DNA from: an uncultured Roseobacter sp.
Lineage (GTDB): Bacteria > Pseudomonadota > Alphaproteobacteria > Rhodobacterales > Rhodobacteraceae
Direction: 5' to 3'
Assembly: GCF_947493125.1 (NCBI RefSeq)
Contig: NZ_CANLQB010000001.1
Coordinates: forward strand, 1 to 64,000
Length of the DNA stretch: 64,000 bases
In this document: in pieces, positions 1-64,000 of the stretch
How the letters are laid out: every line of letters begins with the position of its first letter
Numbering within the stretch: the stretch's first letter is position 1
Program-made: the position numbers and the translations under genes
The notes under the pieces: generated by a model
Seen by the model: the letters and a program-made list of their open reading frames with translations, nothing else
What the model was told of the DNA's origin: nothing
The model's database searches: none

Positions 1-84
1 GAACCCGAACCCGAACCCGAACCCGAACCCGAACCCGAACCCGAACCCGAACCCGAACCCGAACCCGAACCCGAACCCGAACCG
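1..84 (+). repeat. Perfect GAACCC hexanucleotide tandem repeat (14 units visible)
   Basis: Thirteen exact GAACCC units and a final GAACCG run from the first base of the window in the ftsY frame and encode alternating Glu-Pro. The array continues past the left edge. Because the unit is six bases, gain or loss of units lengthens or shortens the protein without shifting the frame. Confidence 0.97.
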
Positions 85-1047
85 GTCGTGCTGCCGCGCA
101 CTCCGGCGCCCGTTGCGGAGGATCTGACGGAGCCGGAGCCGAGCCCAGGCGCGGCCAAACCCGGCCTGCTGGGGCGGTTGCTGGGCCGGTCCGGCGAGCA
201 GACCGTGGTGCGCCGCGTTCTCGATGATGCGATGCTCGAACAGCTCGAAGAGCTGCTGATCACCGCCGACATGGGCGTCGATACCGCGCTGCGCGTGGTG
301 GCCAATATGGCCGAGGGGCGGTTGGGCCGGAAGCTTTCGGTTCAGGAGATCAAGGAGCTGATGTCCGCCGAGATCGCGCGGATCATGGAGCCGGTCGCCA
401 AACCGTTGCCGCTTTACCCTCAGACGCCGCAGGTGGTGCTGGTGGTGGGCGTGAACGGATCGGGCAAGACGACGACCATCGGCAAGCTCGCGAGCCAGTT
501 CCGCGCGGCTGGCAAGAAGGTTGTGATTGCGGCGGGCGACACCTTCCGCGCCGCCGCCGTGGAACAGCTCCAGGTCTGGGGCGAGCGCGCGGGCGTGCCG
601 GTGCTGACAGCCCCTGAAGGCTCTGACCCCGCGAGCCTTGCCTTTGACGCGATGACCCAGGCGCAGGCCGATGGCGCGGACCTGCTGTTGATCGACACCG
701 CGGGCCGGCTGCAGAACCGCACCGACCTGATGGAGGAGCTCGCCAAGATCGTGCGCGTGATCCGTAAGAAGGACGAGAGCGCCCCGCACAACACCCTGCT
801 GGTGCTGGATGCGACCACCGGGCAGAACGCGCTCAATCAGGTCAAGGTCTTCAGCGATATCTCGGATGTGTCGGGGCTGGTTATGACCAAGCTCGACGGC
901 ACCGCCAAGGGGGGTGTGCTCGTGGCCCTGGCCGACAAGTTCGGCCTGCCGATCCACGCCATCGGTGTGGGAGAACAGATCGACGATCTGGACGCCTTCG
1001 ATCCGGATGACTTTGCCAAAGCGCTCATGGGCCTTGATGCGGCCTGA
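1..1047 (+). CDS. ftsY: Signal recognition particle receptor FtsY (5' end outside window)
   Basis: SRP-receptor GTPase that brings ribosome-nascent chain complexes to the membrane translocon. The frame is open from base 1, so the start lies upstream. The first 28 visible codons are an uninterrupted Glu-Pro repeat, which fits the variable acidic N-terminal A domain of FtsY. The NG domain follows: P-loop GVNGSGKTTT, then GDTFRAAA, DTAGR and TKLDGTAKGG. A GTG at 88 could give a 319-residue form, but the open upstream frame argues against it as the true start. The stop overlaps the start of the next gene by 11 bases, which suggests translational coupling. Identity is secure; the N-terminus is not visible. 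Confidence 0.96.
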   Translation, partial: EPEPEPEPEPEPEPEPEPEPEPEPEPEPVVLPRTPAPVAEDLTEPEPSPGAAKPGLLGRLLGRSGEQTVVRRVLDDAMLEQLEELLITADMGVDTALRVVANMAEGRLGRKLSVQEIKELMSAEIARIMEPVAKPLPLYPQTPQVVLVVGVNGSGKTTTIGKLASQFRAAGKKVVIAAGDTFRAAAVEQLQVWGERAGVPVLTAPEGSDPASLAFDAMTQAQADGADLLLIDTAGRLQNRTDLMEELAKIVRVIRKKDESAPHNTLLVLDATTGQNALNQVKVFSDISDVSGLVMTKLDGTAKGGVLVALADKFGLPIHAIGVGEQIDDLDAFDPDDFAKALMGLDAA

Positions 1048-1432
1048 CTTCTCCGCGCAGGCGCCGGACCTGGCGGCCTTTCGAGCTTTGCGCCGGGCGG
1101 CGGGCCTCAGCGTTGTCGGGGAGGAGGCCACGCGGATTGCGCTGCGCAACACGCTTCACGGTGTCTGGCTCTGGGAAGGTGATCAACTGGTCGGCATGGC
1201 CCGGCTGATCGGGGACGGCGGCAGCTTTGCCCAGGTCACGGATGTGGCTGTGCATCCTCGCCTGCAACGCCAGGGATGGGGCCATCGGATCATGGCGCGG
1301 CTGATGCGCTGGGCCGATGACACGCTCCCCAGTGGCTGCTACATCAGCCTGATTGCGGACCCCGGGGCAGAAGCGCTCTATGAAAGACACGGCTTTGCCC
1401 TGCGCACCGGCATGGCGCGCCGGGTCCCATGA
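1037..1432 (+). CDS. GNAT family N-acetyltransferase
   Basis: 131 residues. The C-terminal half carries the acetyl-CoA signature: a strand ending VTDVAVHP, then RLQRQGWGHRIM (motif A, Q/RxxGxG/A type), and a final LYERHGF element. The substrate cannot be read from sequence. The ATG at 1037 is chosen because it gives a normal-length GNAT fold; the same frame extends upstream only inside ftsY. It overlaps ftsY by 11 bases and the following permease gene by 4 (ATGA), so all three are probably one transcript. Confidence 0.85.
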   Translation: MRPDFSAQAPDLAAFRALRRAAGLSVVGEEATRIALRNTLHGVWLWEGDQLVGMARLIGDGGSFAQVTDVAVHPRLQRQGWGHRIMARLMRWADDTLPSGCYISLIADPGAEALYERHGFALRTGMARRVP

Positions 1433-2331
1433 CCGAGTGGCTGCTCTCCATCGAAGGCACCGAGGTTGGCCACCAGGTGGCGCTTGGCCTCGCGCTGATG
1501 GCCGCTTTTCTGCACGCGGTTTTCGGTGCGCTGCAGAAGGGGCGGCACGATCCGTGGCTCACGCGGGGGGCCATCGACATCAGCTATATGGTGATGGCGA
1601 TCCCCTTCGTGCTCTTTGTGGTGCCCTGGCCCGAGCCGCATATGTGGCCCATCTTTGCCGCGGTCTGGGTGATCCACGTGATCTACAAGCTGCTGCAGGC
1701 CTGGGCCTACAGCAAAGGCGCCTACACGGTCGTCTACCCGGTGGTGCGGGGCACCGGGCCGCTCTTTACGGTGATCGGGGCCCATCTGATCTTCGGCGAG
1801 ACCTTCACCGGCGCGCAGTGGGTCGGCGTCGCCGTCCTGCTTGCGGGCATCTTCGGCCTTGCGATTTACAACATGATCTTTCTGGTCTCGGAGCGCGAGA
1901 CACTGCATGCGGCTCTGGGTCTTGCAGTGCTGACCGGCCTTTTTGTGGCGCTTTACACCACCTATGACGCCTATGGCATCCGCGCCACGGCGGACCCGTT
2001 CACCTTCCTTGCGTGGTTCTTCATGATCGACGGGTTTTTCATGCCCATTGTCGCCGCAGTCCGCTGGTCCCGTCTGGCGCAGCGCCCGGCGTTGGGCCCG
2101 CTGATGGCACGCGGTGTGATCGGCGGGCTGATCGCGCCGCTCAGCTTCGGGGCGATCATGCTGGCCACGCGGCTCGACAAGGTGGGCGAGGCGGCGGTGC
2201 TGCGCGAGACCTCGACGGTCTTTGCGGCCATCATCGGATGGCTGTTTCTGAAAGAGACCGTGGGCCCGCGCCGGATCGCACTTATGGCATTGATTGCACT
2301 GGGGGCCGTGATAGTTGAGAAGGGGGGCTAG
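1429..2331 (+). CDS. EamA/DMT-superfamily permease
   Basis: 300-residue integral membrane protein with about ten hydrophobic segments in two halves, the usual drug/metabolite transporter arrangement. The C-terminal half includes LRETSTVFAAIIGWLFLKET, typical of the last EamA repeat. The substrate is unknown. Its ATG overlaps the GNAT stop and yciB begins 9 bases downstream, so it sits inside an ftsY-GNAT-EamA-yciB operon. Confidence 0.85.
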   Translation: MTEWLLSIEGTEVGHQVALGLALMAAFLHAVFGALQKGRHDPWLTRGAIDISYMVMAIPFVLFVVPWPEPHMWPIFAAVWVIHVIYKLLQAWAYSKGAYTVVYPVVRGTGPLFTVIGAHLIFGETFTGAQWVGVAVLLAGIFGLAIYNMIFLVSERETLHAALGLAVLTGLFVALYTTYDAYGIRATADPFTFLAWFFMIDGFFMPIVAAVRWSRLAQRPALGPLMARGVIGGLIAPLSFGAIMLATRLDKVGEAAVLRETSTVFAAIIGWLFLKETVGPRRIALMALIALGAVIVEKGG

Positions 2332-2340
2332 GAAGAGACG

Positions 2341-2955
2341 ATGTCAGACACGAAACCGATCAATCCGATTGTAAAACAGGTCCTCGAACTGGGGCCCACA
2401 ATCCTGTTTTTCCTGATCTATCTGCGGATCAAGGACGACAGCTTCGTCATTGGCGGCGTGGAGTACACGGGCTTCATCGTTGCGGCTCTGGTCTTTGTGC
2501 CGATCCTGCTGGTCGCCATGGCAGTGCTGTGGCGGCTGACCGGACAGTTGAGCCGGATGCAGGTCTTCACCGCCTTCATGGTTGTCTTCTTCGGCGGGTT
2601 GACGGCGTGGTTCAACGACGAGCGCTTCTTCAAGATGAAGACCAGCATCGTCTATGGGCTGTTCGCGGTGCTTCTGGGCATCGGGCTGCTGCGCGGGCAA
2701 TCCTATCTCGCCTATGTGATGAACGAGATGATGCCGATGCGTCAGGAGGGCTGGATGATCCTGACGCGCAGGCTGTGTGCTGCCTTTGCCGCCCTCGCGG
2801 TGGCGAATGAGATCATCTGGCGGACCATGTCCACCGATGCCTGGGTCAAGATAGAGACCTTCGGGTTTCCGATCGCGTTGATGGCGTTTCTGATGTGGCA
2901 GTTCACAACGCTGCAGGGCTATCTGATCAGCGACGAAGACGAAGACCGGAGTTGA
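2341..2955 (+). CDS. yciB: YciB/IspZ family inner-membrane septation protein
   Basis: 204 residues with five to six membrane segments. It matches the YciB family at the N-terminal LGPTILFFLIY segment, the central FMVVFFGGLTAWFND...FFKMKTSIVYGLFA stretch and the region around NEIIWR. The family affects cell-envelope and septum integrity; the mechanism is not established. RBS-like GGAAGAGACG precedes the ATG. The last 29 bases overlap the convergent Popeye-like gene. Confidence 0.92.
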   Translation: MSDTKPINPIVKQVLELGPTILFFLIYLRIKDDSFVIGGVEYTGFIVAALVFVPILLVAMAVLWRLTGQLSRMQVFTAFMVVFFGGLTAWFNDERFFKMKTSIVYGLFAVLLGIGLLRGQSYLAYVMNEMMPMRQEGWMILTRRLCAAFAALAVANEIIWRTMSTDAWVKIETFGFPIALMAFLMWQFTTLQGYLISDEDEDRS

Positions 2956-3673
2956 CGAGCTCGGGCGGCTGCGCGCGGTCGGGTGGCCGCGGGCGGACCG
3001 CGTTCGGCCCGACGGCGCGCGCCACTTTGCGTGCCAGATCGACGGAAATGGCCGCCTCCAGCGCCAGACGAAACCGCGTGCTGCGTTTGCATTTGCGGTG
3101 CAGGTCGTCGAACCGCCATTCAAGGACTTCAGCGCCGGGCTCCAGCCAGGTCGATGCGGAGCTGGGCTCTCCGATCAGGAAGGCGATCTCGCCCAGAAAG
3201 AAATGCGGGGGCAGGATGAACTCATTGTCCCCCTTCTGGACACGGGTCGCACCGGAGATGACGTAGTAGAGGCGCTCGCCCGCCTGCCCCTCGACCGTGA
3301 GTTGCCGTTCGTCGTCGACCCGGTAGCGGTGGGCGAGCTTCATCAGCCCCCGGAAATCGCCCGGTGGCAGCGGCGGAAAGTCGGCGTAGAGATCGGCGTA
3401 GGCGCGCGGGATGGCCAGGCGTGATTTGCGGGCGAGCAGGCTGCTGAGGCCGATCAGATTCGCCGTTCCGATCAGAACGCTGACGTAGATCGCCTCCCAG
3501 AGCGGGCTTTGCGCGACGGTGGAGTAGTAGATGATATAGACGCACGTGCCGCTGAGGATCAGCAGGCGTAAGAGGATCTGATTGATCGTGATCAGCCCGA
3601 AGACGTAGAGGGCGCCCGCAACATACACCAGCACACCGGGCGAATACAGATACTCAGTCATGGTCAACGTCAA
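2927..3673 (-). CDS. Popeye-like membrane protein with cyclic-nucleotide-binding fold
   Basis: 248 residues. The N-terminal ~90 residues form three membrane helices. A cNMP-binding-type beta-roll follows (about 95-225), with LYYVISGATRV, a turn around FFLGEIAFL, the SSASTW stretch and a C-terminal helix ISVDLARKVARAV. Three helices followed by one cNMP-like domain is the Popeye (POPDC) layout, also known in bacteria. The canonical CRP phosphate-binding Arg is not obvious. The tail after 225 is Arg/Pro-rich. The start may be the ATG at 3673 or four codons in at 3661. It stands alone, convergent with yciB. Confidence 0.72.
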   Translation of the reverse strand: MTLTMTEYLYSPGVLVYVAGALYVFGLITINQILLRLLILSGTCVYIIYYSTVAQSPLWEAIYVSVLIGTANLIGLSSLLARKSRLAIPRAYADLYADFPPLPPGDFRGLMKLAHRYRVDDERQLTVEGQAGERLYYVISGATRVQKGDNEFILPPHFFLGEIAFLIGEPSSASTWLEPGAEVLEWRFDDLHRKCKRSTRFRLALEAAISVDLARKVARAVGPNAVRPRPPDRAQPPELVNSGLRLRR

Positions 3674-3813
3674 AAAATCCCTTACGCGCGCGGAGTTTGC
3701 GCGAGATGCGCGGCGTTATGCAAAGAAAATCACGCTTGCCTCCGCATTTTAGGGCGATGTCGCGCGGTGCGTGTGTCATAAGGGCGGCTGATGGGGCCGC
3801 CCGGCCGCGCCTT

Positions 3814-4815
3814 TCAGTAGGCCGGCGTGTTGCGCTTCGGGTCGACCGGGGCGCCTGTGAGCAGCGCGGCCTTGCGTTTCAAGACGCGGGGGGCCTGCGC
3901 CAGTGTGCTCGACGCCCTCTCCCACAGTGAGATGACGGACGGTGGCTGTGGCAGGCGCGACCAGCGCGGGTCCATGCGGTCGGGCAGGGCGCGGCGAAGC
4001 GCGTCGAGCGGCAGGCTCTCGGGCCGGCGGAGCATCTGCGCATAGAGCGCCATCACGCCCGGTCTTTTGTAGCTGGACCAGTGGCAGATGCGCCGCTCTG
4101 CCGCAGCGATGTGCACATCGTACCGGGCCAAAGCTGCGAGGGTCTGATCACAGTCGAGCTGGAGGTTGGTCACGTTTGCCGCCCGGATCCCCTGACCGAT
4201 TGCGCGGTCGCCGGGACGTTCAGGGCGGACCAGCGTTTCGAAGGCCAGATCGAAGAGATCGTTTTCGCGGCTGACGATGTTGAAGACATCGGCGGTCCGC
4301 CCCGCGGGGCTCGCCAACATGGCCTCGGCGTGTCCGGTGAAGCTCGCACCCGTGAGCAAAAGCATGCGGTCGATGGCCCGGCATGGCAGATGGGGAAGCG
4401 CGGAGAGCGCGATTTCCGATCCCAGCGAATGGGCGATGACATGCACCGGGCGGCGCGGTGCGGCGGTTTTCAGGCGGCACAGCAGCCGCGCCAGGGACGG
4501 GCCGAGGCCGGAGGCGCGGCGGTGAATGCGGTGCAGCGGCCCGCGGGCGGACCAGCCGAAGGCCACGCCGAGGCCTTCGGACGGCAGGGGCCCGCCGTAG
4601 CCCAGGGCGCGCGGCCAGTCGGCCCCCGCCGGGCCGAAGAGTTTGGCATGCGGGCAATGGAGCGGGTCGCCGGGGCTGTACTTGTAGCCATGGATCATGA
4701 CGATGGTGGGGGCATTGCCGTTGTCGGTGGCCCGGGCCACCCGCGGCAGCGCGTCGGAACGGTCATGATGAAGCAGCAGGCCACTGTCGGTTGCGTTGAT
4801 CCTGAGCAATGGCAT
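3814..4815 (-). CDS. Alpha/beta hydrolase
   Basis: 333 residues. The core contains VMIHGYKYSP (oxyanion-hole strand) and a nucleophile elbow AHSLGSE, the GxSxG-type motif with serine as probable nucleophile. No signal peptide is evident, so it is probably cytoplasmic. The region after residue 240 is basic and rich in Arg/Pro. The substrate is unknown. It is transcribed away from metZ, with the riboswitch region between them. Confidence 0.75.
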   Translation of the reverse strand: MPLLRINATDSGLLLHHDRSDALPRVARATDNGNAPTIVMIHGYKYSPGDPLHCPHAKLFGPAGADWPRALGYGGPLPSEGLGVAFGWSARGPLHRIHRRASGLGPSLARLLCRLKTAAPRRPVHVIAHSLGSEIALSALPHLPCRAIDRMLLLTGASFTGHAEAMLASPAGRTADVFNIVSRENDLFDLAFETLVRPERPGDRAIGQGIRAANVTNLQLDCDQTLAALARYDVHIAAAERRICHWSSYKRPGVMALYAQMLRRPESLPLDALRRALPDRMDPRWSRLPQPPSVISLWERASSTLAQAPRVLKRKAALLTGAPVDPKRNTPAY

Positions 4816-4935
4816 CCTCTGCCCCTTCTACAAGATGTTGTGGCTGTGCTATCTCAAAGACATACGACGAGAGGATGAATTTAGTGTTACAGCACCGTGA
4901 CGGTGTTGACGCGCAACACACGTTGTCTTAACGGT

Positions 4936-4998
4936 TCGCGCGTGGCGATTTGTTACCGGATTGCGGGCCACGTTAAAGATTCCGCTAAAGAGGTCACC
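4936..4998 (+). ncRNA. SAM-II riboswitch upstream of metZ
   Basis: Stem P1 is CGTGGC (4941-4946) pairing perfectly with GCCACG (4967-4972). The loop has GATTTG, then ACCGGATTGCG; downstream come TTAAAG and GCTAAAGAGG (4984-4993). Order and bases match the SAM-II consensus (GATTT...ACCG.ATTGC / TAAA / GCTAAA.AGG). SAM-II is typical of alphaproteobacterial methionine genes. The downstream AGGT can form the pseudoknot with ACC in the loop. It sits about 75 bases before metZ and is probably the main control on it. Confidence 0.88.
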
Positions 4999-5005
4999 GA
5001 TGAGG

Positions 5006-5042
5006 AACCCCCGTCGCGTTGGCCGCGTCTGGGGTTTTTTTT
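5006..5042 (+). terminator. Intrinsic terminator in the metZ leader
   Basis: AACCCC at 5006 and GGGGTT at 5031-5036 form a stem around a GC-rich loop, followed directly by a run of T to 5042. It lies just downstream of the SAM-II aptamer and upstream of the metZ RBS, so it could be the riboswitch expression platform. Confidence 0.75.
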
Positions 5043-5070
5043 GTGCCCGCTGGGGCTGGAGAAGAGAAGA

Positions 5071-6252
5071 ATGACAGGTCAGTTGAAACCACGCACCCGC
5101 GCCGTGCATGCCGGCACCCGCCGCAGCCAATATGGCGAGGTCTCGGAGGCGATTTTCCTCACGCAGGGCTTTGTGTACGAGACGGCCGAGGCAGCCGAGG
5201 CGCGCTTTGTCGAAGCCGGGCCGGATGAGTTCATCTATGCCCGTTACGGCAACCCGACGGTGGCGATGTTCGAAGAGCGTATGGCTGCGCTGGAGGGTGC
5301 GGAGGATGCCTTTGCCACGGCTTCGGGCATGGCGGCGGTGTCGGGCGCGCTGATGTCCATGTTGAAGGCGGGCGATCATGTGGTCTCGGCCCGGGCGCTT
5401 TTCGGCTCCTGTCTTTACGTGCTGGAGGAGGTGCTGACCCGGTTCGGCGTCGAGGTCACCTTTGTCGACGGCACTGATCTGGAGGCCTGGGCGGCAGCCA
5501 TCCGCGATGACACCGCGGCGGTGTTCTTCGAATCCATTTCCAACCCGACGCTGCAGGTGGTCGACATCGACGCGGTGTCGAAACTGGCCCGTGACAAGGG
5601 CGCCAAGGTGTTGGTCGACAACGTTTTTGCGACGCCTGTCTGGTCAAAGGCACTGGTCCAGGGGGCGGATGTGGTGATCTATTCGACCACCAAACACATT
5701 GACGGGCAGGGCCGGGCGCTGGGGGGTGTGATCCTCGGAACGCAGGAGTTCATCCGCAAGACGGTTGAGCCCTACATGAAGCACACGGGCGGGTCGATGA
5801 GCCCGTTTACCGCCTGGGTTATGCTGAAGGGTCTGGAGACGCTGGATTTGCGCGTGCGGGCGCAGACCGCCAATGCCACGGCGATTGCCGCAGCCTTGGC
5901 GGAGCACGAGAAGATCGCCCGCGTGATCTATCCCGGATCGAACAACCATCCGCAGCACGCTCTGGTCGCGCGTCAGATGGGACAGGGGGGCACGGTTCTG
6001 TCGATTGATCTCAACGGCGGGAAGGACGCGGCCTTCCGGTTCCTCAACGGGATCGAGGTCGGTGTGATCTCGAACAATCTCGGCGATGCGAAGACGATCA
6101 TGACACATCCGGCGACGACGACGCACCAGAGGCTGCCGCAGGATCAGAAAGATGCGCTCGGGATCAGCGACGGGTTGGTCCGCATCAGTGTCGGGATCGA
6201 GGATGAAACCGATCTCGTCGCCGACATACTGCGCGCGCTGGAGCGTGTCTGA
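5071..6252 (+). CDS. metZ: O-succinylhomoserine sulfhydrylase (MetZ)
   Basis: 393-residue PLP enzyme of the Cys/Met metabolism family that makes homocysteine from O-succinylhomoserine and sulfide. Visible features are YARYGNPTV, ATASGMAAVSG, VLVDNVFATP and the Schiff-base lysine in YSTTKHIDGQGR. The ATG at 5071 with AGAAGAGA just before it is chosen; earlier in-frame starts lie in the riboswitch and terminator. The SAM-II element supports a methionine-pathway role. MetZ and MetY are close, but the length and the RALGG-type segment favour MetZ. Confidence 0.93.
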   Translation: MTGQLKPRTRAVHAGTRRSQYGEVSEAIFLTQGFVYETAEAAEARFVEAGPDEFIYARYGNPTVAMFEERMAALEGAEDAFATASGMAAVSGALMSMLKAGDHVVSARALFGSCLYVLEEVLTRFGVEVTFVDGTDLEAWAAAIRDDTAAVFFESISNPTLQVVDIDAVSKLARDKGAKVLVDNVFATPVWSKALVQGADVVIYSTTKHIDGQGRALGGVILGTQEFIRKTVEPYMKHTGGSMSPFTAWVMLKGLETLDLRVRAQTANATAIAAALAEHEKIARVIYPGSNNHPQHALVARQMGQGGTVLSIDLNGGKDAAFRFLNGIEVGVISNNLGDAKTIMTHPATTTHQRLPQDQKDALGISDGLVRISVGIEDETDLVADILRALERV

Positions 6253-6405
6253 GGCGCGGGTGGCGCGCGCGTCTGGTCGGCCGGCTTGCGCACTTTTGTC
6301 AAAGACTGATCCTGTTCCGGTCGTCTGACGTATCTGTGAGAGGAGTTGGTCCGGGCCACCGCGCGCCCTATCTGACACCTGCACGCCGTCATGAGGGACA
6401 TAGCG

Positions 6406-7509
6406 ATGAACATCCACACACCCGTACTTGATGCCACGCCAGACCGCGAGGAGGCCGAGACAGCGCTCGCGGTTCTGCGCAATTGGGCAAAAGGCGCGAC
6501 TGCAACAGAGATTCTTGAGCTGGATCCGTCGGTTGCCCGGCTGATCCCCGGCGACGCCGCCGTCGATTATCCGGCATTCTGCCGCGACTATCCGGAAGAT
6601 TTTTTCACGGATGAAGGCTACAAGGCGACCCTGCCCGATCTGCAGAACGGGCCGTCCAGCCTGATCCGCGGGGCCAAACAGCAGATCCAGCATGTGGGTA
6701 TTTCAAACTTCCGGCTGCCCCTGCGGTTTCAGACGCGCGACAACGGACCGCTGACGCTTGAGACGTCGATCACCGGTTCCGTCAGCCTCGAGGCCGACAA
6801 GAAGGGCATCAACATGTCCCGGATCATGCGGTCGTTCTACAAGCACGCCGAGGAGACGTTCAGTTTTGGCGTGATCGAAGCGGCGCTGGACGACTATATC
6901 TCGGATCTCGAGAGCTTTGACGCGCGTATTCAGATGCGGTTCAGCTTTCCGATGAAGGTGGACAGCCTGCGCTCGGGACTGTCGGGTTATCAGTACTATG
7001 ACATCGCGCTGGAACTGGTGGAACAGTCCGGTGTGCGCAAGAAGATCATGCACCTCGATTATGTTTATTCCTCCACGTGCCCCTGCTCGCTGGAGTTGTC
7101 GGAGCATGCGCGCGCGACCCGGGGGCAACTGGCGACACCGCATTCGCAGCGCTCTGTGGCGCGGATTTCGGTGGAGATCGACGAGGACGCCCAGTGCCTG
7201 TGGTTCGAGGACCTGATCGAAGCCTGCCGCCGCGCTGTGCCGACAGAAACACAGGTGATGGTCAAGCGCGAGGACGAACAGGCCTTCGCCGAGCTGAACG
7301 CCGCCAATCCGATCTTCGTGGAAGATGCCGCCCGGCTGTTCTGCGAGCAGTTGCAGGCCGATGTGCGGATCGGTGATTTCCGCGTGATCGCCAGCCATCA
7401 GGAGAGCCTGCACAGCCATGATGCGGTGAGTGTTCTGGTCGAAGGCGAGACCTTTGCCACTGAAAGCCTGGACCCGCGACTCTTCAACACCTTGTTCCAC
7501 GTCGGTTAA
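6406..7509 (+). CDS. folE2: GTP cyclohydrolase FolE2 (type IB)
   Basis: 367 residues. Converts GTP to dihydroneopterin triphosphate, the first step of folate synthesis. The C-terminal domain has the COG1469 signature, including the metal/active-site Cys segment SSTCPCSLELSEHARA, then GQLATPHSQRS and ESLHSHDAVS. The ATG at 6406 has AGGGA seven bases upstream; the in-frame ATG at 6391 lacks an RBS. The later folate genes folB and folP lie 14 kb downstream, not in the same operon. Confidence 0.94.
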   Translation: MNIHTPVLDATPDREEAETALAVLRNWAKGATATEILELDPSVARLIPGDAAVDYPAFCRDYPEDFFTDEGYKATLPDLQNGPSSLIRGAKQQIQHVGISNFRLPLRFQTRDNGPLTLETSITGSVSLEADKKGINMSRIMRSFYKHAEETFSFGVIEAALDDYISDLESFDARIQMRFSFPMKVDSLRSGLSGYQYYDIALELVEQSGVRKKIMHLDYVYSSTCPCSLELSEHARATRGQLATPHSQRSVARISVEIDEDAQCLWFEDLIEACRRAVPTETQVMVKREDEQAFAELNAANPIFVEDAARLFCEQLQADVRIGDFRVIASHQESLHSHDAVSVLVEGETFATESLDPRLFNTLFHVG

Positions 7510-7532
7510 GAAAAAACGTTAACAAACCATTG

Positions 7533-7560
7533 AAAGCGCTGCATTTTGCGGCGCTTTTTA
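7533..7560 (+). terminator. Intrinsic terminator after folE2
   Basis: AAAGCGC (7533-7539) pairs with GCGCTTT (7551-7557); T's continue to 7559. It begins 24 bases after the folE2 stop. Confidence 0.8.
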
Positions 7561-7669
7561 TGCTGTGGTGCCCATAGCGGCCATGCAGAAACTGCAATTC
7601 TCATCCGGCGCGCCATGCCCTATGTAAGGGACGACGGGAGGAGATGGACGTTTAACGTAAGGATCTCCG

Positions 7670-7909
7670 ATGGCTTACCATTCTACTGAATTCGACACCG
7701 GCCTTGGCCGGTTTGCCCACCAGATCTTCGGCGCTGTGCGCGGCTTTCTGTCCTCGATCATGAAAGCGATGATCGTCTCCAGTTCCTACACGGGGCGCGT
7801 GCAGAGAGTGCAGGCGCTTCAGGCGAAATCCGATGAGGAACTGGCCGCTATGAACATCAAGCGCGACGACATCGTGCATATCGTCTTCCACGATCTCTAT
7901 TACGTCTGA
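7670..7909 (+). CDS. DUF1127-like small protein
   Basis: 79 residues. The C-terminal half (AKSDEELAAMNIKRDDIVHIVF) fits the DUF1127/YjiS-type pattern in which a short motif LSD..L.diGl.R.di ends the protein. The N-terminal half is amphipathic. AAGGA six bases before the ATG is a good RBS. Some DUF1127 proteins elsewhere influence RNA turnover or phosphate and carbon metabolism; nothing here fixes a role. trkH starts 57 bases later. Confidence 0.75.
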   Translation: MAYHSTEFDTGLGRFAHQIFGAVRGFLSSIMKAMIVSSSYTGRVQRVQALQAKSDEELAAMNIKRDDIVHIVFHDLYYV

Positions 7910-7966
7910 GCCCGCTCTGACGCCACCTGCTTGACAGCGGCTGGGCGCGCGGCCAACCCTGCGCCC

Positions 7967-9415
7967 ATGCTGGACTTGCGCCCTGTCGGATATGTGATCG
8001 GATTGCTGGTATCCGTTCTGGGTGCCACGATGCTGCTGCCGATGCTGGTCGACATCGCCGAAGGGCGGGAGCACTGGCCGGTCTTCATTCAATCGGCGTT
8101 GATCACCGTTCTGTCCGGGAGCCTGATCGCGCTGGCCTGTGCCAACGGTGTCAAGGAAGGTCTGACGATCCAGCAGACCTTTCTGCTGACCACGGGCGTG
8201 TGGGTGGCCTTGCCGCTTTTCGGCGCGCTGCCCTTTATCTTCGGGGCGACGGAAGCCCGGTTTGTCGATGCGTTCTTCGAGGCGATGTCGGGCCTGACCA
8301 CAACCGGCTCGACGGTTCTGTCCGGCCTTGAAGAGCTGCCCAAGGGGCTGCTGTTGTGGCGCGGTATCCTGCAATGGCTGGGCGGCATCGGGATCATCGT
8401 GGTCGCGATGGTCTTTCTGCCCGAACTGCGCGTGGGCGGCATGCAGATCTTCAAGTCCGAATCCTTCGATACGATGGGAAAGATCCTGCCGCGCGCGGGG
8501 CAGATCGCGAGCCAGATCTCCAGCATCTACCTGGGCCTGACCATGGTCTGTGCGCTGACCTATCTGGCGCTCGGGATGAACGCCTTTGACGCCACGGTGC
8601 ATGCGCTCACGACCGTTTCGACTGGGGGGTTTGCGAACTACGACGCCTCTTTCGGGGTGTTCAAGGGCAATATCGAGGTTGCGGCGGCCTTCTTCATGGT
8701 CCTCGCGGCGTTGCCTTTCGTGCGCTATGTCCAGCTGATCAACGGCCAGCCCAAGCCGCTCTGGCGCGACAGCCAGATCCGGGTCTTTATCCTCACTCTG
8801 CTGGCCATCGTGACCATCATGGCCGTTGCGCTCTTCCAGCTGTCCCCGCAGGCGTGGGGCACGTCTTTGCGCGAAGCGCTATTCAACGTCACCTCCATCA
8901 TGACCGGGACGGGATATGCCTCGGCCAACTACATGACCTGGGGGCCACTGCTGATTTCGATGTTCTTCTTCATCGGTCTGATCGGCGGCTGTGCGGGTTC
9001 GACCACCTGCTCGATCAAGATTTTCCGCTACCAGCTGCTCTTCGCCTCCATCCGGATGCAGCTGCGGCGCATCCGCTCGCCCAATGGTGTGTTCGTGGTC
9101 CGCTATGACCGCCGGCCGGTGAGCGAGGACGTGTTGAGTTCGGTGATCTCGTTTTTCATGTTTTTCGTGGTGACGCTTGGCCTGCTGGCCGTTGCCCTCA
9201 GCCTGACCGGCCTTGATTTCATCACCTCGCTTTCGGGCGCCGCCACGGCGCTGTCCAATGTCGGGCCCGGACTGGGTGACGAGATTGGGCCAGCGGGGAA
9301 CTTCGCAGGGTTGAACGACACCGCGAAATGGCTGTTGTCGGCAGGCATGTTGCTGGGACGGCTTGAACTGCTGGCCGTTTACGCCATCCTGACCGTTAAT
9401 TTCTGGAGAGACTGA
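7967..9415 (+). CDS. trkH: TrkH-family potassium uptake protein
   Basis: 482-residue K+ translocating subunit with repeated M1-P-M2 units. Filter-like segments appear as GLTTTGSTVL, TVSTGGFANYD, SIMTGTGYAS and ALSNVGPGLG. The ATG at 7967 begins MLDLRPVGYVIG, the usual TrkH N-terminus; an upstream in-frame start adds 12 unlikely residues. No trkA is next to it. The following decarboxylase gene begins 1 base after the stop. Confidence 0.93.
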   Translation: MLDLRPVGYVIGLLVSVLGATMLLPMLVDIAEGREHWPVFIQSALITVLSGSLIALACANGVKEGLTIQQTFLLTTGVWVALPLFGALPFIFGATEARFVDAFFEAMSGLTTTGSTVLSGLEELPKGLLLWRGILQWLGGIGIIVVAMVFLPELRVGGMQIFKSESFDTMGKILPRAGQIASQISSIYLGLTMVCALTYLALGMNAFDATVHALTTVSTGGFANYDASFGVFKGNIEVAAAFFMVLAALPFVRYVQLINGQPKPLWRDSQIRVFILTLLAIVTIMAVALFQLSPQAWGTSLREALFNVTSIMTGTGYASANYMTWGPLLISMFFFIGLIGGCAGSTTCSIKIFRYQLLFASIRMQLRRIRSPNGVFVVRYDRRPVSEDVLSSVISFFMFFVVTLGLLAVALSLTGLDFITSLSGAATALSNVGPGLGDEIGPAGNFAGLNDTAKWLLSAGMLLGRLELLAVYAILTVNFWRD

Positions 9416-9416
9416 G

Positions 9417-11042
9417 ATGCAGCGACCCCTGGGTGCACAGATTTCGCATATGCTGAAGGATCGGGGGGTCGACGTGATTTTCGGCATCCCGGGTGTGCAC
9501 AATCAGGAACTGTACCGCGGGATCGAGGAGGCGGGCATCACCCATATCCTGGCGCGCCATGAGCAGGGCGCGGGCTTTATGGCGGACGGCTATGCCCGTG
9601 CGACCGGCAAGCCCGGCGTGGCCTATGTGATCACTGGTCCGGGGCTGTGCAATATCATGACGCCCATGGGGCAGGCCTATTCGGATTCCGTCCCGATGCT
9701 GGTCATCTCAAGCTGTCTCGACGATGTGGCCGCGACCAAGGGGCAGCTGCACCAGATGCAGGATCAGCGCGCGGCGGCGGAAACGGTCTGCGACTGGTCC
9801 GAAGAGGCGCGGTCCGCAGCGGCGGCCTACAGGCTCATCGACAGGGCCCTGGTCGAGTTTTTGACCAACCGCAAACGGCCAAAACACATCCAGGTCCCGA
9901 TTGCGTTGCTGGAGGGCCATGCGCCGCCCGCGACGGCGCGCCCGACACCGAAGACACCCTCGAGGGCATCGCGCAACCTGCTCGAAGGCGTGCAGCGCCC
10001 GGCGCTTGGGGCCCATCAGATCAAGAGCCTGGCGCGGCGCATCATGGAGGCGGACCGCCCGCTCTTCGTGTTTGGCGGCGGGGCCGCAACCCCAGGGGTG
10101 GAGCCATTGGTCAGCAGCGTGCTGGCCAAGAGCAAGGCCGCGTCGTTCACCACCTACGCAGGCCGAGGCGTGGTGGCCCCGGACAATCCCCGCGCCTTCG
10201 GCGCAAGCCTCGCGCGCCCGGAAAGCGCGACCCTTCTGAACTCCAGCGATTGTGTGATCTACCTCGGGACCGATCTCGCAGAGGTGGATTTGTGGCGCGC
10301 GGACCCCGGACACCGGGCAGGGGCGGTGCATGTGAACCTGGATCCGACCGTGCTGGCAGCGGCAGATGCGGACGATACGCGGTTGCAGGCGGATGCCGTT
10401 GATGCGCTGGCGGTCCTGGACGGGGCCCTGGAAGGGGAGCCCGCCTCGCGCTGGTCGTCGGAGATTGTTGCAGATTACCGCATGCGGTGGCGCGCGGAGG
10501 TTGATGCGGAGCGTCCGGGGATCGTGCCGGTCTGCGACGCGTTGAAGGCGGTCGTGCCGCCGGATGCCATGATCTATTCCGATATGACCCAGCTGGCCTA
10601 TGTGGCCAAGGAGGTCTGGGACATGGACCGGGCCTGCCACTGGCATCATCCCTATGGGTTCGGCACCTTGGGCTATGCCACGCCGGCGGCCATCGGTGGT
10701 GCCGTGGCGCGGCGCGGGCAGCCGACGATGGCGATCATCGGAGACTACGGGTTTCACTACACCATGCAGGAGTTGGGCGTTGCGGTGGAGCTCGGTCTGT
10801 CGCTCCCGATACTGCTGTGGGACAATGCCAAGCTGAAAGAGATTGAGGAAAGTATGGTGCGGGCGCAGATCGCGCCGAATGCCGTCATCGCGCGGAACCC
10901 GGATTTTTGCAAACTGGCCGAGGCGTTTGGCGCCCATGCGGCGGCTCCGAAGAGCATGGAAGCTCTTCAGAACGCCGTCACAGAAGCTTTCACGGCCCAG
11001 GGCCCGACGTTGATCCACATCACGTCCGACCTCTCCGCCTAG
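9417..11042 (+). CDS. ThDP-dependent decarboxylase, AruI-like (5-guanidino-2-oxopentanoate decarboxylase or relative)
   Basis: 541 residues with the three-domain acetolactate-synthase fold. The PYR domain has ARHEQGAGFMADGYAR with the catalytic Glu; a central domain has FGGGAATPG; the PP domain has the ThDP/Mg motif GDYGFHYTMQELG...DNAKL. The overall sequence, especially the region before the metal motif, resembles AruI of the arginine transaminase pathway more than biosynthetic IlvB. No arginine aminotransferase gene is nearby, so the substrate is uncertain. It is probably co-transcribed with trkH. Confidence 0.75.
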   Translation: MQRPLGAQISHMLKDRGVDVIFGIPGVHNQELYRGIEEAGITHILARHEQGAGFMADGYARATGKPGVAYVITGPGLCNIMTPMGQAYSDSVPMLVISSCLDDVAATKGQLHQMQDQRAAAETVCDWSEEARSAAAAYRLIDRALVEFLTNRKRPKHIQVPIALLEGHAPPATARPTPKTPSRASRNLLEGVQRPALGAHQIKSLARRIMEADRPLFVFGGGAATPGVEPLVSSVLAKSKAASFTTYAGRGVVAPDNPRAFGASLARPESATLLNSSDCVIYLGTDLAEVDLWRADPGHRAGAVHVNLDPTVLAAADADDTRLQADAVDALAVLDGALEGEPASRWSSEIVADYRMRWRAEVDAERPGIVPVCDALKAVVPPDAMIYSDMTQLAYVAKEVWDMDRACHWHHPYGFGTLGYATPAAIGGAVARRGQPTMAIIGDYGFHYTMQELGVAVELGLSLPILLWDNAKLKEIEESMVRAQIAPNAVIARNPDFCKLAEAFGAHAAAPKSMEALQNAVTEAFTAQGPTLIHITSDLSA

Positions 11043-11048
11043 CGCCGG

Positions 11049-11330
11049 TTACTGGTAGTCTGAATAGGCGCGCTGGATCAGGCGCCGCGCGCATGCGTCA
11101 TGCGCGGTGTTCACAATCAGATACCAGACTGTCTCACCCGGGCGGCCTGCGCGCGAGTACTGACAGTTGTCCGGCGATGTCCACCACTGCCCGCGATGGT
11201 TTGCGGGCGGCAGATCCGGCGAAGAGTAGGTCACCAGCTTTGCGTTGTTCTTGCCGGTCGCGGCCTGATCGGCAGCGGCTGGCAGCGCAAGCGCTGAGCC
11301 CAGGGCAAGCACCATAAAGTGTCTTAGCAT
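11049..11330 (-). CDS. Small secreted protein of unknown function
   Basis: 93 residues from the ATG at 11330. A clear signal peptide (LRHFMVLALGSALALPAAA) ends near residue 20. The mature part is about 73 residues, with QWWTSPDNCQYSRAG and a second Cys in HDACARR, likely one disulfide. A start ten codons earlier would spoil the signal peptide. Convergent with the decarboxylase gene, six bases away. Not recognised. Confidence 0.6.
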   Translation of the reverse strand: MLRHFMVLALGSALALPAAADQAATGKNNAKLVTYSSPDLPPANHRGQWWTSPDNCQYSRAGRPGETVWYLIVNTAHDACARRLIQRAYSDYQ

Positions 11331-11466
11331 TCCACTCACTCCATGTTCGCACCGAAGCACGAGGCGCCCCCACGCCAGGAGAAGATGGCGTCCGGGTCTT
11401 AATGCATCGCAAACAGATGCGCTGGAGTGCGGTTTTCTTTAGGTCGGATTTGTCGCGCTTTTGTCT

Positions 11467-13272
11467 TTATTCCCAGCAGCTGACCAGAACCGTCATATCG
11501 ACGGCCTGTGCCGTGATATCCTCAGGCGCGAGGGGATCCGTGCGGCCCGGCCCGCCGGTGGAGATACCGGCGGTTTCGAGCACACGCGCAATGGAACTCC
11601 CGGCCAGCGCGAAGGTCACCTCCTGTGGCAGTTGCCGCTGCCCGCTGCCGCGCGGCAACAGCATGCCAAGGACGTTGCCGCGGGCATCGAAGACGGGCCC
11701 ACCCGCGTCTCCGGGCAGGCTTTCAAGGTTCAGGCGGGTGACGTCCTCTTCACCCTGAAGGCCCTGCAGATCGGCCAGGGTCCCGAAGGTCATGCTGGGC
11801 GCTTCGAGTACTCCCTCGTAGGAATAGCCCGCCACCGCGACGTCCGACTTCAGCCGGGGCGGCACCGGGCTGAATTGCGCGACCTGCGCGGGCGCCAGGA
11901 TCTGCGCGGGGGTCAGGACGGCGACACCAAGATCCGCGTCAACGGTGCTCAGCTCTGCTTCGATGTCATCATCGAGGGTGATGCGCGTGCAGCTCTGCAC
12001 CGCCTCCGATGTGGTCACGACCGCGCCGCGGGTGTCGACATAGAAGCCCGAGCGGGACAGCCGTGGCTTGCGAACGCTCAGACCGGCCACCAGGTCGATC
12101 TGCTGATCGGCTGCGTTGCCGGCGGCAGGGTCCAGCACACCCGGAAGCCGCGTGAAGCTTGCCTGCATTTCCGAGATCACACGGGTGCGCCGCTCCTCAT
12201 CGCCCGCGGGCCAGATCAGGGTAAAGCCCTTGATCTGCCCATCGTCCAGCCGCGCCCGGGTCTCGCTGACGATGCTGTCGTTTCGTCCGATCAGCACGAA
12301 GCTCGACCGATCCAGCGACCGTTCTCCCTCCAGCGGGACGATCTCCAGCGTCTGCATGATCTGGTAGAGCCCTGCCAGCGTGGCGCTGTCGCCCTGCTGG
12401 CTGATCAGCAGAGCCCGGGGCAGATCGCCGTCGATGCTGTTGTACTGAGCAAAGGGCGGCTCGTAGGTCTCAAACGCGACCAGGGACATGGGCAATTTGA
12501 CTTCGATCCCGATCTTGGTGTCCGTCACACGGCGCAGGTCGAGCCCTTCGAGCACGGCGTTGTACTGCGCGAACAGCGCCGCGCGCTGCACTGTGGTGAG
12601 GACGCCGGTGGGCTCGAACCCATTGGCCGTCTGCCAGGCTGCCATGGAATTGCGCGTGCCGCGCCCGAAAGATCCGTCGATCGCAGCATTGTAGAAACCG
12701 GCCCATTGCAGCGCGGTCTGCAGTCCGCGCCGCTCCTCTGCGGTCAGAAGACGCTCGCTCTGCCGGGCCTGGGCGGGCGTTTCGTCGGGAACTGCGACTG
12801 CCTGGCTTGGCGCGGGTCCCGCGACATCATCTGCATCCGGATCGCTGGTGCCGTCCAGGGCAGTCCGTGGCGCCTCCTCCTCGGAAGGCTCCGGCGTCGG
12901 TGCGGCCTGGGCGGTGAGTGTCCCGCGCTGCAGCAAATCCGCCCCGCGCGGGAAGAATTGTGCGCCAAGCGCGGTGCTGAACGCGATGTAGCTGTCACCG
13001 GGGATCAGCCTCTCGGCGCGATACACCTGCAGGACCTGCTGTGCATCCTCTGGTGCATAGGGTCCCAGCAGGATGCCGTACCAGCCGCCACCCAGGGCGA
13101 AGCCGTTCACATCCTCCAGTGTCTGCGCGTAGTCCTGAGCCCGTGTGAGCCCGTCCTGGAGGTTGGGCTGCGCCTCGATCTGCACCCAGACGACATCATT
13201 TGCCGATTGCGCAATCGCACTGACATTCCACGTGGCAAAAACCGCCACACACACCGCAAAAAACCGGATCAT
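11467..13272 (-). CDS. Secreted trypsin-fold pseudo-protease with peptidoglycan-binding domain
   Basis: About 601 residues from the ATG at 13272 (605 if 13284 is used; numbers here use that form). A signal peptide ends near 26. An SPOR-like segment (30-110) is followed by a low-complexity linker (125-175) and a PG_binding_1-type domain (about 180-240). The C-terminal ~200 residues keep a trypsin-like fold: SGFYVDTRGAVVTT, DADLGVAVL and LPGDAGGPVFD. The triad is broken: Glu427 stands at the His position, Asp451 is kept, and Ala527 replaces Ser in the GDSGGP motif. It is therefore probably a non-catalytic periplasmic protein. Only the reverse strand is coding here. Confidence 0.8.
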   Translation of the reverse strand: MIRFFAVCVAVFATWNVSAIAQSANDVVWVQIEAQPNLQDGLTRAQDYAQTLEDVNGFALGGGWYGILLGPYAPEDAQQVLQVYRAERLIPGDSYIAFSTALGAQFFPRGADLLQRGTLTAQAAPTPEPSEEEAPRTALDGTSDPDADDVAGPAPSQAVAVPDETPAQARQSERLLTAEERRGLQTALQWAGFYNAAIDGSFGRGTRNSMAAWQTANGFEPTGVLTTVQRAALFAQYNAVLEGLDLRRVTDTKIGIEVKLPMSLVAFETYEPPFAQYNSIDGDLPRALLISQQGDSATLAGLYQIMQTLEIVPLEGERSLDRSSFVLIGRNDSIVSETRARLDDGQIKGFTLIWPAGDEERRTRVISEMQASFTRLPGVLDPAAGNAADQQIDLVAGLSVRKPRLSRSGFYVDTRGAVVTTSEAVQSCTRITLDDDIEAELSTVDADLGVAVLTPAQILAPAQVAQFSPVPPRLKSDVAVAGYSYEGVLEAPSMTFGTLADLQGLQGEEDVTRLNLESLPGDAGGPVFDARGNVLGMLLPRGSGQRQLPQEVTFALAGSSIARVLETAGISTGGPGRTDPLAPEDITAQAVDMTVLVSCWE

Positions 13273-13435
13273 TTCCTTGCCCACCCTTGCCTCAAATTAT
13301 CCGGCACAGATAATCAGGAAATGCGCGCCTTGACCATAAGCCAATGGGCCAAAATAACAGCAAAGCGCTGATTGACGCTTCCAGCCCACACACGTAGGTA
13401 AGGCGCGCAAGATCAGCCCGAGGCCGCGTTTTCCG

Positions 13436-14377
13436 ATGTCCCAGACAAGCGATGCTCCGAAGTCCTTTCAGGAGATCATCCTGAGGTTGCAGACGTATTG
13501 GGCGGCCAAGGGCTGCGCCATTCTGCAGCCCTATGACATGGAGGTGGGCGCGGGCACCTTCCACCCGGCCACCACGCTGCGCTCACTCGGCACGCGGCCT
13601 TGGGCAGCGGCCTATGTGCAGCCGTCGCGCCGCCCGACCGATGGGCGTTATGGCGAGAACCCCAACCGGCTGCAGCATTACTATCAGTATCAGGTGCTGA
13701 TCAAACCCAGCCCGCCCGACCTGCAGGAGCTGTATCTCGGCTCGCTGGAGGCGATTGGCGTCGACATGGCGCTGCACGACATTCGCTTTGTCGAGGACGA
13801 CTGGGAAAGCCCTACCTTAGGCGCCTGGGGTTTGGGCTGGGAGGTTTGGTGCGACGGCATGGAAGTCAGCCAGTTCACCTATTTCCAGCAGGTCGGAGGG
13901 CATGATTGCCACCCGGTCTCGGGTGAGCTGACGTACGGGTTGGAACGGCTGGCGATGTATATTCTGGGCGTCGATCATGTTATGGACATGCCGTTCAACG
14001 ACCCGCAAACGCCCATTGCGCTGTCCTACGGCGATGTTTTCAAGCAGACCGAAGAGGAATACGCCCGCTGGAACTTTGACACGGCGGACACGGAGGTGCT
14101 GCTGCGCCAGTTCAACGAGGCCGAGGCGCACTGCCGCGAGATCCTCCAGGCGCCGCATGAAGATCCGAAGACGGGCAAACGCATCATCATGGTGCATCCC
14201 GCCTATGATCAGTGTATCAAGGCCAGCCACATGTTCAATCTGCTGGACGCGCGCGGCGTGATCTCCGTGACCGAACGGCAGGCCTACATCGGGCGCGTGC
14301 GCACCCTGGCCAAGCTCTGCGCGGATGCCTTCGTGCAGACGACGGCGGGCGGCTGGCAACCGGACAGTGCTGCATGA
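13436..14377 (+). CDS. glyQ: Glycyl-tRNA synthetase alpha subunit
   Basis: 313 residues; catalytic subunit of the tetrameric bacterial GlyRS. Recognised by [18 protein letters not shown], the class II motifs around [12 protein letters not shown] and [16 protein letters not shown], and [11 protein letters not shown]. Length is normal. It is followed by a small membrane protein gene (4-base overlap) and then glyS, so the two subunits are in one operon. Confidence 0.97.
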
Positions 14378-14895
14378 AGGGCAAGATCGTGGGGATTGTG
14401 ATCCTGAGCTCCGCGCTGATTGCGGGTGCCGCGCTCTATTATCTGCAGATTTACGGCTTCTATGAGGAGGTCACGGCGGAAGTGAGCGAGGTGCGGCTGG
14501 TCTCGCTGACCACCGAGCAGCCGGAGCCGATCCGTGCGGAGGCCATTGAGGCGATTGATGCGGACAGCTCGCCCATTCGCTTCCGCGCTTGTTTCCGGAC
14601 CTCTGCCAGCCTGCCGATGCTGACGGAAACTTACGTGGGGCTAGAGCGTGCGGCACCGCGCAATGCGCCACCGTGGTTTGACTGTTTCGATGCCGACGCC
14701 ATTGCCGCCGAGATGCGGACTGGCACGGCGCTGCCCTTTCTGGGCGAGAAGAACGTGGCCTTCGGTGTCGACCGGATCGTGGTGATCACCGATGACGGCC
14801 GCGGCTATATCTGGCACGAGCTGAACGATTGCGGCGAAAAAGCCTATGACGGAACGATTGTGGGCGAGGAATGCCCGAAGCGGGATGACAGCTGA
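14374..14895 (+). CDS. DUF6446-like membrane-anchored protein between glyQ and glyS
   Basis: 173 residues. A single N-terminal membrane helix (residues 5-27) is followed by a soluble, probably periplasmic, domain with Cys residues in [21 protein letters not shown] and GEECPK, which suggests disulfides. Both ends overlap its neighbours (ATGA with glyQ, one base with glyS), so it is translated with the synthetase. Placement between glyQ and glyS is seen in related Rhodobacterales; function unknown. Confidence 0.8.
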
Positions 14896-17123
14896 TGCCT
14901 GACTTGCTGATTGAACTCTTCTCCGAGGAGATCCCGGCCCGGATGCAGCGCCGCGCCGCGGAGGATCTGAAAAAGCTGGTCACCGACGGGATGGTCGAGG
15001 CTGGGTTGACCTACGCCTCCGCCGCAGTCTTTTCGACGCCGCGCCGTCTGACGCTGACGGTCGAGGGGGTGCTGGCGGCGAGCCCTGCTACGGTCGAGGA
15101 GCGCAAGGGTCCGCGGGCCGATGCGCCTGACAAGGCCATCGAAGGGTTTCTGCGCGGCGCCGGGCTGACCCGTGATCAGCTGGAAGAACGCGAGACGCCA
15201 AAAGGCCCGGTGCTCTTTGCCCGGATCGAGAAAGCGGGCCGCCCTGCGGCGGAGATCATCGCTGAGGTGCTTGAGAGAACCATCCGCAATTTCCCGTGGC
15301 CGAAGTCCATGCGCTGGGGCGCAGGCTCCTTGCGCTGGGTCCGGCCGTTGCAGTCGATGCTGTGCATTCTGAACGATGAGGCGGGTGCTGAGGTGGTGCC
15401 GCTGGAGGTGGGCGGCATCACATCCGGTGACACGACTGCGGGTCATCGTTTCATGGCACCAGCGCGGTTTTCTGTCGTGAGTTTCGAGGATTACACGTCA
15501 AAGCTCAAGCGTGCCTTTGTGGTGCTCGACCCGGAAGAGCGGGCCGAAGCGATCTGGCATGACGCGACCAACATGGCCTTTGCCAGCGGGCTGGAGGTGG
15601 TTGAGGACAAAGGCTTGCTGGCCGAGGTGGCAGGGCTGGTGGAATGGCCCGTGGTGCTGATGGGCCGGATTGCCGACGATTTTCTGGAGTTGCCTCCCGA
15701 GGTTTTGCAGACCTCCATGAAAGAGCATCAGAAGTTCTTCTCCGTCCGCAATCCGAAGACGGGGCGGATCGAACGCTTCATCACCGTGGCCAACCGCGAA
15801 ACGGCGGACAATGGCGCGACCATTCTGGCGGGGAACGAGAAGGTGCTCTCGGCCCGGCTGGCGGATGCGAAGTTCTTCTGGGAGAACGACCTGCGCGTGG
15901 CCAAGGCGGGGATGGAACCGTGGTTGGAGCAGCTGAAAAACGTGACCTTCCACGCCAAGCTCGGCACCCAGGCGGAGCGCATTGATCGTATCGCCGCGCT
16001 GGCCCGAGAGCTGGCGCCGGTCGTCGGCGCCGACGCCGACCAAGCCGAACGCGCCGCGCGGCTGGCGAAGGCGGATCTGAGTTCGGAGATGGTCTATGAG
16101 TTTCCTGAACTTCAAGGGCTTATGGGGCGGTATTACATCGAGGCGGCGGGCGAAAGCGCGGATATCGCGGCAGCGGCAGAGGAACACTACTCGCCGTTGG
16201 GACCGGCCGATAATGTGCCCACCGCTCCGGTTTCTGTTGCAGTGGCGCTCGCGGACAAGATTGACACGCTCACGGGCTTCTGGGCGATTGATGAGAAGCC
16301 GACTGGTAGCAAAGACCCCTTCGCACTGCGTCGTGCAGCGCTGGGTGTAATCCGCCTTGTTCTCGACAATGACCTGTCACTTAGCTTCAGAATGCTACTT
16401 GTTGAGCGGATCACATTTCACGAGTTGGGCAAAGAACTGCGTAGTGTGACTGACGCCGCAAGAGAAATCGACAGCCTAGTCGCTGATCAACTGCACAACT
16501 TGGTTCCAAAGGATTTCACAACGGACTTTCTTAGGCAGCAGCTTTCGGATGAGATTGAAGCAAACCACAAGAAAGCTTGGGAAAACATGAGGCGGTCGGC
16601 AGAGCTTCTTTCCTTTTTCTACGACCGCCTCAAGGTTTACCTGCGGGACCAAGGTATCCGGCACGACATCATCGACGCCTCTATCGCGATGCAGGGCAAT
16701 GACGATCTGACGCTGCTCGTGAAACGCGCGCGGGCGTTGTCAGACGTGTTGAAAACCGAGGACGGCGAGAACCTCATCCAGGGGTTCAAGCGGGCCAACA
16801 ACATTTTGACGCAAGCGCAGGAGGCGGATGGGGTCGAGTATTCCTATGGCGCCGATCCGAAGTTTGCGGAAACCGATGAGGAGCACGCGCTCTTTGCCGC
16901 GCTCGATCAGGCTGAGGCAAAGATCGCACCGGCGATGGCACAGCAGGACTTCGCCACAGCTATGGCGGCGCTGGCCGCGCTCCGCGCGCCGATTGATGCG
17001 TTTTTTGAAGCCGTGAAAATCAACGCCGACAACGCCACCGTGCGGCGCAATCGTCTGAACCTGCTCAGCCGGATCACCACGCTCTGCACCTCGGTCGCTG
17101 ACCTGAGCCGGATCGAGGGCTGA
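14895..17123 (+). CDS. glyS: Glycyl-tRNA synthetase beta subunit
   Basis: 742 residues; tRNA-binding subunit of GlyRS. Starts [18 protein letters not shown], with the HD-like domain around MGRYYIEAAGES and the typical C-terminal LLSRIT. Start codon overlaps the previous stop by one base. Bases about 16,330-16,620 have visibly lower GC and more A/T-ending codons than the flanks and encode a stretch (NDLSLSFRMLL to AENMRRSAEL-type region) that looks less family-like. The frame is intact, so the gene should still be functional. Confidence 0.96.
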   Translation: MPDLLIELFSEEIPARMQRRAAEDLKKLVTDGMVEAGLTYASAAVFSTPRRLTLTVEGVLAASPATVEERKGPRADAPDKAIEGFLRGAGLTRDQLEERETPKGPVLFARIEKAGRPAAEIIAEVLERTIRNFPWPKSMRWGAGSLRWVRPLQSMLCILNDEAGAEVVPLEVGGITSGDTTAGHRFMAPARFSVVSFEDYTSKLKRAFVVLDPEERAEAIWHDATNMAFASGLEVVEDKGLLAEVAGLVEWPVVLMGRIADDFLELPPEVLQTSMKEHQKFFSVRNPKTGRIERFITVANRETADNGATILAGNEKVLSARLADAKFFWENDLRVAKAGMEPWLEQLKNVTFHAKLGTQAERIDRIAALARELAPVVGADADQAERAARLAKADLSSEMVYEFPELQGLMGRYYIEAAGESADIAAAAEEHYSPLGPADNVPTAPVSVAVALADKIDTLTGFWAIDEKPTGSKDPFALRRAALGVIRLVLDNDLSLSFRMLLVERITFHELGKELRSVTDAAREIDSLVADQLHNLVPKDFTTDFLRQQLSDEIEANHKKAWENMRRSAELLSFFYDRLKVYLRDQGIRHDIIDASIAMQGNDDLTLLVKRARALSDVLKTEDGENLIQGFKRANNILTQAQEADGVEYSYGADPKFAETDEEHALFAALDQAEAKIAPAMAQQDFATAMAALAALRAPIDAFFEAVKINADNATVRRNRLNLLSRITTLCTSVADLSRIEG

Positions 17124-17208
17124 AACCGGGCGCGTCAGGCGCCGTGCACTAAGCCTTGCCAGCCGCGCAAGACTGCCTATGCTGCATCCGAACCAAAGGA
17201 ATGCCGCA

Positions 17209-19743
17209 GTGCAGAATAACCCGCATACCACGCTCGTAACCTCCACCGCGCCGATCGCAAACGAGACGCATGGGGGGCGGGCGAAATGCCTGCAGCGGCT
17301 GGTCCGGCTTGACTTACCGGTACCGCGGACGGTGGCGCTTTCTTTCGACGCGGTCCAGCGCATCGCCCGAGGCGAGATGCCCGATGTCGCGGCGATCATC
17401 TCGCAGTTTCCGGACGAGGCCTTGCTGTGCGTGCGGCCGTCATCGGAAGACCCGGACTGGGGCGGCCCCGGTGCCGTGCTCAATATCGGCATGAACGAGG
17501 CAAGGTTCGAAGCGCTGAGTGCGCACCTTGGAGCCGAGGCGGCCCGGGCGATCTACACGCGCTTTGTCGAGAACTATGCGGTTGATGTCGCACGTCTCGA
17601 CCCGGATGTGTTCGACGATGTGCAAGCTGATGGGCCGGACGGGCTGGCGGAGGCCCTGCGCGCCTATGAAGCGGAGTTGGAGGAGCCTTTCCCGAGCGAG
17701 CGGGCGGACCAACTTTCGGCGGTTTTGAAATCCATGGCCCGCGCCTGGGATGGAACCTCGGCGCGGCTGCTGCGCCAGGCCAAGGGCGCGCCTGCGGATG
17801 CAGGCCTCGGCCTTGTGGTGCAGCAGATGGCGCTGGGGCTGGGACATGGCGAATGCGGATCCGGCGTTCTGCAACTGGTCGACAGCGAGACCGGCCTGCC
17901 GCAGATCACGGGGCGATATCTGAGCCAGAGCCAGGGACGGGATGCGCTGGAGGGCGATGCCGCAGCGCTCTATCTGAGCCGTGATCCGCGCGGACCGTCG
18001 CTGGAGGATCTTGCTCCGGCGGCTTTTGAGGCTCTGAAGTCGCAGGCGGCGCTGATGCGCATGAAACTGCGCGAGGAGATGCAGGTCGAGTTCGTGATCG
18101 AAAAAGGGACGTTGTTCATTCTCGATGGCGTGCGTGTTGGGCGCTCCAGTCAGGCTGCGGTGCGCATCGCCGTGCAATTGGCCGAGGACCGGATCATTTC
18201 GCAGGCGGAGGCGTTGATGCGCGTGCAGCCGCGGACCTTGTCGGAGCTTCTGCACCGTCAGGTGAGCCCTGGTGCCAAGCGCGATGTCATCGGGCGCGGG
18301 ATCGCGGCTAGCCCGGGCGCTGCGACAGGTCACATCGTGTTCACCGCCGCCGAGGCACAGGCCAGCGCGGCCAGGGGTGAGCCCTGCATCTTGGTACGCC
18401 GGGAAACGTCGCCGGAAGACATTCGCGGGATGCACGCCGCCCACGCCGTCCTGACGGAGCGTGGGGGCATTACCAGTCACGCCGCCGTCATTGGACGTGG
18501 GATTGGTCTGCCCTGCGTGGTTGGTGCGTCCAACATGCGGTTCAATCGCAGTAAGAAGCAGTTGCTGGCGATTGATGGGCGGGTCTTCGCGACCGGCGAT
18601 ATCATCACCGTCGATGGCTCCAGCGGAGAGGTTCTCGCCGGCGCGCCCGAAATGCGCGAGGCCGCATTGGATGAGAGTTTCCAGAAACTCATGGAATGGG
18701 CGTCCGCTCACTGCGACATCGGGATCCGGGCCAACGCAGACACGCCGACCGATGCGCAAACCGCTCGCAACTTCAACGCTGAAGGGATCGGGCTCTGCCG
18801 CACCGAACACATGTTCTTCGAGCCAGGGCGGTTGACGGTCATGCGCGAAATGATCTTCGCGGAGACATCAGAGGACCGGCGGGCGGTGTTGGAACGGCTT
18901 CTGCCGATGCAACGGGATGATTTTACGCAGCTTTTCAGAATCATGGAGGGCAAACCGGTCTGCATCCGTCTGTTCGATCCGCCCTTGCATGAATTCCTGC
19001 CGACTGATCGTGCTGGGCAGCGAGAACTCGCCGAGGCTTTGGATCTGCCTCTGTCGGATGTCACGCGCCGCATTGACGCGATGTCCGAGTACAATCCGAT
19101 GCTGGGGCTGAGGGGCGTCCGGCTCGGTGTGACCGTGCCTGAAATCTACGAAATGCAGGCGCGTGCGATCTTCGAAGCGACCATTGCGGCGACAGCAGAA
19201 GGGTCCGTGGTGGTGCCCGAGATCATGATTCCTCTGGTGTCCGCGCGCCGCGAGGTCGAGTTGGTCAAAACCTGTATTGATGCGGTTGCCGCTGCCGTGC
19301 GGATGGAGCTTGATGCGACCTTCGACTACCACCTGGGTGTGATGGTGGAGACGCCACGGGCGGCCCTGCGCACGGCGGAAATCGCGCCGCATTGCGCGTT
19401 CTTGAGCTTCGGCACAAACGATCTGACCCAGATGGCCTATGGGCTCTCGCGCGACGATGCGGGGCGGTTCATGTCGGACTATGTGCAGCAGGGTGTCTTT
19501 CCGGAAGATCCGTTCCACGTCCTGGATACCGATGGCGTGGGCGAGCTGCTCAAGCTTGGAGCAGAGCGGGGGCGCGCGGCCCAGCCGGATGTGACCTTGT
19601 CGATTTGCGGGGAGCATGGGGGCAACCCCGAATCAATCTCCTTCTGTCGTGATGCAGGATTTGACTATGTCTCCTGTTCACCTTTCAGGGTCCCGGTGGC
19701 GCGACTAGCTGCCGCACAACTCGCGATTGCAGGCAATATGTAG
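17209..19743 (+). CDS. ppdK: Pyruvate, phosphate dikinase (PEP-utilising)
   Basis: About 844 residues. Interconverts pyruvate + ATP + Pi and PEP + AMP + PPi. The N-terminal ATP-grasp half is divergent. The phospho-His domain has TERGGITSHAAVIGRG with the catalytic His. The C-terminal TIM barrel has GIGLCRTEHMF, NPMLGLRGVRLG, FGTNDLTQ and the proton-donor Cys in SICGEHGG. GTG at 17209 is preferred because AAAGGA lies eight bases upstream; an in-frame ATG at 17179 adds ten residues. It follows glyS, as is usual in the group. Confidence 0.9.
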   Translation: MQNNPHTTLVTSTAPIANETHGGRAKCLQRLVRLDLPVPRTVALSFDAVQRIARGEMPDVAAIISQFPDEALLCVRPSSEDPDWGGPGAVLNIGMNEARFEALSAHLGAEAARAIYTRFVENYAVDVARLDPDVFDDVQADGPDGLAEALRAYEAELEEPFPSERADQLSAVLKSMARAWDGTSARLLRQAKGAPADAGLGLVVQQMALGLGHGECGSGVLQLVDSETGLPQITGRYLSQSQGRDALEGDAAALYLSRDPRGPSLEDLAPAAFEALKSQAALMRMKLREEMQVEFVIEKGTLFILDGVRVGRSSQAAVRIAVQLAEDRIISQAEALMRVQPRTLSELLHRQVSPGAKRDVIGRGIAASPGAATGHIVFTAAEAQASAARGEPCILVRRETSPEDIRGMHAAHAVLTERGGITSHAAVIGRGIGLPCVVGASNMRFNRSKKQLLAIDGRVFATGDIITVDGSSGEVLAGAPEMREAALDESFQKLMEWASAHCDIGIRANADTPTDAQTARNFNAEGIGLCRTEHMFFEPGRLTVMREMIFAETSEDRRAVLERLLPMQRDDFTQLFRIMEGKPVCIRLFDPPLHEFLPTDRAGQRELAEALDLPLSDVTRRIDAMSEYNPMLGLRGVRLGVTVPEIYEMQARAIFEATIAATAEGSVVVPEIMIPLVSARREVELVKTCIDAVAAAVRMELDATFDYHLGVMVETPRAALRTAEIAPHCAFLSFGTNDLTQMAYGLSRDDAGRFMSDYVQQGVFPEDPFHVLDTDGVGELLKLGAERGRAAQPDVTLSICGEHGGNPESISFCRDAGFDYVSCSPFRVPVARLAAAQLAIAGNM

Positions 19744-19899
19744 CGCATTTACCGAAGTCGGACACAATATGTAGCGCCTTCTCGGATGACGTGTTGAGCG
19801 GGAGCGTGCCGACGTTAACCATCTTTACCGCCGTAAACTTTACGTCAACTTTTAGAATCGGTAGAGCACCGCCACCGAAATGCCGTTGGGGGACGCATT

Positions 19900-20538
19900 G
19901 TGCGTAGGATCTGCAAAGCGATTTTGTCGTTAACATTAGGGTTGCTTCTGGGCTTTTTTGCGGCCGAGTCAGGGCTCGCGCGCCAGGACGACCAATCCAA
20001 GAAGAGCGTATCGAACGACCTGCAATCGGTCACGATGCGCCGGATGAAGGAGACGACGCTGAGCACGAACACAGTCGTGCCGGTGGAATTCTCGAAGAGC
20101 TGGCTGGATGATCAGCCTATGCCGAAGGGTGGGGACGAGCTCCAGTGTCTTGCGGAGGCGCTTTATTTTGAAGCGCGGGGCGAGACCGTGAAAGGCCAGT
20201 TCGCCGTGGCCGAGGTCATTCTGAACCGGGTCGAGTCCGAACGCTTCCCAAGCTCGGCCTGCGGCGTGATTAATCAGGGCACGGGCAAGAAATATCAGTG
20301 CCAGTTCACCTACACCTGCGACGGACACAAAGAGATCATTGCCGAGCCGCGTGCGTTCGAGCGGGTCTCAAAAGTGGCGCGCGCAGCCTTGGACGGGATG
20401 GCGCCGGAACTCACCGAGGGGGCAACGCATTATCACACAACCGCAGTGAACCCGCGGTGGAGTCGGGTCTATACCAAGACCGCAGCGATTGGAGATCACA
20501 TCTTCTATCGTCACACCTGGCGCACGGCGAGCAACTGA
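19900..20538 (+). CDS. SleB/Hydrolase_2-family cell wall hydrolase
   Basis: 212 residues. A signal-type N-terminus (RRICKAILSLTLGLLLGFFAA) is followed by a variable linker and a C-terminal Hydrolase_2 domain starting LQCLAEALYFEARGE, with AEVILNRVESERFP, CGVINQG, CQFTYTCDG and ATHYHTTAVNPRWSR. The Glu in FEARGE is the expected catalytic acid of this lytic transglycosylase-like fold. The start is a GTG at 19900. Likely acts on peptidoglycan in the periplasm. Confidence 0.9.
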   Translation: MRRICKAILSLTLGLLLGFFAAESGLARQDDQSKKSVSNDLQSVTMRRMKETTLSTNTVVPVEFSKSWLDDQPMPKGGDELQCLAEALYFEARGETVKGQFAVAEVILNRVESERFPSSACGVINQGTGKKYQCQFTYTCDGHKEIIAEPRAFERVSKVARAALDGMAPELTEGATHYHTTAVNPRWSRVYTKTAAIGDHIFYRHTWRTASN

Positions 20539-20631
20539 CGCTTTCGGGGCTTTGCGCGCCGCTGCAAGGGCTGTTAAAGGGCGAGCGTTCTCTATCTTGG
20601 CGATTGCCAAAGACGACGAAAGGCCCGGCCC

Positions 20632-21555
20632 ATGAGCTCAGAGATCAGACTAGCCTTCGCGCATCCGAGTGAGCGGTCGGAAGCCACCGCCGAGAGCGGC
20701 CCGCTCGACCGCATTTCGCTGCGCGATCATATTGTCGAGATCGAGATCGGAGCGTTTCAGGCCGAGCGCGGTGTCACGCAACGCATCTGCTTCAATGTTG
20801 TCGTCGAGGTGCGGCCTCTGACCGGGCCCATTGACGACGACGTGGACCGCATCCTGAGCTATGACAGGGTGACCGAGGCCATCGCTTTCGAGCTCGCCGA
20901 TGAGCGGCTCAACCTGCTTGAAACCCTGGCAGAGCGGGTGGCCGAGCGCATCCTGTTGGAACCTCAGGCGATGCGGGCGTTTGTGCGGATTGAAAAGCTC
21001 GATCGTGGTCCGGGTGCGCTCGGCGTCGAGATCGTGCGCGCGCGACAGCAGAGCGCGCCTGTGCGCACCGAAGAAGACCCGGCACCACAGCCTGAGCTGG
21101 TATATCTGAGCAATGCGGCCATCGCCTCTCCTCATCTCAAGGGTTGGATTGATCAGTTGGAGGCCAGCGGCAGACCGCTGATTTTCTGTGTCGGGGCGTC
21201 GGATGCGCCGGCACCGCAGACGGCACATAAAATGGCGCAGCGGCGGATTGATCTTCTGGCCATCGAACAGAATGCCTGGGTGCTGGCGTCCAAGGACGAT
21301 CGCTGCGTTGTTGTCGACACGCGGACGGAGCTGGATTGGACCATGAAGAATGGCCAGACCTGTGTCTGGGCCCCGTCGAAGATCGTTCTCGATGCCGTGG
21401 ATGGCCCGTCGGCGCAGCCGCGGGATTCCGTGGCGCTCGCCGCCTGGTTCGCGGCCACCTTCGACGCAGGCGAGATGATTGTGATCGGCGCCGATCTGCC
21501 GCACGACAGGTCGGTGCCTCTGCGGTCCATTTCCGTCGACACGGCGACCCTCTGA
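20632..21555 (+). CDS. folB: Dihydroneopterin aldolase (FolB) with a C-terminal extra domain
   Basis: 307 residues, more than twice a usual FolB (~120). Residues ~22-140 are the aldolase domain, with LRDHIVEIEIGAFQAERGVTQ, DRILSYD and LNLLETLAERVA. Residues ~145-307 form a second domain (from ELVYLSNAAIASPH to the C-terminus) that I do not recognise. There is no stop or frame break between them. It is the first gene of folB-folP-glmM, with folP three bases downstream. Confidence 0.88.
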   Translation: MSSEIRLAFAHPSERSEATAESGPLDRISLRDHIVEIEIGAFQAERGVTQRICFNVVVEVRPLTGPIDDDVDRILSYDRVTEAIAFELADERLNLLETLAERVAERILLEPQAMRAFVRIEKLDRGPGALGVEIVRARQQSAPVRTEEDPAPQPELVYLSNAAIASPHLKGWIDQLEASGRPLIFCVGASDAPAPQTAHKMAQRRIDLLAIEQNAWVLASKDDRCVVVDTRTELDWTMKNGQTCVWAPSKIVLDAVDGPSAQPRDSVALAAWFAATFDAGEMIVIGADLPHDRSVPLRSISVDTATL

Positions 21556-21558
21556 CGA

Positions 21559-22572
21559 ATGCGGGAGTACCTTCGCCCGCTGGTTCAAACCGATCCCGCG
21601 CGTCCATCCCGTGCCATGACCCTGGCGGGCGGCTGGGCTTGGTTCACTCACGTTGAGATCGTGTCCCGTGACCGCCCCGCCGTAGTGGTTCCCGCGTCCG
21701 AGATAGACGCGGCGCGTCTGGCGCCCTTTGTCTCGCCCCGCCCAACCGTGGCTGGCTTGACGATGGACCGCCCGCGGATCATGGGCATTCTGAACGTCAC
21801 GCCGGACAGCTTCTCCGATGGCGGCAAGCACCTGTCTGCGGACAGCGCGACAGCTGCCGCGATGGCCATGTCCGCGGCGGATATCATCGACATTGGCGGT
21901 GAATCGACACGACCGGGCGCGGCCACGGTTCCAGCTGAGGACGAGATTACCCGCACCGTGCCCGTCATCGCAGCGCTGCGGGCGTCCGGTCTGATCCAGC
22001 CGATCTCCATCGACACTCGCAAGGCCGCCGTCGCGGACCAGGCGCTCGCGGCAGGCGCGGCTCTGGTCAATGATGTGTCCGGCTTTACATTTGACCCGGC
22101 TCTGGCCCCGCTCTGCGCCGCGCGCGGAGCACCTGTCTGCGTGATACATGCGCAGGGCGATCCGGAAACCATGCAAGAAAACCCCCATTACGAGAATGTG
22201 CTGCTCGACGTCTATGATTTTCTCAACACCCAGATTGGCACGCTGGACGATTTGGGTATTCCGCGCACGCGGATCGTTGCCGATCCCGGCATCGGGTTCG
22301 GCAAGACGCTGGAGCATAACCTCGCGCTTCTGGCGCGATTGTCGCTGTTTCACGGGCTCGGTGTACCGCTTCTGTTGGGGGCGTCGCGCAAAGGCTTCAT
22401 CGGCACGCTGAGTGGTGCGTCCCAACCGGACCAGCGGATGCCGGGCTCTCTTGCGGTTGCGCTCGCGGCCTTGAAACACGGGACACAATTTGTGCGCGTG
22501 CATGACGTGTCGGAAACGTCGCAGGCCATTGCACTTTGGCGCGCCAGCGTGGCAGGTTCTGCGGATGGATAA
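21559..22572 (+). CDS. folP: Dihydropteroate synthase
   Basis: 337 residues, longer than usual because of about 65 residues before the core. Core motifs: [48 protein letters not shown] and [11 protein letters not shown]. Condenses pterin pyrophosphate with p-aminobenzoate; the sulfonamide target. Its 3' end overlaps glmM by 8 bases. The neighbour FolB gives the preceding pathway step. Confidence 0.95.
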
Positions 22573-23911
22573 GCTTTTCGGAACGGATGGCGTGCGCGGC
22601 ACGGCCAACACGCACCCCATGACCGCGGAGATGGCCCTGCGCATCGGCGCGGCTGTGGGGCGCTACTTCAGTCGGGACGGCTCCAGCGTACATCGCGTGG
22701 TGATCGGGAAAGACACGCGGCTGTCGGGCTATATGTTCGAGAATGCGCTCACCGCCGGGCTGACCTCGACGGGCATGAATGTGCTGCTTCTGGGGCCGGT
22801 GCCCACACCGGCGGTGGGTCTGCTGACACGGTCGATGCGCGCGGATCTCGGCGTGATGATCTCGGCCAGCCACAACCCGGCAGTGGACAATGGGATCAAG
22901 TTCTTCGGACCGGACGGGTTCAAGCTCTCCGATCAGATGGAAGCGGATATCGAGGCGCTGATCTCCGCGGGTGTCTCTCCCGCCGAGGCCAAGGATATCG
23001 GGCGCGCCAAACGGATCGACGATGGGCGGTTCCGCTATATCGAGCGGGTGAAGTCGTCTTTCCCGCGCCAGCAATCGCTGGACGGCTTGAAGGTCGTGGT
23101 CGATTGCGCAAATGGCGCGGCGTATCGTGTGGCGCCCGAGGCGCTTTGGGAACTCGGTGCAACGGTGATTCCTGTCGGCGTTTCGCCCAACGGCCACAAC
23201 ATCAACGACGGCTGCGGTTCGACACATCCCAGGATGGCGGCGGAAACAGTGGTCGCCCATGGGGCCGATGTGGGTATCTGCCTCGATGGCGATGCGGATC
23301 GGGTGATCCTGCTGGATGAGAACGGCGAGATCGGGGATGGCGACCAGTTCATGGCGCTGATGGCAGCCCGCTGGGCCTCCGAGGACCGGCTCGCCAACAA
23401 GGCGCTGGTGGCGACCGTGATGTCGAACCTCGGCCTCGAAAACTTCCTTGCGGACAAGGGGCTGCGGTTGGAGCGCACCGCGGTGGGCGACCGGTATGTT
23501 GTTGAGCGGATGCGCGCGGGCGGCTTCAACCTCGGTGGCGAACAGTCGGGCCATATCGTGATGTCGGACTATGCGACAACCGGCGATGGGCTGATGGCGG
23601 GCCTGCAGTTTCTCGCAGAGATGATGCGGTCCGGCCAGCCGGCCAGCCGCCTGCTGCACAATTTCGAGCCTGTGCCGCAATTGCTCAAGAATGTCAGGTT
23701 TTCCGCCGGCCAGGCGCCTCTGGATGTTGAGAATGTGAAAGCGGCCATTGCCCAGGCCGAAGCGGAGCTGGCGGGTCGCGGACGGCTTCTGATCCGCAAA
23801 TCGGGGACCGAACCGCTGGTTCGGGTGATGGCCGAGCACGAGGACGCCGCACTCATGGAGCGGGCGGTGAACAGCGTGGTCGAAGCCGTCGCCGATGCTG
23901 TCTCCGCCTGA
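22565..23911 (+). CDS. glmM: Phosphoglucosamine mutase
   Basis: 448 residues. Converts glucosamine-6-P to glucosamine-1-P for peptidoglycan and LPS. Begins [12 protein letters not shown]; the phosphoserine loop is [13 protein letters not shown]; the metal-binding loop is CLDGDADR; the substrate loop is GEQSGH; the C-terminal [12 protein letters not shown] binds phosphate. ATG at 22565 fixes the start. folP-glmM linkage is common in bacteria. Confidence 0.97.
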
Positions 23912-23913
23912 TC

Positions 23914-24834
23914 TCAGCGCCCGCGAAACAGGCGTGTGAGCGCACCGTATTGGCTCAGACCCACGCCCGTGAGGATCAGGCACATGGCCCAGAGAAGTGA
24001 CGGGGGCAGCGGCTCGCCAAGGATGAGCGCGCCAAGGATGACCGACCAGACGGGGACCTGGTAGTTGGTCAGGGACATGAACACCGGCCCCGCGGTCCGG
24101 ACAACCAGAACCCGCAGCAGATTTGCGGCCGCTGTCGGAATGAGGCCCAGAGCTATCACGACAAGGATTGTTTTCGTGTCCGGTAGCGGCGGCGGGCCTT
24201 CGACGATCAGCGCCATGGGCAGCACCAGAAGGGCGCCGATCAGGAGAAGCACCGTCGAGAGCCCGATTGTGTCGACCGGCGGCAAGCGCCGCATGAGAAT
24301 GGACGAGACCGCATAGCAGCCTGCGGCGCCCAGACAAGCCGCCCGACCTGCCGGCTCCATCGACGCTCCGGTCGTTTCAAAGGCTTGTGCTCCGATCAGG
24401 ACACACACGCCCACAAATCCGATGACAAACCCCACACCCTTGCGGGGGGTCAGGCGCTCTCCGGGCACCAGAAAATGCGCAAGCGGCAGCACGATCAGCG
24501 CAACGGCCGCCATGGAGACGCCAGCGAATCCCGATGTGACAAACTGCTGCCCCCAGGCAAGCAGCATAAAGGGCACCGCTGAGCTCAACGCCCCGATGAT
24601 GGTGGCCGCTGTCCAGTCGGCGCGGGTCACCGGCTCTTCAAAGAGGCGAAACCCTCCGGCGGCCCAGATGGTGGTCATCAGGCAGGCGGCAAAGGTGATC
24701 CGCCCCGCAGCCAGCCAAAAGGGGGTCAGCCCTTCGAGTGCGATCTCGGTCACGAGGAACGTTCCGCCCCAGGTAAACCCGAGCAGGCCGACCATCAGCC
24801 AACTCTGCAGAGTGATCACCGGCTGTTGCGTCAT
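23914..24834 (-). CDS. EamA/DMT-superfamily permease
   Basis: 306 residues from ATG 24834 (MTQQPVI); an earlier ATG at 24876 adds 14 polar residues. About ten membrane segments in two EamA repeats, the second ending PPSLLWAMCLILTGVGLSQYG. The substrate is unknown. Convergent with glmM, two bases apart. It differs clearly from the other permease near 1.4 kb. Confidence 0.85.
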   Translation of the reverse strand: MTQQPVITLQSWLMVGLLGFTWGGTFLVTEIALEGLTPFWLAAGRITFAACLMTTIWAAGGFRLFEEPVTRADWTAATIIGALSSAVPFMLLAWGQQFVTSGFAGVSMAAVALIVLPLAHFLVPGERLTPRKGVGFVIGFVGVCVLIGAQAFETTGASMEPAGRAACLGAAGCYAVSSILMRRLPPVDTIGLSTVLLLIGALLVLPMALIVEGPPPLPDTKTILVVIALGLIPTAAANLLRVLVVRTAGPVFMSLTNYQVPVWSVILGALILGEPLPPSLLWAMCLILTGVGLSQYGALTRLFRGR

Positions 24835-24912
24835 GCGGCGTTCTGCCTCCGCGGAGGTTCGGAACCGTCGGGCCACTCATCGGTTGTTTCCATATGCACA
24901 AAGGAGAGAAAC

Positions 24913-25083
24913 ATGGACTTTACCTATCTGATTGTCATCCTGGCCCTAATGACGATGCTCGCGGTCATCGTCTTTGCGATGGTTAGCAAAGCGAAAGTTG
25001 AAAATCGCCGCGAAGATTCGGACAGCAAGAAGTCCACGTTGGCCCCGGACAAAAGATCTGACGGCGAGCCGGTGGACGTATAA
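24913..25083 (+). CDS. Small single-pass membrane protein
   Basis: 56 residues, starting at the ATG 24913 with AAGGAGAGA just upstream, a strong RBS. One N-terminal membrane helix (about 4-23) is followed by a charged cytoplasmic-type tail (KVENRREDSDSKK...). A strong hairpin terminator begins ten bases after the stop. Function unknown; an open frame continues upstream without an RBS. Confidence 0.72.
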   Translation: MDFTYLIVILALMTMLAVIVFAMVSKAKVENRREDSDSKKSTLAPDKRSDGEPVDV

Positions 25084-25092
25084 GAACAGGCT

Positions 25093-25128
25093 GAAAGGGC
25101 CCGGCGCGGTTGCCGGGCCTTTCCGTTT

Positions 25129-25130
<2 letters not shown>
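25093..25130 (+). terminator. Strong hairpin terminator shared by the small membrane protein gene and ilvC
   Basis: GAAAGGGCCCGGC (25093-25105) pairs with GCCGGGCCTTTC (25112-25123); TTTTT follows at 25126-25130 on the plus strand. The reverse reading has few T's, so it serves the plus strand best, though ilvC ends at 25129. Confidence 0.85.
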
Positions 25131-26283
<1,153 letters not shown>

Positions 26284-26285
26284 TC

Positions 26286-26741
26286 ATGCTTGATGATCTG
26301 GATCGGCGCCTGCTGCGTCGTTGGCAGGCGGATGCCAGCCTGAGCCCGGCGGAACTGGCCGAAGCGGTTGGGGTCTCGGCGGGCAAGGCGGCGCGGCGGC
26401 TCGCACGGATGCAGGATGCAGGTGTCATCGAGGGTGTGTCCGCCGTCATCGACTGGGCGGCCCTCGGCTATGCGGTGGAGGTCTCATTGCGGATCACGCT
26501 GGACAAGACACAGTCGCGGGCCTTTGACGAGTTCATCGAGGCGGCGCGGGAGGTCGCGGAGGTCACCGAGATCCAGACATTCCTCGGCCGTGTGGACGTG
26601 CGGCTGACCATCATTGCGCGGGACATGCGGCACTATCAGGAGATCTATCGACAGCAGATTCTGACCCTGCCGCATATCGCCGACATCGAAGCGCTGATGC
26701 AGATTGCGCGGATCAAGGCCGAGCAGGCGCTGCCTCTATGA
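26286..26741 (+). CDS. Lrp/AsnC-family transcriptional regulator (first of tandem pair)
   Basis: 151 residues. N-terminal HTH (LDRRLLRRWQADASLSPAELAEAVGVSAGK...) followed by an AsnC/RAM ligand-binding domain with the usual DMRHYQEIYRQQI segment. It overlaps the second regulator by four bases (ATGA). The position divergent from ilvC suggests, but does not show, control of branched-chain amino acid genes. Confidence 0.88.
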   Translation: MLDDLDRRLLRRWQADASLSPAELAEAVGVSAGKAARRLARMQDAGVIEGVSAVIDWAALGYAVEVSLRITLDKTQSRAFDEFIEAAREVAEVTEIQTFLGRVDVRLTIIARDMRHYQEIYRQQILTLPHIADIEALMQIARIKAEQALPL

Positions 26742-27196
26742 TCGATCTTGACGACATCGACCGGGCGCTGGTCCGGGCGCTGGCCGAGGACGCCATGCAA
26801 AGCGCCGGCGCCTTGGGGCGGCGGTTCGGGTTGTCCCAGCCTGCCGCCTGGCGCCGCATTCGCAAGCTTGAGGAGGCGGGCGTGCTGCGCGGGCGGCGGT
26901 TGCGGCTCAATGCGGAGAAGCTGGGGTTTGGCGTGACAGTCTTTCTGGGCGTGAAACTGGCGACCAAGGGACGCGTCAGCCTGGAAGATTTCGAGCGCGC
27001 GGTCAGCGCCATCCCGGAGGTGCAGCGGGTCGAGCATGTGCTGGGGCTTTACGACTACCGCTTGCGTGTCGTCGCCCGGGACTTGCCGGATTTCGAACGG
27101 GTGCTGCGCCGCAGGATCATGACTCTGCCGGGTGTCGGGGAGGTCGAGGCCAATGTGCTGTTGAGCGAGGAACGCCGGATGGGTCCCATCGGCTAA
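26738..27196 (+). CDS. Lrp/AsnC-family transcriptional regulator (second of tandem pair)
   Basis: 152 residues, same HTH plus RAM layout as the gene before it but clearly divergent (LGRRFGLSQPAAWRRIRKLEEAGVLRG). Lrp proteins form dimers and octamers; a coupled pair could hetero-oligomerise. The next gene starts 126 bases on. Confidence 0.88.
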   Translation: MIDLDDIDRALVRALAEDAMQSAGALGRRFGLSQPAAWRRIRKLEEAGVLRGRRLRLNAEKLGFGVTVFLGVKLATKGRVSLEDFERAVSAIPEVQRVEHVLGLYDYRLRVVARDLPDFERVLRRRIMTLPGVGEVEANVLLSEERRMGPIG

Positions 27197-27322
27197 GGTC
27201 GGCGACGCCGGTTTCCGATCATGCGCATCGCGACCGCGCGTGTGGGCCCGGTATACCGAAGTAGACTTTGCCAAGCTTTGTGCGGCAGGCTAGGTCTGGC
27301 CCAATTCAAGGGAGATCACGCT

Positions 27323-28450
27323 ATGGCTGCACTACTCGACACCGTTGATCCGGCGGGGCTGGAAGAGTTTTCCGTCGTATTCACGGACCGGTCGCTCAAT
27401 TCCATGAGTGCCGCGTTCCAGCAGGTGATGAACGACATGTCCTCCATGTTGAAGGAGGTCTATGCCGCTGACGCCGTCGCGGTGATCCCGGGCGGGGGCA
27501 CCTACGGCATGGAGGCGGTGGCGCGTCAGTTTGCGCGCAATGCCGATGTCCTGGTGGTGCGCAACGGGTGGTTCTCGTACCGCTGGAGCCAGATTTTCGA
27601 GACAGGCGGGCTGACGGCCAATACCACCGTTCTGAAGGCGCGGCAGACGGCAAATGCGAGCCCGTCGCCCTTTGCTCCGGCGCCGATTGATGAGGTGACT
27701 GACGCCATTGCCGCGCAGAAACCCGACGTGGTCTTTGCGCCGCATGTGGAGACGAGCGCCGGGGTCATCCTGCCCGATGCCTATATCAAGGCGATGGCGG
27801 ATGCGGCCCACGACGTCGGGGCGCTGATGGTGCTCGACTGCATCGCCTCGGGCTGCGCCTGGGTCGACATGCGGGCGCTGGGGATCGATGTGCTGATTTC
27901 CGCGCCGCAAAAAGGGTGGTCGGCCTCGCCCTCGGCTGGGCTGGTCATGATGTCGGAGCGCGCGGTGCAGCGCCTGGGAGAGACACAATCCGACAGCTTC
28001 TCCATTGATCTGGGCAAATGGCACAACATCATGAAAGCATATGAAGACGGCGGTCATGCCTATCACGCGACCATGCCGACGGATGCCCTGCGCGCGTTCC
28101 GGGATACGATGCTGGAAACGCGCGAGTATGGCTTTGCGCGGCTGAAGGAGGCGCAGTGGAAGCTGGGCGATACGGTGCGTGGCCTGCTGGCGGCGAAGGG
28201 GATCACCTCGGTTGCGGCGGAGGGCTATGGCGCGCCGGGTGTGGTGGTCAGCTACACATCGGATCCCGAGATTCAGAACGGCAAGAAGTTCGCGGCAGAA
28301 GGCATGCAGATTGCGGCGGGTGTCCCGTTGCAATGTGACGAGCCGGCCGATTTCCGGACCTTCCGGCTCGGCCTCTTCGGGCTCGACAAGCTTTACGATG
28401 TGGAGGGGACCGTGCGTCGCTTGCAGCGGGTGCTGGATCAGGTGCTCTGA
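27323..28450 (+). CDS. Class V aminotransferase (alanine/serine-glyoxylate type)
   Basis: 375 residues. PLP-binding lysine in SAPQKGWSASPSAG; GGGTYGMEAVARQ near the N-terminus binds PLP phosphate. AGGGAGA precedes the ATG 27323, which is chosen over an ORF extension of 34 residues. The substrate (alanine, serine or aspartate with glyoxylate) is not resolved. The 3' end overlaps the convergent hydroxylase gene by 13 bases. Confidence 0.85.
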   Translation: MAALLDTVDPAGLEEFSVVFTDRSLNSMSAAFQQVMNDMSSMLKEVYAADAVAVIPGGGTYGMEAVARQFARNADVLVVRNGWFSYRWSQIFETGGLTANTTVLKARQTANASPSPFAPAPIDEVTDAIAAQKPDVVFAPHVETSAGVILPDAYIKAMADAAHDVGALMVLDCIASGCAWVDMRALGIDVLISAPQKGWSASPSAGLVMMSERAVQRLGETQSDSFSIDLGKWHNIMKAYEDGGHAYHATMPTDALRAFRDTMLETREYGFARLKEAQWKLGDTVRGLLAAKGITSVAAEGYGAPGVVVSYTSDPEIQNGKKFAAEGMQIAAGVPLQCDEPADFRTFRLGLFGLDKLYDVEGTVRRLQRVLDQVL

Positions 28451-29658
28451 ACGCCGGCGCCGCGCACGCCGAGGCCCATTTGCATGAGCGTCTTGCGCAC
28501 CGGTCCCAACGCATAAAGGGCATTGAGCGCGTTGGCGCGCGCGTCGCGCAGCGCAGGTGTGCGGACCTGGCTTGCCCGGTTCAGCATGTCGATCCCCTGC
28601 ACCCGCAGGGTGATATCGCCATAGCGGGCGGAGTGATAGGCGTCCAGCATTGCCTGATCGCCCAAGCCTTCGGGCCGCGCCTGGGCCAAGGACAGAAGGG
28701 TTGCGATATCCGCGAGGCTCATGTTCAGACCCTGTGCGCCTATGGGCGGTACCACATGCGCCGCCTCGGCAATCAGCGCCAGACGCTCACCGGACAGGCG
28801 CGCGGCCTGCTGGCTGATGATGAGCCAGATCGTGCGGCGGGACACGAGCGTCAGCGGTCCGAACAGATGGCAACTGCGGGTGCTCATCTCGGCTTCGAAA
28901 GCGGGCACATCCATGTCGTAGCGGGCCTGTGACAGCGGCCCGTCGTCCATCCAAACCACCGCGGAGCAGGGCAGCCCGTCCTGATCGGGCAGCGGCACCA
29001 GCGTGAAGGGCCCGCCGGTGCGGTGGATCTCGGTCGACACATTCTCATGCGGGATCGGATGTGTGACGGCGAAGGCGAGGGCTTTCTGGCCATAGCGCGT
29101 GGTGCGGACGTCGATCCCGGCGGCCTGACGCATGGGCGAGCTGCGGCCGTCTGCAGCAATCACAAGCCGGGCTCGGATCCGGCTGCCGTCGCTCAGGGTC
29201 ACGCGCGCCTCGCGCTCGCGGGTGAACAGACGCGTGGCGCCGAGGCCGGGACGGAACTCTACCCCAGGCAATTCCGAAAGCCGCGCAACCATCTCGCGCC
29301 GCAAAAGCCAATTCGGCAGGTTCCACCCAAAGGGCAGGTCAGAGACGTCGGAGGCGTTGAAGTCCCGGGTCAGGCGCGGCTCCGGCGTCTCTCCGCCCGC
29401 ATCGACGATACGCATGACGTGCAGGGGGGAGGCGTGATCGTCCAGCTTCTGCCAAAGACCGGCGTCCTCAAGCACCGTGCGCGCGGGCTGCAGCACCGCC
29501 GTCGTGCGCATGTCCGACCCTTCTGCGTCACGCTCCGTGACCGGGGGTGCCGGATCCACGCAAACCACCGAGAAACCGGCGCTCCCGAAGGCCGCAGCAG
29601 CTGTCATCCCGGCGATGCCGCCGCCCGAAATGAAAATGTCGCATTCTTTGTCAGACAT
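28438..29658 (-). CDS. UbiH/UbiF/COQ6-family FAD-dependent hydroxylase
   Basis: About 406 residues from the ATG at 29658 (408 from 29664). FAD-binding GGGIAGMTAAAAFGSAGFSV at the N-terminus, the conserved LVIAADGRSS, and the second FAD motif EAAHVVPPIGAQGLNMSLADI. This is the ubiquinone-biosynthesis ring-hydroxylase family; which ring position is not resolved. No other ubi genes adjoin it. Confidence 0.88.
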   Translation of the reverse strand: MSDKECDIFISGGGIAGMTAAAAFGSAGFSVVCVDPAPPVTERDAEGSDMRTTAVLQPARTVLEDAGLWQKLDDHASPLHVMRIVDAGGETPEPRLTRDFNASDVSDLPFGWNLPNWLLRREMVARLSELPGVEFRPGLGATRLFTREREARVTLSDGSRIRARLVIAADGRSSPMRQAAGIDVRTTRYGQKALAFAVTHPIPHENVSTEIHRTGGPFTLVPLPDQDGLPCSAVVWMDDGPLSQARYDMDVPAFEAEMSTRSCHLFGPLTLVSRRTIWLIISQQAARLSGERLALIAEAAHVVPPIGAQGLNMSLADIATLLSLAQARPEGLGDQAMLDAYHSARYGDITLRVQGIDMLNRASQVRTPALRDARANALNALYALGPVRKTLMQMGLGVRGAGVQST

Positions 29659-29720
29659 GCTCAAGCCTCTGGTTTGCCGAGAGATTAAGATGCTGATCCG
29701 GGATTGGCCAGCGCGCCGGT

Positions 29721-29969
29721 TTACCCCTTGGTGATGAGCAGGAGCAACACGAAGATAATCGGCACCATCGCGAGGGCGGGCAAGTAGAGACCGGGTAGGC
29801 CGAACGTCAGCGCGGAGGTCATCCAGAGGCTGAAAAACCCGATCAGTGCAAACCAGATGTTGTTTTTGTCGCCGAAGAGCAGATCGCGGGCGACCCAGCC
29901 CAGCACGGGCACTTTGAAAAACAGGCGCTGCCAGAGCGGCAGGTCGGGGGTATTCACGGCAATCGACAT
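29721..29969 (-). CDS. Small two-helix membrane protein
   Basis: 82 residues. Two hydrophobic segments (about 38-58 and 61-79) follow a short amphipathic N-terminus (LPLWQRLFFKVPVLGWVARDLLFGD). Coding is supported by the codon usage and the small gap to the hydroxylase gene on the same strand. GGAGT lies upstream of the ATG. Not recognised. Confidence 0.65.
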   Translation of the reverse strand: MSIAVNTPDLPLWQRLFFKVPVLGWVARDLLFGDKNNIWFALIGFFSLWMTSALTFGLPGLYLPALAMVPIIFVLLLLITKG

Positions 29970-30047
29970 CGCGGACTCCTTGCTGGGTTTCGCAGAGAAA
30001 TAGGATCCGCCCTTCGCTTTCCCAGAGGCCCGATTGTCGCAGGCCGC

Positions 30048-30692
30048 TCAGATCAGACGCGCGAGAAACCCGCTCAGATCATCGGTGTGAAAATGGATGT
30101 GACGGCCGGTGCCACGGGCTTCTGCCACATGTACCGTGCGCATACCCATGTCATGCGGCACCTTAAGATTTCGTGCATCATCCTCGAACATCGCGGCGGT
30201 TGCCGGTGTCAGCCCGTCCTTGCGAAAGACGGTGTCGAAGGCGGCCTGGTCGGGCTTGGGCTGGAAGCCGGCGTCCTCCACGCCATAGACCGCATCGAAG
30301 ACGCCCGAGAGCCCGCGTGCGGCCAGCACCCGCTCCGCGTAGGGCACGCAGCCATTGGTGTAGACGATGCGCCGCCCGGGCAGCGACCGGATCTGAGCGG
30401 CGAGGTCCGGATCGGGCGTGAGGCTGTCCATGGGGATATCGTGCACGTCGGTCAGATAGGGGCCCGGGTCCACGTCATGCTCGCGCATGAGGCCAGCCAA
30501 GGTGGTGCCATGGGTGGCCCAATAGTGCTTGCGCAGCCGATCCGCTTCCGCCCGGTCCACCCCGAGCGCGTCCATCACATAGGCGGTCATGCGCACTTCG
30601 ATGAGATCGAAAAGCCGGGCGGAGGGGGGATAGAGCGTGTGGTCGAGGTCGAAAACCCAGGCGTCCACGGCGGTGAAGGCATCTTTTGGCAT
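30048..30692 (-). CDS. HAD-family pyrimidine 5'-nucleotidase
   Basis: 214 residues, starting MPKDAFTAVDAW at the ATG 30692. Motif I is FDLDHTLYPPS (nucleophile Asp), motif II TNG, motif III lysine in FQPKPDQAAF, and motif IV FEDDARNL. The FDLDHTLY form and length match the pyrimidine 5'-nucleotidase (SDT1-like) subgroup. It is divergent from the GntR gene. Confidence 0.85.
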   Translation of the reverse strand: MPKDAFTAVDAWVFDLDHTLYPPSARLFDLIEVRMTAYVMDALGVDRAEADRLRKHYWATHGTTLAGLMREHDVDPGPYLTDVHDIPMDSLTPDPDLAAQIRSLPGRRIVYTNGCVPYAERVLAARGLSGVFDAVYGVEDAGFQPKPDQAAFDTVFRKDGLTPATAAMFEDDARNLKVPHDMGMRTVHVAEARGTGRHIHFHTDDLSGFLARLI

Positions 30693-30799
30693 GGCGCTGA
30701 GATAGAGCGGTGAAGCCTCTTGCGCAAGCCGGCGCGGGGTTGCGCGCGGGCCGCCCGCGTCGTTAAGGTGGCGGGACCGGAACGACAAGGGCGATGGCC

Positions 30800-31453
30800 A
30801 TGGGCTTGCAGAAACCGCAGCCGACCGATGCATATTCCATGATACTCGAGGCAATTGACCTGGGCGTCTACCGCCCCGGAGATCGGTTGGTGGAGAGCGA
30901 ACTGGCGGAACGGTTTGGCGTATCGAGAACCCCAATTCGTGAGGCATTACAAAGACTTGAGACCCAGTCGCTGCTCGCGCGGGACGGGCGCAGCCTGATT
31001 GTTGCATCGCTTGATCACAACCAGATGGCCGAGCTCTATGTGGTGCGGCGAGAGTTGGAGGGGCTGGCCGCGGGCCTGGCCGCTCAGCACGCCACAGAAG
31101 AGGAAGTCCGCATACTGCGCGAGATGGTCGAAGCCGACAACGCGCTGACCGACAACCCGGCGGCCCTGGCCCGCGCGAACCGGCGGTTTCACAAACAGAT
31201 CCATCTGGCATCGCACAACCGTTATCTGGTGCAGCAGCTCGATCTGGTGCATCGGACCATGGCGCTGATGGCCACCACCTCGCTGGCCGCAGACGGGCGG
31301 GGCAAGATCGCACAGGCCGAGCACGACAGCATCGTCAAGGCGATCGAAGCCAAGGATTCCGAAGCGGCCCATGACGCGCTGCGCGAACATATCTCCGTGG
31401 CCTTCATGACCCGGCTCAAGCAGGATGCGGCGCGCCGCGAGGAAGACGGCTAG
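30800..31453 (+). CDS. GntR-family (FadR/FCD subfamily) transcriptional regulator
   Basis: 217 residues. N-terminal winged HTH with RLVESELAERFGVSRTPIREALQRLE, then the all-helical FCD ligand domain with metal-type His residues (RRFHKQIHLASHNR, AEHDSIVKAI). ATG 30800 has AAGGG eight bases before; the ATG at 30794 is too close to it. Ends four bases into the convergent glycosyltransferase gene. The regulated target is unknown. Confidence 0.88.
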   Translation: MGLQKPQPTDAYSMILEAIDLGVYRPGDRLVESELAERFGVSRTPIREALQRLETQSLLARDGRSLIVASLDHNQMAELYVVRRELEGLAAGLAAQHATEEEVRILREMVEADNALTDNPAALARANRRFHKQIHLASHNRYLVQQLDLVHRTMALMATTSLAADGRGKIAQAEHDSIVKAIEAKDSEAAHDALREHISVAFMTRLKQDAARREEDG

Positions 31454-33342
31454 CGGTCGGTTTGCCGTGAGACGCCGTGCTGGGTCTTGTCCCAGAAAAA
31501 CGGTGCGCGGATCATCTCCCACAAGGCTTTGTAGGCGGCGACGGCGCCGAGGGTAAAGTAGACCATCATCGTCGGCACACATGGAGTGAGGTGCCGATGC
31601 GCGCGTCCGGAGACCGCATAGAGCCCCATTGCGAGGCTGAGCAGTTCTGAGACAATGAAGAGCCCTGCAAGCGTCCAGACCGCCTGAACCCCGAGGGTCA
31701 GCTCCACCGGGTGCGTCACGCCCGCGAATGTCAGCCAGAAGGACCACAGAAGAGGTGCTGCGGCAAACTGCGAAAAGGTGGCCAGGAAGAGAGTTTGCAC
31801 CCCCAGAAACCGTTTGACGCCAAGATCGCGCAGCAATTGGCGCGGCTGTCGCATATGAACGAAATAGGTGATCATGAACCCTTTGAGCCAGCGCGAGCGC
31901 TGCCGCACCCAGGGCCAGACCTGGCTGGTGGCCTCTTCGTGGGTCACGGTTGGCAGCAGTTCGGTCACGTAGCCGTGGCGGGCAAGGCGGATGCCGAGAT
32001 CCGCGTCTTCGGTGACATTGTGCGCATCCCAGCCGCCGAGCTTTTCCAAGGCATCGCGGCGGAAGAACAGCGTCGTGCCGCCGAGCGGCAGCACCAGCCC
32101 CAGCTTGGCAATACCAGGCAGAACGACCCGCCACCAGGTCGCATATTCAATCGTGAAACAGCGGGACAGCCAATTGGTTCGCGAATTATAGTAGTCCAGG
32201 ACGCCTTGTAAACAAACGACATTATTGGGGGCGGCGTGGAAGCGTGTGACCACGCGCTCGATCTGATCCACCTCGGGCCGGTCCTCCGCATCCCAGACCC
32301 CGACGATGCTGCCGCGGCAGAAATCCAGTGCGTAGTTCAACGCGCGTGGCTTGGTGGTGAGGCTGCCTGCGCCCGGGACTTCGATCACGCTCATCCAGTC
32401 GGGAAGCTCCGTGCGGGCGATGGTCTCCCGGGTGGTCGCGTCGCCTTCTTCCAGCACCAGCACCACATTGAGCAGCGATTTCGGATAGGTGAGCCGGCTG
32501 AGCCGCGCGATCAACTGGCCCGCGATTTCCTTCTCCTTCAGCAACGGGACCAGCACGGAGACCCGCGGCAGGCGGAACCGGCCGGTCTTCAGGCTTTCGG
32601 CGCTGACATGCCGCGCTGGCGGCTGCGTCAGCTGCGCAAAGAAGGCCGCCCCCTTCATCGCCGTGGTCATGGCCAGCGTGAGCACGGCCCAGAGCACCGC
32701 GATGGTGATGGTCCAGGCCGGTGCTATAACCAGCGCGGCGATCAGAGCCGCGCAGACCGCCCCAGCCCAGAGCGACCGCTGCTGTGCCCGGGCGCCCCAG
32801 GTGCGGCAGCTTTCAGCTTCAGGAACCCGCACCTCAGCTTTTTGCGCCAGTTCGTCACCGTAGAGACGGCTCAGATGAGACTGGATTTGCAATTCATCGA
32901 CGATCACGGGGAACAGCGAGAGGCCGCGCCGTTTCATCGTCTGGCAGAGTGCCGCGAAGTCCGCCGGGCTGCTGGTCGCCACCAGAATGCGCAGGCCGTC
33001 CCGTTTCCAGGGGATGACCCCGTGGCGCAGGCAAACCTCGGCAGGCAGGGTCGCGGCGATCTTTGCGGTCGGGGGCTCGAGATCGAGATCAGCCTCTTGC
33101 GCGTGGCATTGTCCGGCCAGGGCCTCGAGCACGTCGCGCTTGTCGAGCAGGCCCTCGGACACCATGATTTCGCCCAGCGGCGCATCGACGTGGCCCTGGA
33201 TTTTCAGCGCGTGTTCCAGATCGGTGGGGCCGATCTTGCCCCGCTCCACCAGCATCCGGCCAATCGGTTCATAGCTGATTGCGGGCGCCGCCAGATCTGG
33301 CTCTGGCACCGGTTCCGTTACAACCAGCCGCAGGGTGTTCAT
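31450..33342 (-). CDS. Membrane glycosyltransferase 2 with N-terminal MshEN (GspE_N-like) domain
   Basis: 630 residues. Residues 26-49 and 55-78 are two 24-residue MshEN units separated by five residues, each with the (I/L)G..(L/M)...G.(I/L)...(D/R)(L/V)..AL..Q pattern that binds c-di-GMP in MshE. The GspE_N fold continues to about 165. Two membrane helices (190-235) follow, then a GT2 domain with DAED, TEDADLG and the QRSRW product motif, and C-terminal membrane helices. An NfrB-like polysaccharide synthase is likely. The polymer is unknown and no partner gene is next to it. Confidence 0.82.
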   Translation of the reverse strand: MNTLRLVVTEPVPEPDLAAPAISYEPIGRMLVERGKIGPTDLEHALKIQGHVDAPLGEIMVSEGLLDKRDVLEALAGQCHAQEADLDLEPPTAKIAATLPAEVCLRHGVIPWKRDGLRILVATSSPADFAALCQTMKRRGLSLFPVIVDELQIQSHLSRLYGDELAQKAEVRVPEAESCRTWGARAQQRSLWAGAVCAALIAALVIAPAWTITIAVLWAVLTLAMTTAMKGAAFFAQLTQPPARHVSAESLKTGRFRLPRVSVLVPLLKEKEIAGQLIARLSRLTYPKSLLNVVLVLEEGDATTRETIARTELPDWMSVIEVPGAGSLTTKPRALNYALDFCRGSIVGVWDAEDRPEVDQIERVVTRFHAAPNNVVCLQGVLDYYNSRTNWLSRCFTIEYATWWRVVLPGIAKLGLVLPLGGTTLFFRRDALEKLGGWDAHNVTEDADLGIRLARHGYVTELLPTVTHEEATSQVWPWVRQRSRWLKGFMITYFVHMRQPRQLLRDLGVKRFLGVQTLFLATFSQFAAAPLLWSFWLTFAGVTHPVELTLGVQAVWTLAGLFIVSELLSLAMGLYAVSGRAHRHLTPCVPTMMVYFTLGAVAAYKALWEMIRAPFFWDKTQHGVSRQTDR

Positions 33343-33445
33343 GGGTGACAGCCTTGCCTAAACTCAACCCGCGGCACGCTGTCAGAACAGGGTTAATTCT
33401 CTGTTAAATTAACGTTTTTTCAACTTAGAGGCGTGTTGCCGGGGA

Positions 33446-34606
33446 TCACGCCGCGCGGTCTGCCATGGCCTTGGCGAAGCGCTCGAAGAGGTAGTAGCTG
33501 TCCTGTGGACCGGGGCTGGCCTCCGGGTGGTGCTGCACCGACCAGACCGGGCGGTCTGCCATGCGGATGCCACAGTTCGACCCGTCGAAGAGTGAGGTGT
33601 GCGTCTCGATCACGCCCTCGGGGAGGGTCTGCGCGTCAACGGCGAAGCCGTGGTTCATCGAGGTGATTTCCACCTTGCCGGTGTCGTGGTCCTTCACCGG
33701 GTGGTTGGCGCCGTGGTGACCGTGGTTCATCTTGATCGTCTGCGCGCCAAGCGCCAGGGCCAGCATCTGGTGCCCGAGGCAGATACCGAAGACCGGCAGG
33801 GTGGTGTCGGAGAGGATCTGCTGGATCATCGGCACCGCGTAGGTGCCGGTTGCCGCCGGGTCACCGGGCCCGTTCGACAGAAACACGCCGTCGGGCGCGT
33901 GCGCCATGACCTCGCCATAGCTGGCCGAGGCCGGCAGCACGGTCACATCGCAGCCCGCCGAGGCGAGGCAGCGCAGAATGTTGCGCTTGGCACCATAGTC
34001 GATGGCGACCACCTTGTGTTTCGGGTCGGTCTGCGGGGCATAGCCCTCGGGCCAGGCCCACCGCATCTCGTTCCAACGATAGGATTGTGCGCAGGTGACC
34101 TCCCTGGCCAGATCGAGGCCTTCGAGGCCCGAAAACCCGCGTGCTGCGGCCAGCAGCGCCTCCACATCGAAGTTGCCTTGCGGATCATGGGCCAGCGCCA
34201 CATGCGGTGCGCCCGCGTTGCGGATCGCGCGGGTCAGGCGGCGGGTGTCGACGCCGCCCATGGCCACGCGCCCCCGCGCCGCGAGCCAGGCATCGAGGTC
34301 CTGGGCCGCGCGCCAGTTCGAGGGATCGGTGGGCATCCATTTCACGATCATGCCCTCGGCCACCGGATCGCCGGTCTCGTCGTCCTCGGGGTTTACGCCG
34401 ACGTTGCCGATATGCGGGAAGGTGAAAGTCACGATCTGGCCCGCATAGGAGGGATCGGTCATGATTTCCTGATAGCCGGTCATTGCGGTGTTGAAGCACA
34501 GCTCGGCCACCGTCTGGCCGGTGGCGCCGAAGCCCGTGCCGTAGAACAGCGTGCCATCAGCCAGCGCCAGACAAGCGGTGGGGCGGTCGGGCGCAGACGG
34601 CGGCAT
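33446..34606 (-). CDS. carA: Carbamoyl-phosphate synthase small subunit
   Basis: 386 residues; glutaminase subunit supplying ammonia to CarB. The N-terminal domain begins with LALADGTLFYGTGFGA. The class I glutaminase has the nucleophile Cys in FGICLGHQMLALALG, the His/Glu pair in HHPEASPGP, and MNHGHHGANHPV. Divergent from yqeY with 218 bases between. carB is not in the window. Confidence 0.97.
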   Translation of the reverse strand: MPPSAPDRPTACLALADGTLFYGTGFGATGQTVAELCFNTAMTGYQEIMTDPSYAGQIVTFTFPHIGNVGVNPEDDETGDPVAEGMIVKWMPTDPSNWRAAQDLDAWLAARGRVAMGGVDTRRLTRAIRNAGAPHVALAHDPQGNFDVEALLAAARGFSGLEGLDLAREVTCAQSYRWNEMRWAWPEGYAPQTDPKHKVVAIDYGAKRNILRCLASAGCDVTVLPASASYGEVMAHAPDGVFLSNGPGDPAATGTYAVPMIQQILSDTTLPVFGICLGHQMLALALGAQTIKMNHGHHGANHPVKDHDTGKVEITSMNHGFAVDAQTLPEGVIETHTSLFDGSNCGIRMADRPVWSVQHHPEASPGPQDSYYLFERFAKAMADRAA

Positions 34607-34824
34607 GGGCGGTCCTTTCGGGCGGGCAGGGCAGACAAATCTGGCGATACCTAGACCCGGTCCGAGAGCGGGTCAAGGCCGTTTCAGACCTGCGTCTTAC
34701 GCCTGCGTTCGACGTGACGCGGCGGACCGTGTTGCGGCGCGCGGCCATGTTGGATATGGTCCATGGCTTGAACATGCAGGGCCCGGAGGACGAACCGGGC
34801 CGCCAGGGCAAAGGATGCAACAGC

Positions 34825-35283
34825 ATGGAATTGCGTGCAAAGGTTTCGGCTGCGTTGAAACAGGCGATGAAGGACAAGGCGGCAGATCGGCTGTCGACCC
34901 TGCGCCTCATCAATGCGGCGATCAAGGACAAGGACATTGCCGCCCGCGCGGAGGGCAATGAGGACGGCGTCGGCGATGCCGAAGTGCTTGCCATTCTTGG
35001 GAAAATGTCAAAGCAGCGGATGGAGAGCGCGCGCGCCTATGAAGAGGGTGGCCGGCTCGACCTGGCCGAGAGCGAGCGCGCCGAGATCAAGGTGATCGAG
35101 GAGTTTCTGCCGCAGCAACTCAGCGACGAAGAGGCGGAGCAGGCGGTCGCGGCTGCGGTTGCCGAAGTCGGTGCCGACAGCATTCGCGACATGGGCAAGG
35201 TCATGGCGGTGCTGAAGTCGCGATACACCGGTCAGATGGACTTCGGGACGGTTGGGCCCAAGGTGAAGGCGCGTTTGAGCTAG
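34825..35283 (+). CDS. yqeY: GatB/YqeY domain protein
   Basis: 152 residues. Matches YqeY along its length: KDKAADRLSTLRLINAAIKD, EVLAILGKMSKQRMESARAYEEGGR, EFLPQQLS and GKVMAVLKSRYTGQMDFG. YqeY resembles the tail of GatB and may aid tRNA-dependent amidotransfer; function is not settled. AAAGGA ten bases before ATG 34825 supports that start over a longer upstream frame. Confidence 0.92.
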   Translation: MELRAKVSAALKQAMKDKAADRLSTLRLINAAIKDKDIAARAEGNEDGVGDAEVLAILGKMSKQRMESARAYEEGGRLDLAESERAEIKVIEEFLPQQLSDEEAEQAVAAAVAEVGADSIRDMGKVMAVLKSRYTGQMDFGTVGPKVKARLS

Positions 35284-35429
35284 CGCATCGCGCGCAGCCA
35301 ACCCCGCAATCTGCCCAGCCATCCCGGGGTGGGTCGGTGCCGTCTGTCGCTGCGGGTGAGGTCGGTCTCGTGACTGGACCAGCGCCCGAGACCGAGCCGC
35401 AACATCGTATAGTGATCATAGGACGCCAT
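35280..35429 (-). CDS. Small basic protein, 49 residues
   Basis: Reads MASYDHYTMLRLGLGRW... and ends GRLRGWLRAMR, about one quarter Arg. AGGGAGG lies six bases before the ATG on the minus strand, one of the best RBS in the window, and codon choice matches neighbouring genes. Its stop overlaps the yqeY stop by four bases. Not recognised; membrane- or nucleic-acid-binding is possible from composition only. Confidence 0.62.
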   Translation of the reverse strand: MASYDHYTMLRLGLGRWSSHETDLTRSDRRHRPTPGWLGRLRGWLRAMR

Positions 35430-35530
35430 CGCGTTCCTCCCTCTGTTTTACCCGGTATCGCCGAAGCCTGCTGACATGACGCTGTCAGCGGCGGCTGCTA
35501 GGGTGTCAGCAGTCAACGAGGGAGGCGGTG

Positions 35531-36232
35531 ATGCCCCGGTCTGATCGGCTGTTCGAGATCATCCAGATGCTGCGCGTCGCGAAGGCGCCGATGACGGCCG
35601 ACGCGCTGGCGCAACGCCTGGAGGTGTCCAAGAGGACGGTCTATCGCGATATTGCGACGCTGCAGGCGCGGCGCACGCCAATCGAAGGCGAGGCGGGCAT
35701 CGGTTACATGATGCGGGCCGGCTATGACCTGCCGCCGCTGAATTTCGACGCGGAGGAGATCGAGGCGTTACGGGTGGGGCTCGCCATGCTCGCGCGCACG
35801 GGCGACAGCGGGCTGCAGGCGGCTGCGTTGCGGATCCACCGCAAGGTCGATGCGCTGCACGGTCCTGCGGACTGGCTGCAGGTCTCTCCCTGGGGGGCTG
35901 CGCTGGACGATCCGCGGGCGGGCTGCGTCTCGGTGGCGCTGCTGCGCGGGGCGATCCGGCGCAGTGTGAAGCTGCAGCTCAGCTACCGCGACGCGGCGGA
36001 CCTGCAGACCACCCGTGTCGTGCGGCCACTGGCGCTGGTCTATCATGTCGAATGCGTCCTGCTGGCCGCCTGGTGCGAGCTGCGGGGCGGGTTTCGGCAC
36101 TTCCGGCCCGACCGGATGGAAGGCTGCACCGTACTGGAGGCGTCCTTTGCGGAGCAGGTCGAGACCTTGCGGGCGCTTTGGCGCGAGGAGAACCGGTGGG
36201 ACACCTCTGGGGTGGCCATTGCAGAGGCCTAG
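35531..36232 (+). CDS. YafY-type HTH/WYL transcriptional regulator
   Basis: 233 residues. N-terminal HTH_11 (RLFEIIQMLRVAKAPMTADALAQRLEVSKRTVYRDIATL) and a C-terminal WYL-type domain with the region LQLSYRDA and RPLALVYHVECVLLAAWCELRGGFRHFR. WYL domains sense small ligands or nucleic acids. GGAGG five bases before the ATG 35531 fixes the start. Convergent overlap of four bases with the DUF2244 gene. Confidence 0.88.
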   Translation: MPRSDRLFEIIQMLRVAKAPMTADALAQRLEVSKRTVYRDIATLQARRTPIEGEAGIGYMMRAGYDLPPLNFDAEEIEALRVGLAMLARTGDSGLQAAALRIHRKVDALHGPADWLQVSPWGAALDDPRAGCVSVALLRGAIRRSVKLQLSYRDAADLQTTRVVRPLALVYHVECVLLAAWCELRGGFRHFRPDRMEGCTVLEASFAEQVETLRALWREENRWDTSGVAIAEA

Positions 36233-36711
36233 CGGCGCCAGGCGATCTGCAGCTCATCATAGAGCGAGACGCGTTCCTCTTCGCTCAGAAAGGCGCCAAT
36301 CTCGACTTCGCGGCCCATGCCTTTCAGGGTCACGTAATGCGGCACGGGGCCGTCCTTTTCGTATTTGGTGATGGTGGTCCAGTAGCGGTTGCAATCCCAG
36401 GTCTGCACGGCCCCCGAGGGCTCCTCGCGGACCAGATGCGCCGCTTCGTCGTCCAGTGTCAGCGTCTCGAGGATCTGGCGGGCGCGATAGTTGCGTTGCA
36501 GCGCGAAGTAGATGCCCCAGACCGCGGCCAGCAGAAACGGCAGCAGGCCCCAGAGGATCGGTGAGCCCAGAAGCGGGAGGGCCGGGATGCAGATCAGCGT
36601 GAAGGTGGTCAGAACGAAGGCGGCCATGCCGCGCGCCGGCAGCGAGTTGTGCGGCCAGAGCTTGAGCGTCTGGAGGCTGTCGCCGGGGTCGGAGATCCAC
36701 TTATAGGGCAT
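36229..36711 (-). CDS. DUF2244 family membrane protein
   Basis: 160 residues from ATG 36711 (MPYKWIS). Two membrane helices (about 28-70) are followed by a soluble domain containing the DUF2244-type VQTWDCNRYWTTI and a C-terminal VEIGAFLSEEERVSLYDEL. DUF2244 genes often lie near cytochrome oxidase genes; here ctaD is 3 kb away on the same strand. No catalytic role known. Confidence 0.85.
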   Translation of the reverse strand: MPYKWISDPGDSLQTLKLWPHNSLPARGMAAFVLTTFTLICIPALPLLGSPILWGLLPFLLAAVWGIYFALQRNYRARQILETLTLDDEAAHLVREEPSGAVQTWDCNRYWTTITKYEKDGPVPHYVTLKGMGREVEIGAFLSEEERVSLYDELQIAWRR

Positions 36712-36849
36712 GCCCGCAACTCTAGCCAGCTGACCGATGTCAGGCAATGCGACAGGTCGGCTCTGGCAGCGCTCATGGCACCACCGCGCGGTGCCACGGG
36801 CGAATCGGGGGTTAACGCCTGTTTTTATGGCGAAACCGTGATCTGTATC

Positions 36850-36894
36850 ACGTCGGTATTACGTCGGTATTGCGTCGGTGCCGACGTCGGTATC
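36850..36894. repeat. 11-bp direct repeat, four copies
   Basis: ACGTCGGTATT at 36850-36860 and 36861-36871, then GCGTCGGTGCC (36872-36882), one extra base, and ACGTCGGTATC (36884-36894). The last two copies overlap a GTCGG/CCGAC inverted repeat. The array lies in the 428-base gap 36712-37139, which has no supported gene. Confidence 0.8.
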
Positions 36895-36916
36895 CCCCAT
36901 CGTTAACGCGGCGCGC

Positions 36917-37046
36917 GACGCGCAAAGCCCGCCGGACGGCGGGACGCACGAAGCCCGCCGGATGGCGCGACGCACAAAGCCCGCCCGGCGGCGGGACGCA
37001 CAAAGCCCGCCCGGCGGCGGGCCGCAAAAAGCCCGCCGGGCGGCAC
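36917..37046. repeat. 26-bp GC-rich tandem repeat, five copies, each able to form a hairpin
   Basis: Five contiguous 26-base units start at 36917, 36943, 36969, 36995 and 37021. Consensus is GACGCACAAAGCCCGCC followed by CGGCGGCGG. Units 3 and 4 are identical; the others differ at a few positions. Each has a CCCGCC/GGCGGG inverted repeat. A 26-base period is not divisible by three, so the array is non-coding. The rest of the gap to 37139 has no recognisable gene. Confidence 0.92.
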
Positions 37047-37139
37047 GAGGCCGGCCACGGCGGTCAGGTGAGCCGTGATGCCAAAAGGGACATTGGGCCG
37101 CGCCGAAGGCAGAACGGCGCCGCCGGCATCACGAACCTC

Positions 37140-37721
37140 TCAGAAACCGTTGGTCAGGGCGCCCTGGTTGTAGCTGCCCGGCGTGGTCGTGCTGGCGCCG
37201 CTGGCAAACTCCGCCCGGTAGGTCTTGAGCAGCCCGCGGGTGCCCTCCGGATTGGCGGCGATCTGGCGGAAGGTCTGATCCCCCCCGGCCAGGGCCCGGT
37301 TGTGCGAGCGCAGCAGCAGCTCCTTTTCAAAGGATGTCAGCTGCCCGGTGGGCTGATAGCCCATATAGCTCTGGTAGTCGGAAATCGCCGACCGGCTCTG
37401 GCGCCCGAGCTGGCCGTCCACGGTGCCGGCGTTGAACCCGAAATAGTTCAGCGAGGTCTGGATCTCGCGGCCTTCCTGCGTGGCGGGAATGGACGAGCGA
37501 TAGCTGCGCTTGGTTGTGCCGCTCTGGCGCACGGCGGGGGCGCGGTAGACCGGCTGTTGCTGGGCGCGGTTGCGGTCGACGTTCTTCTGGATCTGCGAGC
37601 CCACGACGCCGCCGATGATGGCACCGGCGATGAAGTCTTTCCCGTCGGCAGCCACCCGGGCAGCCGGGGCGAAGGCAATGGCCGCGGCGAGCGCGGCAGA
37701 TGTCATACGTGTCGAGAACAT
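37140..37721 (-). CDS. Secreted peptidoglycan-binding domain protein (short paralogue)
   Basis: 193 residues. Signal peptide (MFSTRMTSAALAAAIAFAPAARVAA), a Gly-rich AGAIIGGVVGSQIQ segment, then a PG_binding_1 domain with IQTSLNYFGFNAGTVDGQLGRQSR and DYQSYMGYQPTGQLT. It shares signal peptide style, Gly-rich segment, domain and NPEGTRGLLKTYRAE with the protein at 44,534-45,844, so the two are paralogues; this one lacks the long C-terminal domain. Confidence 0.82.
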   Translation of the reverse strand: MFSTRMTSAALAAAIAFAPAARVAADGKDFIAGAIIGGVVGSQIQKNVDRNRAQQQPVYRAPAVRQSGTTKRSYRSSIPATQEGREIQTSLNYFGFNAGTVDGQLGRQSRSAISDYQSYMGYQPTGQLTSFEKELLLRSHNRALAGGDQTFRQIAANPEGTRGLLKTYRAEFASGASTTTPGSYNQGALTNGF

Positions 37722-37882
37722 GGGTCTCTCCTTTTAAAATCACTGGCAGACAAACGCTGGAATAGGGGGAGCTGTTCCATGACGCGGCCTCACAACCGCT
37801 CACGGGCCCGTTCCGGCGGAGATATGCTGCATTTGGCGGCCCGGATCGGCAGAAAAGCACCAAACGGAGACTCTACTGCGGC

Positions 37883-38125
37883 TCAACCCTGCTCGTGCAT
37901 CCGCCGGGCGCGCAGGGCCAGCCGTTCCAGATCTGCGGCCAGCGTGATCAGCTGCGCAATCAGACTTGCATCGCGATGCATGGCAATGGCATAGGCGCGA
38001 TCCTGCACCTCGCTGGCACAGCGCTCCAGGCAGAGGGCCACATCCTCGAGCATCTCGCCTGGCTGGTGATCCGGGGCATGCCCCGGCGCATCTGGTTTGT
38101 CATTGTCCGACTCGTAACCGGTCAT
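37883..38125 (-). CDS. Hypothetical small acidic/His-rich helical protein
   Basis: 80 residues from ATG 38125 (MTGYESDND). A disordered acidic N-terminus precedes a helical C-terminus (LEDVALCLERCASEVQDRAYAIAMHRDASLIAQ...LERLALRARRM) with two Cys. An ATG five codons earlier is possible. Codon use fits a real gene; the family is not recognised. Confidence 0.55.
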   Translation of the reverse strand: MTGYESDNDKPDAPGHAPDHQPGEMLEDVALCLERCASEVQDRAYAIAMHRDASLIAQLITLAADLERLALRARRMHEQG

Positions 38126-38216
38126 ATTCCACTCGCGCACTCTTACCGTCTTGTGCAGGTGTGGGTAGCGGTCGGGGCGGGCCTGCGCATGTCACGTAGG
38201 TGCGCCACAGAAGGCG

Positions 38217-38963
38217 TCAGGTGACGGTGCCTTTTGTGTATTTCAGCACGCCGGAGCCGAGGCCGCGGATGGCGGCAGAGGTGCGGTCGCTGACATCCAG
38301 CTTGTCGAAGATGCGACGGGTGAGCGTGTCGACCGTATGGGGCGAGATGCCCAGGATATCGGCAATGACCGAATTGCTCTTGCCGTGGGCGATCCAGCGC
38401 AGGATTTCGCGTTCACGGGGCGAGAGGTTGGCGGCGGCGAGGGTATCATCGGCGGTGATCTCGCAATAGCGGATATGCGCAACCTGGGCCGCGCACTGCA
38501 GCTCGAAGACCTGTTCGGGTGACGGGTCGAGATTGCGATGACCAAAGCCCATGCCGACGTAGGCATGGCGCATGTTGGGGCCGAAGACCTGTACCGCGAG
38601 CCCGTCGCCCAGATCGGCTGCTTCCAGATCGTCCAGGTAGTCTGTCTGCGCGGGCATCAGTTCGGTGATCTGGTCGGCGTGAGACCACAGGAAAGGCTGA
38701 GAGAAGCGGGCGGCCAGATCGGGGATCGGGTCCACCTGCACCAGATTGTCGCCGAGGTAGTGGCAGACCCAGTCCTCGGGGAAGCCGAAGGTGGCGATGC
38801 CGCGGGTATCGGTGTGGCCGTCACGCTGGTCATCGCTGTGATAGCTCACCCGCTGGATGCCGCAGGCGGTGAAATGGTCTACGGTGTAGTGCCAGAGATC
38901 GGAGAGATGGTCGGTGGATTTGCACTGCTGGGCAAACTGGCTGAGTGACTGGCGTTTGATCAT
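38217..38963 (-). CDS. LuxR-family regulator with autoinducer-binding-type domain
   Basis: 248 residues from ATG 38963 ([10 protein letters not shown]). Residues ~20-160 match the autoinducer-binding domain, with conserved Trp and Tyr ([10 protein letters not shown]), Asp-Pro (QVDPIP) and Trp (FLWSHAD) in the usual order. The C-terminal HTH is [43 protein letters not shown]. No luxI-type synthase is in the window, so it looks like a solo. It is divergent from the zinc-finger gene across 215 bases that hold two 17-bp palindromes. Confidence 0.88.
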
Positions 38964-39130
38964 GGAGCGGACCTCCCCCTGCGGCGCAGAATACCGCGGA
39001 GGCCCGCACTGTCGAGAGGATCTCGGAAAGGCCGCAATGCCGATATTCACTGAGGTTGAATGACTGTCGGGTTCCGGATTGCCTCGGGGGCAGTGTCTTG
39101 GGCGCGCCGGCCGGTCTTGACATAGGCGAT

Positions 39131-39165
39131 GTCAGGGATTACCTGACTGTCAGGGTAAACCTGAC
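39131..39165. promoter_or_regulatory. Two tandem 17-bp palindromes (probable operator)
   Basis: GTCAGGGATTACCTGAC (39131-39147) and GTCAGGGTAAACCTGAC (39149-39165) each have six-base arms GTCAGG/CCTGAC, with one base between. The junction also forms CCTGAC-T-GTCAGG. They lie 13 bases before the ATG of the zinc-finger gene and in the gap to the divergent LuxR gene. The arms resemble the CTG...CAG arms of lux-type boxes. Confidence 0.78.
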
Positions 39166-39178
39166 GGAGTATTGCGCG

Positions 39179-39514
39179 ATGGGAAACCTGCATTGTTCGT
39201 TCTGCGGCAAGTCTGACCAAGAGATTTCCAAGCTCGCTGCCGGACCGGGCGGCTTGCATATCTGCAATGAGTGTGTGGAGGTGTGCCAATTGATCATGAA
39301 TGGCGCCGAAGCACGTCCAGCCTCCTTCGATCCCACGCACTGGCCGACGGAAAGACTGATCGGCGCGTTGGGCGCGCTCGATGCAACCGCTGAATCCTAC
39401 AAGGAACACCTTGCTCGCGCTGTAGACGCGCTGCGCGAACGCGATGTCAGTTGGGCAAAGATCGCTGAACCGCTTGGGATTTCGAGACAATCCGCATGGG
39501 AGCGGTTCAATTGA
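39179..39514 (+). CDS. ClpX-type zinc-finger protein with C-terminal helix-turn-helix
   Basis: 111 residues. The N-terminus is a ClpX C4 zinc finger: CSFC (6-9) and CNEC, separated by about 19 residues including SKLAAGPGG. The C-terminus ([21 protein letters not shown]) is an HTH. No AAA+ domain is present, so it is not ClpX; a small regulator is likely. The ATG 39179 follows the tandem palindromes directly. Local base composition is more A/T-rich than the flanks, hinting at transfer. Confidence 0.78.
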
Positions 39515-39631
39515 AACCGGATGGCCCGCCTTCGCGGCATCGGGGCCAATTCCCCGTTTGGCTCTAGCCGGAGATCATGCGGCCGGCCTTCCACAGAGAT
39601 TTCTATTCTATAGGTTTGGCACGTTTGCATA

Positions 39632-39662
39632 GAAAAAGGCCCCGGCGGAGAACCGGGGCCTT
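39632..39662 (-). terminator. Intrinsic terminator after ctaD
   Basis: On the minus strand AAGGCCCCGG pairs with CCGGGGCCTT, and a run of T follows (plus-strand AAAAA at 39632-39636). It lies 17 bases past the ctaD stop. Confidence 0.82.
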
Positions 39663-39678
39663 GTGGATGCTTTGGCTG

Positions 39679-41349
39679 TCAGTGGGCCGGGTGCTTGTCC
39701 CAGTCTTCCCGCTTGGGCAGCTGCTCGAACGTGTGTTCGGGCGGCGGGCTGGGCAGGGTCCACTCCAGCGTGTCGGCGTATTCGTTCCACGGGTTGTTCT
39801 CACGCGCGGGTTTGCCGCGTGTCAGCGCGTAGGCCATGACGCCGAAGAAGAACAGGAAGGACGCGAAGCTGATGAAGGCCCCGATGCTCGACCACCAGTT
39901 CCAGTAGGCGAAGGCGTCCGGGTAGTCGATGTAGCGGCGTGGCATGCCCTGACGGCCCAGGAAGTGCTGGGGGAAGAAGGTCAGGTTTGCACCGATGAAG
40001 AACGCCCAGAAGTGCAGCTTGCCCGCCCATTCCGGGTACATCTTGCCGGTCATCTTGGGGAAGTAGAAGTAGATACCCGCGAAGATGGCGAAGACCGCAC
40101 CGAGCGACATCACGTAGTGGAAGTGCGCGACCACGTAGTAGGTGTCGTGGTAATAGCGGTCCACAGCGGCCTGCGACAGGACGATGCCTGTGACGCCGCC
40201 CACGGTGAAGAGGAAGAGGAAGCCGAAGGCCCAGAGCATCGGTGTTTCGAACGTCACCGACCCGCCCCACATTGTGGCGATCCAGCTGAAGATTTTCACC
40301 CCTGTCGGCACCGCGATGACCATCGTCGCCAGCATGAAGTAGGCCTGCTGGTTGAGGCTCATGCCCACGGTGTACATGTGGTGCGCCCAGACGACGAAGC
40401 CCAATGCTCCGATGGCGATCAGCGCCCAGACCATCGGCAGGTAGCCGAAGATCGGCTTGCGGGCGAAAGTCGCGATCACGTGGGAGATGATGCCGAAGCC
40501 GGGCAGGATCACGATGTAGACTTCCGGATGGCCGAAGAACCACAGGATGTGCTGGTAGAGCACCGGGTCACCGCCGCCTGCGGGGTCAAAGAAGGTGAAG
40601 CCGAAGTTGCGATCCATCAGCAGCATGGTGATGGCACCGGCCAGTACCGGCAGCGACAGCAGGATCAGCCAGCTGGTCACGAAGATCGACCAGGAGAACA
40701 GTGGCACTTTGAAGAGCGTCATGCCCGGGGCGCGCATGTTCAGGAAGGTGGTGATCATATTGATCGCACCGAGGATCGAGGAGGCGCCGGAGACATGCAC
40801 CGCGAAAATCGCGAGGTCCATCGAGAAGCCGCCCTCAAGCGTGGAGAGCGGTGGGTAGAGCACCCAGCCCACGCCCGAGCCGGACTGGTCATTGCCGCCC
40901 GGTGCCAGCACCGAACAAACCGCCAGTGTTGTCCCGGCCACATAGAGCCAGAACGACAGGTTGTTCATGCGCGGAAACGCCATATCGGGCGCGCCGATCT
41001 GCAAGGGCATGAAATAGTTGCCAAATCCGCCGAAGAGGGCAGGGATCACGACAAAGAACATCATCAGGATGCCGTGTCCGGTGATCAGTACGTTCCACAA
41101 ATGCCCATTGGGGGTGCAGGTCTCGCCGGATGCGAATACGCGTGCGCCTTCCATGCACATATATTGAACGCCCGGGTCCATCAGTTCCAGCCGCATGTAG
41201 ACGGTGAATGCCACCGAGATGAAGCCGGCGAGGGCCGAGGTGATCAGGTAGAGAATACCGATGTCTTTGTGATTTGTGGACATGAACCAGCGGGTGAAAA
41301 ACCCGCGTTCGTCATGGTGTTCGTGGCCATGAACGGCTGCGTCTGCCAT
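39679..41349 (-). CDS. ctaD: aa3-type cytochrome c oxidase subunit I
   Basis: 556-residue haem-copper oxidase subunit with twelve membrane helices. Visible key elements are [17 protein letters not shown] (haem a ligand), the Cu_B His and cross-linked Tyr in [24 protein letters not shown], and [15 protein letters not shown]. Terminal respiratory oxidase of the inner membrane. The other subunits (ctaC, ctaE) are not in the window, so ctaD stands alone, as in some Rhodobacterales. Confidence 0.97.
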
Positions 41350-41644
41350 GCTCGAGCCTCCTGAGTATGCAGTTGGTGCCGCGTGGCGGTTCCCGGGCCG
41401 CGCGGCAGAATCTCCTCGGTTTTAGAGGGTGTTGTTGCGGCAGGCAATGATCGTATTGACGCAGCCGGACAAAAATCACGGCAGGGCCGCTGCGGAGGGT
41501 TCGCTATGTCAGATGACATAGTGGTTCGAATTTGACCGATCCCCGCTGAGGTTTACCGCCAGTTAAGCTTCCTCGTCCATATTTTGTTAAGTGGTGAGGC
41601 TTCCGGGTGAGGCCGTGGTCGGTACTTGGGTTGGTAAAGGAGAC

Positions 41645-42907
41645 ATGGGGACGATGCAGGTGGAGGTGCAGCAGCACAGTCCGGACCCCTCTTTGCAGGT
41701 GGATGAGACGAGCGCGGCCTTTCTGAGCCGCGTGGTCGGCCTGGTGCCGGGCATCATCTATGTGTTCAACCACAAGACCAAGAGCAATGAATACTCCAAC
41801 CGGTCGATGGCGGAGCTCCTCGGCTACACCTCCGACGAGGTGATCGCCATGGGGGACACCTTGGTGGAGCGTGTGGTGCATGAGGACGACCTGCCCGGCC
41901 TGGTGGCCTATTTCGACAGCATGGCCGAGCTGCTGCCCGGTGACTACAGCAGCCATGAGTACCGCGATTATGCCAAGGACGGCTCGATCGTCTGGCTGCG
42001 GAGCATCGACACGGTGTTCGAGCGTGCCGAGGACGGGTCTGTCGTGCGGCACATTGGGATCGCCTTCGATATCTCGGCCGAAAAGGAGGCAACCGAAGAG
42101 CTGCAGCGTGTCAACCGGGAGCTGGAGCGGCGCGTCCAGGCGCGCACGGCCCAGCTGGAGGTGGTGAACCGCGACCTGGCCGCGCTGGTGGCCGAGCGGA
42201 CGGCAGAGCTGCGCGACGTGAACCGTGACCTCGAGAACCTCACCTATGTGGCGACCCACGATCTGCGCGTGCCGGTCAACAACCTGAGCAGCCTGACCCA
42301 TATGTTGCAAGAGGAGGCGGCGCCGCTGCTGCCGCCCGAGCATGTGGAAACGCTGGACTGGATGCGGGACGTCTCGGATCAGGCGAGCGAGAAGCTCGAC
42401 GCGCTGATCTGCGTGGCGCAGGCGCATTCCGGTGCCTTGCAGGATTTTGAGGCGGTGAACCTGGCGCAGGTGACCGAACGCGCGCTGGTCAATCTGCACT
42501 TCCAGATCAGCCGGGCGCGCGCCGTCATTCATACTGCCTTCGACCAGCCGACGGTGTGGTTCGTCCCGCGGGAGATGGAGAACATCCTGCAGTCGATGAT
42601 CGGCAATGCGATCAAGTATCATGCGCCGGGACGGCGGCCCCGGATCAACCTGCTGTCACGGCAGCTGGACACCCATGTGGAGGTGTCGATCCGCGACAAT
42701 GGCACCGGGCTCGATCTGCCCCGCGACGCCGAGAAGGTCTTTGGCCTCTTCAAGCGCGCGCACAGCACGCCGGAGGGCGCGGGCGTGTCGCTCTATTCGA
42801 TCCGGCGGGTGCTGGAGCGCGTCGGCGGCAGCATCGATGTGAGCAGCACACCCGGGGTGGGCAGCTGTTTCTCGATCCGCCTGCCGAACCCGCCGGAGGG
42901 CCCATGA
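41645..42907 (+). CDS. PAS sensor histidine kinase
   Basis: 420 residues from ATG 41645, with AAAGGAGA just before it. Lacks membrane helices, so it is soluble. PAS domain ~25-140 (VPGIIYVFNHKTK... GIAFDISAEKE), a coiled-coil linker rich in Glu/Arg (~145-205), an H-box THDLRVPVNNLSS, an N-box IGNAIKYH, and a G1 box DNGTGL. An ATGA overlap couples it to the response regulator. Confidence 0.9.
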   Translation: MGTMQVEVQQHSPDPSLQVDETSAAFLSRVVGLVPGIIYVFNHKTKSNEYSNRSMAELLGYTSDEVIAMGDTLVERVVHEDDLPGLVAYFDSMAELLPGDYSSHEYRDYAKDGSIVWLRSIDTVFERAEDGSVVRHIGIAFDISAEKEATEELQRVNRELERRVQARTAQLEVVNRDLAALVAERTAELRDVNRDLENLTYVATHDLRVPVNNLSSLTHMLQEEAAPLLPPEHVETLDWMRDVSDQASEKLDALICVAQAHSGALQDFEAVNLAQVTERALVNLHFQISRARAVIHTAFDQPTVWFVPREMENILQSMIGNAIKYHAPGRRPRINLLSRQLDTHVEVSIRDNGTGLDLPRDAEKVFGLFKRAHSTPEGAGVSLYSIRRVLERVGGSIDVSSTPGVGSCFSIRLPNPPEGP

Positions 42908-43341
42908 CCACCGCTGCGCCGGAACCCGCCATCGAGACCGTTCTTCTGGTCGATGACGACAAGGTCACCAACCTGATGCACGGGCGGCTGATCAAGCGCA
43001 CGGGGCTGATCGGCCAGATCGACGTGGCCACCGATGGGGTGGCAGCCCTCAATTACCTGCAGGCGCGCAGCGATGCCGGCGACGCCTGGCCGGAGCTGAT
43101 CCTGCTCGACATCAACATGCCGCGCATGGATGGGTTCGAATTCCTGGAGCACTACGCGCGGCTGCCGGAGGAGGTGCGCTGTGCCCGGACGCTGATCATC
43201 ATGCTGTCGACATCGGTGCTGCGCGCCGATCACGAGCGGGCGGAGGCGGATCCAAATGTGCACGCCTTTGTCAGCAAGCCGGTGCAAAGCGCGCATATCG
43301 AGGCCTTCGTCACCGCCTGTCAGGCGCGACGCGGTCCGTAG
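42904..43341 (+). CDS. Single-domain response regulator
   Basis: 145 residues and only a receiver domain: acidic pocket LLVDDD, phospho-acceptor Asp in ILLDINMP, switch Thr/Ser in MLSTSV, and Lys in VSKPV. No output domain, so it must act by protein interaction or as a phosphotransfer partner. Immediately downstream of, and coupled to, the PAS kinase. It is longer than CheY by a short insertion (SDAGDAWPE). Confidence 0.9.
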   Translation: MTTAAPEPAIETVLLVDDDKVTNLMHGRLIKRTGLIGQIDVATDGVAALNYLQARSDAGDAWPELILLDINMPRMDGFEFLEHYARLPEEVRCARTLIIMLSTSVLRADHERAEADPNVHAFVSKPVQSAHIEAFVTACQARRGP

Positions 43342-43677
43342 TTTCGCCACCCTCGCAGCCTGACGGCTTGGGTCCGGCGGGAGCATGACGTGCGGTCGTG
43401 TGGCCGCGCTTTCGAGGTGTTGTTGCGGGACCGGAGCGGTTGCTCGGCAGATCTGGCGCGGACATGCAGAGACGGTGGCGGCTGTTCCTGATCAAGAAAA
43501 TTGACGGTGCCGGGTCGGCCCGGGGAACCGAGTGCGAACGTATCGGGCGGCACCGCGGCTTTGTCACAATGGCGCTGTCGCTGCGGTCCGGTTGGCGGGC
43601 GGGTTACGAGCCCCAGCGTCCGGCGACTGCCACAGAGGCCTGTCGGGCCTTCGGGCAGGCGGACGGAGACGTAAGCG
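43342..43677. other. Intergenic region, 336 bases, no supported gene
   Basis: Both strands contain open frames, but their compositions are Arg/Pro/Gly-rich like antisense or random high-GC frames, and none has a credible RBS. No RNA structure was recognised. It separates the response regulator from the convergent lipB. Confidence 0.5.
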
Positions 43678-44376
43678 CTAGTCTGGAAGCACCGGAGCCG
43701 CGGCGCGGTCGGGCTGGTCCTGCGGCGGGTCGCCGAAGACCTCTGTGAAGGCCGCGCGCAATGCGAGATCCACATCGGGCATCTGCACAGGCAGGCCCAG
43801 ATCCACGAGGCTGGTGACCCCGTGCTCGCGAATGCCGCAGGGCACGATGCCGTCGAAGTGGCTGAGATCAGGGTCCACATTCAGCGAAATCCCGTGATGG
43901 CTGACCCATTTGCGCAGGCGGATGCCGATGGCGGCGATCTTGTCTTCCGCGGGCGCGCCGCTGGGCTGCGGCGGTTTCTCGGGTCGCTCTACCCAGACGC
44001 CAACGCGGCCCTCGCGCACCACGCCGGTGACGGTGAAGGCGTCGAGCGTGGCGATGACCCAGGCCTCCAGCTGCTGCACGAAGCGGCGCACGTCGCGTCC
44101 GCGGCGGCCCACATCGAGCATCACGTAAGCCACGCGCTGGCCGGGCCCGTGATAGGTATACTGTCCGCCACGGCGGGTGGGATAGACCGGGAAGCGCCGT
44201 GGATCGGTGAGATCCTCCGCGCGCGCGCTGGTGCCGGCGGAATAGAGCGGCGGATGCTCGAGCAGCCAGATGCACTCCTGCGCGGTGCCGGCGGCGATGG
44301 CCTCGGCACGGGCCTCCATCCAGGTCTCGGCTGTGCGATAATCCGTCAGCCCGTCGGTCACGATCCAGTCCACCAT
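43678..44376 (-). CDS. lipB: Lipoyl(octanoyl) transferase
   Basis: 232 residues. Transfers octanoyl from ACP to lipoyl domains. Shows [19 protein letters not shown], the [14 protein letters not shown] segment and the catalytic Cys region DGIVPCGI with the Lys in [10 protein letters not shown]. Length fits the family. Confidence 0.95.
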
Positions 44377-44533
44377 GGCGCCGGTCTAGCGCAGCGCGCG
44401 CGCGGCGAAAAGCCCCTGCCGCGGCGGCCTCTTTTGATACCGGCGGGGCCTTGTTTGATGGAGGAAAGCCTTCGGTCGAATCAGATCCTGTGCTAGCGTT
44501 TGAGAATCAGATTTTTATCCCCGGAGATTTTTC

Positions 44534-45844
44534 ATGTTTTCCAAGTATTTGACCGCCGCAGCACTGGCCGCCTCCGTTGCAGCGATCCCCGCCTCGCGGG
44601 TGACTGCCGACGCGGGTGACTTCGTTGCTGGCGCCCTGATCGGTGGGATCGTGGGCCACGCGGTGACCAAGAACAACCAGAAGAAGAAGCGCGTGTACCG
44701 GTCTGGTATCCCGTCGACCCATGAAGGCCGCCAGATCCAGTCGTCGCTGAACTACTTCGGGTTCAATGCAGGCCGGGTGGATGGCCAGCTGGGGCGGCAG
44801 TCGCGCAATGCGGTCGCGGCCTATCAGGCCTATATGGGCTATCCGGCGACCGGCCAGCTCACGCCGTTTGAGCAGGATTTGCTGATCACGTCCCACAACC
44901 GCGCGCAGGCGGGTGGATATCAGACCACGCAGCTGATCGCGTCGAACCCGGAAGGCACCCGCGGTCTGCTGAAGACCTACCGGGCCGAGATGGCCGGTCA
45001 GGCGGTGCCACAGCAGCAGGCACCGGTGATCGTCGCCGCGCCGCAGCCAGCACCGGTCACGACTGTGGTGACCCCGGCGCCGAGCGTCGTGGCGCCTGCG
45101 CCCGCACCGGTCGCCGTGGTGGCGGCAGCGCCTGACGCGGAGGCGTCCTCCGCGGCGCTGCCGAACTTCTTCCAGAGCGGTGCGCCTGAAGCCTCCCTTG
45201 CGTCGCATTGCAACACCGTCTCCCTGCTCACCAGCACCAATGGCTACACCACCGCGGCGTCGATGACCGACCCGACCGCGGCGCTGAACGAGCAGTTCTG
45301 CCTTGCGCGCACCTATGCGATTGCCCGCAGCGAAGAGCTGATCAGCCAGGTGAACGGGCTGACGCCGCAGCAGGTGGCGGCGCAGTGCGACGGCTTTGGC
45401 CCGGTGGTGCAGCCCTATGTGGCCAGCCTGTCGCAGAAATCGCGGGACGTGCTGAACAAGGAGGTGTCGGATTTCGTGATCTCCACCGGCACGACGCCGC
45501 AGCAGTTGGCCGGCACGGCCAAGATCTGCCTGGGTGTCGGCTATCGCACGGACAACATGAACGTCGCGCTGGGCTCGGGGCTCATTCTCTATGCGCTGGG
45601 CGAGACGGTCTATGGCGAGTTGATGGGGCACCATCTGGCGCTGGGCTTTGGCACGCAGAAGAACCTGACCCACGCGGGCCCATGGTATCAGGCCGGACTG
45701 GCCGCGACGGATGCGGGGGCCGATGCGGTCTTTGTGCCCGGTCAGCCGGAACGCGCTGAGATCCTGCGCAAGGCATCCATGCAGGTGACCGCTGCGGCCC
45801 CGTCCCAAGCCGGCGTGCTGCCGGTCTTCTCGGTCACCGAATAG
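44534..45844 (+). CDS. Secreted peptidoglycan-binding domain protein (long paralogue)
   Basis: 436 residues. Signal peptide, Gly-rich AGALIGGIVGHAV, PG_binding_1 domain (IQSSLNYFGFNAGRVDGQLGRQSR ... YPATGQLT), and the conserved NPEGTRGLLKTYRAE, then a Pro/Ala/Val-rich linker (about 155-205) and a ~230-residue C-terminal domain not recognised. A hairpin terminator follows. It resembles the protein at 37,140-37,721 throughout its first half. Confidence 0.82.
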   Translation: MFSKYLTAAALAASVAAIPASRVTADAGDFVAGALIGGIVGHAVTKNNQKKKRVYRSGIPSTHEGRQIQSSLNYFGFNAGRVDGQLGRQSRNAVAAYQAYMGYPATGQLTPFEQDLLITSHNRAQAGGYQTTQLIASNPEGTRGLLKTYRAEMAGQAVPQQQAPVIVAAPQPAPVTTVVTPAPSVVAPAPAPVAVVAAAPDAEASSAALPNFFQSGAPEASLASHCNTVSLLTSTNGYTTAASMTDPTAALNEQFCLARTYAIARSEELISQVNGLTPQQVAAQCDGFGPVVQPYVASLSQKSRDVLNKEVSDFVISTGTTPQQLAGTAKICLGVGYRTDNMNVALGSGLILYALGETVYGELMGHHLALGFGTQKNLTHAGPWYQAGLAATDAGADAVFVPGQPERAEILRKASMQVTAAAPSQAGVLPVFSVTE

Positions 45845-45872
45845 GCATATCGCCAGCCTGACAGTCTGCACG

Positions 45873-45904
45873 CGCCCCGGCGGGACATCTCGCCGGGGCG
45901 TTTT
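45873..45904 (+). terminator. Intrinsic terminator after the long peptidoglycan-binding gene
   Basis: CGCCCCGGCG (45873-45882) pairs with CGCCGGGGCG (45891-45900) and is followed by TTTT. Confidence 0.88.
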
Positions 45905-45967
45905 GCTGAAAATGGCTCTTCACAAGCGTGGGCGGGCAGGCTAAAGACCTCACACCTTCCTAAGCGT

Positions 45968-46053
45968 GCGGATGTGGCGGAATGGTAGACGCGCAGCGTT
46001 GAGGTCGCTGTGGGGTAACACCCGTGGAAGTTCGAGTCTTCTCATCCGCACCA
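45968..46053 (+). tRNA. tRNA-Leu (anticodon GAG)
   Basis: Acceptor arms GCGGATG and CATCCGC close the cloverleaf; CCA is encoded. The anticodon stem CAGCG/CGCTG holds loop TTGAGGT (anticodon GAG); the long variable arm (TGGGGTAACACCC) and the T loop TTCGAGT fit a class II tRNA. Its 3' side abuts a recombinase remnant, which marks a likely integration end. Confidence 0.97.
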
Positions 46054-46876
46054 TCTGGCCAGACTGGTCGCGATTTCCCACTAAAGCCTTGAATGGAAAC
46101 GCTATTTCTGGAGTTCGAGCTCCTGTTTCACGGTGGTAGTGAAACGGTGCCAACAGGACCAGTTTAAGCGCGACCCGACGGAACTCGAAGTTCCCCTTTT
46201 CCCATATTTTCCAAGGGTTTGCCAAACACTCCAGCGAGAGTTCGAGATGGTCCTCGAAGGCGCGCTTTTCAGCGGCCTTACTTGATGATTTTTCCTGCAA
46301 AACAGCGCGCCTCAATTCCATGTCGGTGTACCTTTTCTCCAGGGCACTCGCCACAGCGGCAGACTCGGCCCCTACGATCCGGTCCAATACTCTCTGCATA
46401 TTCGCTCTAAGATCGTCGAGTTCAGACTTCACAGCCTGTCGCTGCGCTTAGTCTTTCATCAGGTGCTTGTCCCAGAGCGACCGGAACATCTTACGTGCGA
46501 TGGTCATCATGCTCTCCGCAGGAGTGATCTCTTGCAGCAGCTCTTCGAATGCACCTTCGATCTTCGCGCGCGGGATCGATTTGCCGTAGCTGTCGCAGGA
46601 TTTCGTCTGGCACACATAGTAGGCAATGGCGGTTGCGGATGCTGCGATCAACATCGCTTTGATGTAGTCTCCCGAGTGTTCGGCACCGATCAGGTCCGGC
46701 ATGGCTGCCCCCAACAAAAGCTCCGACAAGATCGCCAGCAGCGGCAGCAGCACATCCACAAAGGGTGGTTTGGGTCTTTTCCTGAAGCGCGCCAGTCCGG
46801 GCGCGCTGTTGTCATTTGAGGCATCAAGACCTTTCGATCTGCGTTGTTCGGCAGGTGTTTTGCGCGAAGTCATCAC
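46054..46876 (-). pseudogene. Broken serine recombinase fused to a small membrane-protein start
   Basis: From about 46,624 to 46,073 the minus strand reads as the tail of a large serine recombinase: AYYVCQTKSCDSYGKSI, PRAKIEG, then ANPWKIWEKGNFEFRRVALKL and FPFKALVG. A TAA at 46,448-46,450 lies in frame between WDKHLMKD and AQRQAVKSEL, so the tail is interrupted. The 84 residues before AYYVCQ (from 46,876) are unlike recombinase and contain two membrane segments; AAAGGAGA precedes the ATG at 46,873. The catalytic resolvase domain is missing. The last part of the frame runs into antisense tRNA-Leu. Confidence 0.82.
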
Positions 46877-47243
46877 TCTCTCCTTTGAAGTTGTCCTTCA
46901 AAGGTGTTCGAGTTGCCTCCGAGATGTGGGGCGTTTCCGGGCGGATTTGAGCTGCCAGTTATAGATCTCCCCGATACCACTTGGTCTTCTGTCGCTTGAA
47001 GAATTCAATCCTCGTAGCATTGCCGCCAACAGCTTGAATAATTCGGCCATTTCGGCTGTGGGTGACGACATGGTGGTATGAGTCACCGGGGCATCGTGCT
47101 GCGCTTCGGAGGAACGTCAGCGACGCGCAGAACGCAACACCTCGCCCCAACGGCAACAAACGCGCCTATTCCGTTGAAAAACTCATCGTTGATCGAGACG
47201 TAATTGGCTGATTCAATTGCCTCAACGGGTGGAGGGATCAGCC
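46877..47243. other. Intergenic region, 367 bases, no supported gene
   Basis: Lies between the recombinase remnant and the transposase remnant. Open frames on the minus strand (46,898-47,086 and 47,083-47,406) have no RBS and no recognisable motif. It probably holds the decayed left flank of the insertion sequence. Confidence 0.5.
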
Positions 47244-47462
47244 ATGATGGGACCGAGGCAGGAAGCACAGGCCGCGCTGTTCTATGAGTTTTCCCTCGAG
47301 GGCCGCGTTCCCCAAGACCATCTGCTTCGTTCGATTGATCGCTTCGTTGATCTGACCAGTATCCGAGCGCATCTCGCAGATTTCTACAGTCACACGGGCC
47401 ACCCATCTGTCGATCCTTGGCGTATTGAACGGCGACTGACCGGTCATTCTACGTCGCCATGA
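47244..47462 (+). mobile_element. Transposase N-terminal remnant (IS1182-like)
   Basis: About 70 residues starting MMGPRQEAQAALFYEFSLE and including PQDHLLRSIDRFVDL and a GHPSVDP stretch, which is the N-terminus of IS1182-type transposases. After VDP the reading becomes RIERRL, as if several dozen residues were deleted. The catalytic DDE part is absent. The frame runs into the 3' end of the convergent SDR gene. Confidence 0.72.
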
Positions 47463-48219
47463 AGCCGCCATCGACGGCAAGGACATGGCCGACAACGAAG
47501 GATGCCGCATCTGAGGCGAGCCAGACGACCGCGTTGGCCACTTCCTCCGGCTCTCCCATACGACGGATGGGCAGGCCGGCTGCGACGGCTTTCATGTCCA
47601 TGACTTTGGACGACAACATCATGTCCGTTACGACCCGTCCGGGCGCGATCACATTGATACGCACACCCTGTTCGGCCGCTTCCATCGCTGCCGATTTTGT
47701 AAGTGAAATGACAGCGGCCTTCGACGCGGAATAGATCGAAAAGCCCGGATTGGGGTTCTTCATTCCGCTGACCGAAGCATTCACCACGATCGCACCGCCG
47801 CGTCCCTTCATCGCCTGTATCTGGCGGCGCAGCGACAGAAAGACGGCACGGACATTGGTGTCGAAGACGCGTGCGTAAACGTCTGGCGTCTGATCGACCA
47901 GGTGTGCCTTGGCTTCCTGATATCCGGCGTTGTTGAAGGCAATGTCGAGCCGTCCGTATGCGTCCAGGATGCCATCGTGAAGAGCCTCGATCTGGGTCGG
48001 ATCGGTCAGATCCGTCTGGATGAACGCGGCGCGTCCAGCCTGTGCCTCTATTTTGGCAATCGTTGCCTCTGCCTTGTCCCTGCGCCGGGCTGCGATGATC
48101 ACCTGTGCGCCACGTGCCGCAAAGGCCCGCGATGCCGCCGCTCCGATCCCGGTCGCGCCGCCCGTGACGAGGGCGACCTTTCCAGTGAAGGTGTCTTGAG
48201 GGTCAGCGATGCCGTTCAT
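47449..48219 (-). CDS. Short-chain dehydrogenase/reductase
   Basis: 256 residues from ATG 48219. NAD(P)-binding TGGATGIG at the N-terminus, NNAG, and the catalytic Ser...Tyr-x3-Lys as NASVSGM and YSASKAA. Ends DGGFMAT, typical of SDR. The substrate is unknown. Divergent from the MarR-GNAT gene, with a perfect inverted repeat between them. Confidence 0.9.
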   Translation of the reverse strand: MNGIADPQDTFTGKVALVTGGATGIGAAASRAFAARGAQVIIAARRRDKAEATIAKIEAQAGRAAFIQTDLTDPTQIEALHDGILDAYGRLDIAFNNAGYQEAKAHLVDQTPDVYARVFDTNVRAVFLSLRRQIQAMKGRGGAIVVNASVSGMKNPNPGFSIYSASKAAVISLTKSAAMEAAEQGVRINVIAPGRVVTDMMLSSKVMDMKAVAAGLPIRRMGEPEEVANAVVWLASDAASFVVGHVLAVDGGFMAT

Positions 48220-48244
48220 GCTTGCGTCCTCGTATCTATGAGAG

Positions 48245-48265
48245 ATAGTTGTATCATACAACTAT
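48245..48265. promoter_or_regulatory. Perfect 21-bp palindrome between SDR and MarR genes
   Basis: ATAGTTGTAT, a central C, then the exact reverse complement ATACAACTAT. It lies in the 59-base gap between the two divergent starts (48,219 and 48,279), the right place and size for a MarR operator. Confidence 0.88.
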
Positions 48266-48278
48266 ATGGGAAGCCAAT

Positions 48279-49232
48279 ATGGATGCCGACGCCGCAACCG
48301 ACATCGAACGAATCCGTTCGGCCTCTCGCAGGCTGGTGCGGGAGCTCGGTTTCATGGAGCAGACCCTGGCGGGCACCAACCTGTCTCCGTCTGCGGTTCA
48401 TGCCCTGATCGAGATCGCGGAAGGCCGCGCGACCACGGCGCGGGATTTGTCAGATCTTTTGCGCCTTGAAAAATCTTCGGTCAGCCGATTGTTGAAAAAA
48501 CTGATCGAAACCGGAGACGTCGTCGAAACGCAGGACAAGGACGACTTTCGCGTCAAGCGATTGACCCTGACGACAAATGGCTGCGCGCTTTTTGCTGCCA
48601 TCGCCAAATCGGCACAAACGCGGGTTGGTCAGGCGATTGCGCCGCTTTCGGAAGACATCATTTGTACCTTGATTGCCGGTCTGGAAGGGTATGCCGAGGC
48701 TTTGGAGCGCTCGCGCTCGGACACCATGGCACCTGACCAACCCGGGATCGCCGAGGGCTACCGTCCCACGGTGCTGGGGCGCGTTGTCGAGATGCACGCG
48801 CACTACTACAGCGGGCTGGTCGGGTTCGGACTGCCGTTCGAGACCAAGGTGGCGTCGGAACTGGCCGAATTCATGACACGCCTTGATGCACCGACAAACG
48901 GCATCTGGCATGTGGCCTCGGGTGGGCGGATCAGCGCATCGATCGCGATTGACGGCCAGGACCTGGACGGCGACGTTGCACATCTGCGGTGGTTCATCGT
49001 GGACGACACGCTGCGCGGCACCGGCATTGGCAAGCGGTTGCTGGACGCGGCCATCGCCTTTTGCGATGCGCAAGGGTTTTCGGAAACACATCTTTGGACA
49101 TTTCAGGGCCTCGAGACCGCCCGCGCCCTCTATGAACGCGTCGGTTTCCAACTGGCCGAAGAAAACGCGGGCCGACAATGGGGCGCGGAAGTGATCGAGC
49201 AGAGGTTTGTGAGGGTTGGTCAACGCGATTGA
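48279..49232 (+). CDS. MarR-family regulator fused to a GNAT acetyltransferase domain
   Basis: 317 residues. Residues ~8-145: MarR winged HTH (LSPSAVHALIEIAEGRATTARDLSDLLRLEKSSVSRLLKKLIETGDV...DFRVKRLTLT). Residues ~165-315: GNAT domain with LRWFIVDDTLRGTGIGKRLLD, and ALYERVGFQLAEE near the end. MarR-GNAT fusions are a known architecture. The adjacent palindrome suggests autoregulation and control of the SDR. Confidence 0.88.
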   Translation: MDADAATDIERIRSASRRLVRELGFMEQTLAGTNLSPSAVHALIEIAEGRATTARDLSDLLRLEKSSVSRLLKKLIETGDVVETQDKDDFRVKRLTLTTNGCALFAAIAKSAQTRVGQAIAPLSEDIICTLIAGLEGYAEALERSRSDTMAPDQPGIAEGYRPTVLGRVVEMHAHYYSGLVGFGLPFETKVASELAEFMTRLDAPTNGIWHVASGGRISASIAIDGQDLDGDVAHLRWFIVDDTLRGTGIGKRLLDAAIAFCDAQGFSETHLWTFQGLETARALYERVGFQLAEENAGRQWGAEVIEQRFVRVGQRD

Positions 49233-49598
49233 TAGAGCTTCACAAGCCGCCGCGCTGACCGGTGTCGAATCGCCTTCGTGGTGAGACGACGTCTGCACGG
49301 AGATCCTGCTCTTATGGTTCTGAATTTGAGGGAATTAAATGCAAGGGGTCTCCGGCCTGACCATCCAGCAAGCGAACAGTCTTGGTGAGCGCGGCGAAGG
49401 GTAGAGGGGAGCCCCAACCTTTGAATTCGGTTTTCTCGCTGCATGCGCTCGCAGTATGAACAAGTCTGCGATTGCATAGATTCAATTGCTGCGCTGCAGC
49501 GATAAATCCAGCCGCTCATGCCAATCGCAGCGAATGAAGTCGGTCTAGGATCGGGTCTCGGTCATTGCGCTGTTCGCGATTCAACCTAGATCTTGGGT
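49233..49598. other. Intergenic region, 366 bases, no supported gene
   Basis: No frame with an RBS or a recognised motif. A minus-strand frame across 49,220-49,519 has a Ser/Arg-rich composition like non-coding DNA. Base composition is lower in GC than the core genome. Confidence 0.5.
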
Positions 49599-49919
49599 AT
49601 GGTCGAGAAAACCCAGAGTCTTGGCGTCGTTGATCGCCTCTTCCCGCAGATACTAAGCGGCGAAAAGCTTTCTACAATCCGCTGGCAAGAGCCCGACATT
49701 GTACCAGGACCGATGAGGTTTGTTTGCGACGAGGATCAGGAGCAAACTATTGACGTCGAAGTCATTCGATCCACGCACATGCCGTTGTTCGAGGTTGCAT
49801 CCTTTGTTGGAAAGACCGACGAATGGCCCGACCAGATCATGCTCGAAGGCATGCGCGAGCATTATCCCGACATCAAACTTTCAAGCATCGTCCAGGTCAT
49901 CGAATACAGGCTGCCGTAG
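49599..49919 (+). CDS. ASCH-domain protein
   Basis: 106 residues from ATG 49599; a TTG six bases earlier is possible. Carries the ASCH signature LFPQILSGEKLSTIRW near the N-terminus and C-terminal VQVIEYRL. ASCH folds bind RNA in several systems; some act as amidohydrolases. It stands alone in the island and its role is unknown. Confidence 0.8.
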   Translation: MVEKTQSLGVVDRLFPQILSGEKLSTIRWQEPDIVPGPMRFVCDEDQEQTIDVEVIRSTHMPLFEVASFVGKTDEWPDQIMLEGMREHYPDIKLSSIVQVIEYRLP

Positions 49920-49998
49920 TCGATTGGACCAGTCGCAAAGAGCCGGACCTCTTCGCCGTCGGAGACCACTAGTGCAGCCGACAGTACGCCGGTGAAGG

Positions 49999-51186
49999 TC
50001 AGATTTTTTCAAGGGCGATCGCATGGAATGTCGCGCTCCCTGGGGAGCGGCCCAAGTCAGCGGAAATGGCATCACCTATGCGGACGCCTGCAACGATTGC
50101 GGCGTCAAAGTAACCGGTCAAGAGAGACTTATAGCCCGTGAACCAAAGCCCTGGATGGCCGGGATCTGCCTCGCCTGTCGGGTGTTTTGGCCGCCCTTCG
50201 GCATCCAGGACGCCCAGGTGTTCTACCAGTGGCTCAAGATCGGTTTGATAGCCCGTCGCGCAGATCACGACATCGGGCGCATAACGGTGCCCGTTTACAA
50301 ACGAGACATCCGACCCCGACACGTCGCGGACTGCTCCGACAACCCTGAACCGACCCGTCTTGATGGCTGCGACGAAGCCGTCGTCGATTGCAAAAGCGGT
50401 GCCGTCTTGAGCCAGTCGGGTGCCCCCGCCCAGCGGATGTGACGTGAGACCGTGCCGTGTCAGGTCCCCGAAGAAGAGGCGTTGGGTGAGTGCGAATGCC
50501 CGATCCACCAGCGGCAGCGGCATCGCCTGAAACAACCGCGCCGCGCGGTGAAGGGGAAAGCCCAAAACCCGTTTTGGAACGATGGCCGGGCCATGGCGGA
50601 CCGAGATCACGACCTCCGCAGGTGCGTGGCGGGCCAGATGGTTGAGCACGTCAGCTCCGGAGTTTCCAGCGCCGACAACCAGAACCCGCTTTCCGTCGAA
50701 CCGGGAAACATCACCGAGGTCGGCCGCGTGCAGCAGATCGCCCTGGAAGGTCGCCAATCCGGGCCAGTCGGGAATGTGCGGAACGCGGTCCCGCCCGGTC
50801 GCAAAGACCACATGTGCCGCGTGATAGGTCTGATCCGCGGTGCGAATTGCCCAACCGGCCGTCTTGCGTTCGACGGCTTTGACCTCTGCGCCGAAATGGA
50901 TTGCAATACCGATCTGCCGGGCATAGCGCTCGAGATATTCGACGACGCTGTCGCGTTTGAGGAACGCACCGTCCTTTCGCGGCGGGTGCAGTCCCGGGAG
51001 TCTGGCAAAATGCCGGTGAATGTTCAGCCGCAATGCCGGATGACGATTGCGCCAGGGCTCCGCTATCCTGTTTTGTGCCTCCAGGATCGTGACCGGAATG
51101 CCGCGTATTGCAAGGCCCCGGGCCGCGATGAGGCCCGACAACCCGGCGCCGATCACCAGAACATCCTGGCACTCTTTTTCATCCAT
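49999..51186 (-). CDS. Flavin-containing monooxygenase
   Basis: 395 residues from ATG 51186 (MDEKECQD); an ATG at 51234 adds 16 residues and would sit 17 bases after the upstream stop, so either is possible. FAD motif VLVIGAGLSGL, the FMO-type FQGDLLHAADL, the NADPH motif VVGAGNSGAD, and CATGYQTDL. It follows the MddA-like gene on the same strand. A methylated sulfur substrate is a contextual guess. Confidence 0.87.
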   Translation of the reverse strand: MDEKECQDVLVIGAGLSGLIAARGLAIRGIPVTILEAQNRIAEPWRNRHPALRLNIHRHFARLPGLHPPRKDGAFLKRDSVVEYLERYARQIGIAIHFGAEVKAVERKTAGWAIRTADQTYHAAHVVFATGRDRVPHIPDWPGLATFQGDLLHAADLGDVSRFDGKRVLVVGAGNSGADVLNHLARHAPAEVVISVRHGPAIVPKRVLGFPLHRAARLFQAMPLPLVDRAFALTQRLFFGDLTRHGLTSHPLGGGTRLAQDGTAFAIDDGFVAAIKTGRFRVVGAVRDVSGSDVSFVNGHRYAPDVVICATGYQTDLEPLVEHLGVLDAEGRPKHPTGEADPGHPGLWFTGYKSLLTGYFDAAIVAGVRIGDAISADLGRSPGSATFHAIALEKI

Positions 51187-51251
51187 GATTTCATCTTTCG
51201 TTTTGTAGTCTGTGGTCGATCTCTGGACGGCCATCACTCTGCGGTCTGTCG

Positions 51252-51974
51252 TCAGCGTGCACGGCGGAACGGATGCGGGATGAGCATTGGCACGTCGCGT
51301 CGATAATTTTCGTAGTCCGCCCCGAATTCGCGTAGCAAAGCGCGTTCCTCTAGGCGCAGGCCGATCATGATGTAGAGTGTCATCGCGGCCACAAAGAGCA
51401 GGTGCCCGGCCGTCATCACCGGCGTCGCGGTCATCGTGACGATCAGACCGAACTGGAGGGGATGGCGCACCAGACGATAGAGGAACGGCGTGCGAAACTG
51501 CGGTGGTTTTTTCGCGACACCGCGCAGGTTGTTCCAGGCCTGTGACAGCCCGACGAATTCGCCGTGGCCAAGCAGAAAGGTCGAGACGAGAATGATGGCG
51601 GTCCCGAGGAAAAACGCGCCGTAGACGATCCATGCGGCAAGCCCGTCGATATCCCAGATCACGACCGGGATCGGCTGCCAGCACCAAAAGATCAACGCCA
51701 GCAAGAAGGACGACTGAAGAACATAGGTTGCCCGCTCGGCAGCATGCGGGATGATCCGTAACCAGACGCGCTTGAAGGCTGGGCGGGCCATGACGCTGTG
51801 GGCGATGCCAAAGGCGGCGATGAGCGTCAGATTGATAGCGGCGGCACTCGCGGGCGCGCTCTTTGCGGGGCCGCGCAGATCGCCGATGTTCAGCAGGAAG
51901 GCGGCGAGCCAGACGAAGACGATGCCAAAGAGGCCGTAGCAGCCAATGGCGTAGACAAATATGATGCGTTTCAT
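51252..51974 (-). CDS. mddA: MddA-like methanethiol S-methyltransferase (isoprenylcysteine-methyltransferase/NnrU fold)
   Basis: 240-residue membrane protein with about six helices. The C-terminal region FLYRLVRHPLQFG, the HLLFVAAMTLYIMIGLRLEE stretch and GADYENYRRDVPMLIPHP match MddA, which uses SAM to methylate methanethiol to dimethyl sulfide. NnrU-type relatives are the main alternative. It lies between a secreted protein gene and the FMO gene, all on the minus strand. Confidence 0.72.
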   Translation of the reverse strand: MKRIIFVYAIGCYGLFGIVFVWLAAFLLNIGDLRGPAKSAPASAAAINLTLIAAFGIAHSVMARPAFKRVWLRIIPHAAERATYVLQSSFLLALIFWCWQPIPVVIWDIDGLAAWIVYGAFFLGTAIILVSTFLLGHGEFVGLSQAWNNLRGVAKKPPQFRTPFLYRLVRHPLQFGLIVTMTATPVMTAGHLLFVAAMTLYIMIGLRLEERALLREFGADYENYRRDVPMLIPHPFRRAR

Positions 51975-52102
51975 GTCGAACCTATTGGTGAATGGCGATG
52001 TCGGCCTGGTCAGCCAAAAAAACCAGTCTGAGAAACGGGGAAAGTCAGGCGCTATGGGTGTCGGGGGCTGGGACGGCAGCGAACCACCGCCCCAACGACA
52101 CG

Positions 52103-52831
52103 TCAGAGGCCGGTCCTTGGTGGCAGGGTCACGTACATCTGCACGTGGGTCACGGTCGAAAACTCACCGGGCAGTGGTCCATACGTCTTTCCGTTGGAAT
52201 GCCAGGCGAGCGCAAGGTCGGCGACCAGATGCTCACCGGTCAATTGCAGACAAGGCGTGATTGTACGTTCGAACCTGGCCGACCCGGAGGCGTCCGCGAC
52301 GAATTCATTCTCTGATCCGTCACGTGCACCGAATGGCAGATCGTAAGTGCCGATGAACGGATCGGTCGGCGGCCAGACCATGAAGTCGTGCCAAATGGTG
52401 TATACCCCGTTCGGGACAAGATGGCTGAACTGCAAATCCAGCTTGCCCGTACCGTCCTTGCAGACATACGTGCCGTGGCCCTCCGCCGCGAACCACTCGC
52501 CAAGGGTCAGCCCCAGAGCCGGACCTTTTGGATAGGGACCGGTGTCGAACGTATCGAGAAAATTGTGTGGTACTTCGACGGCAGGTGCGTAAAGAGGCGC
52601 GTCCATGTCCCTGGTCGCCGCCGTCGGACGGAAAACTTCGCCCGAGCCGGGCACCTTTTCGTAAAACACATCCTGCTCGGCCATGCCGTCGTCGATGTGG
52701 AAGATGAAGCTGAGCGTCATCTGCTCCACCGGATCGTACGGGACCGCACCCTCCGAGCCGCTGGACTCTGCAAAGGCGATCCCGCCTTGGGCCAGAACAA
52801 GGAGTGCGATTGTCGGTAGTTGAGGTTTCAT
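52103..52831 (-). CDS. Secreted protein of unknown function
   Basis: 242 residues from ATG 52831 (MKPQLPTIALLVLAQ), with a signal peptide cleaved near residue 20. Mature part has two Cys (TYVCKDG, ITPCLQ), GVYTIWHDFMVWPPTDPF, and a C-terminal THVQMYVTLP. I do not recognise the family. An ATG 19 codons earlier would displace the signal peptide. Lies in the same-strand cluster between the peroxidase and mddA. Confidence 0.7.
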   Translation of the reverse strand: MKPQLPTIALLVLAQGGIAFAESSGSEGAVPYDPVEQMTLSFIFHIDDGMAEQDVFYEKVPGSGEVFRPTAATRDMDAPLYAPAVEVPHNFLDTFDTGPYPKGPALGLTLGEWFAAEGHGTYVCKDGTGKLDLQFSHLVPNGVYTIWHDFMVWPPTDPFIGTYDLPFGARDGSENEFVADASGSARFERTITPCLQLTGEHLVADLALAWHSNGKTYGPLPGEFSTVTHVQMYVTLPPRTGL

Positions 52832-53015
52832 TTTGAGCGTCTTTCCTGTTTTCCGGCCCTCAAGCCGATTGGGAGTATGATCCGCCATGCCCGTTCGGAT
52901 CGGATGTGGCGGTTCGGTCCTGAACGTGCGTGTCGCGTATCAGGGGTCTTTGACCCCCGGAGAAATCCTCCGCATGGGCATATGTGAGATTTCTTTTTTC
53001 CTTCTCTCCCGCGCG

Positions 53016-54566
53016 CTATCCCCCGTGATCGCCGGAGCGCGCTGGCGTGGGTTGAGGCGGCAGGCCGGATGGAACGTGCATCGGGACAAGATCACTGCGG
53101 TCGATCGCGGACGGGTCCGTAAGGCTTTCGAGGAAGGCCACCAGTGCGGCGACCTCGGCCTCGCTACGGGATTGCGGCGCCAGCGTATTGGCCGCAGCGA
53201 TACGCGCCCGAAGGGCGTGGCTTTGCTGCACCCAGACATCCCGCAACGCAAACGCCTCGCGACGGGCAGGGTTGAGCGGACGAAAGATCAATTCCGATCC
53301 AAACCCGGTTGCCTCGATCACGTGGTCGAGCGGTGGCAGATCGGCCCCCGCCACATCATACTCAGCCAGCGAAGTCACCGGATCGAAGTGATGGCGCACC
53401 ACATCTTCCAGTTTGCCGAAGGCGCCGTCATGTCCCCAGGGACCGGTCAGCGAGACATTGCGCAGCGAAGGTGTGCGAAAGGCAAAGAGATCGTCGGCAT
53501 CGAACGTCACACGGTACCGCCCTTCATCCTCAAGCCGCGCCATGAAGCCGGACGCCCGCCAATAGCCGGTGTCTTCGCCATGCCCCTTGCCCGGTCCGAT
53601 CTGCGGCATCGCAATCGCGTGAAACCCATGATCGGTCAGCAAAGGTCCGGAATGACACCCCGAACAGCCGGCATCGCCATAGAACAGTTGCATGCCGAGC
53701 TTTGCCTCGGGGCCGAGGGCGTCGGCCTCACCGGACAGCCATCGGTCGAACGGGCTCGCGTCAGAGCGGAAGGCGACCGATTGGAACGCCGCCAGCGCGC
53801 GCGCTGCATTTACGAATGTCACGGTATCGGCTGGCACCAGCCCGTCGTATTCATCCGCAAGGGCCCGCATGAACATCTCGACATAGGCGGGTGTCTTGGC
53901 GAGCCGCGCGGCAAGCAGGTCCCAAGCATCCTGGAGACGATCCTCGGCGACAGCCGTGGCAACCGCGTTCTCGCCCTTCTGCCCCGCCATCTCCTTATGC
54001 GAGATGACCGGGAACATCGCCTGTGCCGCGAGCAGGCTGTCGAGACCCACTGGCAAATCTTCCCGCGCCGGGCTCCAGAACCCGCTTGCGAAGGTTGCAG
54101 CCGGATCAGGTTCCAACCTGCCGTCGTGGAACATGGCGGTGTATTCCTTTGCGCCAATGTTCCAAAGTGGCTGGGCGTTTCGCGGTATCCGGCTGACGAC
54201 GCCGTCTTCAGTCCGCCGGTCGCGGCCAAACCCGGTTCCGCCTTCGCCGATGGACAACGACAGGTCATCTCCTGTGCCGCGGGCCGGATCGTGACAGGTG
54301 CCGCAGGAAATGTTTCGATTGCCCGAAAGGATCGGGTCGAAAAACAGGGCGCGACCCAGATCCACCAGGGCATCGGGTGGCGCGCCCTCGTACAGAAAAT
54401 CGGAGTCCACCAATGGTCTGGGCAGGTCGATCTCGCTGTGACCGCCGCCAGCCCTGACCGGGTCCAGCGGTTTTGTTGCAAGCACCAGCCCGATGGCCAC
54501 ACTGGAAAGCAACGAGACGCTTATCGGGCCGCGAAGCATGGATGGTTTTGAGTTCTGTCGAGACAT
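53016..54566 (-). CDS. Di-haem cytochrome c peroxidase/MauG family protein
   Basis: 516 residues from ATG 54566. After a signal-type N-terminus (GPISVSLLSSVAIGLVLA) come two haem-binding motifs: CGTCH in the N-terminal half and CSGCH in the centre. Other marks are LGRALFFDPILSGNRNISC and FRTPSLRNVSLTGPWGHDGAF, typical of periplasmic peroxidases. Whether it reduces H2O2 or acts like MauG is not resolved. Longer frames run into the DUF1127 gene. The plus strand here has a long open antisense frame that is not a gene. Confidence 0.87.
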   Translation of the reverse strand: MSRQNSKPSMLRGPISVSLLSSVAIGLVLATKPLDPVRAGGGHSEIDLPRPLVDSDFLYEGAPPDALVDLGRALFFDPILSGNRNISCGTCHDPARGTGDDLSLSIGEGGTGFGRDRRTEDGVVSRIPRNAQPLWNIGAKEYTAMFHDGRLEPDPAATFASGFWSPAREDLPVGLDSLLAAQAMFPVISHKEMAGQKGENAVATAVAEDRLQDAWDLLAARLAKTPAYVEMFMRALADEYDGLVPADTVTFVNAARALAAFQSVAFRSDASPFDRWLSGEADALGPEAKLGMQLFYGDAGCSGCHSGPLLTDHGFHAIAMPQIGPGKGHGEDTGYWRASGFMARLEDEGRYRVTFDADDLFAFRTPSLRNVSLTGPWGHDGAFGKLEDVVRHHFDPVTSLAEYDVAGADLPPLDHVIEATGFGSELIFRPLNPARREAFALRDVWVQQSHALRARIAAANTLAPQSRSEAEVAALVAFLESLTDPSAIDRSDLVPMHVPSGLPPQPTPARSGDHGG

Positions 54567-54618
54567 GGGTTGCTTTCGCTTTTCGGATGGGAGATGCGAC
54601 AATTCACGTGGCGCGGTT

Positions 54619-54801
54619 TTAGAATTTGGCGTCAAAATCGACCCAGTCGCTCTCGCGCCGCAGTCCGATGTCGCGCAACATGTGATCGGATAGTTTAGAC
54701 AGAGCGCCGGAACGCCACCGACGACCCCAGCCGGTTCCAGCTTGGGCGTAGGCACAACGGATGGCTGCGCGGAGACGGTTCGCAATGGTCTTGTAGGTCA
54801 T
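54619..54801 (-). CDS. DUF1127 small protein
   Basis: 60 residues from ATG 54801 (MTYKTIANRLRA). Ends GALSKLSDHMLRDIGLRRESDWVDFDAKF, the conserved DUF1127 C-terminal motif. RBS is weak. It sits 52 bases before the peroxidase and 68 bases after the methyltransferase gene on the same strand. Confidence 0.75.
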   Translation of the reverse strand: MTYKTIANRLRAAIRCAYAQAGTGWGRRWRSGALSKLSDHMLRDIGLRRESDWVDFDAKF

Positions 54802-54869
54802 TGTTTCAAAATTCTTTCCAGGTATCAGGCCACAGCGGCAGAAACCGCGGCTGCGTGCCGGCAGGTTGG

Positions 54870-55811
54870 TCAGGCTGCGTCGAGCGCCTTGCAGATCTGG
54901 TCGAGATGTCGATAGTCGGTGCCACAACAGCCACCGACGACCGACAGGTTCGGCAGTTGATCCGCAAGCGCGCGATAGAGTTGACCAAGCTCGACAGGAT
55001 CGCCGTCATCGAGGTCTTCGGCCACATCGAGTTCCGCGTGCGAAAGACGGGACGCATTCGCCCGCAGGCCGCCGATCCGTTTGATCCAGTCACCGCCCCC
55101 CGCTAGGGTTTCCTTGAAGTGATCGGGATGCGCGCAATTGATCATGAAGTATGCCGCCGCTGCATTCGTTGCTGAATCGACCTCGCGCACAGCGTCGGCC
55201 AGTGTTTCGCCGGACGGCAAGTGGCCGTCGGTTTCGAGCGTGAACGAGACCACCGAGGGGATGTCCTCATCGCGGGCGGCGCGCACGATGCCGATCGCTT
55301 CGGAGACGGAAGTGATGGTAATCCCGGAGACCATGTCGGCCCCGAGCTCGCTGAACCAGCGGATTTGCTCGGCGTAATACGCGTGCGCTTCGGCTGCGGT
55401 GAGTTGAGTTGCAGGCGCATAGCCGTCGTCGTGCGGCCCGACGACGCCGTTGATCACGAAGGGTGAGGCGGGCGTTTCGAAATCCTGGCGCAGAGCCGCC
55501 AGCGTGGCGATCGCCTCGCGGTGGATCTCCTTCAAATCCGCGCTGTCGAGGCCCAGTTGCGCGCCCCATTTGGAACTCGCGCGCCAGGTGGGCGTGTCCA
55601 TGATGAAGCCGCGTCCGGTTTGAACCGCGAGCTTCGCGAGTTGCCGCATGTAGCGTTTGATCGCGTCTGCCCCGGCGTCGGTTTCGAGTGCCTTGAACGC
55701 GGCAAAGAGCGGCAGATCGATCCCCTCGTGAAAGACCAGAATGGTCTCCAGGCCGGCTTCGGTCAGCATCTTGTGGCCATTCAGCTGTGGCAGAGCGTGT
55801 CGGTATTTCAT
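54870..55811 (-). CDS. Homocysteine S-methyltransferase family protein
   Basis: 313 residues from ATG 55811. Zn-binding Cys residues appear as NCAHPDH and GGCCGTD; the N-terminus has LTEAGLETILVFHEGIDL. This is the MmuM/BHMT-type fold, transferring a methyl group to homocysteine; the donor (S-methylmethionine, DMSP or betaine) is not known. Divergent from the GlxA-type regulator, and the first gene of the minus-strand run to 49,999. Confidence 0.88.
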   Translation of the reverse strand: MKYRHALPQLNGHKMLTEAGLETILVFHEGIDLPLFAAFKALETDAGADAIKRYMRQLAKLAVQTGRGFIMDTPTWRASSKWGAQLGLDSADLKEIHREAIATLAALRQDFETPASPFVINGVVGPHDDGYAPATQLTAAEAHAYYAEQIRWFSELGADMVSGITITSVSEAIGIVRAARDEDIPSVVSFTLETDGHLPSGETLADAVREVDSATNAAAAYFMINCAHPDHFKETLAGGGDWIKRIGGLRANASRLSHAELDVAEDLDDGDPVELGQLYRALADQLPNLSVVGGCCGTDYRHLDQICKALDAA

Positions 55812-55929
55812 GTTCGGGTCCTTCGATGACTGAGCCCCTGCGGGCCTTTCTTGCAAAGGCTTGTGGACCAGGAGGCATGAGTCGTGATATGGCAGAATCT
55901 TCCCGAAACGGTGAATTTCAGACAGGTCT

Positions 55930-56979
55930 ATGGCGGTACCCACATCTTTGAAAACGGTTGTTCTGGCGCTGCCCTGCGCGGGCACGTCGACGCTGTTCGG
56001 CATCCTTGACGTGATGGGATCCGTGGGGCGTGACTGGGAGATGCTGCATGGTCTTGCGCCCCGGTCGCCGCTCTTTGATGTGAGTCTTCTGTCGCCGGAC
56101 GGGCGGGCCTATTCGGATGTGAATGGACGTGCGGTCGTTCCTGAAGGAGGTCTTGCGGATGCATTAACCGACCAACCGCCGCCCGATCTGGTGATCATCC
56201 CGGATCTGCATATCGATGTGCATGCCCCTTTCCCGACAGAGCTGGAACCAGTGGCAGAATGGCTGCGGGACGTGGCAGCCCAAGGCGCCCTGATGACATC
56301 GGTCTGCTCGGGTGCGTGGCTCTTGGCGCATGCCGGCCTGCTCGACGGCCTCGACGCGACGACGCATTGGGCTTACGCGGACAAGATTGCGCGATTGCAC
56401 CCCAAGGTCAGGATCCGGCGCGAGCGCATCCTCGTCCCGGCGGGAGAAGGGCATCGCATCGTCACGGCCGGCGGCGCCTCCGCTTGGGGAGATCTGATGC
56501 TGTATCTGATCGCCCGCTTCGGTGGGCAAGAGGAGGCGCGGCGGATCTCCAAGATCTACTTGCTACAGCCCCATACCGACAGCCAGCTTTGCTATGCTTC
56601 CTTGCTTGCCGGCCGCCAACACGAAGATGCCCTTGTCGCCGAGGCTCAGGTCTGGGCGGCCGGCAACTATGCGCACCCGGCGCCGGTGGCGGCGATGGCC
56701 AAAGTGGCGGGTCTGAGTGAGCGCAGTTTGCTGCGCCGTTTCCGGCGTGCCACCGGGCAGACACCGGTCCAATACATTCAAACCCTGCGTGTCGAAGAGG
56801 CAAAGCAAATGCTGGAGACGACGGGCATGTCAATTGAGGACATCGCCGAAGAGGTCGGGTATACCGAAACGTCCAGCTTTCGTAGCGCGTTTCGCCGCAA
56901 CGTCGGCATTTCGGCCTCCGTTTATCGACGAAAGCACGCAGTCGTGGCGCCGCTGACTGATACCAACCGCATGGCCTGA
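55930..56979 (+). CDS. AraC/GlxA-type transcriptional regulator
   Basis: 349 residues. Residues ~10-180 are a DJ-1/PfpI-like domain with the nucleophile-elbow Cys in TSVCSGAWLLAHAGLLDG. The C-terminal ~100 residues are an AraC HTH pair: VAAMAKVAGLSERSLLRRFRRATGQTPVQYIQ and IEDIAEEVGYTETSSFRSAFRRNVG. Divergent from the homocysteine methyltransferase gene, 118 bases apart, so it probably controls that cluster. Confidence 0.9.
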   Translation: MAVPTSLKTVVLALPCAGTSTLFGILDVMGSVGRDWEMLHGLAPRSPLFDVSLLSPDGRAYSDVNGRAVVPEGGLADALTDQPPPDLVIIPDLHIDVHAPFPTELEPVAEWLRDVAAQGALMTSVCSGAWLLAHAGLLDGLDATTHWAYADKIARLHPKVRIRRERILVPAGEGHRIVTAGGASAWGDLMLYLIARFGGQEEARRISKIYLLQPHTDSQLCYASLLAGRQHEDALVAEAQVWAAGNYAHPAPVAAMAKVAGLSERSLLRRFRRATGQTPVQYIQTLRVEEAKQMLETTGMSIEDIAEEVGYTETSSFRSAFRRNVGISASVYRRKHAVVAPLTDTNRMA

Positions 56980-57082
56980 CATCCATTTGGGTTTCGGCGG
57001 CAGACCCGCAGATCTGTCGGGCAGGTCTCAAATCGTTGAAGATCGCCCACCGCGGCATCACCGCAAGGCCGCTCAGAGTCCA

Positions 57083-57931
57083 TTATGATCCAGCCAAGGG
57101 CTTAGCGTTCCGTTTGACTAGATCGCGAAGAAAGTCTGCAACGGCGCCAACGCGACGGGAGTGCGCCAGGTCGGATTGGGTCACCAGCCAAATCGACTGG
57201 TCGATGCCTAGGTCGGAGTCGAGACAGATCAGATCATGGCGCCGTGCCAGAAAATGCGGCAGAACGGCAAGTCCGAGACCGCGCGCACAGGCGACAAGTT
57301 GCGTGGCCAGCGAGGTTGTCACGACCACAGGTGCGCGGTCTTTCAATATCCGCTCGGCCCATTGAGCGGCGGGAAGGTGCGCGTAGGCGTCGGACCAGCC
57401 GATGAGGTCGTCTGCGTCAAAGACACCGACATCTGTCGGCTGACGTCGCGTTGCGACGTAGTCAGGCGCTCCGTATAGACCGTAACCGAGCGTGCCCAGC
57501 CGTTGCAGCGAAACATTGCCGCGCTCGGGCCTGACCATTCTGAGCGCGATGTCTGCATCGCGGCGATGCAGGTTGACGGTGGCAATGTCCGTCACGATCT
57601 CCAGCGTCAGTCGCGGATGCGCTGCCCTGAGACGGGGCAGCTCGGGTATGATCAACCCGGTGGCCAGGTTCTCGGCCGTTGCGAGCCTTACCGTGCCGGA
57701 CACGGTCGCTTCCTGGCGTATTCCTGCAGTCAGCGACCGGGCCGCTGCCTCCATCTCTTCGGCCCGCTCGATGAGTGCCGCGCCATCGTCGGTCAGCCGA
57801 TAGCCGGACTGCTGACGCAGAAAAAGTGGCTGGCCCACCGCCGCCTCCAGTCGCTCGATCCGACGCGACACGGTGGCAAGACCGATGCCCATGCGCGCGG
57901 CCGCACCGCTCAACGTGCCAGCGCGTGTCAC
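57083..57931 (-). CDS. LysR-family regulator, start uncertain
   Basis: 282 residues if the GTG at 57931 is used. The HTH reads TLSGAAARMGIGLATVSRRIERLE, then a LysR substrate domain. The conserved first helix (VWDDIRAFLA) is encoded just before that GTG, in frame at 57,932-57,964, but there is no ATG, GTG or TTG there; the frame closes at a stop further upstream. Either a non-standard start is used or the start was lost. Divergent from the aldo-keto reductase gene. Confidence 0.75.
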   Translation of the reverse strand: MTRAGTLSGAAARMGIGLATVSRRIERLEAAVGQPLFLRQQSGYRLTDDGAALIERAEEMEAAARSLTAGIRQEATVSGTVRLATAENLATGLIIPELPRLRAAHPRLTLEIVTDIATVNLHRRDADIALRMVRPERGNVSLQRLGTLGYGLYGAPDYVATRRQPTDVGVFDADDLIGWSDAYAHLPAAQWAERILKDRAPVVVTTSLATQLVACARGLGLAVLPHFLARRHDLICLDSDLGIDQSIWLVTQSDLAHSRRVGAVADFLRDLVKRNAKPLAGS

Positions 57932-57980
57932 CGCCAGAAACGCGCGGATGTCGTCCCAAACAAGGGCGTTTGTAGGCTGT

Positions 57981-58037
57981 TTTCCGATTTTGGAGACCCA
58001 CTTCCCGATTTCGGTGATGTTTTCCTATATTGGGAAA
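57981..58037. promoter_or_regulatory. Three phased repeats between LysR and aldo-keto reductase genes
   Basis: TTTCCGATTTTGG (57981), TTCCCGATTTCGG (58002) and TTTCCTATATTGG (58021) are spaced 21 and 19 bases, close to two helical turns. The last extends to a TTTCC-N7-GGAAA palindrome (58021-58037). Plausible binding sites for the divergent LysR regulator. Confidence 0.6.
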
Positions 58038-58085
58038 TGCCACATCTCGCCCGCAAGGACAACGCAATCGGCAAAGGAGAGCGGC

Positions 58086-59069
58086 ATGGAAAAACGAACA
58101 TTGGGACGGGGCTTCGAAGTGTCGGCCATCGGGCTCGGCTGCATGGGAATGAGCGAATTCTACGGCCCGCGCGACGACGAGATGTCCATGCGCGTGCTGC
58201 ACGAGGCGATGGATCTGGGGATCGACTTTCTCGACACCGCTGACATGTATGGACCGCATCACAACGAAGAGCTCATCGGCGCGTTTCTGGCGCAGTCACG
58301 CACACGGCCAAAAGTCGCGACCAAGTTCGGCATCGTCCGGACCCCCGGCGAATACCGGCGCAGTCTTGACAACAGCCCGGCCTATGCAAGAGCGGCCTGT
58401 GAAGGATCGCTGAGGAGACTCGGCGTGGAGCGGATTGACCTCTACTACGTCCACCGGATTGATCGCGCGCAGGAGATTGAGGAGACGATTGGCGGCCTCT
58501 CCCGGCTGGTCGAAGAAGGCAAGATCGACCGCATCGGTCTTTGCGAAGTCAGCGCCGGGACGTTGCGGCGCGCGCATGCTGTGCATCCGATCACCGCCGT
58601 TCAGACGGAATACTCCTTCTGGTCGCGCGAGGTCGAGGCGCAGGTTTTACCGGCCTGCCGGGAATTGGGTATCGGTTTCGTGCCGTATTCACCGCTGGGT
58701 CGCGGCTTCCTGACCGGACGGTTCGACAAAGGAAGCGCATTCGAGGAGGGTGATTTCCGCGCCTCGCTGCCTCGGTTCCAAACGGAAGCCGCAGCTTCCA
58801 ATAAGCGCATCGCCGACCTTGTGGGCGGGATCGCCGCGCGCAAGGGCTGCACGGCTGCGCAGCTCTCCTTGGCCTGGTTGCTGGCGCAGGGCGACGACAT
58901 CGTACCGATCCCCGGGACGAAGCGATTGGACTATCTGCGTGACAATGCAGCGTCCGTGAACGTGGCACTCAGCCATGCGGATAGTCGTGAGATCGAACAA
59001 GGTCTCGCGGCGCTCCCCGTCTCTGGTGCCCGTTACACCGAAGAAGGTATGAAGGGCGTGGATGTATGA
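58086..59069 (+). CDS. Aldo/keto reductase
   Basis: 327 residues from ATG 58086, with AAAGGAG before it. AKR features: GLGCMGMSEFYG, the catalytic Asp/Tyr in DTADMYGPHHNEELIG, the Lys in KVATKFG, the His in YYVHRID, and NADPH-binding IPGTKRLDYLRDN. The carbonyl substrate is unknown. It overlaps the decayed carboxymuconolactone decarboxylase gene by four bases and is divergent from LysR. Confidence 0.92.
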   Translation: MEKRTLGRGFEVSAIGLGCMGMSEFYGPRDDEMSMRVLHEAMDLGIDFLDTADMYGPHHNEELIGAFLAQSRTRPKVATKFGIVRTPGEYRRSLDNSPAYARAACEGSLRRLGVERIDLYYVHRIDRAQEIEETIGGLSRLVEEGKIDRIGLCEVSAGTLRRAHAVHPITAVQTEYSFWSREVEAQVLPACRELGIGFVPYSPLGRGFLTGRFDKGSAFEEGDFRASLPRFQTEAAASNKRIADLVGGIAARKGCTAAQLSLAWLLAQGDDIVPIPGTKRLDYLRDNAASVNVALSHADSREIEQGLAALPVSGARYTEEGMKGVDV

Positions 59070-59424
59070 GTAGGACTGCCGAACCGCTCTTGCAGGCCCT
59101 GGCGCTACTCCAAAAGCTGGAGCCAGGCGCACCGGCGTCGGTGCAGACCAACCTGGACGCCTTCTCGCCGGGCTCGGCTGAATTGGTCCTGGCCTATGCT
59201 CTTGTGGAAATCCTCGGTCGTGACGGGCTCGATCTTCGAACCCGCGAGTGCTGACAGTGGCAATGCTTGCCGTTATGGCACCGCACAGAGCCAACTGGAT
59301 TTTCACATGCGCGATGCAATGAAGACGGGTGTCGCGGGAAGAGATGGTTGAACTTGTCCTGCAGGCGTCCAACTAGGCGGGTGTTCCGGCCTGCATGAAC
59401 GCAATCACGGCTGCAAAAAAGCGT
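59066..59424 (+). pseudogene. Carboxymuconolactone decarboxylase family pseudogene
   Basis: The first 62 codons read a CMD N-terminus ending GRDGLDLRTREC, then TGA. Downstream, LTVAMLAVM, then GTAQSQLDFHMRDAMKTGV, then SREEMVELVLQASN, and AGVPACMNAITAAKK appear in shifting frames, with a TAG after ASN. Losses of one, one and two bases plus a stop explain the pattern. The start overlaps the aldo-keto reductase stop. Confidence 0.82.
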
Positions 59425-59561
59425 TCCTGGTTGTGGAGGGGAGCTAATCTGCAAGCGCCTTGCGTAAGATCACTCCGATGATAGTCCGGATCCCTGAGCT
59501 GGCAGTCATCTGACGTTGTGCCGCCAATCCGCATCATCTTGCATGCATCCGTATCCTCACG

Positions 59562-60611
59562 GTGCTTGTACCAATTGCTTCTGAGCGGCGGCACATAGCG
59601 CATCGAAAACGGTATCTGTGGCAGCATCCTTCTGGGCGGTGGTACGTCCGTAAGTGCATCAACGGCAAGATGATCTATCTGGGGCGCATCGCGGCGGAAG
59701 TTGGAACGGCTGCGTTTGACCACCTGTATTGGGAGATTGTGAGCGGGAAGTCCTCCGTTTCAAAGACTTCATGGGCATTGCTCATCGATGAGATGATGCA
59801 GACCGACAAGTGGGCTAACTATTCCCCGCGCTACCGGGCCGACCTTGAAGAAGTCTTTGAGTATCTTGTCGAAAAGATTGGCAAGGCAGATGTCGCACGC
59901 CTCACACAGGCGGATATCTATGACGCGATGGACAAGAACCGTCACCGGGTGCGTTTCGCTAACTATATCCCAACTGCAATCAGCATGTTGTCGAAGCTGG
60001 CGATCCGAAAGCGCTGGCGCAAAGACAACCCAGCGACGGACATCGAGCAACTCAAGGTTCCGAAAGATCGACAGAAACCGCACCTGCCGTGGACAGACGG
60101 GGCGGTCAAGAAGATGCGAGAAGACGGGGAGCCGTTACCGCTACTCATCTTTGAGATTGGCGTAGGCAGCGTCCAGCGTCCCGGGGATTGGGTGGATTTC
60201 CAATGGGGCGACTATGACGGCGATATGCTGAAGCTGCGCCAGAACAAGACGGGCAAAGCACTTCAGTTGCCTGGTACCAAGGCGCTGAAAGCTGCACTGG
60301 ATCGAGCAAAAAGTGATCTGGGGTTCTCCCCACATCCGTCACGGCACATTCTAACGCGCTCAGATGGTTCGGCGATGAGCTATCACACCATGGCACGGGT
60401 GATGGTCAAAGAGCGTAAGCGTCTGGGATTGATGGCTTTTGACCAGCACGCGCTACGCTACCGAGGCGTCATGGAGCTTGCCTGGGCGGGTTGCACAGAC
60501 GACGAGATTGCCAGCTACAGCGGCCACACATCCAAGAAGATGATCATCAAATATGCCGGTGAAGCGCGCCAGGTCATGCGAGCGCGGCAAGCCGCAGCCA
60601 AACGGAAATAG
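59562..60611 (+). CDS. Tyrosine-type site-specific integrase
   Basis: 349 residues from a GTG at 59562; the true start could be slightly upstream or downstream. Catalytic pattern: Arg in GSVQRPGDWVDF, His-x-x-Arg in HALRYRG, His in SGHTSKK, and the Tyr nucleophile in IIKYAGEA. N-terminal arm-binding-type region begins with RRHIAHRKRYLWQHP. It lies 88 bases from the 3' end of tRNA-Cys and reads toward it, as in many tRNA-integrated elements. Confidence 0.88.
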   Translation: MLVPIASERRHIAHRKRYLWQHPSGRWYVRKCINGKMIYLGRIAAEVGTAAFDHLYWEIVSGKSSVSKTSWALLIDEMMQTDKWANYSPRYRADLEEVFEYLVEKIGKADVARLTQADIYDAMDKNRHRVRFANYIPTAISMLSKLAIRKRWRKDNPATDIEQLKVPKDRQKPHLPWTDGAVKKMREDGEPLPLLIFEIGVGSVQRPGDWVDFQWGDYDGDMLKLRQNKTGKALQLPGTKALKAALDRAKSDLGFSPHPSRHILTRSDGSAMSYHTMARVMVKERKRLGLMAFDQHALRYRGVMELAWAGCTDDEIASYSGHTSKKMIIKYAGEARQVMRARQAAAKRK

Positions 60612-60698
60612 CCAAGAACAGAACCGGCACAGAACGAGAAACTGATACCCGAGGTGATACCCCAATGAGCATAGCAGGTCATAAGTTATTGAAAAAAT

Positions 60699-60772
60699 TG
60701 GAGGCGAGTACCGGAATCGAACCGGTGTACACGGATTTGCAATCCGCTGCGTCACCACTCCGCCAACTCGCC
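60699..60772 (-). tRNA. tRNA-Cys (anticodon GCA)
   Basis: On the minus strand the acceptor arms are GGCGAGT and ACTCGCC, with discriminator T and encoded CCA. The anticodon loop carries GCA between GCGGAT and ATCCGTG; the T arm is ACCGG-TTCGATT-CCGGT. Total 74 bases. Its 3' end faces the integrase gene. Confidence 0.97.
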
Positions 60773-60918
60773 TCGCATGGTGTGGACGCACTGCTATCCC
60801 ATTCGCAAGGGTGCCGCAAGTGTCACAAACCGGCAAAATCCCACGTATGAGCGTTGCCGGACGCCCGGGAATGTGGCACATCTCGGACACTGGTAACTGA
60901 ACGGACGAGTTTAGCCAC

Positions 60919-61572
60919 ATGATCGATTTCGCCACGCGCCGCACGATGATGGTCGATACCCAAGTCAGGCCCTCAGACGTCACGAAATTTCCGATCATTG
61001 ATGCGATGCTGAGCATCCCGCGTGAGAGCTTCGTGCCTGCGGCACAGCGCGAGGCGGCCTATATGGGAGAAAACCTCAATCTGGGAGGTGGCCGGGTTCT
61101 TCTGGAGCCGCGCACGCTCGCCAAGATGCTGGACGCGCTCGATATTTCGAACGATGAGCTTGTGCTCGATGTGGGCGCGGCGCTTGGCTATTCCTCAGCT
61201 GTGATCGCGCGCATGGCTGAAGCGGTCGTGGCGGTGGAGCAGGATGAGGACATGGCGCGGGAGGCGCAGGATGCGCTGGCGGAGGCGGGCGCCGACAACG
61301 TCATTCTTCATGTGGGACCGCTGGTTGAGGGTGCGGCGCAGCACGGTCCTTATGATGTGATTGTCATTCAGGGCGCCGTTGCCGAACTGCCCCAGACATT
61401 GCGGGATCAGATCAAGGAGGGCGGGCGCGTCGCCTGCCTCTTCATGGATGGCGCGCTCGGCGAGGTCCGGATCGGTCACAAAACGGGCGATACGCTGTCC
61501 TGGCGCATGTCTTTCAATGCGGGCGCGCCCGTTTTGCCGGGATTTGCAAAGGAAGACGTTTTCGAATTCTAA
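60919..61572 (+). CDS. Protein-L-isoaspartate O-methyltransferase-like protein
   Basis: 217 residues. SAM-binding VLDVGAALGYSSAVIARMAEAVVAVEQD; N-terminal RREMMVDTQVRPSDVT-type start and FVPAAQREAAYMGENLNLGGGRVLL. The PCMT family normally repairs isoaspartyl residues; this subgroup, next to tolC in many alphaproteobacteria, may have a different target. tolC follows 45 bases later. Confidence 0.85.
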   Translation: MIDFATRRTMMVDTQVRPSDVTKFPIIDAMLSIPRESFVPAAQREAAYMGENLNLGGGRVLLEPRTLAKMLDALDISNDELVLDVGAALGYSSAVIARMAEAVVAVEQDEDMAREAQDALAEAGADNVILHVGPLVEGAAQHGPYDVIVIQGAVAELPQTLRDQIKEGGRVACLFMDGALGEVRIGHKTGDTLSWRMSFNAGAPVLPGFAKEDVFEF

Positions 61573-61617
61573 TTCACCCCGAGGCCCGAGCAGGGCGGAA
61601 CAGGAAGAGGCAAAACA

Positions 61618-63060
61618 ATGGCCCAAGCAGAGAAACCCAAGCGGCTGACGGCGTGGTGCCGCGGCCTGACGCTGTCGGCGGGGCTGGTTGCCGTGCTCGC
61701 AGCCCCTGCAGCAAAAGCCGAGACGCTGGCGGACGCCTTGGTTGCGGCCTACAAGACCAGCGGTCTTCTGGACCAGAACCGGGCGCTTTTGCGCGCGGCG
61801 GATGAGGATGTGGCGACAGCGGTCTCGGCCCTGCGGCCGATCCTGAATTACACGGCCAGTCTGACCCGCGATTTTGGAGACCGCAGGGCCTTCAATACCA
61901 TCGGCGGCCAGACCACCTCGAATCTGGAGTCGACCACCGGCACCATCGGTCTCGCGGCATCGTTGCTGCTTTACGACGGCGGTGCGACCTCGCTGGGCGT
62001 CGATGCGGCGAAAGAGACCGTTCTCGGCACTCGGCAACAGCTGATCAGTCTCGAACAGTCGGTGCTGCTGCGGGCGGTGTCGGCCTATCTGAATGTCGTC
62101 GCTGCGCGGGAGTTCGTCTCTTTGCGTCAGAACAACCTGCGGCTGCTGACACAGGAATTGCGGGCCGCCCAGGATCGTTTTGAAGTGGGCGAGGTCACGC
62201 GCACCGATGTCGCACAGGCCGAGGCGAGCCTGGCAGAGGCCCGCAGCGGCCTCGCGACGGCGCAGGGCGATCTGTTGCAGGCCGAGGAGGAATACCGCAG
62301 CGTTGTGGGCAATGCGCCGGGCAATCTCTCCGCCCCGCCGTCGTTGCCGCGGTTGGAGACCAATGTGGAAAGCGCGCGCGCGCGGGCCATCCAGAGCCAT
62401 CCGGACCTGCTCGCCGCGCAGCACTTCGTGGCGGTTGCCGAGCTCAACATCATGCGCGCCAAGGCGAGCCTGAAACCGACCGTGTCGGCGGTTGGTTCGC
62501 TGGGGTTGACGGAGAACCTGGGCAACAGCAACTACACGCGCTCGGGCGATATCGGGATTGAATTGAGTGGGCCGATTTATCGCGGTGGCGGGCTCTCGGC
62601 TGGAATTCGCTCTGCGATCGCGTCACGGGATGCGCAACGGGGCAATCTGATCGAGGTGCGCAAGCAGGTCTCCCAGGACGTGGGATCAGCCTATGCGTCG
62701 CTGGCTGCGCAGCGCGCCAGCCTCCAGGCCAGCGAAGAGCGAATCCGCGCGGCACGGATCGCCTTTGAAGGCGTCCGGGAGGAGGCGACCCTGGGTGCGC
62801 GCACCACCTTGGATGTTCTCGACGCGGAGCAGGAATTGCTCGATGCGGAGACCTCGCGCATTTCGGATCAGGCCAACCTCTATGTGGCGGCCTATGCTGT
62901 CCTGCAGGCGACGGGGCGGCTCACGGCGCAAGATCTGTCGCTTGGGGTGCAGCAGTACGACCCCAATGCCTATTACAATTTGGTCAAGGACGCGCCTCTG
63001 CCCTCTTCAACCCAAGGACGGAAGCTGGACCGGGTGCTGCGCGCGCTGCAGAAACAATGA
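61618..63060 (+). CDS. tolC: TolC-family outer-membrane efflux protein
   Basis: 480 residues with a signal peptide ending near AAKAET. Two repeated OEP halves with long helical segments (LRQNNLRLLTQELRAAQDRFEVGEVTRTDVAQAEASLAEAR and the matching second half AFEGVREEATLGARTTLDVLDAEQELLDAE). Forms the trimeric channel of tripartite efflux or type I secretion. No partner pump is in the window. Confidence 0.92.
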   Translation: MAQAEKPKRLTAWCRGLTLSAGLVAVLAAPAAKAETLADALVAAYKTSGLLDQNRALLRAADEDVATAVSALRPILNYTASLTRDFGDRRAFNTIGGQTTSNLESTTGTIGLAASLLLYDGGATSLGVDAAKETVLGTRQQLISLEQSVLLRAVSAYLNVVAAREFVSLRQNNLRLLTQELRAAQDRFEVGEVTRTDVAQAEASLAEARSGLATAQGDLLQAEEEYRSVVGNAPGNLSAPPSLPRLETNVESARARAIQSHPDLLAAQHFVAVAELNIMRAKASLKPTVSAVGSLGLTENLGNSNYTRSGDIGIELSGPIYRGGGLSAGIRSAIASRDAQRGNLIEVRKQVSQDVGSAYASLAAQRASLQASEERIRAARIAFEGVREEATLGARTTLDVLDAEQELLDAETSRISDQANLYVAAYAVLQATGRLTAQDLSLGVQQYDPNAYYNLVKDAPLPSSTQGRKLDRVLRALQKQ

Positions 63061-63129
63061 TCTGGCCGGCGCGCCATTGTCTCGATGCGGCGTGGCAGGT
63101 ACAATCGTACCGTGTAGATCCGGAGCGAT

Positions 63130-63735
63130 ATGCCGAAGACCGATACAAATTCAGATGTGGAAGACATTCTGTCATCCATTCGGCGCCTGGTGAGTGACAA
63201 GGCCACACGAGGCACCGTGCGCGCTGCGTCGGATACCTTGGTGCTGTCTCCGCAGCAGCGGGTGTCCGAAGCCGACGTCCTGAAACTGCGCCCATCCGAT
63301 GCGGTGCACCTGCCGGAACCGCAGGCGGGTCAGCAGGGGGACCAGACCGCAGGATCGGACCTCGGGCTCGATGAGCTGTCCGCCAAGATCGCAGCGCTTG
63401 AGACGGAAATTGCGGAGACTGCAGATCAGTGGGAACCCGACGGGACCGGCAGCGATGACTATGCCGGCACTGCGGGCGCGGACATGGAGTGGTCGCAGGA
63501 GGGCGCGCTAGACGCGACAGGTGCGTCGCTGGATCCGGATGAGGCGGAGACCCCGGAGGCGGACGACCTTCAGAGTGCGGATCAAATTCTCGATGAGGCG
63601 GCGCTGCGGGATCTGGTGGCCGAGATCGTCCGGTCCGAACTGCAAGGGCCGCTTGGCGAGCGCATCACACGGAACATCCGCAAACTTGTGCGCCGCGAGA
63701 TTCACCGGGCGCTGGCGGCGCGCGATCTCAACTGA
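63130..63735 (+). CDS. PopZ-like/DUF2497 protein
   Basis: 201 residues. N-terminal EDILSSIRRLVSDK and C-terminal LRDLVAEIVRSELQGPLGERITRNIRKLVRREIHRAL match the conserved ends of DUF2497/PopZ-type proteins; the middle is acidic and disordered. PopZ is a polar scaffold in Caulobacter; whether this homologue does the same is not known. It follows tolC by 69 bases. Confidence 0.82.
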   Translation: MPKTDTNSDVEDILSSIRRLVSDKATRGTVRAASDTLVLSPQQRVSEADVLKLRPSDAVHLPEPQAGQQGDQTAGSDLGLDELSAKIAALETEIAETADQWEPDGTGSDDYAGTAGADMEWSQEGALDATGASLDPDEAETPEADDLQSADQILDEAALRDLVAEIVRSELQGPLGERITRNIRKLVRREIHRALAARDLN

Positions 63736-63772
63736 TCAGCCGAAGGAAGAACCGGCGGCGTGAGAGCGTCCC

Positions 63773-64000
63773 TCAGGGCGTGCGCGTCGGGGGTCGCGCG
63801 ATGGTCAGCATATGGTCGAGGTCCATATGCCGCTCCAGATGGTCGGCCAGATCGTCCAGCGTTTGCTCCACCAGGGCATCATAGGCGGCGCGTGACGTCA
63901 GGCCAAACTGCGCGAGCCAGGCGCGTCGGAACGCGTCGGATGTAAAGATGCCGTGCAGGTAGCAGCCCTGGACACGCCCTGCGTAGGCGCTTGCCCCCTC
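63773..64000 (-). CDS. cobQ: Cobyric acid synthase, C-terminal end (runs off window)
   Basis: 75 residues up to a stop at 63773-63775. Reads GRVQGCYLHGIFTSDAFRRAWL, the His-containing tail of the CobQ glutamine amidotransferase domain, which amidates adenosylcobyrinate a,c-diamide. The start lies beyond the right edge. Convergent with the PopZ-like gene. Confidence 0.85.
   Translation of the reverse strand, partial: EGASAYAGRVQGCYLHGIFTSDAFRRAWLAQFGLTSRAAYDALVEQTLDDLADHLERHMDLDHMLTIARPPTRTP

Follow-up and report, generated by a model that had tools for sequence, protein, structure and literature searches.

A recurrent, regulator-linked gene cluster of Roseobacteraceae with a putative role in small sulfur compound metabolism

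Our analysis identified a seven-gene cluster in an uncultured Roseobacter sp. (contig NZ_CANLQB010000001.1), within the 64,000-nucleotide stretch of DNA that we analyzed (hereafter, the window). We describe its gene order, its recurrence in other genomes, a shared operator-like motif next to its regulator gene, its mosaic origin, and an MddA-like protein that falls in a separate clade. The cluster probably methylates and oxidizes a small sulfur compound. The best explanation, which we hold tentatively, is that Roseobacteraceae carry it as an inducible accessory cluster dedicated to such a compound and built from exchangeable modules. No description of this cluster was found in the literature searched.

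Organization and Predicted Regulation of the Cluster

The seven genes, six on the minus strand and a divergent regulator gene, lie where the initial annotation had placed them (Table 1); the family scans used slightly different starts, with longer ORFs for SECR, CCP, DUF1127, and HMT, and an FMO five residues shorter. From HMT to FMO, the intergenic gaps along the minus-strand run are 68, 52, 184, 128, and 65 bases, so the gaps of 184 and 128 bases reported earlier were correct when remeasured with our starts; they may divide the run into two operons. The divergent region between HMT and the regulator gene spans 118 bases. A terminator scan of the region listed four sites, all on the plus strand (5.7 expected in shuffles), and no minus-strand terminators. 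Past the regulator gene come an integrase gene, at a distance of 2.6 kb, and a tRNA-Cys gene, at 3.7 kb; no clear pair of integration repeats was found around the integrase.

Table 1. Features of the cluster and their positions in the window.
Feature	Positions	Strand	Basis
FMO (flavin monooxygenase)	49999..51186	-	FMO-like PF00743, 74.2 bits
MddA-like membrane methyltransferase, separate HMT-linked clade	51252..51974	-	NF045656, 253.9 bits (cut-off 270)
SECR (secreted protein)	52103..52831	-	Export signal judged by eye; no family in libraries searched
CCP (di-haem cytochrome c peroxidase/MauG-like)	53016..54566	-	PF03150, 120.5 bits (cut-off 25.6); two CXXCH
DUF1127 small protein, 60 aa	54619..54801	-	PF06568, 27.8 bits (cut-off 23.3)
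HMT (homocysteine S-methyltransferase family)	54870..55811	-	Start 55811; PF02574, 110.2 bits (cut-off 22)
Operator-like motif TGTCYGAWWTTCACCG	55909..55924	-	Between regulator and HMT; exact in 12/15 regulator loci
GlxA-type AraC regulator, divergent	55930..56979	+	DJ-1/PfpI PF01965 and HTH_18 PF12833

The 15 loci with a GlxA-type regulator in which the operator-like motif was sought include two outside the operator alignment (L020 and L023); weak partial regulator matches (L011, L014, L033, L035, L084, and L096) were not counted. Shared word pairs were present in 9 of 10 regions and reached no more than 3 in any of 30 letter shuffles, a control that ignores the shared ancestry of the regions. 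The motif occurs on genome contigs as well as on a plasmid. Two of the eleven exact sites listed across 228 genomes (the G000 cluster and G036) belong to this cluster type. Since the other nine show no cluster genes and overlap ORFs (the ORF at L139 being doubtful), we read the GlxA-type regulator as a local one.

Recurrence and Mosaic Composition

The initial annotation had made its proposal, an organosulfur methyl-cycling system, depend on these genes co-occurring elsewhere, and they do so. The entire seven-gene set is present in a close relative (L008), and one other sampled genome of the family (L055) carries the set with another secreted protein replacing SECR. HMT lies near an MddA-like gene in eight loci, adjacent in L057 and with intervening genes in the others, including L021, where approximately 2.6 kb, including a transposase gene, separates the two. 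The MddA-like gene adjoins FMO in the window, L008, and L055, and the combination of GlxA with HMT and FMO recurs at other loci, in Ruegeria in a version that also has CCP and SECR.

The most constant pair is that of CCP and SECR, the two genes to which the initial annotation had assigned no part: they lie next to each other in 14 of 17 SECR loci, and even an Acidobacteriota MAG has them together. This count leaves out L036 (a fragment) and L037 (distant, E 1.4e-4), and takes L007 and L035, whose contigs match that of L011 in length (53,769), as the same record as L011. HMT was found in 9 of these 17 loci (L033 has only a 41-residue HMT-like stretch) and MddA in only 4. HMT itself is common in the family, being present in 56 of 248 genomes, and in most cases has no cluster genes nearby; among the matches listed, 22 of 30 HMT loci have no MddA-like, CCP, SECR2 (an alternative secreted protein absent from the window), or winged-helix gene within approximately 1.5 kb. 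Partner genes farther away could be missed, because the flanks covered no more than about 1.5 kb at these 30 HMT loci and at the 24 loci of the MddA class, and because a number of loci, L018 and L019 among them, stop at contig ends. The CCP-SECR and HMT/MddA-like associations are more than chance. The locus counts do not represent independent events, since they include near-copies (L008 for the window; L012, L014, L015, and L016 in Ruegeria). CTCAGG repeats were spotted by eye in the winged-helix architecture.

The window HMT and CCP are nested among those of clusters that have a different regulator, and different HMT lineages occur in the same cluster setting; the window version is a mosaic of modules exchanged between loci. 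Such swapping, together with the nearby integrase and tRNA-Cys genes, would be expected if the genes were unrelated neighbors held together by mobility and not by function. We consider this very improbable, given that the operator motif occurs on both genome contigs and a plasmid, that CCP-SECR extends to an Acidobacteriota MAG, and that different HMT lineages share one setting.

In five loci (L017, L018, L020, L022, and L061), a SAM methyltransferase takes the place of HMT, and this enzyme need not act on sulfur. A non-sulfur pathway, in which a redox-active or aromatic natural product is inactivated by methylation, oxygenation, and the peroxidase, would accommodate this replacement near FMO by a methyltransferase akin to the Rv2258c-like enzyme of L018. 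It would also fit the SECR2 model, an AOC barrel with the pyocyanin demethylase 5k21 as top PDB match (E 1.7e-6), and the MATE exporter gene found near four of the eight HMT/MddA-like loci (L009, L010, L055, and L057). However, the known HMT family works on homocysteine, the SECR2 model has a pLDDT of only 66 and AOC barrels are functionally diverse, and neither SECR2 nor a match to the MATE query used is present in the window. We regard natural-product inactivation as rather unlikely.

Methyltransferases and Flavin Monooxygenase

The HMT of the window belongs to the PF02574 family by score (Table 1) and by its metal-site motifs INCAHP and GGCCG, whose cysteines we take to be zinc ligands; GGCCG and an NC motif are present in all 17 HMT rows examined. 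The initial annotation had suggested that this enzyme uses a methylated sulfur donor. A precedent is Bmt of Phaeobacter inhibens, also a homocysteine methyltransferase in Roseobacter, which takes a methyl group from the sulfonium DMSP, uses both DMSP and betaine to form methionine in vitro, and responds to these compounds with higher expression during osmotic and oxidative stress (PMC12366255, source available in part). By contrast, the window HMT scores only 51.3 bits on the betaine-homocysteine methyltransferase model (PRK07534, cut-off 338). The precedent supports the organosulfur reading of the initial annotation, and the frequency of HMT in the family, mostly away from cluster genes, counts against that reading.

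FMO-family enzymes oxidize nitrogen as well as sulfur. The FMO of the window harbors the motifs GAGLSG, GAGNSG, and FxGxxxH, and its best PDB sequence match is 4usr (E 8.8e-27). Of the class B flavin monooxygenase motifs, GxGxxG is present twice in 15 of 15 FMO rows and FxGxxxH in 14 of 15. By sequence, the window FMO has its best solved relatives in the type II enzymes SMFMO, CFMO, and PSFMO, which share the two Rossmann motifs and FxGxxxH, and of which CFMO and PSFMO oxidize prochiral sulfides (PMC4220118, source available in part); in contrast to them, the final Tyr of FxGxxxHxxxY is found in none of our 14 rows with the motif, being replaced by Leu or Phe. The protein is closer to the ArsO model (159.9 bits, cut-off 425) than to the trimethylamine monooxygenase (Tmm) model (55.9 bits, cut-off 675), passing neither cut-off. 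The solved relatives support the sulfide oxidation proposed earlier.

The MddA-like protein resembles MddA (NF045656) in length, membrane type, and conserved residues, including RHP, EE, and a Tyr, all taken as SAM-site residues. It nonetheless falls below the curated cut-off, as do all six HMT-linked MddA-like proteins scored (235-254 versus 270 bits), whereas seven of the eight others pass it (303-358; the eighth, L058, scores 244). The eight HMT-linked rows form one clade (support 99/99) that includes none of the 28 other rows. Of 50 columns that are otherwise conserved, this clade retains 42, RHP and EE among them, and differs in eight (58, 135, 138, 140, 141, 181, 182, and 212), clustered at 135-141 and 181-182; the comparison leaves out L040 and L118 as well as L058 of the other set. 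Since the cut-off is missed and the changes are clustered, production of dimethyl sulfide (DMS) by this protein is only putative, and the MddA identity assigned initially is weakened. MddA was not found in 13 of the 17 SECR loci, which also counts against the initial reading.

These data bear directly on the pathway first proposed for the cluster, a methanethiol/DMS cycle in which MddA yields DMS, FMO converts it to DMSO, and HMT demethylates DMSP or S-methylmethionine. This cycle would explain the same gene co-occurrence as the best explanation does, the MddA-like clade retains most conserved columns, and Tmm-type FMOs oxidize DMS (PMC8498191, source available in part). In addition, mtoX/SBP56, although not in the cluster, has a sole match in the genome on another contig (C6), making methanethiol handling plausible for the host. 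Against it stand the uniformly low scores and clustered residue changes of the HMT-linked proteins and the greater proximity of FMO to ArsO than to Tmm, and we judge the cycle fairly improbable.

Peroxidase and Secreted Protein

CCP has an N-terminal export signal, judged by eye, and two haem motifs (C88/C91/H92 and C301/C304/H305) that are invariant in 12 rows, placing it, with its PF03150 score, in the di-haem peroxidase/MauG superfamily. Its best NCBIfam match is TIGR03981 (260.5 bits, below the cut-off of 340), and it falls below both the MauG and MbnH equivalog cut-offs (TIGR03791, 123.9 versus 443.85; TIGR04039, 131.1 versus 362.85). A profile of the CCPs has as best PDB match the di-heme enzyme 6e1c, presumably MbnH, which recalls the MbnH/MbnP system of di-haem enzyme and partner; the missed MbnH cut-off and a SECR outside any library family set the pair apart from it.

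SECR has no match in Pfam, NCBIfam, or PDB sequences at the limits used. Membership in a known family was rejected, as its profile gives only two PDB matches (E 0.46 and 0.75) and its 18 members only two chance-level Pfam matches. The alignment shows conserved H45, H89, H211, H229, W113, and W147, and a C124-C194 disulfide is likely. No relatives were confirmed in viral contigs. In sulfur-cycling Roseobacters, the mtoX-SCO1/senC-mauG operon of the Cu methanethiol oxidase (PMC5739008, source available in part) likewise has a MauG-like di-haem gene close to that of a protein in which His and Trp are conserved; SECR, however, is not SBP56, and SCO1 is not among the seven genes.

The predicted SECR structure is beta-rich (pLDDT 73.8), and Cu/Zn SODs, alone or in complex, account for 8 of its first 10 Foldseek matches, although these are weak (best E 1.1e-3, TMq approximately 0.3) and intermixed with unrelated folds. 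These matches, the constancy of the CCP-SECR pair, an OsmC gene beside SECR in L033, and the stress response of Bmt (PMC12366255, source available in part) would be consistent with a general oxidative-stress cluster, in which stress control covers the peroxidase, an SOD-like secreted protein, FMO, and the resupply of methionine through HMT, and MddA is incidental. SECR was rejected as a SodC by sequence (hhalign probability 0.3%, from shallow profiles; no Sod_Cu match among 18 members at E <= 5), and the HMT/MddA-like linkage persists across eight loci; both argue against a stress cluster, which appears quite unlikely.

Discussion

Under our preferred explanation, a dedicated cluster for a small sulfur compound, the GlxA-type regulator would sense the compound and switch the operon on. 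In the cytoplasm, HMT would demethylate a methylated sulfonium with homocysteine as the acceptor, yielding methionine and a methyl thioether; the MddA-like membrane enzyme would convert a thiol to a thioether by SAM-dependent methylation; and FMO would oxidize the thioether to a sulfoxide. As two of these enzymes would make a thioether and the third would consume it, the methyl thioether would be where the three meet. CCP and SECR would act as a pair in the periplasm, either in peroxide defense or with CCP modifying SECR. The substrate need not be methanethiol, and we infer both the substrate and the order of steps. Besides the gene linkages, the shared motif, and the relatives of FMO and HMT described above, the MATE exporter gene near four HMT/MddA-like loci and the mtoX match elsewhere in the genome speak for this explanation; the low MddA scores and changed columns, the scarcity of MddA in SECR loci, and the SAM methyltransferase in place of HMT in five loci speak against it. 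The organosulfur methyl-cycling reading of the initial annotation thus holds in part: gene co-occurrence and the relatives of FMO and HMT (Bmt) favor it, while the identity of MddA, the constancy of CCP-SECR, and the mostly solitary occurrence of HMT in the family do not.

A bolder version, which we consider a long shot, gives the MddA-like clade a thiol substrate distinct from methanethiol, within a thioether pathway that has its own regulator. CCP/SECR would then be a new MauG-type enzyme-substrate pair: oxidation by CCP would mature SECR, a secreted SOD-like metalloprotein with conserved His, to act on the same compound.

If our explanation is correct, some members of the Roseobacter group, which is important in marine sulfur cycling, would carry an inducible route from a sulfonium or thiol to a sulfoxide, and mddA-resembling genes in such clusters should not be counted as DMS producers untried. 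Chemistry of the MauG/MbnH type would also gain a partner through CCP-SECR. With its small size and shared operator-like motif, the cluster should be easy to test in laboratory Ruegeria.

The rare seven-gene cluster and its mosaic origin

The seven-gene array proposed in the initial annotation was borne out by gene positions and family scans. Six minus-strand genes encode a homocysteine S-methyltransferase (HMT), a DUF1127 protein, a di-haem peroxidase (CCP), a secreted protein without family match in the libraries searched (SECR), a relative of the methanethiol S-methyltransferase MddA (MddA-like), and a flavin monooxygenase (FMO); a 118-base divergent region separates HMT from the GlxA-type regulator gene. 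HMT retains its cysteine motifs, CCP carries two CXXCH motifs, and FMO has both dinucleotide motifs. On our reading of the sequence, the N-termini of SECR and CCP resemble export signals, and the MddA-like protein, judged by its family, is predicted to be of the membrane type. A tyrosine integrase gene located beside a tRNA-Cys gene suggests a genomic island. A search for attachment repeats around this integrase gave no clear candidate. Elsewhere in the window, a single ORF fuses a MarR-type regulator domain to a GNAT acetyltransferase domain.

A search for the same gene set in other genomes recovered it in L008, a close relative of the window, and in L055 (family genome G055), where a different secreted protein (SECR2) is encoded. 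L055 matches the window in GlxA (59%), HMT (47%), CCP (57%), MddA-like (71%), and FMO (71%), and includes a DUF1127-like gene recognized by eye. The cluster is rare and accessory, since within the family samples relatives of MddA-like (E ≤ 1e-40) were present in 7/295 genomes and those of FMO (E ≤ 1e-70) in 5/295, and neither was found at these limits in G647, a genome of the same genus. At L062, a similar cluster of GlxA, HMT, FMO, and DUF1127-like genes has a CCP match limited to a short N-terminal piece. We found no account of this cluster in searches of open-access papers for HMT/CCP/DUF1127, HMT/MddA, or GlxA-family/Roseobacter/monooxygenase/methyltransferase/cytochrome c peroxidase.

In quick trees with SH-aLRT as the sole support measure, the window HMT grouped with winged-helix-regulator clusters (8 rows, SH-aLRT 98), apart from Ruegeria GlxA clusters, and the window CCP concurred, grouping with L009 and L010 (4 rows, SH-aLRT 98). 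Most simply, this pattern would have arisen when a GlxA regulator together with FMO joined an HMT-DUF1127-CCP-SECR-MddA backbone. The HMT of L055 belongs to yet another lineage, with weaker support. A SAM methyltransferase takes the place of HMT at L017, L018, L020, L022, and L061; that of L018 has an Rv2258c-like HTH, and the other four share 68-80% identity with it. On the L020 plasmid, a vanadium-dependent haloperoxidase is encoded a few kb from the GlxA, SAM methyltransferase, and FMO set.

HMT is linked to a distinct MddA-like clade

HMT lies near an MddA-like gene at eight loci (window, L008, L009, L010, L021, L055, L056, and L057), adjoining it at L057 and separated from it by intervening genes at the remaining seven, which include a transposase gene at L021. 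In a tree of 36 MddA-like proteins, with L040 and L118 on long branches, a branch supported at 99/99 sets these eight proteins apart, and none of the 28 others falls among them. No HMT was found within ~1.5 kb of MddA-like at 24 class loci. Six of the eight were scored on the curated MddA model (NF045656, cut-off 270 bits), every one below the cut-off at 235-254 bits; among eight other MddA-like proteins, seven scored 303-358 bits and L058 scored 244. Across 25 other MddA-like rows, 50 columns are conserved at ≥90%; the clade retains 42 of them, and those that changed correspond to window residues 58, 135, 138, 140, 141, 181, 182, and 212. This pattern would fit a retained SAM site and an altered acceptor site.

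HMT relatives themselves (E ≤ 1e-50) occurred in 56/248 family genomes. An MddA-like, CCP, SECR2, or winged-helix gene was present within ~1.5 kb at 8 of 30 HMT loci returned, the window's own among them and one qualifying by a 26% winged-helix match only. A MATE exporter gene is close by in four of the eight HMT/MddA-like loci.

Coordinates of features in the window and compared loci
Feature	Location	Strand	Remark
MarR-GNAT fusion ORF	window 48249-49232	+	
Tyrosine integrase	window 59562-60611	+	2.6 kb past regulator gene
tRNA-Cys gene	window 60699-60772	-	3.7 kb past regulator gene
MATE exporter gene	L009 9878-11215		near MddA-like
MATE exporter gene	L010 9656-10993		near MddA-like
MATE exporter gene	L055 6212-7630		near MddA-like
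MATE exporter gene	L057 4816-6063		near MddA-like
Vanadium-dependent haloperoxidase	L020 13654-14964		
Short CCP match	L062 7174-7467		
HMT-like stretch	L033 7794-7916		
SECR-like/TPR-like stretch	L036 7726-8628		
Three-gene run	L023 7840-10802		
Methanethiol oxidase (SBP56/mtoX)	G000 (the window's genome) contig C6, 295012-296388		

The secreted proteins and their loci

A scan of genome contigs yielded 12 SECR loci and a plasmid search one more; SECR was present in 2/149 genomes of a family sample (the window's own and G125, taken as the same record as L011), and the L019 protein as query matched 5/385 genomes of a class sample (its own, one distant match, and three usable). Among the 17 distinct loci, window included, which are non-independent (L008 is almost identical to the window, and L012, L014, L015, and L016 are near-copies), SECR is accompanied by CCP at 14, HMT at 9, FMO at 9 (with a divergent FMO additionally in L033), MddA-like at 4, a GlxA-type regulator at 9 (10 if a 38% relative in L023 is counted), and a winged-helix/TPR regulator at 5, one being a partial match. 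The CCP-SECR pair, in inverted order, is present even in an Acidobacteriota MAG (L019).

At L033, an HMT-like stretch of 41 residues (46%), perhaps a remnant, lies directly upstream of SECR. At L036, near a contig end and adjoining a winged-helix/TPR regulator, a SECR-like N-terminal stretch runs into TPR-like repeats (by eye). A Leisingera methylohalidivorans plasmid (L023) carries consecutive genes for a SAM methyltransferase, a SECR relative, and a histone-deacetylase-like protein.

Alignment of 16 SECR rows showed invariant H45, H89, H211, H229, W113, and W147, of which H211, W113, and W147 remained invariant after adding two more distant rows. Both SECR cysteines are missing together in L033, which suggests that they form a disulfide. 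The mostly beta SECR model (pLDDT 73.8) gave Cu/Zn superoxide dismutases, or a complex holding one, as eight of its first ten PDB matches. These matches scored weakly, none reaching E ≤ 0.001, and comparing profiles of SECR and 16 SodC sequences did not support kinship to SodC. The SECR2 model (pLDDT 66) is an allene-oxide-cyclase barrel with pyocyanin demethylase as top match. SECR2 lies near HMT at L055, L056, L057, L070, L081, and L085. Since the CCPs accompanying SECR2 at L055 and L070 (the latter partial) pair in the tree with support 99, CCP may be matched to its secreted partner (n=2).

Regulatory motifs

The motif TGTCYGAWWTTCACCG is exact in 12 of the 15 loci with a long GlxA-type regulator match, a count that is descriptive because the pattern was derived from those same loci. 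A variant is visible in L055, and no exact match was found in L020 or L023. As a control, word pairs were common to 9/10 regions vs ≤3 in 30 letter shuffles, which ignore common descent. Across 228 genomes, 11 exact sites were listed, two of this cluster type and nine otherwise; therefore, the regulator looks dedicated to the cluster. CTCAGG-like direct repeats with ~11-base spacing were seen by eye beside the winged-helix/TPR regulator, upstream of HMT, at L009, L010, L011, L021, L068, and L070.

Proposed chemistry

Published work on other proteins offers support for the chemistry proposed here: Phaeobacter inhibens Bmt forms methionine from DMSP (PMC12366255), CFMO and PSFMO oxidize sulfides (PMC4220118), and the methanethiol oxidase operon includes a MauG-like gene (PMC5739008). 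Elsewhere in the window's genome there is a methanethiol oxidase gene. In the proposed scheme, the substrates of HMT, the MddA-like protein, and FMO would be a sulfonium, a thiol, and a thioether, respectively, and the compound class common to the three steps would be a methyl thioether.
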